A DNA stretch of 42,712 nucleotides from Acidimicrobiia bacterium (GTDB lineage Bacteria > Actinomycetota > Acidimicrobiia > IMCC26256 > PALSA-610), in the NCBI GenBank assembly GCA_017882905.1, contig JADGOO010000102.1, positions 1 to 42,712 on the forward strand. The letters run 5' to 3'. The translations under genes and the position numbers were made by a program. Under the pieces are notes generated by a model. That model was not told the origin of the DNA. It saw nothing but the letters and a program-made list of their open reading frames with translations, and did no database searches. Below, piece after piece: positions 1 to 42,712 of the stretch (position 1 is its first letter; each line of letters begins with the position of its first letter).

Positions 1-138
1 ACCCGCCTGGTGATCGCGTCGGCGGAACGTCGTTTGCTGCTCGAAGCGTCCCGCAATTCTGCGCGACAGCACCGAACCGCCTGAGGGTCTCGGACCCACC
101 TAACGCCGCCATGGACTCTGGCGCGGCCTCGACGATGC
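1..138. other. Window edge; no assignable gene
   Basis: An open frame enters from the left edge on the plus strand and stops at TGA 82-84. It reads about 27 residues, rich in Arg, Ala and Glu, and could be the tail of a gene starting outside the window. It is too short to assign. Nothing else is evident up to 138. Confidence 0.25.
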
Positions 139-371
139 ATGTCGAAGCTGGCCATCGCCTTGATCCAGTCCAAAGACCCGACCACCGTTGGGCTGACACT
201 TGTGACGTTCGACGACCCGAAAGCGCCGTCCCACAACATCCAGGCCGTGCTGCTCGCACCACACGTCATCACGATCAAGAACGTCGAAGACCGTCGTGAC
301 CGCCGGTGCAATCACCGCAGCGCAGATCTGCAAGGGCATCCAAGCGGCCTGTACCGCTGCCGGCGTGAAGG
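139..371 (+). pseudogene. Remnant of sugar ABC transporter substrate-binding protein (XylF-like C-terminus)
   Basis: Only the C-terminal tail of a periplasmic sugar-binding protein can be read. Frame 1 gives residues like AVLLAPHVITIKNVED. At about 291 the homologous reading moves to frame 2 and continues as TAGAITAAQICKGIQAAC. This matches the end of XylF/RbsB-type proteins, where a VT(K)xNV segment is followed by a TAxxIC helix and a final AAGVK. The shift can be explained by a one- or two-base indel. There is no N-terminus, signal peptide or ligand-binding core. The frame runs straight into permease sequence without a stop. The family assignment is from motif memory; the broken state is direct. 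Confidence 0.55.
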
Positions 372-900
372 CCCGCGTCGGAATTCCCAGGTTTGTCGCC
401 ACGCTCGCCCTGTTCCTCGCTTGGCAGGGCGCGCTGCTCTTCGTCCTCAACTCCCAGCCCATTGCTGTCAGCAACTCACCAAGACGTCGTGGGGCCGCCA
501 CCTGATGGCAATCGGCGGCAATGTCGAGGCCGCGCAGCGCGCTGGCATCGACGTGGTCAAGATCAAGGTGACCGCCTTTACGCTGTGCTCCTCGTTTGCG
601 GCGCTCGGCGGCATCTTCCTCGCGTCGGAAACGGGCGGCGTTCAACTCGACCTCGGCGCCGGCTACATCCTGCTCTTCGCCGTCGCGGCGGCGGTGATCG
701 GGGGGACGTCGCTCTTCGGCGGACGGGGCAAGGCCCGCGACGCGATCATCGGCGCCCTTGTCATCGTCATCATCCCGAACGGCATCGGACTCAAGCCGAG
801 CCTGCCGGCGCAGTACAACAACGTCATCACGGGAGCGGTCCTGCTGCTCGCGGCGTCCGTCGACGCAGTGTCCCGCCGTCGATCTGCCGCCCACCGTTAA
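372..900 (+). pseudogene. Remnant of sugar ABC transporter permease (XylH/RbsC-like)
   Basis: Frame 2 (372-470) encodes a permease membrane segment, ARVGIPRFVATLALFLAW, joined to the binding-protein tail. Near 475 the homologous frame returns to frame 1 and runs to TAA 898-900. It carries the typical BPD_transp_2 C-terminal part: WGRHLMAIGGNVEAAQRAGI, then AAVIGGTSLFGGRG, then the last hydrophobic helix. The permease N-terminus, the ATPase gene expected between binding protein and permease, and roughly 100 or more residues between the two permease pieces are missing. This is decay with at least two deletions and two frame changes, or an assembly chimera near a contig edge. The 420-base C-terminal piece is well preserved, so decay may be recent. 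Confidence 0.6.
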
Positions 901-979
901 CCCGTCGTCAGCGCCGGGTCTCGCAAGCGAACTACCGCACGCATCTGCAACCGAATGCACCGCCGTTGACCCGTCCCGC

Positions 980-985
980 TACCCT
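980..985 (+). promoter_or_regulatory. Candidate -10 box (TACCCT) for hisG
   Basis: A TANNNT hexamer lies 9 nt before the hisG ATG. No Shine-Dalgarno sequence separates them, so a very short or absent 5' leader is likely. TTGACC at 966-971 is too close to serve as its -35. Confidence 0.4.
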
Positions 986-994
986 CACCGGCCG

Positions 995-1870
995 ATGCTG
1001 CGCCTGGTGTTGCCGAAGGGCTCCCTCGAGCGAGCCACCCTGGAGCTCTTCGACCACGCCGATCTGGCGGTGAGCCGGGCGTCCGACGTCGACTACAAGG
1101 CCACGATCGACGATCCGCGGGTCGACGACGTGCGGATCCTGCGGCCCCAGGAGATCCCGCGCTATGTGGCCGATGGCCTCTTCGACCTGGGCATCGCCGG
1201 GCGCGACTGCGTCGAGGAGGCGGGCGCCGACGTGGTCACGCTGGCCCAGCTCAACTACTCGAAGGCCACGGCACGCCCCACGATGATCGTGCTCGCGGTG
1301 GCCGCGGGCTCGCCGTGGGCGGCACCGTCGGACCTGCCCGCGGGTGTTCGGGTCCACACCGAGTTCCCGAACCTGGCTCGCCGCTTCCTCGAGGAGCACG
1401 GTGTCGATGCGCGGGTCACGTACTCCTACGGGGCGACCGAGGCCAAGGTGCCCGAGATCGCCGATGCCGTGGTGGAGCTCACCGAGACGGGTCGAGCGCT
1501 GCGCGCCGCCGGGCTGAAGATCATCGCGACGGTGCTCACGAGCTACACGGAGCTGATCGCCAACCGCACCGCGTACGAAGACCCGACGAAGCGGCGCGCC
1601 ATGGAGCAGATCCAAGTGCTGCTCGCCGGAGTGCTCGACGCGCGCGGCCGTGTGCTCGTGAAGCTCAACGTCGAGTCGGCCAACCTCGACACGGTGATCG
1701 GTCTGCTCCCGGCCCTGAAGTCGCCCACGGTCTCCAAGCTCTCGGGCGAAGACGGTTACGCGGTGGAGACCGTGGTGTCGAAGAGCGGCATCAACACCTT
1801 GATCCCCGACCTCATCGACGCGGGCGCCACCGGCATCATCGAGCTGCCGATCAGCAAGATCATCCCGTGA
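995..1870 (+). CDS. hisG: ATP phosphoribosyltransferase, long form
   Basis: Catalyses the first step of histidine biosynthesis, condensing ATP with PRPP to phosphoribosyl-ATP in the cytoplasm. The 291-residue length and a C-terminal ACT-like regulatory domain (about 215-291) mark the long HisG form, which acts without HisZ and is feedback-inhibited by histidine. The N-terminus MLRLVLPKGSLE is the usual HisG opening, which fixes the start at ATG 995 although the frame is open further upstream. The phosphate-binding stretch SYGATEAKVPEIADAVVELT is present. The C-terminal SGINTLIPDLIDAGATGIIE motif is typical of actinobacterial HisG. No hisE or other his gene is adjacent; the upstream neighbour is transporter wreckage. 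Its stop overlaps the GTG of the next gene. Confidence 0.95.
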   Translation: MLRLVLPKGSLERATLELFDHADLAVSRASDVDYKATIDDPRVDDVRILRPQEIPRYVADGLFDLGIAGRDCVEEAGADVVTLAQLNYSKATARPTMIVLAVAAGSPWAAPSDLPAGVRVHTEFPNLARRFLEEHGVDARVTYSYGATEAKVPEIADAVVELTETGRALRAAGLKIIATVLTSYTELIANRTAYEDPTKRRAMEQIQVLLAGVLDARGRVLVKLNVESANLDTVIGLLPALKSPTVSKLSGEDGYAVETVVSKSGINTLIPDLIDAGATGIIELPISKIIP

Positions 1871-2064
1871 CCGGACGGGTCGTCGCCTTCGACCCCCAGG
1901 CCGGCCTCGGCGAGATCGCGGCCGACGACGGCACCCGCTTCCCGTTCCACTGCACGCAGATCGCCGACGGGACGCGCTCCATCGACGTGGGTGCCGACGT
2001 GACGTTCGCGACGATGGCCGGGCCCCTCGGCCGCTGGGAAGCGAGCGCGATCAGCCGGCGCTGA
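1867..2064 (+). CDS. Small cold-shock-domain-like protein
   Basis: A 65-residue protein starting at GTG 1867, inside the last codons of hisG (GTGA overlap), so translational coupling is likely. The sequence GRVVAFDPQAGLGEIAADDG followed by FPFHC and IDVGADVTF follows the beta-strand pattern of a cold shock OB fold. The usual RNA-binding RNP1 core (KGFGFI) is changed to GLGEI, so several aromatic nucleic-acid contacts are absent. The family is known to bind single-stranded RNA or DNA, but binding by this variant is uncertain. It ends 14 bases inside the convergent DUF4328 gene. Confidence 0.75.
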   Translation: MTGRVVAFDPQAGLGEIAADDGTRFPFHCTQIADGTRSIDVGADVTFATMAGPLGRWEASAISRR

Positions 2065-2878
2065 GCGCTTCGGCGCGCCGGCTGAGCTGCTGCACGACGA
2101 GGATCGCCGTCACCGCCGCGACGGCGAGCAGCGCGAACGACACGGCGAACACGCCCCGCGCCGTCTTGTAGTCGTGCAAGAAGCTGGAGACGGTCTTGTT
2201 GTTGCTGTCGGGATCGATCGCGCCGGCGATCACGCGCACCAAGAACTGCAGGCACCACAGCGTCCACCAGCTGTAGAGCAAGGTGCGGCCCGATGCGGCC
2301 CGGGCCGATGCGGCGTCGGCCTCGGCCGGAGCGGCTGGTTCCGTGGCCGTCCAGGCATCGTTGGCGTAGCGCGCCGGGATGATGAAGTTGGCGATCGGGA
2401 TGAACCAGCCGACCGCGGCCATCGTGAGCGACCCGCCGTGCCAGCGGTTCGTCCGGCTCAGGTTGCTGACGAGGCGGTGGAACCAGATCACGAAGACCAC
2501 CCCGGCCACGATGATCGAGATCACCACGAGACGGTTCGCGCTGTTCGCCCGGTTCTCGGCGCTCTGCAGCGAGGCGACGCGGGCCAGTGTGAGTGCGGCG
2601 GGTCCGTCGTGCAGCAGCGCCGCCGTCTTCGACCGCAGGCTCAGCTCGCGCACCAGCGCGAGCACCGCGCACAGACCGCTGAGCGCGAGGAGCACGCTCG
2701 TGATCGCGCTGAGTCCGGCGAGCGCCTGCGGCGGGCCGGTCGTGGGCGCCGCGGCGGGTGGTGCCCAACTGGGCGCGGGAGGACCGGGGGGCGGGGGAGG
2801 AGCCTGCGGCGGCGACGAGGCCGGCGAGGCGCCAGGATCGCTCGGTACACCGCCTTGCGGCGGTTCACCCCAGGTCAT
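2051..2878 (-). CDS. DUF4328-type integral membrane protein
   Basis: A 275-residue protein with a Pro/Ala-rich cytoplasmic N-terminus (about 1-48, runs of PPPPP) followed by about five hydrophobic helices (near 50-70, 110-130, 148-165, 195-215 and 238-258). The motif FVIWFHRLVSNLSRTNRW and then VGWFIPIANFIIPARYANDAW is the hallmark of DUF4328, an uncharacterised actinobacterial membrane family. I chose ATG 2878, with the product beginning MTWGEPPQGG; another ATG lies six codons upstream. A CAGACT box 7 nt before the start may be a weak -10. Function unknown. Confidence 0.8.
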   Translation of the reverse strand: MTWGEPPQGGVPSDPGASPASSPPQAPPPPPGPPAPSWAPPAAAPTTGPPQALAGLSAITSVLLALSGLCAVLALVRELSLRSKTAALLHDGPAALTLARVASLQSAENRANSANRLVVISIIVAGVVFVIWFHRLVSNLSRTNRWHGGSLTMAAVGWFIPIANFIIPARYANDAWTATEPAAPAEADAASARAASGRTLLYSWWTLWCLQFLVRVIAGAIDPDSNNKTVSSFLHDYKTARGVFAVSFALLAVAAVTAILVVQQLSRRAEALSAG

Positions 2879-2920
2879 GGTCCCCAGTCTGGCCAACCGC
2901 GGCCCGCCAGGCGCGGATCG

Positions 2921-2940
2921 GACCGGACCGGACCGGACCG
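2921..2940. repeat. Tandem pentanucleotide (GACCG)4
   Basis: Four perfect copies of GACCG fill the short gap between the DUF1844 stop and the DUF4328 start. The run is outside both reading frames. It could be a slippage-prone spacer in the 5' region of the DUF4328 gene. Confidence 0.85.
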
Positions 2941-2941
2941 G

Positions 2942-3391
2942 CTACTTGCCCTCGTGCTCGAGCTCGTCGGCCACCCGCACGTAGAGCATCTGGATCTGGC
3001 CGAGGGCGTCGCGCAACGTCTCCTCGTGCTCGGCGAAGCGGCTCCCGAGGCCGTCGACGAGCGCCGCCATGGCATCGATGGCCAGGCCCGCACCGACCAG
3101 GTCGGGGAGGGGCACCCGCCCCTGCTCGTCGGGCGGGGTGGCGACGCCGAGGTACACGAGCGCCAGCTCGAAGAGCTGCACGGCGTGGTTGGCGACCACA
3201 TCGATCGCGGGGGTGCTGCGGATCTGGTCGTGCACCTCGCGCACGGCGGCGAGCTCTTCCTCGCTCACCGGAGGCCCCGCCGCGGCCGGCGGAGCGCCGG
3301 GTGCGCCACCCGGGTCAAGCCCGGGGCCGGGGGCGCCGTCGCGCTCGGGCTCGAGGGGGACCTCGCCGGATGGTGTCCACAGACTGCTCAC
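2942..3391 (-). CDS. DUF1844 domain protein
   Basis: An acidic protein of about 149 residues. The N-terminal third (to about 50) is low-complexity Pro/Gly/Ala. The remainder carries the DUF1844 helices: IDVVANHAVQLFELALVYLG, then DLVGAGLAIDAMAALVDGLG, then LRDALGQIQMLYVRVADEL. In actinobacteria this family is often found beside infC, facing away from it, as here. The start is uncertain. GTG 3391 has GAGG 9 bases upstream and gives a family-sized product; an ATG at 3475 would add 28 residues that look unlike the family. Molecular function is unknown. Confidence 0.75.
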   Translation of the reverse strand: MSSLWTPSGEVPLEPERDGAPGPGLDPGGAPGAPPAAAGPPVSEEELAAVREVHDQIRSTPAIDVVANHAVQLFELALVYLGVATPPDEQGRVPLPDLVGAGLAIDAMAALVDGLGSRFAEHEETLRDALGQIQMLYVRVADELEHEGK

Positions 3392-3652
3392 GCTGGTAGC
3401 CTCATTCGCTGACAACTCAATGGGAAGTGGGACCCCGCCGACCGCGCAGCCGCGTGGGCGATCGGGCGTCCCCACCCGGCCGACGATCCAGCGGGCCCGC
3501 CCGCCAGACCACTCGAGCCCGGGTCTGCACGTGCTCGCTCCCGGTTCCGACGGCGAAAGTCGACGGTGCCAGTCGCGACGGTGTCGGGCTTTCCATCACG
3601 CTAGCCCGCCGTCGATCGCGTCGGTGGCTGACCACAAGGGAGTGATGCCGCA
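3392..3652 (+). promoter_or_regulatory. Leader region of the infC operon
   Basis: A 261-base non-coding stretch between the divergent DUF1844 and infC genes. A TAGCCT box at 3397-3402 could be the infC -10, which would give a leader of about 245 nt. Three copies of CGACGG (3548, 3561, 3576) precede a single CCGTCG (3609-3614), so alternative stems are possible. No T-tract terminator is visible. In other bacteria infC-rpmI-rplT leaders are controlled by L20 or IF3; whether that holds here is inference. Confidence 0.45.
3576..3614 (+). promoter_or_regulatory. Hairpin just upstream of the infC ribosome-binding site
   Basis: CGACGG (3576-3581) pairs with CCGTCG (3609-3614), and CGGGCT (3585-3590) pairs with AGCCCG (3603-3608). 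This gives a 12-bp stem with a TGT bulge and a 12-nt loop. It ends 23 nt before the GGGAG ribosome-binding site, close enough to influence infC initiation. No T-run follows, so it is not a standard terminator. Confidence 0.5.
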
Positions 3653-3655
3653 ATC
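3638..3655 (+). promoter_or_regulatory. infC ribosome-binding site and AUC start codon
   Basis: GGGAG at 3638-3642 precedes ATC at 3653 by 10 nt. The reading frame is closed by TGA at 3629-3631. No ATG, GTG or TTG occurs in frame before GTG 3701, which would delete the conserved IF3 N-terminus. ATC is therefore the best start. Confidence 0.65.
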
Positions 3656-4258
3656 GCTGCTGAGGACGCCCGGATCAACGAACGGATTCGCGCCCGCAAT
3701 GTGCGCCTCATCGGAGCCGATGGGTCGCAGCTCGGAGTGAAGACCACCCCCGAGGCACTTGCGATCGCCCGCGACGCCGGTCTGGATCTCGTCGAAGTCG
3801 CCGACAAGGCAGACCCGCCCGTCTGCAAGATCATGGACTTCGGCAAGTTCAAGTACGAGCAAGATCAAAAGCGCAAGGAATCGCGCAAGAAGACGACGAA
3901 CGTCGTCATCAAGGAGATGAAGTTCCGCCCGAAGATCGATGCGCACGACTACACGACCAAGACGAAGCACGTCGAGCGCTTCTTGCAAGAGGGGTCGAAG
4001 GTCAAGCTCACGATCATGTTCCGAGGGCGCGAGATGGCGCACCCGGAGCTGGGGCGCAAGATCCTCGAGCGTGTCGCCGACCAGGTTGCCGAGTTCGCCA
4101 TCGTGGAATCGGCACCCCGCCAGGACGGCCGCAACATGACCATGGTCCTCCACCCGATCAAGAAGCCCGGGGCACCCAAGAAGCCCAAGCCCACGGCGCG
4201 CAACCACGAGGCTGCTGCGCCGGCCGAAGCCGCACCACCGGCCGCAGCCGGCGAATAG
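3653..4258 (+). CDS. infC: Translation initiation factor IF-3
   Basis: Binds the 30S subunit, prevents 50S association and checks start codon and initiator tRNA. The 201-residue product has the IF3 N-domain (ARINERIRARNVRLIG, then DLVEVADKADPPVCKIMDFG) and the C-domain (KEMKFRPKIDAHDYTTKTKH to about 170). An Ala/Pro-rich tail of about 25 residues follows. The start is ATC 3653: the frame has an upstream stop and no standard start before residue 17, and GTG 3701 would cut away the conserved N-terminal motif. IF3 discriminates against AUU/AUC starts and so represses its own mRNA in E. coli; the same loop is inferred here. First gene of infC-rpmI-rplT. Confidence 0.95.
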   Translation: MAAEDARINERIRARNVRLIGADGSQLGVKTTPEALAIARDAGLDLVEVADKADPPVCKIMDFGKFKYEQDQKRKESRKKTTNVVIKEMKFRPKIDAHDYTTKTKHVERFLQEGSKVKLTIMFRGREMAHPELGRKILERVADQVAEFAIVESAPRQDGRNMTMVLHPIKKPGAPKKPKPTARNHEAAAPAEAAPPAAAGE

Positions 4259-4291
4259 CGCCCACCGCATCCCCATCACTAGGAACGTCCA

Positions 4292-4486
4292 ATGCCGAAG
4301 ATGAAGACCAACCGCAGCGCGGCCAAGCGCTTCAAGATCACCGGGACCGGCAAGATCCGCCGGCGCCAGGGCTTTCGAGCGCACCTGCTCGAGCACAAGC
4401 CCACGCGGCGAACCCGGCGCCTGGGCCGTGAGGTCACGGTCGAGGGCGGCCAGCGCAAGCACGTTCTGAAGCTGCTCGGGAAGTAG
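4292..4486 (+). CDS. rpmI: 50S ribosomal protein L35
   Basis: A 64-residue basic protein, [20 protein letters not shown] at the N-terminus and KHVLKLLGK at the end, matching bL35 in length and sequence. It sits 33 bases after infC and 12 bases before rplT, the usual IF3-L35-L20 order. AGGAACG upstream of the ATG is a plausible ribosome-binding site. Confidence 0.97.
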
Positions 4487-4498
4487 GAGGGCCAAGCG

Positions 4499-4858
4499 AT
4501 GGCACGCGTCAAGCGATCGGTCAACTCGAAGAAGGGCCGCCGCAAGATCATGAAGGCGGCCAAGGGCTACACCGGCTCGCGGTCGCGCCACCTGCGCGCG
4601 GCCAACGAGCAGGTGATGCACTCCGGCCTGTATGCGTACCGCGACCGCCACGCGCGCAAGGCGGAGTTCCGCAAGCTCTGGATCGTGCGCATCAACGCAG
4701 CATGTCGCCAGAACGACATGAGCTACTCGGTGTTCATCGCCGGGCTCAAGGCCGCCGGTGTCGAGGTCGACCGCAAGGTCCTCGCCGACCTCGCAGTGCG
4801 TGAGCCGGCCGTGTTCGCCAAGCTCGTCGACACCGCCCGCGGGGCTGTCGCCGCGTAG
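4499..4858 (+). CDS. rplT: 50S ribosomal protein L20
   Basis: A 119-residue protein with the bL20 N-terminal extension [19 protein letters not shown], which threads into 23S rRNA, and the globular domain ([40 protein letters not shown]). AGGAGGGCC just before the ATG is a strong ribosome-binding site. L20 is an early assembly protein and in some bacteria represses the infC operon by binding its leader; that role here would depend on the leader described upstream. Confidence 0.97.
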
Positions 4859-4886
4859 GGCCGGCCCCCACGTCAGAGGTCCTCGA

Positions 4887-5696
4887 ATGGGCGCGCTCGG
4901 CGCGCACCATCCCGAGGTCAAAGAACTCCGCCGGCTGCTCCGCGACGCGTCTGCTCGCCGAGCGGCCGGCTGCTGTGTGCTCGAAGGCCCACGCGTGCTC
5001 GCGGGCGCGTTCGAGCGCGGCGCGCGCATCGACGCTCTGTATGTCGGCGCCGATGCCCGTCTCGACGCGCGCGCGGTCGCGGAGCGCGTCGCGGCCGAGG
5101 CGGCCATCGAGGTGCAGGTGCTCGCCGCGGGTGTCGCGGCGCGGGTCGCCGACGTGCGCACGACGAGCGGGGTCTTGGCGACCGCGGTCGTGGCGCGCCC
5201 GCCGATGGCTGCGCTCGACGGCGGCGACTGGTGGGTCGTCGCGGCGCACGTGAGCGACCCCGGCAATCTCGGCACGATCGTGCGCGCCGCCGAAGCGGCG
5301 GGTGCGCGCGGAATCGCTATCGGGCACGGTTCGGCCGACCCGTACAATCCCAAGGTCGTGCGGGCCTCGGCCGGCGCGATCTTCGGCATCCCGATGGTGG
5401 AGGGCGACGCAGTGGTGATCCTCGAACAGCTCGCAGCGCGCGGCGTTCGCCGCGTGGGCGCGGCTGCACACGGGGGCATGCTGTTGCACGACCCGTCGCT
5501 CGACGCGGTGCTCTGCGCCCCGGTCGCGGTCGTCGTGGGCCACGAGACGCATGGTCTCGGTGACCTTCCCGTCGACGAGCTCGTGACCATCCCGATGGCC
5601 GGCGCCGCCGAATCGCTCAACGTGGCGATGGCCTCGACGGTGGTGCTGTTCGAGATCGGTCGCCGTCGCGCTCTGCCCGGAACGAGCGCCCGATGA
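4887..5696 (+). CDS. SpoU/TrmH-family RNA 2'-O-methyltransferase
   Basis: A 269-residue SAM-dependent 2'-O-ribose methyltransferase of the SPOUT class. The N-terminal substrate-binding domain (about 1-105, CCVLEGPRVLAGA) is followed by the knotted catalytic domain. Its three motifs are SDPGNLGTIVRAAEAAG with the catalytic Arg, VVVGHETHGLG, and IPMAGAAESLNVAMA. Placement between rplT and pheS is typical of actinobacteria, where the gene is usually annotated as a 23S rRNA methyltransferase (RlmB/TsnR-like). The modified nucleotide cannot be read from sequence. ATG 4887 is preceded by AGAGG. The stop overlaps pheS as ATGA. Confidence 0.88.
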   Translation: MGALGAHHPEVKELRRLLRDASARRAAGCCVLEGPRVLAGAFERGARIDALYVGADARLDARAVAERVAAEAAIEVQVLAAGVAARVADVRTTSGVLATAVVARPPMAALDGGDWWVVAAHVSDPGNLGTIVRAAEAAGARGIAIGHGSADPYNPKVVRASAGAIFGIPMVEGDAVVILEQLAARGVRRVGAAAHGGMLLHDPSLDAVLCAPVAVVVGHETHGLGDLPVDELVTIPMAGAAESLNVAMASTVVLFEIGRRRALPGTSAR

Positions 5697-6730
5697 GCGC
5701 CGACGAGCTGATCCGACGCGCCGCCGACGTGCGCGCGGTCGCGCTCGACGACGTGCGCGGCGCAGGGTCGCTCGACGGGTTGCACGATGCCGAACGGCGC
5801 GCCAAAGCCGCCCTCGCCGACGTCAAGAAGGGCATCAAGGACGTACCCGGCGACCAGCGCGCCGGCGTGGGGCAAGCCCTCGGCGCGGCCGAGGCGGCGG
5901 TGCGCGACGCGGCCGAAGCCCGGCGCAGCGACCTCGAAGCCGCCGCGCGTTCGGGGGCGGCCGAGCGCGAGCGCCTCGATCTGAGCTCGCTGGGCCGCGA
6001 CTACCGCCGCGGCCACCTTCACCCCGTCACCCAAACATGGCGGGCGCTCGAAGACATCTTCGTGGGCCTCGGTTACTCGGTGTTCTACGGCCCCGAGGTC
6101 GAAGACGACTGGCACAACTTCGAGGCGCTCAACTTCCCGCCCGGCCATCCGGCTCGCGCGATGCAAGACACGCTCTACGTGGATCTCGGCGAACCCGAAC
6201 AGGTGATGCTGCGCACGCACACGTCGCCGATGCAGATCCGCCTGATGGAGACGCAACCGCTTCCCATCTACGCCGTGATCCCGGGCCGCACGTTCCGTCG
6301 CGACACGATGGACGCGCGTCACTCGCCTGTGTTTCACCAGATCGAGTGCCTCGTGATCGACAAGGGCATCACGCTCGGTCATCTCTTCGGAACGATCGAC
6401 GTGTTCTTCCGAGCGCTGTTCGGCGATGTGGAAGCGCGCTTCTTGCCGAGCTTCTTCCCGTTCACCGAGCCGTCGGCCGAGCTGGCCACGAGCTGCCCGT
6501 TCTGTCACAAGGCGGGGTGTCGCGTCTGCTCGCAGACGGGTTGGATCGAGCTGGGCGGCTGCGGCATGGTCGATCCCAACGTGTTCGCCGCGTGCGGCAT
6601 CGACTCCGAGGAGTACAGCGGCTTCGCCTTCGGGTTCGGCATCGATCGGATCCCCTTGCTCGTGAACCAGGTTCCCGATCTCAAGACCCTGCTCTGGGAC
6701 AACGACGTTCGCTTCTTGGAGCAGCTCTGA
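5693..6730 (+). CDS. pheS: Phenylalanyl-tRNA synthetase alpha subunit
   Basis: Catalytic subunit of the (alpha-beta)2 enzyme that charges tRNA-Phe. Length 345 matches the bacterial family. The N-terminal 90 residues are Ala/Glu/Arg-rich helices, the predicted coiled-coil arm that contacts tRNA. The class II core starts at LGRDYRRGHLHPVTQT. Motif 2 is FRRDTMDARHSPVFHQIE; motif 3 is FAFGFGIDRI near the C-terminus. A Cys-rich loop CPFCHKAGCRVC precedes GWIELGGCGMV, as in many bacterial PheS. The start overlaps the preceding stop (ATGA) and the stop overlaps pheT by one base, so translation is probably coupled. Confidence 0.97.
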   Translation: MSADELIRRAADVRAVALDDVRGAGSLDGLHDAERRAKAALADVKKGIKDVPGDQRAGVGQALGAAEAAVRDAAEARRSDLEAAARSGAAERERLDLSSLGRDYRRGHLHPVTQTWRALEDIFVGLGYSVFYGPEVEDDWHNFEALNFPPGHPARAMQDTLYVDLGEPEQVMLRTHTSPMQIRLMETQPLPIYAVIPGRTFRRDTMDARHSPVFHQIECLVIDKGITLGHLFGTIDVFFRALFGDVEARFLPSFFPFTEPSAELATSCPFCHKAGCRVCSQTGWIELGGCGMVDPNVFAACGIDSEEYSGFAFGFGIDRIPLLVNQVPDLKTLLWDNDVRFLEQL

Positions 6731-9132
6731 TGCGCGCGCCGCTCTCGTGGATCCGCGAGTTCGTTCCCGCGCTCGACGCCCCGGTGGCCGAGATCGCCGA
6801 TGCCCTCAACCAGCTCGGTCTGGAGGTGGAGGAGATCGACGCGCCCGGCGCCGAGATCACGGGCGTGGTCGTGGCGCGCATCCTCGACGTGGTCGCGCAC
6901 CCCGACGCCGACAAGATCCGTCTCGCCGACGTGGAGTTCGGTGATGGGCAGCTGCGCGTGGTGTGTGGCGCCCCCAACATCGAGCCGGGCATGGTGGTGC
7001 CGTTCGCGCGCGTCGGCGCGCAGCTCCCTGGTGGCTTCGAGATCACGAAGCGAAAGATCCGAGGCGTCGTCTCCGAAGGGATGCTGTGCTCGGCGCGCGA
7101 GCTCGGCCTCGGCGACGACCACTCCGGCATCCTCTCGCTGCCGTCCGCCTCCGTGCTCGGCACCGATGTGCGCGAGGTGCTCGGCCTCGACGACGTGATC
7201 TTCGATCTGTCGATCACGCCGAACCGGCCCGACGCGATGGGCATCGTGGGCGTGGCCCGCGAGCTCGCCGCGCACTTCTCGCTTCCCCTCGAGGTGCCGA
7301 CGCCCGAGCCCGAGCCGATCGTGAGCGCGATCGGCACCGTGACCGTGCAGGTCGAGGCGCCCGATCGCTGCCCACGCTTCGTGGGTCGCGTCACGACCGT
7401 GGCGATGGGCGAGTCGCCCGATTGGATGCAGCGGCGCCTCATCGCGGCGGGCATGCGACCCATCTCCAACGTCGTCGACGTGACGAACTACGTGCTCCTC
7501 GAACGTTGCCGGCCGCTGCACGCCTTCGACCTCGCCCGTCTGGCCGGTCGCGGGATCGTCGTGCGCCTGGCGAGCGACGGCGAGTGCATGACCACGCTCG
7601 ACGGCGTGGAGCGCACCCTCTCGCAGAACGATCTGCTGATCTGCGACGCCGAACGTGCGCCGCAGGCCATCGCCGGGATCATGGGCGGTCGCGACTCCGA
7701 GGTCGACGTCACTACCACCGAGGTGCTCATCGAGTCGGCGTACTTCGAGCCGTCGGGCATCGCCCGCTCGTCGAAGCGCCTCGGACTGCGCTCCGAGGCG
7801 AGTGCACGCTTCGAGCGCGGCATCGACCCGAACGCCACCGCGTCGGGTGCCGACTACGCCATCGCGCTGCTCGCCCAAGTCGCGTCGGGCACGGCCACAC
7901 CGGGCGCCATCGACGTGTACCCCGAAGCGATCGTGCGACCGCGCATCACGGTGCGTACGGCGCGTGTGAACGCGGTGCTCGGCACGGCGCTCGCCGCGGC
8001 GCAGGTGCGCGACCTGCTCGAACCGCTCGGCATCGAGGCCGAAGCCGCTCCCGACGCCGACGGCGTGTTCGTCGCCCGGGCGCCCACGTGGCGGCCCGAC
8101 CTCGAACGCGAGATCGATCTCGTGGAAGAGGTGGCGCGCCGCTACGGGCTCGATCACATCGAACGGCGAGTGGCCCGGCCGCCCGCCGGCATGGTCGGCG
8201 CCCTCACAGCGGCACAGCGCGAACGACGCCTGCTCGCCGATGTGCTCGTGGGCGCCGGCGCCAACGAAGCGCTCACCATGCCGTTGATCTCACCCGCCGA
8301 CCTCGAACGCGCCGGTCTGCCCGCGCAGGCACCGGTGACGATCACGAACCCGCTGCGCGCCGAGGAATCCGTGCTGCGGCCGAGCCTGCGCCCCGGACTG
8401 CTCAGCGCGCTCGCTCGCAACGCGTCGCACGGCCAAGTCGACGTGGCGCTCTTCGAGCTGGGCACGGTGTTCTTCGCTCCGGTACCGGGCGACACGTTGC
8501 CCGACGAGCATCAGCACGTCACGCTGTTGATCGGCGGCACTCGTCGCCTGGCCCCCCGCCGCGCCGACCGTCCGGTCGACGTCGGCGATGCGCTCGACGC
8601 GCTCTGGGCCGTCGTCGAGGCGCTCGGTGTAGCCGACGTGCGGCTCGCGGCCGACATCGTCGGCGGCTTCCATCCCACGCGCGCGGCGCGGGTGCTCGTC
8701 GACGGCGAGCCCATCGGAGTGGTGGGCGAGCTGGCCCGCGACGTGCTCGACGCCTACGGCGTGGCCGGTCCCGTCGTGGGCCTCGAGCTCGACGCCGACG
8801 CGATCGAACGCGCCGCCCGCGGCGACCGCATCGCGCGGCCCGTCTCCACCTACCCGGCGGCCACCTTCGACCTCGCCGTCGTGGTGGGCGATTCGGTACC
8901 GGCCGGCGACGTGGAGCGCACGCTGCGCGACGCAGTCGGCGAGCTCGCCGAATCGGTGCGGCTGTTCGACGTGTTCCGCGGTGGTCAGCTCGACGACGAT
9001 CAGGTGAGCCTCGCGTTCGCGGTACGTCTGCGCGCACCCGACCGCACCCTCACCGATGCCGACGTGAGCGAGGCGCGCAGCCGAGCCATCGCCGCAGTCG
9101 AGCGCGCCCACGACGCGGCACTGCGCGCCTGA
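6730..9132 (+). CDS. pheT: Phenylalanyl-tRNA synthetase beta subunit
   Basis: The 800-residue partner of PheS. Domains in order: an N-terminal piece MRAPLSWIREFV; a tRNA-binding EMAP/OB domain (about 40-150, HPDADKIRLADVEFG); the B3/B4 editing domain that removes Tyr-tRNA-Phe; the B5 domain (about 400-480); the inactive class II-like core; and a C-terminal ferredoxin-fold anticodon-binding domain (about 705-800, ending VERAHDAALRA). All domains are present. ATG 6730 shares its A with the pheS TGA stop. Confidence 0.97.
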   Translation: MRAPLSWIREFVPALDAPVAEIADALNQLGLEVEEIDAPGAEITGVVVARILDVVAHPDADKIRLADVEFGDGQLRVVCGAPNIEPGMVVPFARVGAQLPGGFEITKRKIRGVVSEGMLCSARELGLGDDHSGILSLPSASVLGTDVREVLGLDDVIFDLSITPNRPDAMGIVGVARELAAHFSLPLEVPTPEPEPIVSAIGTVTVQVEAPDRCPRFVGRVTTVAMGESPDWMQRRLIAAGMRPISNVVDVTNYVLLERCRPLHAFDLARLAGRGIVVRLASDGECMTTLDGVERTLSQNDLLICDAERAPQAIAGIMGGRDSEVDVTTTEVLIESAYFEPSGIARSSKRLGLRSEASARFERGIDPNATASGADYAIALLAQVASGTATPGAIDVYPEAIVRPRITVRTARVNAVLGTALAAAQVRDLLEPLGIEAEAAPDADGVFVARAPTWRPDLEREIDLVEEVARRYGLDHIERRVARPPAGMVGALTAAQRERRLLADVLVGAGANEALTMPLISPADLERAGLPAQAPVTITNPLRAEESVLRPSLRPGLLSALARNASHGQVDVALFELGTVFFAPVPGDTLPDEHQHVTLLIGGTRRLAPRRADRPVDVGDALDALWAVVEALGVADVRLAADIVGGFHPTRAARVLVDGEPIGVVGELARDVLDAYGVAGPVVGLELDADAIERAARGDRIARPVSTYPAATFDLAVVVGDSVPAGDVERTLRDAVGELAESVRLFDVFRGGQLDDDQVSLAFAVRLRAPDRTLTDADVSEARSRAIAAVERAHDAALRA

Positions 9133-9135
9133 ACG

Positions 9136-9567
9136 ATGAGTTCGGTCGCGCCCGGAACCGATCCGTTCCGGCATCGGATCCGGGTGCGCTACGCGGAGGC
9201 CGACGGCCAAGGCGTCGTGTTCAACGCGCACTGGCTCACCTACTTCGACGACAGCTGCACGCGGTTCATGGAGTCGCTCGGCTTCGGTCCCGACTTCTGG
9301 ACGAAGCAGTTCGACGTGATGCTCGTGAAGGCCGTCTTGGAGTGGACGGGCCCGGCGAGCTTCGACGAGTGGATCGACATCGACGTGGCGCCGGTGCGGC
9401 TCGGCACGAAGAGCTTCGACATGCAGTACCGGGCGCAGGTGGGAGATCGGGCGTGCTGCACGGCGGTGATCACGTACTGCGCCGTGGAACCCGGCCCCAA
9501 CACCCCGATCGCGATCCCCGACGCGGTGCGTGGCGCGCTCACGGCGCGCATCGCCGCGCCACAATGA
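9136..9567 (+). CDS. Hotdog-fold acyl-CoA thioesterase (4HBT/YbgC type)
   Basis: A 143-residue single hotdog domain. The N-terminal motif RVRYAEADGQGVVFNAHWL matches the 4-hydroxybenzoyl-CoA thioesterase/YbgC pattern, with the catalytic-type Asp in AEAD and the helix carrying FNAHWLTYFDD. It probably hydrolyses acyl-CoA thioesters; the substrate is not predictable. It starts only 3 bases after pheT and so probably rides on the pheST transcript, although the functions look unrelated. Confidence 0.85.
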   Translation: MSSVAPGTDPFRHRIRVRYAEADGQGVVFNAHWLTYFDDSCTRFMESLGFGPDFWTKQFDVMLVKAVLEWTGPASFDEWIDIDVAPVRLGTKSFDMQYRAQVGDRACCTAVITYCAVEPGPNTPIAIPDAVRGALTARIAAPQ

Positions 9568-9592
9568 CGGCTCTCACGACCGTGGAGGCACG

Positions 9593-10288
9593 ATGACGCT
9601 GTTGGATCGCGATGCATCGTTCGAGGCCATCGACGAACAGGGCCGGGCACTCGTGGCCGCGTGCGCCGGCGCGGCGAACGTGAAGGTGCCGGCGTGCCCG
9701 GACTGGACCACCGAGGATCTGCTGGCCCACGTGGCCGAGGTTCACTCGTTCTGGGCCTATGTGGTGGCCACGCCGTTGCTGTCGCTCGAAGGGTTCGACG
9801 AATCCGCAGTGGAACGCCTCGCACCCGACGCCGCCCGCACCCACCTCCTCGAGGCGCTCCGGGCCGCACCCGACGACCGCACGGTCTGGACATGGAGCAG
9901 CGATCAGAGCGCGGGCTTCGTCCGTCGCTTCCAGGTGGTCGAAGCTGCGGTGCACCGCGCCGACGCCGAGCAGGCCGCGGGGCGGTCGTTCGCGATCCCG
10001 CCCGCCACGGCCGTGCACGCGATCGCCGTGTCGCTGGAGACGATGAGCGTGCCCGATGCCGGCTTCGGAGGCTCCGTGCACCTGCACTGCACCGACACCG
10101 AAGGCGAGTGGACTGTCTACGCGAATGGCGCGCAGAGCACCGGTCACGAGAAGGCCGACGCCGCGTTGCGCGGCTCAGCCCAAGACATCCTGCTCGCGTT
10201 GTGGCGGCGCGCACCGCTCGACGCGCTCGAGGTCTTCGGCGATCGGACCGTGGCCGACACGTTCGTCGGCGCCGACCCGCGCGCCTGA
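9593..10288 (+). CDS. Maleylpyruvate isomerase family mycothiol-dependent enzyme
   Basis: A 231-residue protein with the MDMPI_N DinB-like helical bundle. CPDWTTEDLLAHVAEVHSFW carries the conserved Trp and metal-binding His, and a later VVEAAVHRADAEQA supplies the second His region. The C-terminal part (about 160-231) resembles the small sterol-carrier-like domain of this family. Members are metal- and mycothiol-dependent isomerases or transferases in actinobacteria; the substrate here is unknown. ATG 9593 follows GGAGG closely, which sets the start. It converges on the amidohydrolase with an 11-base gap. Confidence 0.8.
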   Translation: MTLLDRDASFEAIDEQGRALVAACAGAANVKVPACPDWTTEDLLAHVAEVHSFWAYVVATPLLSLEGFDESAVERLAPDAARTHLLEALRAAPDDRTVWTWSSDQSAGFVRRFQVVEAAVHRADAEQAAGRSFAIPPATAVHAIAVSLETMSVPDAGFGGSVHLHCTDTEGEWTVYANGAQSTGHEKADAALRGSAQDILLALWRRAPLDALEVFGDRTVADTFVGADPRA

Positions 10289-10299
10289 CGAGGCCACAT

Positions 10300-11472
10300 T
10301 CAGTCGAGCTGGTAGAGGCGCGCCGCGTTGTCGTGGAGCACCTTGCGCTGCAGCTCCGGGCTGAGCGCGGCCAGCGCGTCGTTCGCGTAGTCGCGCGGGA
10401 ACCGAGCGGGCGTCGGCGGGCTCGGGTACTGGCACGTGGGGTGCGGGTAGTCGGTCTCGTACAGCATGTTGTCCGGGTACTGCTCGATGGCGTGGCGCGC
10501 GGCCACGTCTTCGAACCAGAAGCAGCCGTGGATCTGACGGCGGAAGTACTCGCTCGGCAACAGGTCGTACTCGGGTCGGTCGCGCGTCACCCCGCTGTTG
10601 CGCCACTGCCAGTCGAACACCTCGATCACGCCGGGCATCCAGCCCACACCCGACTCGACCGACACGAACTTGAGTCGCGGGAAACGGTGGCACACGCCAC
10701 CGAAGATGAGCTCGGCGAGGCAGCGCTGGTTGTCGACGATCAAGAGCGCGCTGAAGCGGGCGAACGCCGGTTGCACACCCATGAAGTCGGCACCTTCACT
10801 CACCTTGCGGCCGATGTCGCCACCACCGATGTGGAAGCTGATCGGCACACCAAGGTCCTGCGCGGCCGCCCACACCGGATCCCAGTGGGGATGCGCGAGC
10901 GGCGGCACCCCGTAGTGCTCGGGTTGGTTGCAGAAGTTCACGGCGCGATGGCCGTTGGCCACACTGCGCTCGATCTCGGCCACGCACGCGTCGAGATCCC
11001 AGAACGGCGTGCTCATCACCGGAATGAGGCGACGCGGATCGGCGGAGCACCAGTCGATGAGGAAGTCGTTGTAGGTGCGCACGCATTCGAGCATCAAGTC
11101 GGCGTCGCCGAGCTGCAGGAAGAAGGCGGAGCCGAAGCCGCCCACGTTCGGGTACAGCACTTGCGCCCAGATGCCCTCGCGGTCGAGCCATGCGAGCCGC
11201 TCGTGCGAGTCGTACATCGACGGGTGGATCTGCTCGAACGTGGGCGGACCGTTCGGCACGAAGCCGTCCCAGCCGGCCATCGCCGAGCTGCCCGGGCTCC
11301 CGATGCGGTTGTTGCCCGCCACCCACACATCGACGCCACGCTTGTTCACCACGTGCGGCACGAGGTCGCCCCACTTCGCCTGCGACATACGGGCCGTCCA
11401 CACGTCGGGCGGTTCGGTGAGGTGGGTGTCCACGTCGACGACCTTGTAGGTCTCGAACAGATCGGTGGCCAT
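10300..11472 (-). CDS. Amidohydrolase-2 family metal-dependent hydrolase
   Basis: A 390-residue TIM-barrel hydrolase or decarboxylase of the ACMSD-like amidohydrolase_2 family. The first strand ends in VVDVDTHLTEPPDVW (Asp15-x-His17, metal ligands). A mid-barrel His lies in ISFHIGGGD. The final strand carries YETDYPHP with the catalytic-type Asp. Proteins of this branch are common in actinobacteria that degrade aromatics or lipids, but the substrate cannot be assigned. The start ATG 11472 has GGGGAAGG upstream. It lies 24 bases downstream of the DUF1214-like gene and is probably cotranscribed with it. Confidence 0.85.
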   Translation of the reverse strand: MATDLFETYKVVDVDTHLTEPPDVWTARMSQAKWGDLVPHVVNKRGVDVWVAGNNRIGSPGSSAMAGWDGFVPNGPPTFEQIHPSMYDSHERLAWLDREGIWAQVLYPNVGGFGSAFFLQLGDADLMLECVRTYNDFLIDWCSADPRRLIPVMSTPFWDLDACVAEIERSVANGHRAVNFCNQPEHYGVPPLAHPHWDPVWAAAQDLGVPISFHIGGGDIGRKVSEGADFMGVQPAFARFSALLIVDNQRCLAELIFGGVCHRFPRLKFVSVESGVGWMPGVIEVFDWQWRNSGVTRDRPEYDLLPSEYFRRQIHGCFWFEDVAARHAIEQYPDNMLYETDYPHPTCQYPSPPTPARFPRDYANDALAALSPELQRKVLHDNAARLYQLD

Positions 11473-11496
11473 GGCGAGATCCTTCCCCGCGAGTGT

Positions 11497-12732
11497 TCAG
11501 TGACGCCAACGGGCGGCCAGCGCGGCGGCCCGCTCGGCGATCACGGCGCGGCGGGCCTCGGGCGAGACCCGCGGTGTGCCGGCCGGGAGATGGTCCCACA
11601 GGTCGCCGAGTGCCACCGGCGTGATCGTGCGCTGCGGCCGCTCGTCGACGCCGAGGTACCGGTCGTTGAGCCACACGCGGGCCCGCCCGGCTGTCGACAG
11701 CCAGTTCGGCGTGGCCGGGTCGTCACGGGCGATCACGATGCGCACGTGCCCGTCGGCGTCGGGCGTGACCTGTGTGTGGTTCAGGCTCGTGAGGTGATGC
11801 GCGGGGTCGATGTGCTCCATCCACTCGTTGTTGTAGAGCGTGATCGACCAGTAGTCGGCGTCCGGTTCGGCGAGATCGAACAGCAGCGCGTCGCCGTCGG
11901 TGAGGGCGCGGAGATCGATGAAGCCGCCGCCGTACATCAGCCGCGCCGACCCACCCGGCGCGGGGCCGGGCCGGGCGAACGTGTTCAGGCCGCCGATGCC
12001 GTCGCGCCGTGCGCGCGCGTAGTTCTTCCATTCGATCAACGAGTCGCCGATCCAGCTCTGCGCGCGGCGCAGCCGCCGTTCGATCTCGGCGCCGAGCAAC
12101 GGCGGCGGCGCGTCGCCTTCCGCTCCGACGCGTTCGATGCGCAGCGCCGCGGGCTTCTCGCTCGACCAGTCGGCGAAGTACTGGCGCACGGTCACGTTCG
12201 TCATCTTCGGATGCGATTGCAGCCAGTCGGGCGCCGCACCGGTCGTGGCACCGGTTGTGGCGCCGGTCGTGGCGTCTCGTTGCGCGCTGATGATCAGCTC
12301 GAAGCGGCCCTCGGCGTCGTAGTGCAGCTCGTCGGCACGCACCTCGCCGTAGACGCCGTAGCGGCCTTGCTGCATGTCGCCTTCGTGCAACGAGATGATG
12401 AAGTCGGAGCACGTTCCGCGCTCGCCGACGACGCGGTACGAACGGTCGCCGCGGACGCGCGCCCGCAGGTAGGTGTTGTCGGGGTTCGGTCCGCCCCAGG
12501 GCGTGAGGTCGTCGTCGTGGCGCAAGAAGGCGGGGAAGTCGCCGTCGGCCATCTCGACCTCCCACTGGAGGCCGAGCGCCACGAGACGGCTGAGATGGCG
12601 CACGCCGTCGACCCGGTCGACGTCGCTGTCGTTCGGGAAAGTCTCGTCTTCGGCGAGCTGGGAGCCGAGCTCTCCGAGCGCCTCGCAGAACGTGATCCAC
12701 GCGTACGCCACCGATCCAGGGTCGTCGGGCAT
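11497..12732 (-). CDS. DUF1214-like protein of unknown function
   Basis: A 411-residue protein. The C-terminal half shows the DUF1214 pattern: YWSITLYNNEWMEHIDP, then DGHVRIVIARDDPATPNWL, then a final strand with RVWLNDRYLG. The N-terminal half is helical at first and then strand-rich (PDNTYLRARVRGDRSYRVVG). There is no signal peptide or membrane helix. A short (ATTG)3 repeat sits near residue 156. Homologues in actinobacteria often neighbour hydrolases, which fits the downstream amidohydrolase. The reading frame is open far upstream, but a TACGGT box exactly 6 nt before ATG 12732 and the divergent amidase support this start. Confidence 0.7.
   Translation of the reverse strand: MPDDPGSVAYAWITFCEALGELGSQLAEDETFPNDSDVDRVDGVRHLSRLVALGLQWEVEMADGDFPAFLRHDDDLTPWGGPNPDNTYLRARVRGDRSYRVVGERGTCSDFIISLHEGDMQQGRYGVYGEVRADELHYDAEGRFELIISAQRDATTGATTGATTGAAPDWLQSHPKMTNVTVRQYFADWSSEKPAALRIERVGAEGDAPPPLLGAEIERRLRRAQSWIGDSLIEWKNYARARRDGIGGLNTFARPGPAPGGSARLMYGGGFIDLRALTDGDALLFDLAEPDADYWSITLYNNEWMEHIDPAHHLTSLNHTQVTPDADGHVRIVIARDDPATPNWLSTAGRARVWLNDRYLGVDERPQRTITPVALGDLWDHLPAGTPRVSPEARRAVIAERAAALAARWRH
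12236..12271 (-). repeat. In-frame 12-bp tandem repeat, three copies
   Basis: Three near-identical 12-base units, 12236-12247, 12248-12259 and 12260-12271, differ at two positions. On the minus strand they encode Ala-Thr-Thr-Gly repeats in a probable linker of the DUF1214-like protein. Confidence 0.8.
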
Positions 12733-12738
12733 CGCGGC

Positions 12739-12748
12739 ACCGTAACCT
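12739..12748. promoter_or_regulatory. Overlapping divergent -10 boxes
   Basis: On the minus strand TACGGT (12744-12739) ends 6 nt before the DUF1214-like ATG. On the plus strand TAACCT (12743-12748) ends 8 nt before the amidase ATG. The two hexamers share the TA at 12743-12744. The two genes are only 24 bases apart, so both transcripts must start at or next to their start codons if each has its own promoter here. Confidence 0.5.
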
Positions 12749-12756
12749 TTGTGGCC

Positions 12757-14166
12757 ATGGCCTCGACAATGCCCGGCGTGGTCGAAGCGGCCGACGCGGT
12801 GCGTCGCGGCGAGCGGCGCGCGATCGATCTGGTCGACGAGTGTCTCGCCGCCATCGACGCCCAGAACGACGTGCTCAACGCATGGCCGCACGTCGACGCC
12901 GAGGGTGCCCGGCGCGCGGCCGGCGACATCGACGCGCGGGTGGCGCGCGGCGAAGATCCGGGACCGCTCGCCGGCGTGCCGTTCGGTGTGAAGGACCTCG
13001 ACGACTGCGCCGGCATGCCCACCACGAAGGGTTCGCGCTGGTACCTCGGTGGCCCGCCCGTGGATCGCGACGCGCTGCACGTGGCCCGCTTGCGCGCGGC
13101 CGGCGCGGTACCGATCGGCAAGACCGCCGCACCCGAGTTCGGCACGTGGGCCTACACGGCGTCGCCCGCGCTCGGCGTCACTCGTAACCCGTACGACCCC
13201 ACCCGCACGCCCGGAGGGTCGTCGGGAGGTTCCGCCGCGGCGGTCGCTGCCGGCATGGTTCCCTTCGCCACCGCGAGCGACGGGGGCGGTTCCACGCGCA
13301 CGCCCGCCGCGCACTGCGCGCTCGTGGGTCACAAGCCGTCGTTCGGCCGCATACCCACCTACGGTGTCACGCGCTACGCGCAGACGGCTGTCGTGGGTGC
13401 GCTCGCCACCACGGTCGCCGACGCGGCGCGGCTCCTCGACGTGATGGCCGGACCGTCGCGTCGAGATCGCTGCTCCCTGCCGGCCACCGGCGAGCGCTAC
13501 GAGCGCGTGATCGACACGCTCGACGTGCGGGGCATGCGCGTGGCGTGGTCGGCCGACCTCGGCTTCGCGATCGTCGATCCCAAGGTGGAGGCGATCTGCG
13601 AAGCAGCGTTCCGTGCACTTGTTGTCGCCGCCGAGCTGCGCGTGAGCGATCGTGCGGTGCGCTTCGCCGATCCGATCCCCGTGTGGTCGCGCCTCGAGGG
13701 CGCCGATATGTGGATCGATCTCCCGCCGGGCCTCTACCCGGAGCGCGCCGACGAGCTCGATCCACTGGTGCGGCCCGGCTGGGACTCCGCGGTGTCGGTC
13801 ACGTTGCCGAAGTTCGCGCGAGTGCTGACCGCGCGCCTCGCCATCGAAGATGCGCTCGCCGACCTGTTCGACGACATCGATGTGCTCGTCACGCCGATGA
13901 CGGCGATACCCGCGTTCGCGGCCGAGGGCCCGATGCCCACCGAGATCATGGGTCGCACCGTGCACGGAGGCATGGGTGTGCCGTTCGCCATGCTGGCCAA
14001 CGTGTGGGGGTCGCCGGCGATCTGCGTGCCGGCGGGCCGCACCAGAGACGGCATCCCCATCGGCGTGCAGATCATGGCGGATCGCCACCGCGACGACGTG
14101 TGCCTGCGCCTCGCCCGACTGTTCGAGGCCGCGCAGCCCTGGGCGCGTCACGCCCCGGCGCGCTGA
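12757..14166 (+). CDS. Amidase (amidase signature family)
   Basis: A 469-residue hydrolase with the Ser-cisSer-Lys triad of the amidase signature family. Lys79 lies in GVPFGVKDLDD, cis-Ser155 in TPGGSSGGSAAAVAAG, and the nucleophile Ser179 in DGGGSTRTPAAHCALVG. It cleaves C-N amide bonds; family members range from GatA to nitrile/amide utilisation and aryl amidases. There is no gatB or gatC nearby, so a catabolic amidase is more likely than tRNA amidotransferase. ATG 12757 is preferred; GTG 12751 would leave only 2 bases after the -10 box. Its last codons lie 14 bases before the next gene. Confidence 0.88.
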   Translation: MASTMPGVVEAADAVRRGERRAIDLVDECLAAIDAQNDVLNAWPHVDAEGARRAAGDIDARVARGEDPGPLAGVPFGVKDLDDCAGMPTTKGSRWYLGGPPVDRDALHVARLRAAGAVPIGKTAAPEFGTWAYTASPALGVTRNPYDPTRTPGGSSGGSAAAVAAGMVPFATASDGGGSTRTPAAHCALVGHKPSFGRIPTYGVTRYAQTAVVGALATTVADAARLLDVMAGPSRRDRCSLPATGERYERVIDTLDVRGMRVAWSADLGFAIVDPKVEAICEAAFRALVVAAELRVSDRAVRFADPIPVWSRLEGADMWIDLPPGLYPERADELDPLVRPGWDSAVSVTLPKFARVLTARLAIEDALADLFDDIDVLVTPMTAIPAFAAEGPMPTEIMGRTVHGGMGVPFAMLANVWGSPAICVPAGRTRDGIPIGVQIMADRHRDDVCLRLARLFEAAQPWARHAPAR

Positions 14167-14180
14167 TCGACCGGCTCGCG

Positions 14181-15191
14181 ATGGAGCGCACCCGCGTGCT
14201 GGTCGTGCGGCCCGGCCTCTCGGGCACCGCGGCCGCGATCGCCGAGACGGGCGCCGCCGACGACGACTTCGTGCTGGCCGTACCGAGCGACGCCCTGGTC
14301 GCCGATCCCGACCTCGCGCTCTGGGCCTACTCGCAGTACTCGGCCACGCTCGTCGTCACGCTCGGTGACGACGCGAGCGTGATCGCTGCAGCCGGGCCGG
14401 CATGGGCAGTCACCACCGTGAGCCTCGGCGCAGTGATCGACACACCGGTCGACGTCGAGATCGACGACGGCGTGCTCGCGGCCCAGGTCGGCGAGGACAG
14501 CGTGGCGTGCGTGCGCGGCCTGCGCTCGGGATTCGACTCGTTGGTGCCGGCCGTCATCGTCGGTCGTGGCTACGTGCTCACCGCGACGCTCGACCAGTGG
14601 CGCGTGAAGATGGAGCGTCGCTTCCGTGCCTTGCTCCACTACACGCCGCGGCCGATCACCACAGTGCCCGAGATGGTCGCGCCCGAGATCCTCACTGTGC
14701 CGTTCTTCTCCGCCAACGCGGCGGCCGACCTGATCGAGCTCGCGGAAGCCACGAGCTTGTGGGGGAGCGACCCCGACGATCCGGTGCCGGGCGACGAAGT
14801 GTCGCTGGCCGTGCTCAGCCCGAAGCTCTTCCATCGCGTCGAGGACCATGTCGACGAGATCGTCGTGCCCGCGCTGCGCGCGCACTGGCCCGAGCTCGCG
14901 TGGCGGGGTCTGCACGACGCGTTCGTGATCCGGTACCGCGCCGGCACGAGTGCGCCGTCGGCGGAGCTGCACCTCCATCACGACGTCGCGCAGATCAGCG
15001 GGTCGGTGCGCTTGAACGACGGCTACGAAGGTGGTGCACTCGAGTTCCCGCGCCAGCGCTGGACCAACGCGGGCGTGTCCGTCGGCGATCTTGTGGTGTG
15101 GCCGTCGCTCGTCACGCACCCGCACCGTGGCGCGCCGGTCACGAACGGCACGAAGTACGGCCTCACCCTCTGGTTCCGCCTCCCCGACTGA
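14181..15191 (+). CDS. Lysyl/prolyl-hydroxylase-like 2-oxoglutarate/Fe(II) oxygenase
   Basis: A 336-residue protein with a C-terminal double-stranded beta-helix oxygenase domain (about 172-336). Iron ligands appear as the HxD at His266/Asp268 (LHLHHDVAQ) and a distal His at 313 or 315 (VTHPHRG). Lys325 in NGTKYGLTLWF is placed to bind the 2-oxoglutarate carboxylate. The arrangement FVIRY, HHD, YEGGALEF, LVTHPHRG, GTKY follows animal procollagen-lysyl hydroxylases (PLOD) closely. The first 160 residues are unassigned; PLODs carry glycosyltransferase-type domains there, but I cannot confirm one. The substrate is unknown. It overlaps the convergent methyltransferase by 29 bases. Confidence 0.75.
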   Translation: MERTRVLVVRPGLSGTAAAIAETGAADDDFVLAVPSDALVADPDLALWAYSQYSATLVVTLGDDASVIAAAGPAWAVTTVSLGAVIDTPVDVEIDDGVLAAQVGEDSVACVRGLRSGFDSLVPAVIVGRGYVLTATLDQWRVKMERRFRALLHYTPRPITTVPEMVAPEILTVPFFSANAAADLIELAEATSLWGSDPDDPVPGDEVSLAVLSPKLFHRVEDHVDEIVVPALRAHWPELAWRGLHDAFVIRYRAGTSAPSAELHLHHDVAQISGSVRLNDGYEGGALEFPRQRWTNAGVSVGDLVVWPSLVTHPHRGAPVTNGTKYGLTLWFRLPD

Positions 15192-16008
15192 CGGGGGTAA
15201 GGGCGTAGGCGGCGATGGCGGCCGCGACCGACACGTTGAGCGAATCCACCTCGCCGTGCATCGGGATGCGCACCCGCACGTCGGCGGCGGCCAGCGTGCT
15301 CGCGCTCAACCCTGGACCTTCCGCCCCGACGAGGATTGCGATCCGGTCGTCGGCTCCGCTCGGCCGCTGTGCCGCGAGCTCGGTGAGCGTGGTCTCGCCC
15401 GCCGGCGCGAGCGCGGCCACGGTGAACCCGGCACCGCGCAGCATCTCGAGTGCGCCCGGCCACGGGTCGGTGACGGCCCACGGCACGGTGAGCACGTGGC
15501 CCATCGACACGCGCACACAGCGGCGATACAGGGGATCGCAGCACTCCGGGCACAGCAACACGGCGTCGATGCCGAGTGCGGCGGCACTGCGGAACACGCC
15601 ACCGAGGTTCTCGTGGTCGTTGAGGCGCTCGATCGCGAGCACCCGCTGCGCGCCCGGCGCGTGCACGAGTGCTGCGGCGGATCGTGGTGTGGGGCGGTCG
15701 GCGGCCGCGACCGCGCCCCGATGGAGGTCGAAGCCGACGGTCGCACGGAGCACTGCCTCGTCGGCGACGTACACGGGCGCGGCGAGCGACGCGAGCGCGT
15801 CGGCGAGCGCGGCGTGACGGCGCGGCGTCACGAGCACCGATCGCACCGTCACATGCGATGTGAGCATGCGCCGCACCACGAGCTCGCCCTCGCCCACGAA
15901 GAAACCGCCGTCGGCTTCCATGCGCACGCGGCGCGCCGGGTCACGCAGGTGCATGAAGTCGACGAGTCGGGGGTCGGCGGCGTCGTCGACGAAGATCGGA
16001 TCAGGCAT
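15163..16008 (-). CDS. SpoU/TrmH-family RNA methyltransferase
   Basis: A 281-residue SPOUT 2'-O-methyltransferase and the second such gene in the window. Motif 1 is RLNDHENLGGVFRSAAALG with the conserved Asn and Arg; motif 2 is ILVGAEGPGLS; motif 3 is IPMHGEVDSLNVSVAAAIAA. The N-terminal 100 residues form the substrate-binding domain (GGFFVGEGELVVRRML). It may act on tRNA or 23S rRNA; the target is not readable. It lies 33 bases downstream of the DnaJ-domain gene, last in the minus-strand run. Confidence 0.88.
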   Translation of the reverse strand: MPDPIFVDDAADPRLVDFMHLRDPARRVRMEADGGFFVGEGELVVRRMLTSHVTVRSVLVTPRRHAALADALASLAAPVYVADEAVLRATVGFDLHRGAVAAADRPTPRSAAALVHAPGAQRVLAIERLNDHENLGGVFRSAAALGIDAVLLCPECCDPLYRRCVRVSMGHVLTVPWAVTDPWPGALEMLRGAGFTVAALAPAGETTLTELAAQRPSGADDRIAILVGAEGPGLSASTLAAADVRVRIPMHGEVDSLNVSVAAAIAAYALTPVSRGGGTRG

Positions 16009-16041
16009 CGGCGGCCACGGCGCGGGCGGCGCCGGGTTCCG

Positions 16042-16830
16042 TCACGCAGGCACCGGAACCGGCACCGGGTGCACCGTGTTGCGCGCCCGGTAGCGCAAGC
16101 TCGAGCGCTTGCGCACACCGATCGCAGTGATCACCGGGCCGCACACGATGAGCTTCACCGCGATGAACCAGAACGTGAAGTCGCGCCCGAAGTGCGTCTC
16201 GTCGACGATCACATTCGACGGCTGGGTCGGCTTGTACAGCAGGGTCAGCGTGTCGCCGTCGTGCAGCACTCCGGGATCGACGCGCGTCGGTTCGGGAACC
16301 GTCACCTGCCCGCCGCTCGCGGTGACGAACGTGAGGTGCGTTCTGCCGTTGCCGTCGATCACGGCGGTGGCCTGCACGCGGACCCGCCCGGCGCGATCGG
16401 CGCGCTCGCGGGCCTGCAGCGCCAGGATGAAGATGGTGAACGCGATGCCGAGCAGCACGCACACCATTCCCGCCGCGATCGTCGCCACCGCCTTGCGCGG
16501 GGTCCAGTTGATCATCGGTGCACCGGCCTTGCGCGCGGCCGACTGGTCGACGGCTACCGGCGCCGCCATCCGTTCGCGTGCCTGGCGCGCCGCGAGCACA
16601 CTGGTGCGCACGTCGTCGTAGTCGTAGCGCTGGTGCGAGTCGGACAGCACGTCGTAGGCCGCGACGGCCAAGGTGAAGCGCTCGTTGTCGTCGACGAGCT
16701 GCGGCCCGACGTCGGGGTGGAGCTGCTTGGCGAGCGAACGGAACGCGCGCGCGATCTCGTCGTCGGTTGCGTCGGGTTCCACGCCGAGCACGGCGTAGTA
16801 GTCGACCTCGGCCCAGTTGCCGACTGCCAC
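16042..16830 (-). CDS. Membrane-anchored J-domain protein with DUF3592-like part
   Basis: A 262-residue protein. Residues 10-72 form a J domain with the essential HPD at 38-40 (AKQLHPDVG), which stimulates DnaK ATPase. No G/F region, zinc centre or CTD follows. Instead there are two membrane helices (about 114-138 and 222-243) flanking an extracytoplasmic beta-rich segment (VRVQATAVIDGNGRTHLTF) resembling DUF3592. The tail ends PVPVPVPA. It probably recruits DnaK to the membrane. The start is GTG 16830, with TAGGCT 7 nt upstream overlapping the stop of the preceding gene. An internal leaderless promoter is therefore possible. Confidence 0.8.
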   Translation of the reverse strand: MAVGNWAEVDYYAVLGVEPDATDDEIARAFRSLAKQLHPDVGPQLVDDNERFTLAVAAYDVLSDSHQRYDYDDVRTSVLAARQARERMAAPVAVDQSAARKAGAPMINWTPRKAVATIAAGMVCVLLGIAFTIFILALQARERADRAGRVRVQATAVIDGNGRTHLTFVTASGGQVTVPEPTRVDPGVLHDGDTLTLLYKPTQPSNVIVDETHFGRDFTFWFIAVKLIVCGPVITAIGVRKRSSLRYRARNTVHPVPVPVPA

Positions 16831-16837
16831 GGGGCGG

Positions 16838-16843
16838 AGCCTA
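16838..16843 (-). promoter_or_regulatory. Candidate -10 box (TAGGCT) for the J-domain gene
   Basis: TAGGCT on the minus strand ends 7 nt before GTG 16830. Its TAG is also the stop codon of the zinc-ribbon gene. Confidence 0.4.
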
Positions 16844-17041
16844 CGACCCGGCCCAACCGTCGCCCTGGTCGCCGCCGTCGTCGTCGTCGTCGGTCATCAC
16901 GATGTCCCAGCGGTCGAGGCAGTCTTCGCAGCGATACGCCAGCACGTCACCCGCCTCGACCGGTTCGTCGTCGAGGATCGTGAGCAGGTGCGCGCGCCCA
17001 CCGCAGTCGACGCAGACGATCTCGAGCGGGACGTCAACCAC
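16841..17041 (-). CDS. Small zinc-ribbon protein with acidic tail
   Basis: A 66-residue protein. Cys10-x2-Cys13 (IVCVDCGG) and Cys38-x2-Cys41 (YRCEDCLDRW) would form a zinc ribbon. They are followed by five consecutive Asp (51-55) and a Gly/Asp tail. The start is taken as GTG 17041, 29 bases after the MBL-hydrolase stop; no ATG is available in frame nearby and the ribosome-binding site is poor. No function can be assigned. The conserved Cys spacing and position inside a tight gene run make it likely to be real. Confidence 0.65.
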   Translation of the reverse strand: MVDVPLEIVCVDCGGRAHLLTILDDEPVEAGDVLAYRCEDCLDRWDIVMTDDDDDGGDQGDGWAGS

Positions 17042-17070
17042 CGTGGTGCCTGGTGGGGAGCACGGCTCGC

Positions 17071-17694
17071 TCAATGCCCACGCGCGATCCACTCCTCGAG
17101 GTGCGGCGCCTCGTCGGCGATCGTGGTGTCGTCGCCGTGGCCGGTGTGCACCACCGTCTCGCCGGGGAGGCCGAGCAGCTTGGCCTGGATCGACTCGATG
17201 ATGGTGGGGAAATCGGAGTAGCTGCGGCCGGTTGCGCCCGGACCACCGCGGAACAACGTGTCGCCACCGAACACGGCGTGGTCGGCCGGCGAGTAGAGGC
17301 ACACGCCCCCCGGGGAGTGGCCGGGAGTGTGGAGCACGCGCAGCTTCGCCCCGGCGACCGTGAGCTCGTCGCCGTGGGCCAGCGCACGATCCGGTCGCGA
17401 ATCCGGATACACGATCTCCCAGAGCATCTCGTCGGCCGGGTGGAGCAGCGTGGGTGCGCCGGTGCGTCGGGCCAGGTCACCGGCCGCGTTGATGTGGTCG
17501 TTGTGCCCGTGCGTGCAGAAGATGCCCACGACAGTGCGGTCACCGACGGCCTCGATGATCGGTGTGGCGGTGTGCGCGGCGTCGATCACGAGCACTTCGT
17601 GGTCGTCGCCGAGCAGCCAGATGTTGTTCTCGACGTCGAAGTCCTCGCCGTCGATGGAGAACGTTCCGTTCGTGCGAACGCGTTCCAGCCTCAC
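17071..17694 (-). CDS. Metallo-beta-lactamase-fold hydrolase, MscR partner
   Basis: A 207-residue glyoxalase-II-like hydrolase. The metal motif HxHxDH is in [14 protein letters not shown]; the later ligands are in [32 protein letters not shown] and [12 protein letters not shown]. Its GTG start overlaps the stop of mscR (GTGA), so coupling is strong. In mycobacteria the mscR gene is likewise followed by an MBL-fold gene (from memory). The expected role is hydrolysis of a mycothiol thioester such as S-formylmycothiol, made by MscR from formaldehyde; that substrate is inferred from context. Confidence 0.85.
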
Positions 17695-18779
17695 AACACC
17701 ACGACCGAGCGCAGGACCTCGCCGCGCTCCATGCGATGGAACGCGTCTTCCACCTGGTCGAGCTGGATCCGTTCGCTCACGAACCGGTCGAGCGGGAACC
17801 GGCCCTGGAGGAACAGGTCGACGAGCAGCGGGAAGTCGCGGCTGGGCAGGCAGTCGCCGTACCAGCTCGGCTTCAGCGCGCCGCCGCGGCCGAAGAACTC
17901 GATCATCGGGATGGCCGGGAACTGCATGTCGGGCGTGGGCACGCCCACCTGCACCACCGTGCCCGCGAGGTCGCGAGCGAAGAAGGCTTGTTCGAGCACC
18001 TTCGGGTTGCCGACCGCTTCCACGCACACGTCGGCGCCGTTGCCGTCGGTGATGGCGCGGATCCGCTCCACGGCGTCTTGTTTCGACGCGTCAACGGTGT
18101 GGGTCGCGCCGAAGTCGCGGGCCCATTCGAGCTTGCGGGGGTCGAGGTCGACGGCGATGATCCGTGTCGCGCCGGCGAGGCGCGCGGCGGCGATCGCGGC
18201 GTTGCCCACGCCGCCGCACCCGAACACGGCGATGCTGTCGCCCTTGCCGATGCCGCCGGTGTAGGTGGCGGCGCCGAAGCCGGCCATCACGCCGCAGCCG
18301 AGCAGGCCGGCGGCGGCCGGGTCGGCCGATGGGTCGACCTTCGTGCACTGGCCTGCGGCGACGAGCGTTGCTTCGGCGAACGCGCCGATGCCGAGCGCGG
18401 GTGCGAGCTCGGTGCCGTCGGTGAGCGTCATCTTCTGCTTCGCGTTGTGCGTGGCGAAGCAGTACTGCGACTTGCCCTTGCGGCACGCACGGCATTCGCC
18501 GCACACGGCCCGCCAGTTCAGCACCACGAAGTCGCCGGGCGCGACACCCGTGACGTCGGGGCCGACAGCTTCGACGGTTCCGGCCGCCTCGTGGCCGAGC
18601 AGGAACGGGAAGTTGTCGTTGATGCCGCCTTCGCGGTAGTGCAGGTCGGTGTGGCAGACGCCGCACGCCTGCACGCGCACCACGGCCTCGCCGGGCCCCG
18701 GGTCGGGGACGACGATCGTCTCGACGCTGACCGGTTGGCCCTTGGCGCGGGCGATCACGCCTCGTACTTCGCGAGTCAT
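17691..18779 (-). CDS. mscR: S-(hydroxymethyl)mycothiol dehydrogenase
   Basis: A 362-residue zinc-dependent class III-type alcohol dehydrogenase. The catalytic zinc site shows [10 protein letters not shown] and LLGHEAAG; the structural zinc lobe shows [15 protein letters not shown]. The Rossmann motif is [19 protein letters not shown]. It closely follows mycothiol-dependent formaldehyde dehydrogenases: VARAKGQPV-like opening, [22 protein letters not shown]. It oxidises the formaldehyde-mycothiol adduct with NAD+. ATG 18779 lies one base after the SDR stop; GTG 18797 is an alternative adding six residues. The overlapping MBL hydrolase supports the assignment. Confidence 0.85.
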
Positions 18780-18780
18780 C

Positions 18781-19575
18781 TCACCCAAAGTACTCACCGC
18801 CGTTCACGTCGAGCGTCTGACCGGTGATCACCCGGCTCCACGGCGATGCGAAGAACACGACCGAGTTCGCGATGTCGTCCTGGGGCGGGATCTCACGCAG
18901 AGGGATCTCGGCTTCCCGCTCGCCTCGAATCACGCTCACGTCGACGTCCCGCTCGCTCGCCTGCCACCCGAGGTACATCTCGACGTTCGGTCCGCCGATC
19001 CAGCCGGGGGCCACCGCGTTCACGCGCACCTTGTGCGGTCCGAGCTCGTAGGCGAGGCCTTGCATCGCTGTGCGCACCGCGCCCTTCGACGACGCGTAGT
19101 CGATCTCGTCGGCGCGGATCTTGCGCTGGCTCATCGACAGGATGAACACGATCGACGCGTCGCCGTGGTCGGCGGCCGTCTCCTTGAGCGCGGGGAGCGC
19201 GGCCTGCGTGAGCTCGAGCGCACCCCACACGTTCACGTCGTAGATCTTGCGCCACTTCGCGAGGTCGGCGTTCTCGAAGCTCTGGAACAGCGACGAGCGG
19301 AATGCGTTGTGCACGACCACATCGACTCGGCCCCATTCGCCGAGCGTTGCGGCGACGAGCGCGTCGCACTGCGCGCGGTCGACGATGTTGGTGGGCACGG
19401 CGATCGCCGACCCACCGGCGGCGGTGATCTCGCCGCGCACCTGCTCGAGGTAATCGGCGCGCCGGGCCGCGAGCACGACGTGCGCGCCCTCGCGAGCCAG
19501 CGCGTGGGCGTTGGCCTGCCCGAGGCCCGGGCCGATGCCCGACACGATCGCTACCTTGCCGTCGAGGAGTCCCAT
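18781..19575 (-). CDS. Short-chain dehydrogenase/reductase
   Basis: A 264-residue classical-type SDR. The cofactor motif is SGIGPGLG (TGxxxGxG type, residues 12-19). The catalytic Ser lies in FILSMSQ and the Tyr-x3-Lys in DYASSKGAV. The usual NNAG is changed to HNAF, a variation seen in some divergent SDRs. The C-terminus ends with [15 protein letters not shown]. Substrate unknown. It is the first gene of the minus-strand mscR run, ending one base before the mscR ATG. Confidence 0.85.
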
Positions 19576-19605
19576 AGGGTGCGAATCTGGCCCGGGAGGG
19601 GACGG

Positions 19606-21513
19606 ATGGGCAAACCGGTGCGGCGAACCTGGGTGCTTGCGTGCGGGTTCGGCGCGCTCGCGGCGGCGGTCATCGCGATGGCGGGGCCGGTCGCGGCACG
19701 GCCGAGAACCGCAGCCGCCGTTGCCGCTCCGGCGACCACCTCGACCACCGCGCCGCTCGAGACGTCGATCGTCGACCAGTACATCGAGCACATCGCGCGA
19801 TTCGACAGCGCCATCGACGTGGGCGCCGACGGCATCGTGCACGTGCACGAGACCATCGCCTACGACTTCTCCGTGGTGCCGCACCACGGGATCTTCCGCG
19901 ACATCCCCGCCGTGTTCACCCTGCCGCACGACAGCCGGCATGAGCGCATCACGCCGATCACGGTGCGCTCGGTGCAGGCGTCTCCTCCCGGTACGTCGGC
20001 GCACTACGTGATCGAGTCACCCGGCAACGGGGTGACACGCATCAAGATCGGTGACGCAAGCAGCACGATCACCGGGCGACACACCTACGTGATCGACTAC
20101 GACGTCCGTGGCGTGCTCGATCGCTTCGGCGATCACGTGGAGCTGAGCTGGGACGCCACCGGCAACGAATGGCCGGTCCCCATCTCCGAGACCGACGTGG
20201 CGGTGACGGTGCCGGGCGGTGCGCGGCGCGTTGCCTGCTACGAAGGCGCGCAAGGCGTGTCGTTGCCGTGTGCACGCGCCGCGATCGCGGGCGGCGTTGC
20301 CCGCTTCGCGCAGGGTCGGCTCGCGAGCTCCGAAGGGGTGACCGTGGTGGTCGCGATCGACCCCGCGCAGGTCCGCGGCGTCGGCGCGATCCTGCGCACC
20401 AAGCCGCAACGCGGCTTCGTCGTCGACAGCACCACGCTCGGCGTGTTGGGTGCCGCCGCGCTGGTTGCGGCCACCGGGCTGTTCCTGTTGGCGCGCCTCG
20501 GCCGCGACCGTCGCTACACCGGCTCGCCGATCGATGCGGCGATGGGGTCGCCGGGGGCGCCCGACGAGCGCGTGCCGATCGGCGAGCACGTGGAGATGCC
20601 GGTGCAGTTCGAACCACCCGACCATCTGCGGCCGGGCGAGCTCGGCACCCTGCTCGACGGCATCGCCAACCCCCTCGACGTGAGCGCGACGATCATCGAC
20701 CTCGCCGCGCGCGGCTGGCTCTCGATCGAGGAGCTGCCCAAAGCGCACTCGTGGAGCAAAGCCGACTGGCAGCTGCATCGACTGCGTGACGACGCCACCG
20801 ACTCGGGTGAGCTACAGGAGTACGAACGCTCACTGCTCTCGGGGATCTTCGGGTCGAAGCACGACGTGCGCCTCAGCGACCTGCGCCGCAAGTTCGCGAG
20901 TGAGATGGCCAAGGTGCAGACCGCGCTCTACAACGACGTGGTGGCCAAGGGCTGGTTCCGCGGCCGGCCCGACACGGTGCGCGGCCGGTGGGCCGCGCTC
21001 GCCGTCGTCACGATCTCGGCGGGCATCTTCTTGACGATCTTCCTCGCGTCGGCGACGCGGTTCGGCCTCGCCGCGCTGCCGGTGATCGTGTTCGGCATCG
21101 GCTTGTTGCTGCTCGTGCGTGTGATGCCCGTGCGCACCGCAGCCGGCACCGCAGTGCTGCGACGGGCGCGGGGCTTCAAGCGGTTCATGGAGAGCTTCAC
21201 CGAGGAGCAGCGTGCTCAGTTCGCCGAGCGCCGCAACATCTTCTACGACTACCTGCCCTACGCGATCGTGTTCGGCGTCGCCGATCATTGGGCCGAGGTG
21301 TTCGGACCTCTCGCCGAGGCGCCACCTTCCTGGTACGCGGGCACGACCCCGTTCACGGCCGTGGCGTTCGCCCACTCGGTGGGCGGCTTCGCCACCAGCA
21401 GCGTGGCCACCCTGTCGGCTGCGTCGTCGTCGTCGAGCGGCGGGAGCGGCTTCAGTGGCGGTGGTGGCTTCAGCGGCGGCGGCTTCGGCGGCGGAGGCGG
21501 CGGCTCCTGGTAG
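19606..21513 (+). CDS. DUF2207 membrane protein with Gly-rich C-terminus
   Basis: A 635-residue protein. It has an N-terminal signal/anchor (about 8-32) and an extracytoplasmic DUF2207 beta domain (about 55-260: FDSAIDVGADGIVHVHETIA, GIFRDIPAVF). A membrane helix follows (about 270-292), then a cytoplasmic region (IDLAARGWLSIEE, a winged-helix-like segment). Two close helices lie near 460-505. The tail is Gly/Ser-rich, ending GGGGGGSW, as is usual for this family. The family's function is unknown; it occurs in many Gram-positive bacteria. A strong GGGAGGGG ribbon upstream of ATG 19606 marks the start. It is divergent from the SDR. Confidence 0.85.
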   Translation: MGKPVRRTWVLACGFGALAAAVIAMAGPVAARPRTAAAVAAPATTSTTAPLETSIVDQYIEHIARFDSAIDVGADGIVHVHETIAYDFSVVPHHGIFRDIPAVFTLPHDSRHERITPITVRSVQASPPGTSAHYVIESPGNGVTRIKIGDASSTITGRHTYVIDYDVRGVLDRFGDHVELSWDATGNEWPVPISETDVAVTVPGGARRVACYEGAQGVSLPCARAAIAGGVARFAQGRLASSEGVTVVVAIDPAQVRGVGAILRTKPQRGFVVDSTTLGVLGAAALVAATGLFLLARLGRDRRYTGSPIDAAMGSPGAPDERVPIGEHVEMPVQFEPPDHLRPGELGTLLDGIANPLDVSATIIDLAARGWLSIEELPKAHSWSKADWQLHRLRDDATDSGELQEYERSLLSGIFGSKHDVRLSDLRRKFASEMAKVQTALYNDVVAKGWFRGRPDTVRGRWAALAVVTISAGIFLTIFLASATRFGLAALPVIVFGIGLLLLVRVMPVRTAAGTAVLRRARGFKRFMESFTEEQRAQFAERRNIFYDYLPYAIVFGVADHWAEVFGPLAEAPPSWYAGTTPFTAVAFAHSVGGFATSSVATLSAASSSSSGGSGFSGGGGFSGGGFGGGGGGSW

Positions 21514-21880
21514 TCGAACATGCGTCACAAACCCGCCCCGGGGGGCGGTTTCTGACGCAAGTTCGGTGGGCGTGGGTGCCGATGATGCGGGTGGTGGTGG
21601 GCTGCCGCAGATCGGTAGCCAGCGTTGCAGATAATCGGCGTAGCTCCGCTCGGATCCGGCGCCGGCGTCCGTGGGATGACGGTGCAGGTGTCCGAGCCGC
21701 GCGCCGCGGCACCGGTCGTGGGCGTGGCGGGCGACGCGCGCGGCGCCGAGAGCGAGCGGCTCCAAGCCGAGGCGGTGGTGTTCCCGCGCGGGCGCGGCAA
21801 GGCCGTCGATGCGCGACCCGACGACCTCAAGCGCAAGCGCGCCGCGGCGCGCTACCGGGCCGACGGTGGCTCGCGCCGGT
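21514..21880. other. Gene-poor gap with palindrome and weak ORF
   Basis: A 367-base stretch between DUF2207 and the convergent conserved gene. It contains a long palindrome at its left end and one weak plus-strand reading frame, both listed separately. Nothing else was recognised. Confidence 0.6.
21521..21559. repeat. Long GC-rich inverted repeat (terminator or REP-like)
   Basis: TGCGTCA at 21521-21527 pairs with TGACGCA at 21553-21559. Inside, AAACCCGCCCC faces GGGGCGGTTT with one extra C, giving a nearly perfect stem of about 17 bp around a G-rich centre. It starts 7 bases after the DUF2207 stop. No T-run follows, so it is either a T-less terminator or a copy of a dispersed palindromic element. 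Confidence 0.65.
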
Positions 21881-21900
21881 TCAGCCCTCGAGACGCATGA
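21676..21900 (+). CDS. Possible small protein, doubtful
   Basis: A 74-residue frame rich in Arg, Ala and Glu, with mostly G/C third positions. It has no recognisable family and no good ribosome-binding site. It would overlap the convergent gene by 20 bases, which other gene pairs here also do. In high-GC DNA such frames arise by chance, so this is listed only because the gap is otherwise empty. Confidence 0.2.
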   Translation: MTVQVSEPRAAAPVVGVAGDARGAESERLQAEAVVFPRGRGKAVDARPDDLKRKRAAARYRADGGSRRFSPRDA

Positions 21901-22603
21901 GGCCGTGCGCGAGGAACGACCGTGCGGCCTTGCCGGCGTCGGGCGCGGCCACGAGCTGGCGGTAGGTGAGCGCGGCGCCCCACGGTTGGTTCCAGAACGG
22001 GTCGTCCTGCGCGGCCATGCGGGCCGTGTCCCACGGGCCCACGTAGAGGTACGGCTCCGGGATCGCGCTGTCGCCGGGCGACGCACCGAAGTTCGCGCGA
22101 GTGCCGGCGTCGGCGTTGCCCAGGTCGACGGAGAGATCGAAGTGCTCGGGCCACATCTGCACGCGCGACGGCGCGTCGGCGGAGTGCTCGCCGCGCCATT
22201 CCTCGAGCGCGCGGCTGCCGAAAGCGAACCAGCCGGCGAGCACCGCGGCCGCGCCGCGGTCCACCGCCAGCGGCGCGTCGAGGTCGAGCGAAGTGGTCGG
22301 CGTGTACACGTCGGTGGGTGCGCCCGGGTCGATGTCGAGCCATGCCGCGGCGGCGCGCAACGTGGTGATCGGCGACGCGTCGGCGTCGCCGTACTGCTCG
22401 CGCACGACCGTGTCGGCGACGACCAGCGCGCGCTGCTCGTCACCGAAGTACGGCGTGCCGAACCCGCCCGCAGTGGCGCGCAGGCCGATGCGCCCGGTCG
22501 CCGCCCATCGCGCCTTGGCCACCACGTGCTCGGCCAGGGCGTGCCAGGCGCCGCGCGTCGCCAGATAGGTGTCGAGGTCGGTGATCGACAGGAGCTCGCT
22601 CAT
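21881..22603 (-). CDS. Conserved actinobacterial-type protein of unknown function
   Basis: A 240-residue soluble protein. A helical N-terminus (LATRGAWHALAEHVVAKARW) is followed by strands with GLRATAGGFGTPYFGDEQRA and a distinctive WPEHFDLSVDLGN segment. Later come RANFGASPGDSAIPEPYLYVGPW and a helical tail. I recall similar proteins in actinobacteria but no named function. There is no signal, membrane helix or catalytic triad that I can identify. It lies 37 bases after the alpha/beta hydrolase on the same strand. Confidence 0.7.
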   Translation of the reverse strand: MSELLSITDLDTYLATRGAWHALAEHVVAKARWAATGRIGLRATAGGFGTPYFGDEQRALVVADTVVREQYGDADASPITTLRAAAAWLDIDPGAPTDVYTPTTSLDLDAPLAVDRGAAAVLAGWFAFGSRALEEWRGEHSADAPSRVQMWPEHFDLSVDLGNADAGTRANFGASPGDSAIPEPYLYVGPWDTARMAAQDDPFWNQPWGAALTYRQLVAAPDAGKAARSFLAHGLMRLEG

Positions 22604-22640
22604 GGCCGTTCAGTCGTCGCGCGCTCCAACGCGTTACGCA

Positions 22641-23552
22641 TCAGTCGAGACGGCTGTCGAGATGCGCGGCGAGCATGTCGGCGAGCACCTTGGGCTGGTC
22701 GCCCTGCACGCTGTGGCCCGCTCCGTCGACGACCACCACGTTGGCGCGGGGATTGCGCCGCTGCAGCTCGGCGACGTCGTCGTCGCTGACCACGGGCGAC
22801 AGCGCGCCGCGCACGAGGGTGAGGCGACCCTGGTAGCTCCCGATCGCATCCCAGAGCGTGTCGAGCCCGGGCATCACGCGGCCCGATTCTCCCTCACCGC
22901 TGCCGATGCGCGGCAGGTCGTACCGCCACCGCCAGCGCCCGTCGGCGTCGGCGACGGCGTTGTGCATCACGCCGCGGCGCAGCGATGCCTCGCTGCGCGT
23001 CGGGTTGAACTGGATCGTGCGGGCGAGGATCTCGTCGAAGCTCTCGAAGTACTCGGGGCCGTTCACGAACTGCACGATCGCGGATGCCTTCTCGTGATCC
23101 ACTCCGGGCGTCACGTCGACCAGCACGAGCTCGGGTACGAGATCGGTGGCGCGTGCCGCGAGTGCCACCGACGTGAGCCCACCGAGCGACATGCCGACGA
23201 CGAGGCGCGGCGCGATGCCCCACGCGCGCAACGCCGCGTCGACGGCGATCGCGTTCTCGGCCGGCCAGTACGCATGGTCGCCACGATGCGACGAGTGACC
23301 GTGGCCGGGCAGGTCGACGGCGAGCAGGGGCCGGTCGAGCAGCAACGCCACCGAGTCCCAGGTGTGCGCGTTCTGCGCGCCACCGTGCACGAGCACGAGG
23401 TCTGGGGTGCTGGTGCCCCAGCGAAGGGCCGAGACCGTGTGGCCTCCACCGACGTCGGTCTGCACGCGTGCGACGCGCGGTGCCAGATAGGGGATGCCCA
23501 GCTCTTCGGCGTTGCCGGCGAACAGGGCGAACTCGTCGTAGTCGAGTGTCAT
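22641..23552 (-). CDS. Alpha/beta hydrolase
   Basis: A 303-residue alpha/beta-hydrolase-fold enzyme. The oxyanion strand is LVLVHGGAQNAHTW; the nucleophile elbow is VVGMSLGGLTS with Ser as nucleophile; AVDLPGHGHSSH lies between them; and the catalytic His is in VDGAGHSVQGDQP near the end. The acid is probably the Asp in LSPVVSDDDV. Esterase, lipase or C-C hydrolase activity is possible. ATG 23552 gives a normal N-terminus; a further ATG 14 codons upstream is less likely. CATGCT 6 nt before the start may be a -10 box. Confidence 0.85.
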   Translation of the reverse strand: MTLDYDEFALFAGNAEELGIPYLAPRVARVQTDVGGGHTVSALRWGTSTPDLVLVHGGAQNAHTWDSVALLLDRPLLAVDLPGHGHSSHRGDHAYWPAENAIAVDAALRAWGIAPRLVVGMSLGGLTSVALAARATDLVPELVLVDVTPGVDHEKASAIVQFVNGPEYFESFDEILARTIQFNPTRSEASLRRGVMHNAVADADGRWRWRYDLPRIGSGEGESGRVMPGLDTLWDAIGSYQGRLTLVRGALSPVVSDDDVAELQRRNPRANVVVVDGAGHSVQGDQPKVLADMLAAHLDSRLD

Positions 23553-23671
23553 GGGCGAAGCATGCCGGGTGGCGTCGGTCGTGTGCCAGGTCACGGCCGT
23601 CGAGCGCCCGCGGCCGCCACGGTCCCCGGCGAGCTTCGGGGTGCGACCCGTGGGCTCGCCGCGGCCGTCGG

Positions 23672-23677
23672 TACCAT
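23672..23677 (+). promoter_or_regulatory. Candidate -10 box (TACCAT) for ctaA
   Basis: A TANNNT hexamer 9 nt before the ctaA ATG, with no Shine-Dalgarno sequence between. Confidence 0.4.
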
Positions 23678-23686
23678 CGGCCCACG

Positions 23687-24616
23687 ATGCGCGCGCCCGT
23701 TGTGACGCCCGAGCGGTACCGCCGGCTCGCCCTGATCGCGCTCGTGCTGATCGCCACGATCATCGTCACCGGCGCGGCGGTCCGGCTGTCGGGTTCCGGG
23801 CTCGGTTGCGACCGTTGGCCCACGTGCACGCGCCACGAGCTGATCTCCGTGTCGAACCCCAACCGTGCGATCGAGCAGATCAACCGGATGTTCACGGGCC
23901 TCGTCACGTTCGGTGTGGCCGCGGCGGTGCTCGGATCGGTGTGGCGCACACCGCGGCGCCGCGATCTGCTCTGGCTCTCGATCAGTCTCGTGGCCGGCGT
24001 GTTCGCGCAGGCGATCATCGGCGGCATCGCCGTGCTCGTGCAGCTCGACTGGATCGCGGTGGCGGTGCACTTCCTTGCCTCGATGGTGCTGCTGGCGGCT
24101 GCGGTCGTGCTGCACCACCGCGCGGGTGAGGCGCCCGGTCCGTATCGCACCGTCGTGGGCACTCAGGCGCGTTGGCTCGCCCGCGCCATCCTGGTGGTGG
24201 GCTCGTGGGTGCTGGTCGCGGGCACGTTCGTCACCGCGGCCGGTCCGCACGGCGGCGACGCGAAGGCGAAGCGGCTCGGGTGGGCGATCCCCACTGCGGC
24301 GCGCCTGCACGGCGTGTCGGTCATGATCCTGCTCGCGTTGATCGTGGCGTTCGTCGCGCTGGCGCGCCGTGAGCGCATGCCCGCGGCCGCGCTCCAAGCC
24401 ATCGAGATGCTCCTCGCGGCCGGCGTGGTCCAGGCCGGGATCGGCTACTTCCAGTACTTCAACGGCATCCCGGCCGTGGTGGTCGGTTTCCACGTCGCCG
24501 GTGCGGCCATCGTGTTCGCGTGCGTGGTGCGCCTCCAACTGGTGCTGCGCGTGCCGGTCACGGCCGACGACCCGGCCCTCGTGCGCTCCGGCGCCCTGCT
24601 CGCCGACGTCTCGTAG
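23687..24616 (+). CDS. ctaA: Heme A synthase (COX15/CtaA family)
   Basis: A 309-residue, eight-helix membrane enzyme that oxidises heme O to heme A for aa3-type cytochrome oxidase. The first loop has RLSGSGLGCDRWPTC (33-47) with the Cys41/Cys47 pair found in Bacillus-type CtaA. Helix 2 shows Glu63-x2-Asn66 (AIEQINRM), where Bacillus has Glu-x2-His; actinobacterial members commonly have Asn there. Later heme-ligand His residues are seen in AVHFLAS, ARLHGVSV and VGFHVAGA. ABC-2 genes follow, an arrangement seen near ctaA in other actinobacteria. The product begins MRAPVVTPERYRRL. Confidence 0.92.
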   Translation: MRAPVVTPERYRRLALIALVLIATIIVTGAAVRLSGSGLGCDRWPTCTRHELISVSNPNRAIEQINRMFTGLVTFGVAAAVLGSVWRTPRRRDLLWLSISLVAGVFAQAIIGGIAVLVQLDWIAVAVHFLASMVLLAAAVVLHHRAGEAPGPYRTVVGTQARWLARAILVVGSWVLVAGTFVTAAGPHGGDAKAKRLGWAIPTAARLHGVSVMILLALIVAFVALARRERMPAAALQAIEMLLAAGVVQAGIGYFQYFNGIPAVVVGFHVAGAAIVFACVVRLQLVLRVPVTADDPALVRSGALLADVS

Positions 24617-24619
24617 CCT
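24614..24619 (+). promoter_or_regulatory. Candidate -10 box (TAGCCT) for the ABC exporter
   Basis: TAGCCT ends 8 nt before ATG 24628. Its TAG is the ctaA stop codon. The exporter genes may thus have a private leaderless promoter. Confidence 0.4.
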
Positions 24620-24627
24620 GCCGCGCA

Positions 24628-25578
24628 ATGACCGCCGCCTCAATCGAAGCGCACGATCTTGCGCGCCGATTCGGCGACACCGAAGCAGTCTGCGGTGTGC
24701 ATCTCGAGATCCGGCCCGGCGAGATCTACGGGTTCCTCGGTCCGAACGGCGCGGGGAAGTCGACCACGGTCCGGATGCTGTGCACGTTGCTCGCACCCAC
24801 CGGCGGCGAGGCCACGGTGGCGGGCTTCGACGTGCGCCGCGATCCGGGCGCGGTGCGCCTGCGGATCGGCGTGGCGCTGCAAGATGCCGCGCTCGACGAC
24901 AAGCAGACCGGCCGCGAGCTGCTCCGGCTCCAGGGGCGCTTGTTCGGCCTGCCGCGCGCCGACATCGACCGCCGGCTCGAGGAGCTCTCGGCACTCATCG
25001 ACATCGGTGATGCGCTCGACCGCCGCATCGGCACGTACTCCGGCGGCATGAAGCGGCGGCTCGACCTGGCCGCCGCGCTCGTGCACAACCCCGTGGTGCT
25101 GTTCCTCGACGAGCCCACCACCGGCCTCGACCCGGTGAGCCGAACGCGCGTGTGGTCCGAGGTGCGCCGACTCAACACCGAGCTCGGCATGACGATCTTC
25201 CTCACCACCCAGTACCTCGAGGAAGCCGACGAGCTCGCCGATCGGGTCGGCATCATCGACCGCGGCACGATCGTGGCCGAAGGAACTCCCACCGAGCTGA
25301 AGCGCCGCATCGGTGCCGACGTGATCATCGCCGAGATCACCGGCGATCACTCCGTGGCCGAGGCGGCCCTGCGTGGCGTCGACGGCGTCGAGAACGTGGT
25401 GTTGCACGGCGACGAGCTCACGATCCGCGCCACGCGCGGCGACGCGGCCATCGGGCCGGTTGCGATCGCGCTCCACGATTGCGGCGTGGGCGTGCGCGCG
25501 CTCACCTTGCGCACGCCGACGCTCGACGACGTGTTCCTCGAAGTGACGGGCGGACACATCCGCGAGGCGGAATCATGA
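24628..25578 (+). CDS. ABC transporter ATP-binding protein (DrrA-like)
   Basis: A 316-residue ATPase. Walker A GPNGAGKST at 38-46, signature YSGGMKRRLDLA near 140, Walker B VLFLDEPTTGLDP near 155-167, and the switch His replaced by Gln in FLTTQYLEEAD. Gln there is usual for the daunorubicin-resistance DrrA subfamily. The C-terminal 90 residues (DHSVAEAALRGVDGVENVVL onwards) form the DUF4162-like domain typical of DrrA. With the next gene it makes an ABC-2 exporter; the substrate is unknown. It overlaps the permease as ATGA. Confidence 0.92.
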   Translation: MTAASIEAHDLARRFGDTEAVCGVHLEIRPGEIYGFLGPNGAGKSTTVRMLCTLLAPTGGEATVAGFDVRRDPGAVRLRIGVALQDAALDDKQTGRELLRLQGRLFGLPRADIDRRLEELSALIDIGDALDRRIGTYSGGMKRRLDLAAALVHNPVVLFLDEPTTGLDPVSRTRVWSEVRRLNTELGMTIFLTTQYLEEADELADRVGIIDRGTIVAEGTPTELKRRIGADVIIAEITGDHSVAEAALRGVDGVENVVLHGDELTIRATRGDAAIGPVAIALHDCGVGVRALTLRTPTLDDVFLEVTGGHIREAES

Positions 25579-26399
25579 CCGAGACTGGGAGCGAGGCCGT
25601 GAAGGTCATGCCGCACGACGCGATCGTCGCCCGGCCCACCTCGACCTTCCACGACATCGCCTCCGTTGCCGGGCGCGCCGTGCGCGCGATCCCGCGCGAG
25701 CCCGAGGCGGTGATCCCGGCGTTGCTCGTGCCGGTGTTCTTCTTCGTCGTGAACACCGGCGCGCTGCAGAAGTTCACGGAGCGGTCGCACCTCGTCACCG
25801 ACTTCAAGGCGTTCCAGCTGCCCGTGGCGATCGTCTTCGCGTCGACAGGCGTGTCACGCGCCTCGGCTCTCGTCACCGACATCCAAGGCGGCTACTTCGA
25901 GCGGCTGCTGCTCACACCGGTGCGCCGGCTGCCGTTGCTCCTCGGGCTCCTCGTGGCCGACCTCGTCCTGATCGTGGCGTTGACGATCCCCGTGATCCTG
26001 CTCGGCCTCGCACTCGGTGTGCGCTTCAAGACGGGCCCTGTCGGCGTGTTGGTGTTCATGGTGCTCGCCGGCACGTGGGGCCTGTGCTTCAACGGCTTCA
26101 CCTACGCGATCGCGCTGAAGACCGGGAACCCCGCCGCGGTCAACTCGGCATTCGTGATCTTCTTCCCGTTCGCGTTCCTCACCACCGCGTTCCTGCCCAA
26201 GCAGGCACTCACGGGTTGGCTCGCGGCCGTGGCCACGTGGAACCCCGTCACGTACCTGTTGGCCGGCCTGCGCTCACTCGTGCTCACCGGTTGGGACGGC
26301 CGTGCGTTGCTCGAAGCCGGAGCCGCCATCGCGGCCGTTGGTGTCGTGAGCCTCAGCCTCTCCATCGCCGCGTTGAAGAGTCGCGTCACGCTCCGGTAG
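25575..26399 (+). CDS. ABC-2 type exporter permease (DrrB-like)
   Basis: A 274-residue membrane protein with six helices, of the ABC-2 family. The first helix is PALLVPVFFFVVN; the coupling region FERLLLTPVRRLPLLLG carries the ABC-2 signature-type EP/TP loop. It then has paired helices and the characteristic WNPVTYLLAGLRSLVLTG before the last helix. It pairs with the ATPase whose stop it overlaps. Its last 126 bases are antisense to the end of the MFS gene. Confidence 0.9.
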   Translation: MTETGSEAVKVMPHDAIVARPTSTFHDIASVAGRAVRAIPREPEAVIPALLVPVFFFVVNTGALQKFTERSHLVTDFKAFQLPVAIVFASTGVSRASALVTDIQGGYFERLLLTPVRRLPLLLGLLVADLVLIVALTIPVILLGLALGVRFKTGPVGVLVFMVLAGTWGLCFNGFTYAIALKTGNPAAVNSAFVIFFPFAFLTTAFLPKQALTGWLAAVATWNPVTYLLAGLRSLVLTGWDGRALLEAGAAIAAVGVVSLSLSIAALKSRVTLR

Positions 26400-27797
26400 C
26401 GGTTCCTCCGGCACCCGCCCGCGCATGGTCGCGGCGGCATCTTCATCGTGGATGAGGAAGCCCGAGAGCGCGCCGAGGAGCACCACGATCGCGCCGGTGC
26501 CGAAGGCCACATGGAAGCCGGTGAGGGTTGCCGCGTTGTTGCTGATCCACACGGTCACGAGCGTGGCCACACCGAGCGCGGCGGCGACCTGACGCTGGGT
26601 CGAGAAGATCGCCGACGCGCGCCCGGTGTCGGACGGCGCGACGTTTGCGTACGTGGCCGCCTGCAACGGCACGAAGGAGCACGCCATGCAGAGCCCGCGG
26701 GCGAACATGATCCCGCGGATCCACCAGAGGTTCACGTCGAGCGCGACGAACGCGAAGCAGCCGGTGAACGCGGCCATGCCGGTCATGCCCACGATCACGA
26801 GCCGGCGCGGCCCGACCGTGTGATAGAGGCGACCGACGAGCTGGCTCGACACGATCACGCCGATCGCCTGCGGGAACGTCGTCAGGCCCGACTGGAGTGC
26901 GGAGAGGCCACGCAGCGTCTGCAGGAACTGGGGGAGCAGGTAGAGCACGCCCGCGAAGCTGCCGTAGGTGAGCGTGAGCACGGTGTTCGCGTTGCGGAAC
27001 ATGCGGTCCTTGTAGAGCCGCAGCATGAGCATCGGGTAGCGCTTGCGGAGCTCCACGAACACGAGCGCGACGAAGCACGCGACGCCGGTGACCGCGGTGC
27101 CCACGATCGAGAACGACGTCCAGCCGCGTTCGGGGCCTTCTGACAGCGCGTACAGCACGAGCGCGAGACCGCTGCCCGAGAGCAGGAAGCCGGGCACGTC
27201 GAAGCGCCCTGCGGTGGGTTCTCGATGCTCTTCGATGAACAGGAACCCGATGATGAAGCCGGCTACCCCGACGGGGAGGTTCACGTAGAAGATCCAGCGC
27301 CACGACACGTCGGTCACGAGCCAGCCGCCCACGATCGGGCCGAGTGCCGGCGCGAGCACCGTCGGGATGATGAGCACGGTCGACGCCCGGGCCCGCTCGA
27401 TCGGCGGGAACGCCCGGTAGAGCATCGAGGTCCCGACCGGGGTGAGCATGCCGCCGCCCACGCCCTGCAGCACCCGGAACGCCACGAGCTCGCCGAGGCT
27501 GTGGGCCTGACCGCACGCGGCTGATGCGATCGTGAACGCGGCCAGCGCGAACAGGAACACCTTCTTGGTGCCGACCCGGTCGCCGAGCCACCCCGATGCC
27601 GGGATCCACACCGCGAGCGACAGCAGGTAGCCGATCACCACCCATTCCACCGACGCCTGGGTGGTGTGGAACGCGACGCGCAAGGTGGGCAGCGCCACGT
27701 TCACGATCGTCGTGTCCATGATGTCCATGAACACGCCGCACACGAACACCGAGGCGACGATCCACTTGTACGGCACCCTGTTGAGCTGCACCGCCAT
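26274..27797 (-). CDS. MFS transporter, DHA2 (EmrB/QacA) family
   Basis: A 507-residue, 14-helix proton-coupled drug exporter. The opening helix ends FMDIMDTTIVNVALPTL, the DHA2 motif D1 (LDxTIVNVALP). Motif A is GWLGDRVGTKKVF and motif C is VLAPALGPIVGGWLVT in helix 5. After the last helix comes a hydrophilic tail of about 60 residues; the final 42 codons lie antisense to the ABC permease end. TACGCT exactly 6 nt before ATG 27797 suggests a leaderless transcript. The gene may add to export capacity alongside the neighbouring ABC pump; the substrate is unknown. Confidence 0.92.
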   Translation of the reverse strand: MAVQLNRVPYKWIVASVFVCGVFMDIMDTTIVNVALPTLRVAFHTTQASVEWVVIGYLLSLAVWIPASGWLGDRVGTKKVFLFALAAFTIASAACGQAHSLGELVAFRVLQGVGGGMLTPVGTSMLYRAFPPIERARASTVLIIPTVLAPALGPIVGGWLVTDVSWRWIFYVNLPVGVAGFIIGFLFIEEHREPTAGRFDVPGFLLSGSGLALVLYALSEGPERGWTSFSIVGTAVTGVACFVALVFVELRKRYPMLMLRLYKDRMFRNANTVLTLTYGSFAGVLYLLPQFLQTLRGLSALQSGLTTFPQAIGVIVSSQLVGRLYHTVGPRRLVIVGMTGMAAFTGCFAFVALDVNLWWIRGIMFARGLCMACSFVPLQAATYANVAPSDTGRASAIFSTQRQVAAALGVATLVTVWISNNAATLTGFHVAFGTGAIVVLLGALSGFLIHDEDAAATMRGRVPEEPLPERDATLQRGDGEAEAHDTNGRDGGSGFEQRTAVPTGEHE

Positions 27798-27803
27798 CGG
27801 GGC

Positions 27804-27809
27804 AGCGTA
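27804..27809 (-). promoter_or_regulatory. Candidate -10 box (TACGCT) for the MFS gene
   Basis: On the minus strand TACGCT ends 6 nt before ATG 27797, the spacing expected if transcription starts on the A of ATG. Confidence 0.5.
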
Positions 27810-27859
27810 CGCGCGCCGCTCGTTTGCCCGTCCAGCACCCGCGGGGTGATGATGGCCCC

Positions 27860-28321
27860 GTGACCGAACAGCACGATGACCGTCATGTGGTGACGACGAC
27901 GCTCGAGTTCCCGTACCGGCGATCGCTCGGTCCGGTGATCGGCGGGTTCGCGCGGGCGCTCGCCGAGGAGCGGATCGTTGGCGTGCGCACGCAGGCCGGC
28001 GACGTGCTCGTGCCGCCCACCGAGCACGACCCGCGCACCGGCGAGTCGGTGCGAGACGGCTTCGTCGACGTGGGGCCCGCCGGCGAGGTCCAGAGCTGGA
28101 CATGGGTGAGCGAGCCGACGGAGCGTCATCCCATCCGACGCCCGTTCGCGTTCGCGCTGATCCGCCTCGACGGCGCCGACACTGCGCTCGTGCACGCCGT
28201 CGATGCCGAGGCAATCGAGGTGATGCGCACCGGATTGCGCGTCGTGCCGATGTGGCGCGCCGAGCGCACGGGCCGCATCACCGACATCGAGTGCTTCGTC
28301 CCCGCGGGCCTGGAGGGCTGA
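27860..28321 (+). CDS. DUF35-type OB-fold protein lacking the zinc ribbon Cys
   Basis: A 153-residue protein. The opening FPYRRSLGPVIGGFARALAEERIVGVRT and later GEVQSWTWVSEP, FAFALIRLDGADTALVHAVD and GLRVVPMWR follow the DUF35 plan of a hairpin helix, rubredoxin-like ribbon and OB fold. At the ribbon position (GVRTQAGDVLVPPTEHDP) no Cys is present; the only Cys lies near the C-terminus. Such subunits help thiolase-like enzymes bind CoA esters. The start is GTG 27860; no ATG is in frame nearby. It is the first gene of a four-gene module, 2 bases before the next start. Confidence 0.7.
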   Translation: MTEQHDDRHVVTTTLEFPYRRSLGPVIGGFARALAEERIVGVRTQAGDVLVPPTEHDPRTGESVRDGFVDVGPAGEVQSWTWVSEPTERHPIRRPFAFALIRLDGADTALVHAVDAEAIEVMRTGLRVVPMWRAERTGRITDIECFVPAGLEG

Positions 28322-28323
28322 CC

Positions 28324-28884
28324 ATGACCACGGAGAAAGGTTCCGCGAGCGCAGCCGACGAGCCGATGGTCGTCGACGACTTCGTGGCGCTCACGTACCA
28401 CGACCGGCTGCCGCCCGAGACCGTGCGGTTCGCCGACGGTCTGATCGCCGGGCGCATCATCGGCCAACGCTGCCCGCAGTGCCGGCGCGTCTACGTGGGC
28501 GGCAAGGGCTTCTGCGCCATGTGCGTGGTGGTGATGGGTCCGGAATCGGAGATCGACGTCGCCGACGTGGGCGTGGTCACCGGCTACACGATCATCACGC
28601 CGGTGCGGTACTACGGCCAGACCAAGACCGAGCCGTTCGTCTACGCGTCGGTGCTGCTCGACGGCGCCAGCAGCGTGCTCGGCGGCCAGGAGATCACCGG
28701 TATTGCGATCGACGCCGTGCGCGAGGGCCTGCGCGTGCGTGCGGTGTGGAAGCCGCCTGAAGCGCGCAACTACGAGGGGCACAGCACGCGCGGGTGGGGG
28801 AGCCTGGCCGGCGGCATCGTTGGCTTCGAATGGACCGGCGAACCCGACGTGCCCCGTGAGCAGTACAAGGAGTTCGCAGTCTGA
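28324..28884 (+). CDS. DUF35-type zinc-ribbon/OB-fold protein
   Basis: A 186-residue DUF35 protein with an intact rubredoxin-like zinc ribbon: Cys50-x2-Cys53 (QRCPQCRRVYV) and Cys64-x2-Cys67 (FCAMC). The OB fold follows (GVVTGYTIITPVRYYGQ, EPFVYASVLLDGA, GLRVRAVWKPP), and then a C-terminal extension ending near YKEFAV. In steroid-degrading actinobacteria such proteins (ChsH2 type) form a heteromer with a thiolase-like aldolase. Its stop shares a base with the next ATG (TGATG). Confidence 0.85.
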   Translation: MTTEKGSASAADEPMVVDDFVALTYHDRLPPETVRFADGLIAGRIIGQRCPQCRRVYVGGKGFCAMCVVVMGPESEIDVADVGVVTGYTIITPVRYYGQTKTEPFVYASVLLDGASSVLGGQEITGIAIDAVREGLRVRAVWKPPEARNYEGHSTRGWGSLAGGIVGFEWTGEPDVPREQYKEFAV

Positions 28885-29969
28885 TGCCTGCCGACGACAT
28901 TGCCATCGTGGGTTGGGGCCAGACGCCGAGCGTCGCGAGCACCGACCTCACCGAACCGCAGCTGTGCCTGGCGGCCGTCAACGACGCGCTCGCCATGGCC
29001 AACATCGACCGCCACGCGATCGGGTTCACCTGCTCGGGGAGCTGCGACTACCTGTCGGGCGGGCCGTTCGTGTTCATCTCGAACCTCGAGGCGGCCGGCG
29101 CGTGGCCGCCGATCTCCGAGTCACACGTCGAGATGGACGGCGCGTGGGCGCTGTACGAGGCGTGGGTGCGCATCCAGCACGGCGACATCGACTTCGCGCT
29201 TGTGTACGGATCGGGCAAGTCGTCGCCGTCGGATCCCGCGTTGCTCTTCCCCCAACAGCTCGACCCGTACTACCTCGAACCGCTCGGTCTCGACCCCGCA
29301 TCGCTCATGGGCATGCAAGCGCGGGCGCTGCTCGACTCCGGGACGGCGACCGAACGCGACTTCGCGGCGGTCGCGGCGCGTTCCCGTCGGGCGGGCGCGG
29401 CGAACCCCAAGGCGCAGACGCTGCCCAACGGCGCCGGCGAGAGCGATCTCGACATCGATGCATTGCTCGCCGCGCCGTACGTCCGGGCGCCACTGCGCGC
29501 GCACGACCTCGCGCCCGCGGCCGACGGCGCGGCGGCGGTCGTGCTCGCGACGCCCGCCAAGGCGCGAGAGCTGACCGACCATCCGGTGTTCATCCGCGGC
29601 ATCGATCATCGCCTCGAACCGCACCAACCCGGCGTGCGCGATCTCGCCGATTCGCCGTCGACGCGACTCGCTGCGCAGAAGGCCGGGCTCGGCGCCAACG
29701 GCGGCGGGGTGGGTGTTGCCGAGCTGTACGCCACGTCGAGTGCGCAGGAGCTGATCTTGCGCGCCGCGCTCGGTCTCGGCCCGGATGTGAGCGTCAACCC
29801 GTCGGGTGGCGCGCTCTGCAGCGATCCGGTCATGGCGACCGGGCTCGTGCGGATCATCGAGGCGGCCCAGCGAGTGGCCGACGGCACCACGCGCCGCGCC
29901 GTGGCGCATGCCGTCAACGGCCAGGTGCTGCAGCACAACCTCGTGTGTGTCTTGGAGGGAGAGCGATGA
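28884..29969 (+). CDS. Thiolase-like protein without catalytic Cys/His (Ltp-type)
   Basis: A 361-residue thiolase-fold protein. The N-terminal strand is IAIVGWGQTP and the C-terminal signature is NPSGGALCSDPVMATG. By my alignment the nucleophilic Cys (CASG loop) is replaced near Glu83 in SHVEMDGAW, and the active-site His of GHP is Asp314. The NEAF/HDCF motif reads AELYATS. It is therefore unlikely to be a condensing or cleaving thiolase. The Ltp2-ChsH2 retro-aldolases of steroid side-chain degradation have the same combination of altered thiolase and DUF35 partner, and an aldolase role is inferred. It overlaps the next gene as ATGA. Confidence 0.8.
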   Translation: MPADDIAIVGWGQTPSVASTDLTEPQLCLAAVNDALAMANIDRHAIGFTCSGSCDYLSGGPFVFISNLEAAGAWPPISESHVEMDGAWALYEAWVRIQHGDIDFALVYGSGKSSPSDPALLFPQQLDPYYLEPLGLDPASLMGMQARALLDSGTATERDFAAVAARSRRAGAANPKAQTLPNGAGESDLDIDALLAAPYVRAPLRAHDLAPAADGAAAVVLATPAKARELTDHPVFIRGIDHRLEPHQPGVRDLADSPSTRLAAQKAGLGANGGGVGVAELYATSSAQELILRAALGLGPDVSVNPSGGALCSDPVMATGLVRIIEAAQRVADGTTRRAVAHAVNGQVLQHNLVCVLEGER

Positions 29970-31123
29970 GCGCGCGTCCGGTTGCCGTGATCGGCGTCGG
30001 TCAGACGCACCACAAGAAGGCCCGCGCCGACGTCTCCATGATCGGTCTCGTGCGCGAAGCCGCGGAACGCGCGCTCGCCGACGCCGGGTGCGACTGGGCC
30101 GACATCGACGCCGTGGTGCTCGGCAAGGCGCCCGACGCGTTCGAAGGAGTGATGCAGCCCGAGCTGTTCCTCGCCGATGCGCTTGGCGGGGCGGGCAAGC
30201 CGATGCTGCGCGTGCACACCGCGGGCAGCGTGGGCGGTTCCACGTTCATCTACGGCTCGCATCTCGTCAACGCCGGTATCCACGAGCGCGTGCTCACGGT
30301 GGCGTGGGAGAAGCAGTCGGAAGGCAATGCGCAGTGGGGCCTTGCCGGCGGCCGCAGCGGCGGCATCGGCGCCGGCGGTGCGTTCGCACCGTTCATCCGC
30401 AAGTACATCCGCGACACCGACGCTCCTGAGTACATCGGCTGGATGGTCGCGGTGAAGGACCGGCAGAACGCGCTGAAGAACCCGTACGCGCACCTGAAGA
30501 TCGCCGACATCTCGATCGAGAAGGTGAAGGAATCGGAGATGCTCTGGGATCCGTTGCGGTTCCTCGAGTCGTGCCCCTCGTCCGACGGTGCGTGCGCGAT
30601 GGTCGTCGGGAGTGAAGCGGCCGCGGCCGCGGCGCCCAACCCGCCTGCTTGGGTGCTCGGCACCGCGGTACGCACGGAGCTCAGCACGTTCCCCGGACGC
30701 GATGCCACGCGGCCGCAGGCCGGTGTCGACTGTGCGCACGCGTTGTACGACTCGGTCGGGATCACGAACCCGCGTGAGCAGATCGACGTCGCCGAGCTGT
30801 ACGTGCCGTTCTCGTGGTACGAGCCGATGTGGCTCGAAGGCCACGACATTGCCGGCCCGGGCGAAGGCTGGCGCATGGTCGACGACGGTGCCACCGAGAT
30901 CGAAGGTTCGTTCCCGGTGAACCCGTCGGGCGGAGTGCTGTCGAGCAACCCGATCGGCGCGTCGGGCATGTTGCGCATGGCCGAGGCCGCGTTGCAGGTA
31001 CGGGGCCTTGCGGGCGAGCACCAGGTGGAAGGCGCGCACGTGTCGCTCGGTCAGGCCTACGGCGGCAACGCGCAGTACTTCAGCATGGCGATCTTCGGCA
31101 GCACCCAAGACGCGGTGCGTTAG
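29966..31123 (+). CDS. Thiolase-like protein without catalytic Cys/His (Ltp-type)
   Basis: A 385-residue thiolase-fold protein, paralogous to its upstream neighbour. The opening is PVAVIGVGQT. The nucleophile loop reads LRVHTAGSVGGST, with Gly87 where Cys is expected. The His motif reads NPSGGVLSSNPIGASG, with Asn328 for His. AELYVPFSWYEP replaces NEAF. The C-terminus GQAYGGNAQYFSMAIFG is typical of lipid-transfer-protein/Ltp thiolases of mycobacterial cholesterol loci. It probably forms a complex with the neighbour and the two DUF35 proteins and acts on CoA esters of steroid or other branched acids. It converges with the deaminase gene, overlapping by 4 bases. Confidence 0.8.
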   Translation: MSARPVAVIGVGQTHHKKARADVSMIGLVREAAERALADAGCDWADIDAVVLGKAPDAFEGVMQPELFLADALGGAGKPMLRVHTAGSVGGSTFIYGSHLVNAGIHERVLTVAWEKQSEGNAQWGLAGGRSGGIGAGGAFAPFIRKYIRDTDAPEYIGWMVAVKDRQNALKNPYAHLKIADISIEKVKESEMLWDPLRFLESCPSSDGACAMVVGSEAAAAAAPNPPAWVLGTAVRTELSTFPGRDATRPQAGVDCAHALYDSVGITNPREQIDVAELYVPFSWYEPMWLEGHDIAGPGEGWRMVDDGATEIEGSFPVNPSGGVLSSNPIGASGMLRMAEAALQVRGLAGEHQVEGAHVSLGQAYGGNAQYFSMAIFGSTQDAVR

Positions 31124-32142
31124 TCGATCTTCGCCGCCAGCGCGTCGAACTCGGCCGTGAACTCGCTGCGCCAGCGCGCCTTGGTGTCGTCGGTGACCCA
31201 GCATCCGTCGATGCCGTTCAGCATGAAGCGCCGGAAGTCGGACACGCCGAAGCCCATGTGCTCGTAGGCGAGCACGTAGTCCTTCGACGGGTCGGTCTTG
31301 AACATCGGCGGGTCGTCGCAGTCGAGCATCAGCTTGATGCCGCGCGCGGCCATCGTCTTGATCGGGTGGTTGTCGAGGTCGTTGCCGAAGTACACCCACG
31401 CCGTCGACACCGGCGTGCACGTGAAGATCACCTGCTCATCGACGCAGCGCTGCATGATCGCTTCGCTCTCCACCACGTGGTAGCCGTGATCGATGCGCTC
31501 GCAGCCGAGGAGGTCGAGGCACGTCTCGATGTTGCGCGGCGGCGCGTCCTCCGACGAGTGGGCGGTGAGGTGCAGGCCCGCGTCGCCCGCCATGCGGTAC
31601 GCCTTCCAGAATCGCTCCGGCGGGAACTCGGCCTCCGCGTAGTCCATGCCGATGCCGATCACCTCGTCGCGCGGATGTTCGAGCATCGTCTCGACCATCG
31701 TGACCGCGAGCTCCGGGGTCTCCATGCGGTTCACAGCCGCGATCAGCCGGCACTCGATCCCGTGATCGGTCTGCGCGTCGCGCATGCCGTCGATGAGTCC
31801 GTCGACCGCTGTCTCGTACGACACGCCGGCAGCCATGTGCGTGGTCGGGTTGAAGAACATCTCCCGGTAGCGCACGTTGTGCGCCGCCGCATCGGTGAGC
31901 GTCTCGTACGCGAGCCGATGGAAGTCCTCTCGATCGATCACCGCGAGCGCACTGTTGTCGTACATGTGCAGGAACTTGTAGATGTCGGGGTAGTCGTAGA
32001 GATCTTCCGGCTCGTCGTACTCGGGCAGCGGGACCCCGTGCTTCGTGGCGAGGTCGACCACGGTGCGGGCCTGCACCGACCCCATGAGATGCAGGTGCAA
32101 GCTGACCTTGGGGATGGCGTGCAGGAACTCGGGCATGTCCAT
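31120..32142 (-). CDS. Adenosine deaminase-like metal hydrolase
   Basis: A 340-residue TIM-barrel deaminase of the ADA/AMP-deaminase superfamily. Zinc ligands are His16/His18 in PKVSLHLHLMG, the His in LHLTAHSSED (Glu as proton shuttle), IDHGYHVVE, and Asp in LDCDDPPMF. In true adenosine deaminases the first motif is HxHLD/E; here Met20 replaces the acidic residue that contacts the ribose. The substrate may therefore differ from adenosine (another purine nucleoside, or a related aminohydrolase). The start is ATG 32142, with a GAGAAT box 6 nt upstream; a second ATG lies two codons inside. It is divergent from the exonuclease gene. Confidence 0.75.
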   Translation of the reverse strand: MDMPEFLHAIPKVSLHLHLMGSVQARTVVDLATKHGVPLPEYDEPEDLYDYPDIYKFLHMYDNSALAVIDREDFHRLAYETLTDAAAHNVRYREMFFNPTTHMAAGVSYETAVDGLIDGMRDAQTDHGIECRLIAAVNRMETPELAVTMVETMLEHPRDEVIGIGMDYAEAEFPPERFWKAYRMAGDAGLHLTAHSSEDAPPRNIETCLDLLGCERIDHGYHVVESEAIMQRCVDEQVIFTCTPVSTAWVYFGNDLDNHPIKTMAARGIKLMLDCDDPPMFKTDPSKDYVLAYEHMGFGVSDFRRFMLNGIDGCWVTDDTKARWRSEFTAEFDALAAKID

Positions 32143-32200
32143 GGCGCCATTCTCCCAGAACGCGCGCGCGCCGCCGCGCATGTGCGAGGCTGAACGCTGC

Positions 32201-33079
32201 ATGATCGTGCATCTGATCGACGGCACCTACGAGCTGTTCCGGCAGTTCCACGGACAGAAACGCGACACCACACCGGTGGGCCATCTCGGCGCGGCGCGAG
32301 GCGTGGTGGCCACCGCGCTGACGATGCTCGAAGGCGGCGCCACGCATGTGGGCGTCGCCACGGATCACGTGATCGAGTCGTTCCGCAACGACATGTGGCC
32401 CACGTACAAGACCAGTGCCGGCATGCCCGAGGAGCTCCTCGCACAGTTCGTGCCGCTCGAAGAGGGGCTCGCCGCGCTCGGCGTGGCGGTGTGGCCGATG
32501 GTGGAGCTCGAAGCCGACGATGCGCTCGCCAGCGCTGCGGCCGTGGCGAGCGCCGACGAGCGCGTCGACAAGGTCGTGATCTGGACCGTCGACAAGGACC
32601 TCGGACAGTGCGTGGGCGGCAAGGTCGAGCAGTACGACCGCAAGAGCGAGCGGTTCCTCGATCCTGCGGCCGTCGAAGCGAAGTTCGGCGTGCCACCGGC
32701 GAGCATCCCCGACTACCTCGCCCTCGTCGGCGACAGTGCCGATGGCTTCCCAGGCCTCCCGGGTTGGGGCGCCAAGTCGGCCGGCGCGGTGCTGTCGCGG
32801 TACGGCGCCATCGAAGCGATCCCCGACGACGTGCGCGACTGGGACGTGAAGCCGCTGCCTCGTGCGGCCGGTCAGCTCGCCCAGACCCTCGCCGGCGCCC
32901 GCGAGCTCGTTGCCGTGTTCAAGGATCTCGCCACGCTGCGCGTCGACGGTCCGGTCGGCTCCGTCGACGACTGGAAGTGGTCGGGGCCCACAGCCGACTT
33001 CGCGGTTTGGTCCACCGCGGCCGGATCGCCCAGACTCGCCGAACGCGCCGCGACGCTCGCGGCCGCGAGGGGGTGCTGA
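32201..33079 (+). CDS. Stand-alone 5'-3' exonuclease (FEN/PolA N-domain type)
   Basis: A 292-residue PIN-like 5' nuclease, homologous to the N-domain of DNA polymerase I but without polymerase. Metal-binding acids appear in VHLIDGTYE, VATDHVIESFRND, ELEADDALAS, WTVDKDLGQ and LVGDSADGFPGLPG. The helix-hairpin-helix WGAKSAGAVLSRYG follows. It cleaves RNA primers or flap structures. The C-terminal 90 residues are typical of short actinobacterial versions. It starts at ATG 32201, 58 bases from the divergent deaminase start. Six bases separate it from the crotonase gene. Confidence 0.85.
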   Translation: MIVHLIDGTYELFRQFHGQKRDTTPVGHLGAARGVVATALTMLEGGATHVGVATDHVIESFRNDMWPTYKTSAGMPEELLAQFVPLEEGLAALGVAVWPMVELEADDALASAAAVASADERVDKVVIWTVDKDLGQCVGGKVEQYDRKSERFLDPAAVEAKFGVPPASIPDYLALVGDSADGFPGLPGWGAKSAGAVLSRYGAIEAIPDDVRDWDVKPLPRAAGQLAQTLAGARELVAVFKDLATLRVDGPVGSVDDWKWSGPTADFAVWSTAAGSPRLAERAATLAAARGC

Positions 33080-33085
33080 ACCACC

Positions 33086-33913
33086 ATGAGTGTCGTCGAG
33101 GTGAGCCGGCCGCGCGATGGCGTCGCGCTGGTCACCCTCAACCGTCCACAGCAGCGCAACGCCATGAACGCGGCGCTGATCGCCGCGCTCCACGACACGT
33201 TCGACGAGCTGCACGCCGACCGCACGTGTCGCGTGATCGTGCTCACGGGCGCCGGCGACGGCTTCTGCGCCGGCCTCGACCTGAAGCAGGGCGCCACGCC
33301 CGAATCGGCGAAGGGCCTCGGACGGCCCGAGTCGGGGCTGGCGGTCCAGCAGTCGATCGCCAACCTCGTGCCGAAGATGCGGTCGCTGCGCCCGGTGATC
33401 ATCGCCGCGGTCAACGGCGCGGCCAGCGGCGGCGGCCTCGCGCTGAGCCTCGCGAGCGACATCCGCATCGCGCACCGCGCGGCTCGGTTCAACGTTGCGT
33501 TCGTGCGCGTGGGTCTCTCGGGTTGCGACATCGGCACGTCGTGGTTGCTGCCGCGGCTGATCGGTGCGTCGCGGGCCTACGAGCTCATGCTCACCGGTCG
33601 CTTCGTCGATGCCACCGAAGCCGAGCACATCGGCCTCGTGATCAAGACGGTCGACACCGACGTCGTCGACGCCGCGCTCGAGGAAGCCGAGCTGATCCTC
33701 GCCAACAGTCCCTTCGGTGTGCACATGACGAAGGAAGTCATGTGGAGCCAGCTCGAGGTGGGCTCCATGCAAGCGGGCATCGATCTCGAGAACCGCACGC
33801 AGCTGTTGGCGAGCACGAGCGACGACCTCGTCGAGGCGATGCAAGCGTTCGCTGAGAAGCGACCGCCGCGCTTCGGCCCACGGTCCGACACGCCGAAGGA
33901 GGTCGCGCCGTGA
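33086..33913 (+). CDS. Crotonase-fold enoyl-CoA hydratase/isomerase family protein
   Basis: A 275-residue crotonase. The oxyanion hole is built by GDGFCAGLDLKQG (about 57-69) and NGAASGGGLALSLASD (110-125). Both hydratase glutamates are absent: the GGGxE position is Ala119 and the PE position is Phe139. Asp148 in VGLSGCDIGTSWLLPR matches the position of the catalytic Asp in dienoyl-CoA isomerases (VGLAADVGT). Isomerase or other CoA-ester chemistry is thus more likely than hydration. It overlaps the next gene (GTGA) and may serve beta-oxidation with it. Confidence 0.85.
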   Translation: MSVVEVSRPRDGVALVTLNRPQQRNAMNAALIAALHDTFDELHADRTCRVIVLTGAGDGFCAGLDLKQGATPESAKGLGRPESGLAVQQSIANLVPKMRSLRPVIIAAVNGAASGGGLALSLASDIRIAHRAARFNVAFVRVGLSGCDIGTSWLLPRLIGASRAYELMLTGRFVDATEAEHIGLVIKTVDTDVVDAALEEAELILANSPFGVHMTKEVMWSQLEVGSMQAGIDLENRTQLLASTSDDLVEAMQAFAEKRPPRFGPRSDTPKEVAP

Positions 33914-34671
33914 ACGGTCTGGCCGGGCGGGTCGCGCTCGTCACCGGAGGGGGTCGCGGCATCGGTCGAGCCATCGCGCTCGGCCTCGCAGCCGACGGCG
34001 CCAACGTGGCGGTCAACTATCGACGCGACGCCGATGCGGCACGCGAGACCGTCGAAGCGATCAAGAAGCTCGGTGTGCGCGCCGAAGGGTACGAGGCCGA
34101 CGTGACCGACTTCGCGCAGTGCGAGGCGATGGCCGAGCTCGTGCTCGCCGACTTCGGCTTCGTCGACATCCTCGTGAACAATGCCGGCAACGCGAGCCGT
34201 GGCCAGTCGGTGAAGAGCACCGACCCGGCCGAAGTGCACAAGCTGTTCGACACGCACGCCTTCGGCGCGTGGGCGATGTCGAAGGTCGTGATCCCTTCGA
34301 TGCGCGAGCAGCCGCGTGGCGACATCGTGATGATCTCGTCGGCAACAACGGTGCAGCTCCCCGCGAACAGCGCGCCGTACAACATGGCCAAGGCCGCGCT
34401 CGAGGCGCTCGCGTCGACGCTGGCGAAGGAAGAGCGTCGAAACGGTATCCACGTCAACGTGGTCGCGCCCGGCCTCGTCGACACCGAGATGGGACGCCGG
34501 CTCGTGAAGGGTGCCATGGGCGTCGAGGACATCCGCACGATGGACACCACGGCCCCGTTCGGTCATGTGTGCACGCCCGAGGAGATCGCCGACGCGGTGC
34601 GCTGGGTCGTGAGCGACGCGGCGAGCTACGTGACGAATCAGCGCATCGGCGTCGACGGCGGAGCGTTCTAG
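33910..34671 (+). CDS. Short-chain dehydrogenase/reductase (FabG-like)
   Basis: A 253-residue classical SDR. TGGGRGIGRAIALGLA binds NAD(P); the adjacent strand ends VNYRRDADAA, where the Arg pair suggests NADPH. Other motifs are NNAGNAS, catalytic Ser in MISSATTVQ, APYNMAKAALEAL (Tyr-x3-Lys) and a C-terminal VTNQRIGVDGGAF. It resembles 3-oxoacyl-ACP/CoA reductases. The start is GTG 33910 overlapping the crotonase stop, so the two are coupled and may act on successive CoA-ester intermediates. Confidence 0.88.
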   Translation: MNGLAGRVALVTGGGRGIGRAIALGLAADGANVAVNYRRDADAARETVEAIKKLGVRAEGYEADVTDFAQCEAMAELVLADFGFVDILVNNAGNASRGQSVKSTDPAEVHKLFDTHAFGAWAMSKVVIPSMREQPRGDIVMISSATTVQLPANSAPYNMAKAALEALASTLAKEERRNGIHVNVVAPGLVDTEMGRRLVKGAMGVEDIRTMDTTAPFGHVCTPEEIADAVRWVVSDAASYVTNQRIGVDGGAF

Positions 34672-34728
34672 GTCCTGGGGCGCGAGATGGCGCACCGCAG
34701 GTCGCGTGCGATCATCGAACTGGGGCGC

Positions 34729-35193
34729 TCACGAACCTGCGAACGCGGCGCGGGCCTGCTCGGCGACGCGGTCGACCTCCGCCGCGTCGGGGAGCGCCTG
34801 GCCGGCGAACATGGCCATCTGGAGGCCCGGTCCGTGGGTGCCGAACTCGGCCATCTGCGCGGCCGTGACCGGTTGCACCACGTAGTGAATGTGCCCGGGA
34901 ACGCCGCCGGCGTGCGACCACAGGCAGTTGTAGACCTGTTCGGCTGTGACGAGCTGCTCGGCGACGGCCGACGCCCGGCGCAGCAGCGGCCCGAGCTCGG
35001 CGGCTTCATCGTCGGTGAGGGCAGCCACGCTCGTGACGTGCCGTGCGGGCTTGACGATCAGCGCTCCGAGGCCGAGCGGCCCCACACAGTGCTCGACCAA
35101 CCAGTGTCGTGCCGTGTGGATGCGGCCACCCGGTAGGGGGAGTCGTCCTTCGGTGAGCGCGCACGCGATGCAGTCCTCCATGACGATGAGCAT
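34729..35193 (-). CDS. HIT-like domain protein
   Basis: A 154-residue protein of the HIT superfamily. Near the N-terminus a Cys pair CIAC is followed by GGRIHTARHWLVEHC. The strand LGALIVKPARHVTSV and the histidine-triad-like WSHAGGVPGHIHYVVQPV follow. HIT enzymes hydrolyse or transfer nucleotides at phosphoramidate or dinucleotide bonds. Here the triad reads HIHYVV, so the last His is altered. ATG 35193 is preferred; ATG 35181 is a close alternative. It is convergent with the SDR and downstream of the sulfatase, same strand, by 80 bases. Confidence 0.75.
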   Translation of the reverse strand: MLIVMEDCIACALTEGRLPLPGGRIHTARHWLVEHCVGPLGLGALIVKPARHVTSVAALTDDEAAELGPLLRRASAVAEQLVTAEQVYNCLWSHAGGVPGHIHYVVQPVTAAQMAEFGTHGPGLQMAMFAGQALPDAAEVDRVAEQARAAFAGS

Positions 35194-35272
35194 CCCACGT
35201 TCGCCACGAGGGTGATGTAGATCCTCGTCGCCTGCTTCCGCAACACCGACGAGTAGCTGCCGTTGCGTCGAG

Positions 35273-37591
35273 CTACTGCGTGGCCCAGGCGTGTGCCGCC
35301 GCGGCTTCCACGTCCACGTACGCATCGCCGCTCACGTCGACGGTCACCTCATGGATCGTGCCCGTGAACGCGTACGGCGAGTCGTAGTCGGCGACCGGCG
35401 TGCCGTCGTCGTAGCCGCAGCACAGCCCCTCGCCGGCGAGCGTGAATCGGAACGGCGACGTGCGCGCGATCTCGCCGGTCGCGACGGCGGTGCCGTCGAC
35501 GAACAAGGTCGCTGCGAAACCAAACGGGCGGTCTTCGACGGCGGCGAGATCGACCCCCACCACGTGGCGGCCGGCCGCGAGCGGCGCGGCGGCCACGATC
35601 GTGGTCACTTCGAGCCCGGCGAAGTTGTACGAGTAGCGCACGACACCGTCGCGCACCCACAACGAGAACCCGCCGAAGCGGCCGCCCTGCGCGAGGAGCA
35701 CACCCTCGGTGGCGGGCCCCTCCGGAACGTGGAGCACCGCGACGATGCGGTGTGGGCGCAGCTTCGTGTTCGGCGCCACCTCTTCTGGCACCGGTGCAGC
35801 ACCGGGTCGGAACACCGTGCGCGGGAGGCGCTCGATCGCTTCGGGCCGGCCCACGGCGAACGCGCGCGTCGAGTGCAACGGCAGCGCGCCGTACCGACCC
35901 GCCTCGCGCCACCAGAGGTCTTGCATCGTGCGCAGCCGTTGCGGCTCGTCGGCCGCGAGGTCACGGGTCTCGGCCGGGTCGACGGCCACGTGGTACAGCT
36001 CCCATCGGTCACTGTCGAACGAGCGCACCGGGTTGTCCTGCTCCGAGTCGGTGTAGCGCACCACACCCATCGAGTGGAACGTCACCGCTTTCCAACCCTC
36101 GTGGTAGATGGCGCGGCACGCGAACTGCTCGTAGTACTGCGTGAGCCGATGCTCGGGCGCGGCTGCATCGCGCAGCGACGGCACGAGGCTCGCACCCGCG
36201 ATCGGCTCCTGCGGCTCGCCGTTGAGGGTGGCCGGCATCGTCACGCCGCACACGTCGAGGATCGTCGCACCGATGTCGACGGCGTGCGTGTATTGGTGGC
36301 GCACTGCGCCCGCGTCGGTCGTGCCGAGCGACGGCGGGGCGGCCACGATCAACGGATCGCCGATGCCGCCCTCGTGCGTCTCGCGCTTCCACCGCTTGAA
36401 CGGCGTGTTGCCCGCGAACGCCCAACCCCACGGGTAGTGGCCGTAGCTGTTGGGGCCGCCGAGGTCGTCGAGGCGCGCCATGGTGCCGGCGAGGTCGTGG
36501 GGGAGACCGTTGAACAGGAAGTTCTCGTTGAACGTGCCGAACGGTCCGCCTTCGGCCGAGGCCCCGTTGTCGGAGAGCAGCATCACCACGGTGCGGTCGA
36601 GCTCGCCGCTGTCGTCGAGGAAGTCGAGGAAGCGTCCGATGTGGTGGTCGGTGTGCGACAGGAAGCCGGCGTACACCTCCATCATGCGCGCGTAGGCGCG
36701 CTGCTCGTCGGCCGGCAGCGTCGCCCATTCCTGCACCCACTCGGGTCGTTCCGACAGCACGGTGTCGCGCGGCAGGAGACCCATCGCGACCTGGCGGGCG
36801 TGCGTTTCGCTCCGCCATTCGTCCCAGCCCGCGTCGAAGCGCCCGCGGTAACGGTCGATCCACTCGCGCGGCGCGTGGTGCGGCGCGTGGCAGGCGCCGA
36901 GCGCGTAGTACATGAAGAACGGCTTGCGCGCGTCGACGGCGCGCAGGTCGCTCACCATCGTGACCGCGTGGTCCGTGAGGTCTTCTGTGAGGTGGTAGCC
37001 GGGCGGGAACGCGTCGCCGCGCAACACGGTGTTGTCGTTCACGAGGTCAGGTGCCCAGTGGTTCGTCTCCGCACCGATGAAGCCGTAGTGGCGTTCGAAG
37101 CCCTGGCCGAGCGGCCACCGGTCTCGAGGTGCGGCGGCGTGCACCTCGTCGCTCGGTGCGAGATGCCACTTGCCGACCGCGAAGGTGGCCCAACCTTCGC
37201 GGCGCAGCACCTCGCTCACGAACCCGCACGACTTCGGGATGCGGCCGTTGTAACCAGGGAAGCCCATGGCGAGATCGGTGATGCCGCCGATCGCACACGT
37301 GTGATGGTTGCGCCCCGTGAGCAGGCACGCTCGGGTGGGAGAGCACATCGCCGTGGTGTGGAAGCTGCGGTACCGAAGGCCGCGGGCGGCGAGCGCGTCG
37401 ATGTTCGGCGTGTCGATGTCGGAGCCGAAGCAGCCGAGCTGCGCGTAGCCCACGTCGTCGAGCACGATCAGCACCACGTTGAGCGCGTCGTGGGGCGGGC
37501 GGGGCGCCATCGGCCACGCCGGCACCGAGTCGGAGAGCGTGGTGCCGATGCGGCCGGGGAAGGGCTCGCCGTCGCGGTAGGTGAGAACCAT
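35273..37591 (-). CDS. Arylsulfatase (type I, formylglycine-dependent)
   Basis: A 772-residue sulfatase. The metal site begins with VLIVLDDVGYAQLGCFG (Asp45, Asp46). The modification motif Cys83-Ser-Pro-Thr-Arg87 within MCSPTRACLLTGRNHH would carry formylglycine. AVGKWHLAP supplies Lys and His, and LLSDNGASAEGG the later Asp-Asn. A beta-sandwich C-terminal domain (about 600-772, VSGDAYVDVEAAAAHAWATQ at the end) is typical of the long AtsA-like type. No signal peptide is seen, so it is probably cytoplasmic. No formylglycine-generating enzyme is nearby. ATG 37591 has TACCGT 7 nt upstream. It is divergent from the mannosyltransferase. Confidence 0.9.
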   Translation of the reverse strand: MVLTYRDGEPFPGRIGTTLSDSVPAWPMAPRPPHDALNVVLIVLDDVGYAQLGCFGSDIDTPNIDALAARGLRYRSFHTTAMCSPTRACLLTGRNHHTCAIGGITDLAMGFPGYNGRIPKSCGFVSEVLRREGWATFAVGKWHLAPSDEVHAAAPRDRWPLGQGFERHYGFIGAETNHWAPDLVNDNTVLRGDAFPPGYHLTEDLTDHAVTMVSDLRAVDARKPFFMYYALGACHAPHHAPREWIDRYRGRFDAGWDEWRSETHARQVAMGLLPRDTVLSERPEWVQEWATLPADEQRAYARMMEVYAGFLSHTDHHIGRFLDFLDDSGELDRTVVMLLSDNGASAEGGPFGTFNENFLFNGLPHDLAGTMARLDDLGGPNSYGHYPWGWAFAGNTPFKRWKRETHEGGIGDPLIVAAPPSLGTTDAGAVRHQYTHAVDIGATILDVCGVTMPATLNGEPQEPIAGASLVPSLRDAAAPEHRLTQYYEQFACRAIYHEGWKAVTFHSMGVVRYTDSEQDNPVRSFDSDRWELYHVAVDPAETRDLAADEPQRLRTMQDLWWREAGRYGALPLHSTRAFAVGRPEAIERLPRTVFRPGAAPVPEEVAPNTKLRPHRIVAVLHVPEGPATEGVLLAQGGRFGGFSLWVRDGVVRYSYNFAGLEVTTIVAAAPLAAGRHVVGVDLAAVEDRPFGFAATLFVDGTAVATGEIARTSPFRFTLAGEGLCCGYDDGTPVADYDSPYAFTGTIHEVTVDVSGDAYVDVEAAAAHAWATQ

Positions 37592-37598
37592 GCGCCGG

Positions 37599-37604
37599 AC
37601 GGTA
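37599..37604 (-). promoter_or_regulatory. Candidate -10 box (TACCGT) for the sulfatase gene
   Basis: On the minus strand TACCGT ends 7 nt before ATG 37591 within a 46-base divergent gap. Confidence 0.45.
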
Positions 37605-37622
37605 TGCGGTCCGGCACCCGAG

Positions 37623-37628
37623 TAGCGT
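37623..37628 (+). promoter_or_regulatory. Candidate -10 box (TAGCGT) for the PIG-V-like gene
   Basis: TAGCGT ends 9 nt before ATG 37638, on the other side of the same 46-base divergent gap. Confidence 0.4.
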
Positions 37629-37637
37629 CCCGGCCCC

Positions 37638-38717
37638 ATGAACGCCCGTCGGCTGTGGCGCGAAGCATCACCCGCGCTGCTGCCCTGGGCGGCGTCGCGG
37701 GTCGTGGTGCTCGGCGCCCTCGGCACGGCACGGTTCCTGCACAACGAGGGCAAGCTCGCGGCCGCCGTGGCTCCGCCGTCGCTCTTCGAGTGGGACGCGT
37801 CGTTCTATCGGAGCATCGCCCGGCACGGCTACGCGTCGGTGGCGGCGAACGATGGGTTGCGCTTCTTCCCGCTGTACCCGCTCGTGGCACGCCTGCTCGG
37901 TGGCAGCGACCTCGCGTTGCTGGGCCTCGCGAGCTTCTGCACGTTCGCGTTCTTGGTGGTGCTGCGCGTGCTCGCGCGCGAATGGGTCGACGACCGTGCT
38001 GCCGAGCGCGTGGTGTGGCTCGCGGCGCTCGGCCCCGGTGCGCTCGCCACCGTGATGGGTTACGCCGAACCGCTCTACCTGCTGCTCGCGGCCGTCTGCC
38101 TCCTCGCGCTGCGCCGCAGCACGCACGCCGCGCTCGCAGTGGCGGGCGTCGCCGCGGCGCTGGCGGCCCTCACCCGCCCGGTCGGCGTGCTGCTCGTGAT
38201 CGTGTTCGCGGTGGAGCTCGTGCGACGGCGTGACTGGCGAGTCGGTGCGGCGGGTGTCGGCGCACCGCTCGGGCTCTTGGCGTTCCTGTGGTGGTCGCGC
38301 ACTGCGGGATATGGGTTCACCGACCCGTTGCGGCTGCAGTCGAAGGAGAACCTGCGCGGCAAGCTCGTCGACCCGGTGCGCGCGCTGCTCGGCGCGGCGA
38401 AGGACACATTGGTCGACCATCGCATCGGGCCGGGCATGCATCTCGTGTGGGCACTGGCCGCGCTCGCGTTGTGCGTGGTCGCGTTGCGCCGGTTGCCGCT
38501 CGGCCCGGCGCTCTACGGCGCGCTCGCCGTGCTGGTGGCGCTCACGAGCCGCAACCTCGACAGCTTCGAGCGCTACCTGCTCGCGGCGTTCCCGGTGCTC
38601 GTCGCCGCGGCCGCACTGCGCTCCACCCGCGACAGCGACCGTGTGGTGCTCGCCCTGCTCGGCGCCGCGCTCACCGCCACCAGCATCCTCGCGTTCACCG
38701 CGGCCGCTATCCCCTGA
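37638..38717 (+). CDS. PIG-V-like membrane mannosyltransferase
   Basis: A 359-residue polytopic membrane protein with about eight to nine helices. The first loop carries FEWDASFYRSIARHGY, and then LRFFPLYPLVARLLGG. This is the GT-C pattern of PIG-V-type mannosyltransferases (WD..YxxIA..GY, FFPLYP), in which the loop Asp is the catalytic base. A later YAEPLYLLLAAVCLLAL segment and SFERYLLAAFPVLV near the end are also typical. Members use polyprenyl-phosphate-linked sugars at the outer face. The acceptor is unknown; lipoglycan or protein mannosylation are options in actinobacteria. Confidence 0.8.
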   Translation: MNARRLWREASPALLPWAASRVVVLGALGTARFLHNEGKLAAAVAPPSLFEWDASFYRSIARHGYASVAANDGLRFFPLYPLVARLLGGSDLALLGLASFCTFAFLVVLRVLAREWVDDRAAERVVWLAALGPGALATVMGYAEPLYLLLAAVCLLALRRSTHAALAVAGVAAALAALTRPVGVLLVIVFAVELVRRRDWRVGAAGVGAPLGLLAFLWWSRTAGYGFTDPLRLQSKENLRGKLVDPVRALLGAAKDTLVDHRIGPGMHLVWALAALALCVVALRRLPLGPALYGALAVLVALTSRNLDSFERYLLAAFPVLVAAAALRSTRDSDRVVLALLGAALTATSILAFTAAAIP

Positions 38718-38780
38718 CCACCGTCGGTTCGGGCCCTGGGTCGGGCCTTGTTTCGGGTCTGGGGTGTCGCACCGGGCCCG

Positions 38781-38786
38781 TACCCT
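38781..38786 (+). promoter_or_regulatory. Candidate -10 box (TACCCT) for uvrC
   Basis: TACCCT ends 7 nt before the uvrC ATG. Those 7 bases (GGAGGGC) also resemble a Shine-Dalgarno sequence, so the site could be one or the other. Confidence 0.35.
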
Positions 38787-38793
38787 GGAGGGC

Positions 38794-40650
38794 ATGGATG
38801 TGCGGCCGGCAGCAGGGACGATCCCCGACGCGCCCGGCTCGTATCAGTTCGTCGACCGCGAGGGCCGGGTCATCTACGTCGGCAAGGCCAAGAGCCTGCG
38901 CAGCCGGCTCTCGAACTACTTCGCGCCGCCGCACACCCTCGCCGACCGCACCCGCCAGATGGTCGAAGCCGCCGACCACGTGGAGTGGATCGTGGCCGGC
39001 AACGAGGTCGAGGCGTTCTTCCTCGAGTTCAACCTGATCAAGCGGCACAAGCCGCGCTTCAACATCCGTCTCAAAGACGACAAGAGCTATCCCTTCCTCG
39101 CCATCACCCTCGACGAGGAGTGGCCGCGTGCGATGGTGCTGCGGGGCAAGAAGCGCAAGGGCGTGAAGTACTACGGGCCGTTCGCGCACGCCTACGCGAT
39201 CCGCGAGACCCTCGACCTCCTGCTGCGCACGTTCCCGATCCGCACGTGCACGAACCCGAAGTTCGACCGGCACAAGCGGCTCGGCCGACCCTGCCTCTAC
39301 GCCCACATCGAGAAGTGCGCGGCCCCGTGCGTCGCCGACATCGATCACGACGCCTACATGAGCCTCGTGGGCGAGCTCATCGAGTTCCTCGACGGCGACA
39401 CCGACATCATCGTGCGGCGCCTCGAACAGCGCATGCGCGACGCTGCCGACGGCCTCGAGTTCGAGCTGGCGGCCCGGTTGCGTGACCAGCTCGCGAGCGT
39501 GCGCAAGGCCATCGAGCGCCAGCAGATGGTGGGTGCACGCGAAGAGGACTACGACCTGCTCGCGCTGGCGGAAGACGAGCTCGAAGCGAGCGTGCAGGTC
39601 TTCTACGTGCGCAAGGGTCGTGTGGTGGGGCGCAAGGGCGTCGTCGTCGACAAGGTGGAGGAGCTCGATCGCGCCCAGCTCGTCGCCCGGGTCGTCGAGC
39701 AGCTCTACGCCGACGCACCACCCGACGAGATCCCGAAGGAGATCCTCGTCCCCGATGATCCCGAAGACCCCGAGCTCTACGAGGAGTTCCTGTCGATGCA
39801 GCGCGGCTCGCGGGTGCGCATTCGCGTGCCGCAGCGCGGGGGCAAGCGCGAGCTGTTGCAGACAGCAACGCTCAACGCTCGTGAGGCGTTCGCGCGACAC
39901 AAGCTGAAGCGGGCCTCCGATCACAACGCCCGTGCCCGCGCGCTCGTCGCGCTGCAAGACGCCCTCGATCTTCCCGAGGCGCCGTTGCGCATCGAGTGCT
40001 TCGACATCTCCAACATCCAGGGCACCGACATCGTCGGGTCGATGGTCGTCATGGAAGACGGCCTCCCGAAGCGCAGCGAGTACCGGCGCTTCAAGGTGAA
40101 GACGCTCGACGGCCAAGACGACTTCGCGTCGATGGAAGAGGTGCTGAGCCGCCGCTTCCGCAACTACCTGCGGGAGCGCGACGAGGGCGCGCACAGCGGC
40201 AAGCGGTTCAGCTACCCACCGAACCTGCTCCTGATCGACGGCGGCAAGGGTCAGCTCGGGGTGGCGGTGCGGGTGCTCGAAGAGCTGGGTCTCGAGGAGA
40301 TCAGCGTGGCGAGCCTTGCGAAGCGCTTCGAAGAGGTGTACCGGCCGGGTGACCCGGAGCCGATCCGCATCCCGCGCGATTCGGAGTCGCTGTACCTGTT
40401 GCAGCAGATCCGAGACGAGGCCCACCGGTTTGCCATCACCTACCACCGCAAGCTGCGCGACAAGCGCATGACTCGCAGCATCCTCGACGACGTTCCGGGC
40501 CTCGGGCCCACGCGCCGCGCCCGGCTGCTCAAAGAGCTCGGGAGCGTCAAGCGCCTCCGCGAGCTCTCGGAGGAGGAGCTCGTCGCCATCGCGTGGCTCC
40601 CTGCCAACGTCGCCCGGGCGACATACGCTGCATTGCACCAGCGTCGCTGA
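38794..40650 (+). CDS. uvrC: UvrABC system protein C
   Basis: The 618-residue excision nuclease that cuts both sides of a lesion in nucleotide excision repair. Domains: N-terminal GIY-YIG nuclease (about 12-90, GSYQFVDREGRVIYVGKAKS) making the 3' cut; a Cys-rich segment (RTCTNPKFDRHKRLGRPCLY, CAAPC); the UVR motif binding UvrB (about 205-240); the RNase H-like nuclease (about 395-540, RIECFDISNIQGTDIVGSMV, LLLIDGGKGQLG) making the 5' cut; and a C-terminal helix-hairpin-helix (about 560-618, DVPGLGPTRRARLLKELGS). Complete. In actinobacteria it is commonly followed by rapZ-yvcK, as here. Confidence 0.97.
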   Translation: MDVRPAAGTIPDAPGSYQFVDREGRVIYVGKAKSLRSRLSNYFAPPHTLADRTRQMVEAADHVEWIVAGNEVEAFFLEFNLIKRHKPRFNIRLKDDKSYPFLAITLDEEWPRAMVLRGKKRKGVKYYGPFAHAYAIRETLDLLLRTFPIRTCTNPKFDRHKRLGRPCLYAHIEKCAAPCVADIDHDAYMSLVGELIEFLDGDTDIIVRRLEQRMRDAADGLEFELAARLRDQLASVRKAIERQQMVGAREEDYDLLALAEDELEASVQVFYVRKGRVVGRKGVVVDKVEELDRAQLVARVVEQLYADAPPDEIPKEILVPDDPEDPELYEEFLSMQRGSRVRIRVPQRGGKRELLQTATLNAREAFARHKLKRASDHNARARALVALQDALDLPEAPLRIECFDISNIQGTDIVGSMVVMEDGLPKRSEYRRFKVKTLDGQDDFASMEEVLSRRFRNYLRERDEGAHSGKRFSYPPNLLLIDGGKGQLGVAVRVLEELGLEEISVASLAKRFEEVYRPGDPEPIRIPRDSESLYLLQQIRDEAHRFAITYHRKLRDKRMTRSILDDVPGLGPTRRARLLKELGSVKRLRELSEEELVAIAWLPANVARATYAALHQRR

Positions 40651-40728
40651 GCCGGCTCGCCGGGTATCCCCAGATGAGTCGGTAGCGGTCGCCTGAACGG
40701 TTGTCGCGCAGACTGCCGCGAGGTGTCG

Positions 40729-41601
40729 ATGAACGTTCCCGAGCTCGACGTCACGATCATCACCGGCATGTCCGGTGCGGGCCGGTCCGAAGCCGCGAAC
40801 GTGCTCGAAGACCTCGGCTTCTTCGTGATCGACAACCTGCCGCCTGCGCTCATCACGAAGGTCGCCGAGCTGGCGCGCGGCCAGGAGCGCACCCGCTACG
40901 CGCTCGTGGTCGACGTGCGCTCGGGTGACTTCCTTGCCGCGCTCGGCGATGCGCTCTCGGACCTGCGGGCCGAGGGGGGCCAGGCCCGGATCGTGTTCCT
41001 CGACGCGGCCGACGACGTGCTCGTGCGCCGGTACGAAGCGTCTCGCCGGCGGCATCCGGCGAGCGAGGGCGAGGGCGTGATCGAGGGCATCGAACGTGAA
41101 CGCGCGTTGCTCGGCGAGCTGAAGGGCGAAGCCGATGTGATCGTCGATACGTCGAGCCTCAACGTGCACGAGCTGCGCGATCGCCTGCGCGAGCTGTTCG
41201 CCGACGAAGAAGCCGCGCACCACGCGCGTCTGCAGACGAGCGTTGTCAGCTTCGGCTACAAACACGGCCTGCCCCTCGACGTCGACATGGTGCTCGACTG
41301 CCGTTTCCTTCCGAACCCGCACTGGGTGGAATCGTTGCGGCCGCTCACTGGTCGAGACCGGCCGGTGCGCGAGTACGTGCTCGGCCAGCGCGACACGCGG
41401 GCATTCTTGAAGGAGGTCGACCGGCTCGTCGCGCTGTTGCTGCCGGCGTTCGAGCGCGAGGGCAAGTCGTACCTGTCGATCGGTGTCGGTTGCACGGGCG
41501 GGCGGCACCGCAGCGTGGTGATCGCCACCGAGCTCGGTGCGCTGCTCGCCAAGCGCGGGTACACGGCGCGCGTCGCGCACCGGGACGTCGATCGTGGGTG
41601 A
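40729..41601 (+). CDS. rapZ: RapZ/YvcJ-type nucleotide-binding protein
   Basis: A 290-residue P-loop protein. Walker A is GMSGAGRS (13-20), with Arg before the Ser. FFVIDNLPPALI follows, and the C-terminal domain has PNPHWVESLRPLTGRD and SIGVGCTGGRHRSVVIATEL. In E. coli RapZ is an RNA adapter controlling glucosamine-6-phosphate synthesis; Bacillus YvcJ is a GTPase. The role in actinobacteria is less clear. GAGG lies 5 bases before ATG 40729, preferred over GTG 40723. It overlaps yvcK by 8 bases. Confidence 0.92.
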   Translation: MNVPELDVTIITGMSGAGRSEAANVLEDLGFFVIDNLPPALITKVAELARGQERTRYALVVDVRSGDFLAALGDALSDLRAEGGQARIVFLDAADDVLVRRYEASRRRHPASEGEGVIEGIERERALLGELKGEADVIVDTSSLNVHELRDRLRELFADEEAAHHARLQTSVVSFGYKHGLPLDVDMVLDCRFLPNPHWVESLRPLTGRDRPVREYVLGQRDTRAFLKEVDRLVALLLPAFEREGKSYLSIGVGCTGGRHRSVVIATELGALLAKRGYTARVAHRDVDRG

Positions 41602-42577
41602 CTCAGGCAGACGCGGCCCCGGCGAGCAGGGGAGTGGCGCCGACACGCTGTCGTTCTCGTGGCCCGAGGGCTTCGATTCGGGCCCGGTGCCGGGCGGCCC
41701 GAAGGTGGTCGTGCTCGGTGGGGGTCACGGCTTGTCGGTGGCGTTGCAGGCGGCGCGCGAGTACGCCGGGTCGATCGCGGCGATCGTGAGCGTGGCCGAC
41801 GATGGCGGGAGCTCGGGCCGGTTGCGCCGCGCGCTCGATGTGCCGCCGCCGGGCGATCTGCGCAGAGCGATCGGCGCGCTCGCCGCCGAGGCGAGCCTGT
41901 GGCCCGAGGTGCTCGAGCACCGTTTCGCCACCGGCGAGCTCGAGGGTCACACCGTGGGCAATCTCATGCTCGTCGGCCTGGTCGACGCACTCGGCTCGAT
42001 CACGGCGGCGTGCGCGGAGCTGGGACGCGTGGCCGGCGCACTGGGCAACGTGTACCCGGCCACCATGGACGCGGTCACGTTGCGCGCCGAGGTCGCGGGC
42101 GAGATCGTCGACGGCCAGGTGGCAATCCAGCAGGCCGCCGCGCGCGGGCGAGTGCGTGCCGTGCAGCTCCTCCCGACCGATCCGCCCGCGGTTCCCGCCG
42201 CGCTCGGAGCCATCATGGAAGCCGATCAGGTGGTGATCGGTCCGGGGTCGCTGTTCACGAGCGTGGTCGCATCGGTGGTCGTTCCCGAGATCCGTGCCGC
42301 GATCGCGCTCACTCCGGGCCGCGTCGTGCTGGTCGCCAACGTGGCGCCCGAGCATCCCGAGACACGCGACCTCGACGGCACCGACCATCTGCTCGCCGTG
42401 CTCGAGCACCGCGTGCGCGTCGACACCTTCCTCTACGACCGCACCGGGCTCCTCAGCGTGAACGAAGCGTTCGTGTTCGAGCACGGCGTGATGCCCGTGG
42501 GTGCCGATCTCGGTGCCGACGGCGGTGGCCGCCACGATCCGCGCCGGTTGGCCAAAGCGCTCGCCGACTTGCAGTAG
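41594..42577 (+). CDS. yvcK: YvcK/CofD-like gluconeogenesis factor
   Basis: A 327-residue CofD-fold protein. KVVVLGGGHGLSVALQAARE binds a nucleotide-sugar ligand. SVADDGGSSGRLRRALDVPP, GDLRRAIGALA, GHTVGNLMLVGLVDALG and VIGPGSLFTSVVASVVVPEI are the other conserved blocks. In Bacillus and mycobacteria (CuvA) the protein binds UDP-GlcNAc and links carbon supply to cell-wall synthesis. The N-terminal 30 residues before KVVVLG are low complexity. The start is GTG 41594, inside the rapZ end; an ATG within the rapZ frame is less likely. Confidence 0.92.
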   Translation: MGDSGRRGPGEQGSGADTLSFSWPEGFDSGPVPGGPKVVVLGGGHGLSVALQAAREYAGSIAAIVSVADDGGSSGRLRRALDVPPPGDLRRAIGALAAEASLWPEVLEHRFATGELEGHTVGNLMLVGLVDALGSITAACAELGRVAGALGNVYPATMDAVTLRAEVAGEIVDGQVAIQQAAARGRVRAVQLLPTDPPAVPAALGAIMEADQVVIGPGSLFTSVVASVVVPEIRAAIALTPGRVVLVANVAPEHPETRDLDGTDHLLAVLEHRVRVDTFLYDRTGLLSVNEAFVFEHGVMPVGADLGADGGGRHDPRRLAKALADLQ

Positions 42578-42580
42578 CCG

Positions 42581-42712
42581 ATGACGAAGGCGCAGCGCCC
42601 TTCGCGATCACGACTCGTCGTGGCCGGCATCGCGTGCGTCGCGTTGGCGTTGACCGCGGCGGTGGTGATCGAGCGCTCCGGCGCGCGACCCGCGTCGGTG
42701 CGGGTGAGCATC
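42581..42712 (+). CDS. Start of a membrane-anchored protein (truncated by window)
   Basis: The first 44 codons of a gene running off the right edge. A basic N-terminus (MTKAQRPSRSR) precedes one hydrophobic segment (about 12-30), then ERSGARPASVRVSI. This is a signal peptide or N-terminal anchor. It starts 3 bases after yvcK. In many actinobacteria whiA follows yvcK, but this N-terminus is not WhiA. Function cannot be assigned from the fragment. Confidence 0.6.
   Translation, partial: MTKAQRPSRSRLVVAGIACVALALTAAVVIERSGARPASVRVSI

Follow-up and report, generated by a model that had tools for sequence, protein, structure and literature searches.

A conserved, divergent variant of the predicted Ltp3-Ltp4-DUF35 aldolase module with split DUF35 genes in an Acidimicrobiia genome

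Gene organization of the locus

The window analysed here is a 42,712-nucleotide stretch of an Acidimicrobiia bacterium genome, within which four plus-strand open reading frames, at 27860-31123, encode two DUF35 proteins followed by two thiolase-fold proteins (Table 1). This is the arrangement that an earlier sequence-only reading had described as overlapping or within 2 bases. A gap of 2 bases lies between DUF35-a and DUF35-b, the stop of DUF35-b shares one base with the start of the Ltp4-type gene (TGATG), and the Ltp4-type and Ltp3-type genes overlap by four bases (ATGA). Neither a CoA ligase nor an acyl-CoA dehydrogenase gene is found at the module in the window. An adenosine deaminase gene on the opposite strand separates the module from the nearest enoyl-CoA hydratase-like gene (33086-33913), 2 kb away. 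The latter overlaps an SDR gene by 4 bases, the two together spanning 33086-34671 downstream, with top NCBIfam scores under cut-off; the pair are possible partners of the module, though outside its operon.

Table 1. Features of the four-gene module and its predicted active-site positions
Feature	Position	Strand	Remarks
DUF35-a, OB-fold, without zinc Cys	27860-28321	+	GTG start, 153 aa; PF01796 35 bits
DUF35-b, zinc ribbon and OB fold	28324-28884	+	186 aa; PF01796 36 bits, PF12172 18.9 bits
Ltp4-type thiolase-like subunit (PRK07937)	28884-29969	+	361 aa; NF005924 442.4 bits, cut-off 419
Ltp3-type thiolase-like subunit (PRK08313), predicted aldolase half	29966-31123	+	385 aa; NF006180 592.8 bits, cut-off 514
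Glu83 codon (SHVEMD), nucleophile position, Ltp4-type subunit	29130-29132	+	Glu 121/122, aligned to 6esq/7yvy Cys
Gly87 codon (HTAGSVGG), nucleophile position, Ltp3-type subunit	30224-30226	+	Gly 118/118
YVPF, Tyr279-Phe282, Ltp3-type, at YDHF/YDCY/HDCF position	30800-30811	+	117/117 homologues with residues there
Asn328 codon (SSNPIG), GHP region, Ltp3-type	30947-30949	+	115/115 homologues with residues there
Tyr365 codon, C-terminal AYGG loop, Ltp3-type, candidate acid	31058-31060	+	114/114 with residues there; role inferred

Two trivial explanations were rejected. A chance or frame artefact is contradicted by four open reading frames with family matches and a conserved order. Against a decaying paralogue, the number of residues that deviate from columns with 93% or higher conservation is just 0, 1, 1 and 5 in the four window proteins, too few to give the look of decay.

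Both thiolase-like subunits have lost the thiolase catalytic residues

Profile alignment with solved relatives places Glu83 of the Ltp4-type protein and Gly87 of the Ltp3-type protein at the nucleophile Cys of 6esq, 7yvy, BbsB and SCP2-thiolase. The GHP region reads SDP (Asp314) in the former and SNP (Asn328) in the latter, in each case one residue shorter than in the solved relatives. The absence of the catalytic Cys and His from both proteins, and the very residues named for them in the sequence-only reading, are thus borne out; the second catalytic Cys (HDCF) has been lost as well, the site being YATS with Thr284 in the Ltp4-type protein and YVPF with Pro281 in the Ltp3-type protein, a loss that goes beyond the earlier observation and makes it stronger than stated. 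Neither protein, then, has the nucleophile Cys, GHP His and second catalytic Cys of classical or SCP2-type thiolases. A true thiolase with a displaced Cys was rejected, as no Cys lies three or fewer alignment columns away from the nucleophile position among 122 Ltp4-type and 118 Ltp3-type homologues. A biosynthetic enzyme that forms C-C bonds by condensation, of the kind seen in PhlABC or the DUF35-containing archaeal HMG-CoA synthase complex, would share the fold and the partner, but those systems use a nucleophile Cys that is absent here in all homologues, and the reported role of the Ltp3/Ltp4 family is catabolic; we regard this reading as very improbable.

The Ltp3-type protein is most likely the retro-aldolase subunit, since its active-site motifs never vary among homologues and its Gly87 and Tyr279 have their equivalents in Ltp2 and Sal. 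In the aldolases TcLtp2 and CtSal, which have DUF35 partners and the same fold, Gly stands in for the nucleophile Cys and the Tyr of YDHF/YDCY acts as the base (PMC12329534). Gly87 and Tyr279 align with this Gly and Tyr, in a register counted by hand, Tyr279 falling on the base residue, Tyr294 in TcLtp2 and Tyr302 in CtSal. Among 118 non-identical homologues, every one with residues at the sites concerned has TAGSVG, YVPFSW, Asn328 and AYG. For the acid residue of Ltp2 (Tyr344) or Sal (Cys304), on the other hand, the Ltp3-type protein has no obvious counterpart, Pro281 taking the place of His296/Cys304. The AlphaFold model (pLDDT 90) gives VIA Z values of 43-53 against SCP2-type thiolases and the thiolases of DUF35 complexes, compared with about 37 or less for ordinary thiolases.

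The Ltp4-type protein, whose model likewise reaches pLDDT 90, has DUF35-partnered thiolases as its nearest folds, the top structural match being the archaeal thiolase/HMG-CoA synthase/DUF35 complex. It lacks about 17 residues before NPSGG, a loop that is present in the Ltp3-type protein and the solved relatives, so that the spacing from motif to NPSGG is 19 residues as against 36 in the Ltp3-type protein. Its HDCF site varies among homologues (HAPF, YAPF, HAQF, SATF, QTAF, CVSF, YATS), no Tyr being conserved there; in the window clade the first residue is Ser, Gln or Cys, with the window's own Tyr the exception. SDP is similarly atypical for the family, the position of Asp314 being Asn in 110 of 122 homologues, His in 8 and Asp in 3. 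Because the loop is missing, as is the other catalytic motif within the window clade, the Ltp4-type protein is probably the partner half.

The conserved Glu83 nevertheless leaves room for a shared active site, in which the Ltp4-type half would also be catalytic, with Glu83 serving as general acid/base either where the two subunits of the heterodimer meet or in a separate second site of its own. SHVEMD is near invariant across 122 non-identical homologues (S80, H81 and D85 in all 122; Glu83 in 121, with Asp in the remaining one), H342, G346, Q350 and N352 are invariant, and a purely structural half would need no conserved carboxylate at this spot. Against such a composite site stand the missing loop and the drifting HDCF site, and we consider it unlikely, though worth keeping in mind.

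Two DUF35 proteins as probable halves of one unit

Pfam OB_ChsH2_C matches both DUF35 proteins, and the two larger proteins match Pfam thiolase domains. As the sequence-only reading had noted, one of them keeps four zinc Cys (C50, C53, C64 and C67 of DUF35-b) and the other has none; the zf-ChsH2 zinc ribbon match (PF12172) in DUF35-b lies, at 18.9 bits, below the cut-off of 23.2. The absence of a CxxC pair from DUF35-a is family-wide, such a pair occurring in 2 of 121 homologues. The complete CCCC set of DUF35-b is itself found in just 41 of 121, and is often replaced (CCCD, ASDT and similar sets), so zinc binding would seem to be dispensable in many members. DUF35-a aligns to the N-terminal half of fused Rv3521-type two-DUF35 proteins, and DUF35-b corresponds to the C-terminal half. 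A single gene encodes both domains in 64 of 121 loci and two separate genes do so in 57, and the natural fusions suggest that the two proteins of the window are halves of one functional unit.

Family membership, gene order and clade

Both thiolase-like proteins score above their NCBIfam cut-offs and two DUF35 domains lie directly upstream, which places the locus in the Ltp4-Ltp3-double DUF35 family. We take PRK07937 to be Ltp4 and PRK08313 to be Ltp3, a link backed by protein lengths, gene order and synteny; the NCBIfam names themselves speak just of lipid-transfer and thiolase-domain proteins. The order DUF35-a, DUF35-b, Ltp4-type, Ltp3-type on one strand holds in 119 of 119 complete loci, out of 121 in total, L066 and L071 being left out of the complete set where the contig ends before the second thiolase. 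Among the named hosts of the module are Streptomyces, Kibdelosporangium, Zhongshania, Spongiibacter, Halioglobus and a Sterolibacterium sp. MAG. In Tsukamurella the annotated order is identical, beside AMP-ligase, crotonase and F420-oxidoreductase genes; this neighbourhood matches the published M. tuberculosis list of Rv3515c fadD19, Rv3516 echA19, Rv3520c, Rv3521, Rv3522 ltp4 and Rv3523 ltp3 (PMC6429209), which supports the Rv3521-Ltp4-Ltp3 identity. Orthology to Rv3521-3523 is based on the NCBIfam models, the Tsukamurella synteny and the published gene list rather than on direct alignment.

In a tree of the joined thiolases, the window belongs to a clade of 24 members (support 1.0). A second module of the same genome, with fused DUF35, lies on contig C42 and falls outside that clade; by the tree, the window module is a paralogue of this second one in a distinct, well-supported clade. 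From its sequence features, the window module is a conserved, intact-looking, divergent split variant of the predicted Ltp3-Ltp4-DUF35 aldolase. Near several window-clade modules lie genes for a KstR-like TetR, an SDR, an acyl-CoA dehydrogenase and a class III CoA transferase, none of which directly adjoins the module in the window.

More widely, this 4.36-Mb genome has 21 DUF35 OB-domain matches and 25 Ltp4-type profile matches at E <= 0.001, by which count it carries a large set of DUF35-thiolase pairs. Contig C252 (5070-10235) encodes a second aldolase-like set, which resembles the igr type and comprises one or more DUF35 proteins, a 730-aa protein of the acyl-CoA dehydrogenase type and a thiolase; the best solved match of this thiolase is Ltp2-ChsH2 6ok1, and it scores 252 bits against a PRK07855 cut-off of 469.

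Is the substrate a steroid?

From published knockouts, Ltp3 and Ltp4 are reported to be essential for the breakdown of C24-branched sterol side chains, and the pair has been called a heteromeric aldol-lyase cutting C24-C25 (PMC6678751, PMC6273163, PMC6593523); the citing papers trace the essentiality to Wilbrink 2012. A search for steroid genes had been proposed with the sequence-only reading, and in this genome (100% complete by tool estimate) KshA_C and HsaC-type dioxygenase searches gave no matches each. The gene pair KshA and HsaC, by which aerobic (9,10-seco) steroid degradation was judged, is thus not found, and for this reason a steroid link is unsupported here. The same searches were strongly positive in the module-bearing Kibdelosporangium, Saccharomonospora, Spongiibacter, Zhongshania and Halioglobus genomes.

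The same chemistry could therefore act on a non-steroid substrate, such as another branched acyl-CoA of terpenoid or branched fatty acid origin. Apart from the null result in this genome, just 8 of 50 further relatives show a strong HsaC-type match, no strong KshA_C or HsaC-type matches came from two module-bearing Streptomyces genomes, and the window-clade neighbours include the class III CoA transferase, acyl-CoA dehydrogenase and SDR genes mentioned above. On the other hand, the KstR-like TetR gene beside several window-clade modules (133 bits, cut-off 280), and a P450 gene near one, point back towards steroids, as do the KshA_C-type Rieske genes a few kb or less from several clade I modules; moreover, neither KshA nor HsaC would be required if just the side chain were removed and the rings left intact, or if the rings were degraded anaerobically. 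A non-steroid substrate, compatible with our preferred explanation, is a serious contender at somewhat short of even odds, and a steroid substrate in the Acidimicrobiia host, for example in side-chain removal alone, is possible. A more specific proposal, that the window clade comprises non-steroid retro-aldolases whose active site is shared by Glu83 of the Ltp4-type and Tyr279 of the Ltp3-type subunit, strikes us as improbable.

The clade I Rieske oxygenase genes lie close to the Ltp4/Ltp3 module of several relatives, for example in G012:C32, G007:C315, G030:C1, G020:C47, G006:C2, G036:C290 and G026:C94, with E about 1e-32 to 1e-39, weaker than in known-type steroid degraders.

Proposed mechanism

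From the sequence, gene order, fold, residue conservation and clade described above, we infer a complex, its chemistry, a division of labour and a class of substrate. We propose, with a probability of roughly 0.6, that the product of the four genes is a heteromeric aldol-lyase paralogous to Rv3521-Ltp4-Ltp3, in which the Ltp3-type half is catalytic and the Ltp4-type half is its partner. The substrate would be a beta-hydroxyacyl-CoA with a branched beta carbon, that is, a tertiary alcohol, whose oxidation to a ketoacyl-CoA is impossible, and its retro-aldol cleavage would yield a ketone and a short acyl-CoA. Tyr279 of the Ltp3-type subunit would remove the proton of the beta-hydroxyl, Gly87 would offer space where thiolases have Cys, together with a backbone NH, and the enolate may be handled by Asn328 with Tyr365 or Gln363. 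The Ltp4-type subunit would form the other half of the thiolase-fold heterodimer, with the conserved His81, Glu83 and Asp85 at the former nucleophile site, and the two DUF35 proteins, one per thiolase-like half, would cap the dimer and shape the pocket.

The conservation map thus assigns likely roles, with the Ltp3-type subunit predicted to be catalytic and the Ltp4-type subunit a partner with an almost invariant Glu. Furthermore, the wide spread of the module, including genomes in which KshA and HsaC were not detected, suggests a role for the reaction outside the full aerobic degradation of sterols.

Comparison with known systems

BbsAB benzoylsuccinyl-CoA thiolase (7pxp), PhlABC and archaeal 6esq resemble the window proteins in having a DUF35-partnered thiolase fold and are among the top structural scores; they differ in keeping the nucleophile Cys, which serves thiolysis or acyl transfer there and is absent in the window. 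The steroid aldolases Ltp2-ChsH2 (6ok1) and Sal-Shy (9myr) combine a thiolase fold with a DUF35 partner, have Gly at the Cys position and carry a catalytic Tyr at the HDCF position, where the window has Tyr279. The Ltp2/Sal motif of Tyr with His or Cys is, however, found in neither window subunit: the Ltp3-type YVPF keeps the Tyr of YDHF (Ltp2) and YDCY (Sal) but has Pro for His/Cys, and the Ltp4-type has YATS. The window also differs in having two unlike thiolase-like subunits, two DUF35 domains and no attached MaoC hydratase.

The closest system is Ltp3-Ltp4 with an Rv3521-type protein in Mycobacterium and Rhodococcus, with which the window shares both NCBIfam subfamilies over cut-off and the gene order; Mycobacteriales homologues also share the active-site motifs SHVEMD, HTAGSVGG, YVPFSW and SSNP. 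No structure of the Ltp3-Ltp4 type was among the PDB matches, the literature searched yielded no structural or biochemical study of it, and the cited papers do not give its catalytic residues. Relative to this system, the window has its DUF35 domains in two genes, belongs to a separate clade of Acidimicrobiia-type genomes, has an atypical Ltp4-type YATS and SDP, lacks fadD19 and echA19 alongside, and lies in a genome in which KshA and HsaC were not found. The idea of a hetero-oligomeric aldolase, one half of which may be structural, fits both the published view (PMC6678751) of Ltp3-Ltp4 and the conservation seen here, although the accompanying steroid link is not supported for this genome; being so close to that view, the idea is less novel than it looked. 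The Ltp3/Ltp4-type enzyme is of a known kind, and what sets the window apart is a DUF35 part split into two genes and a divergent clade.
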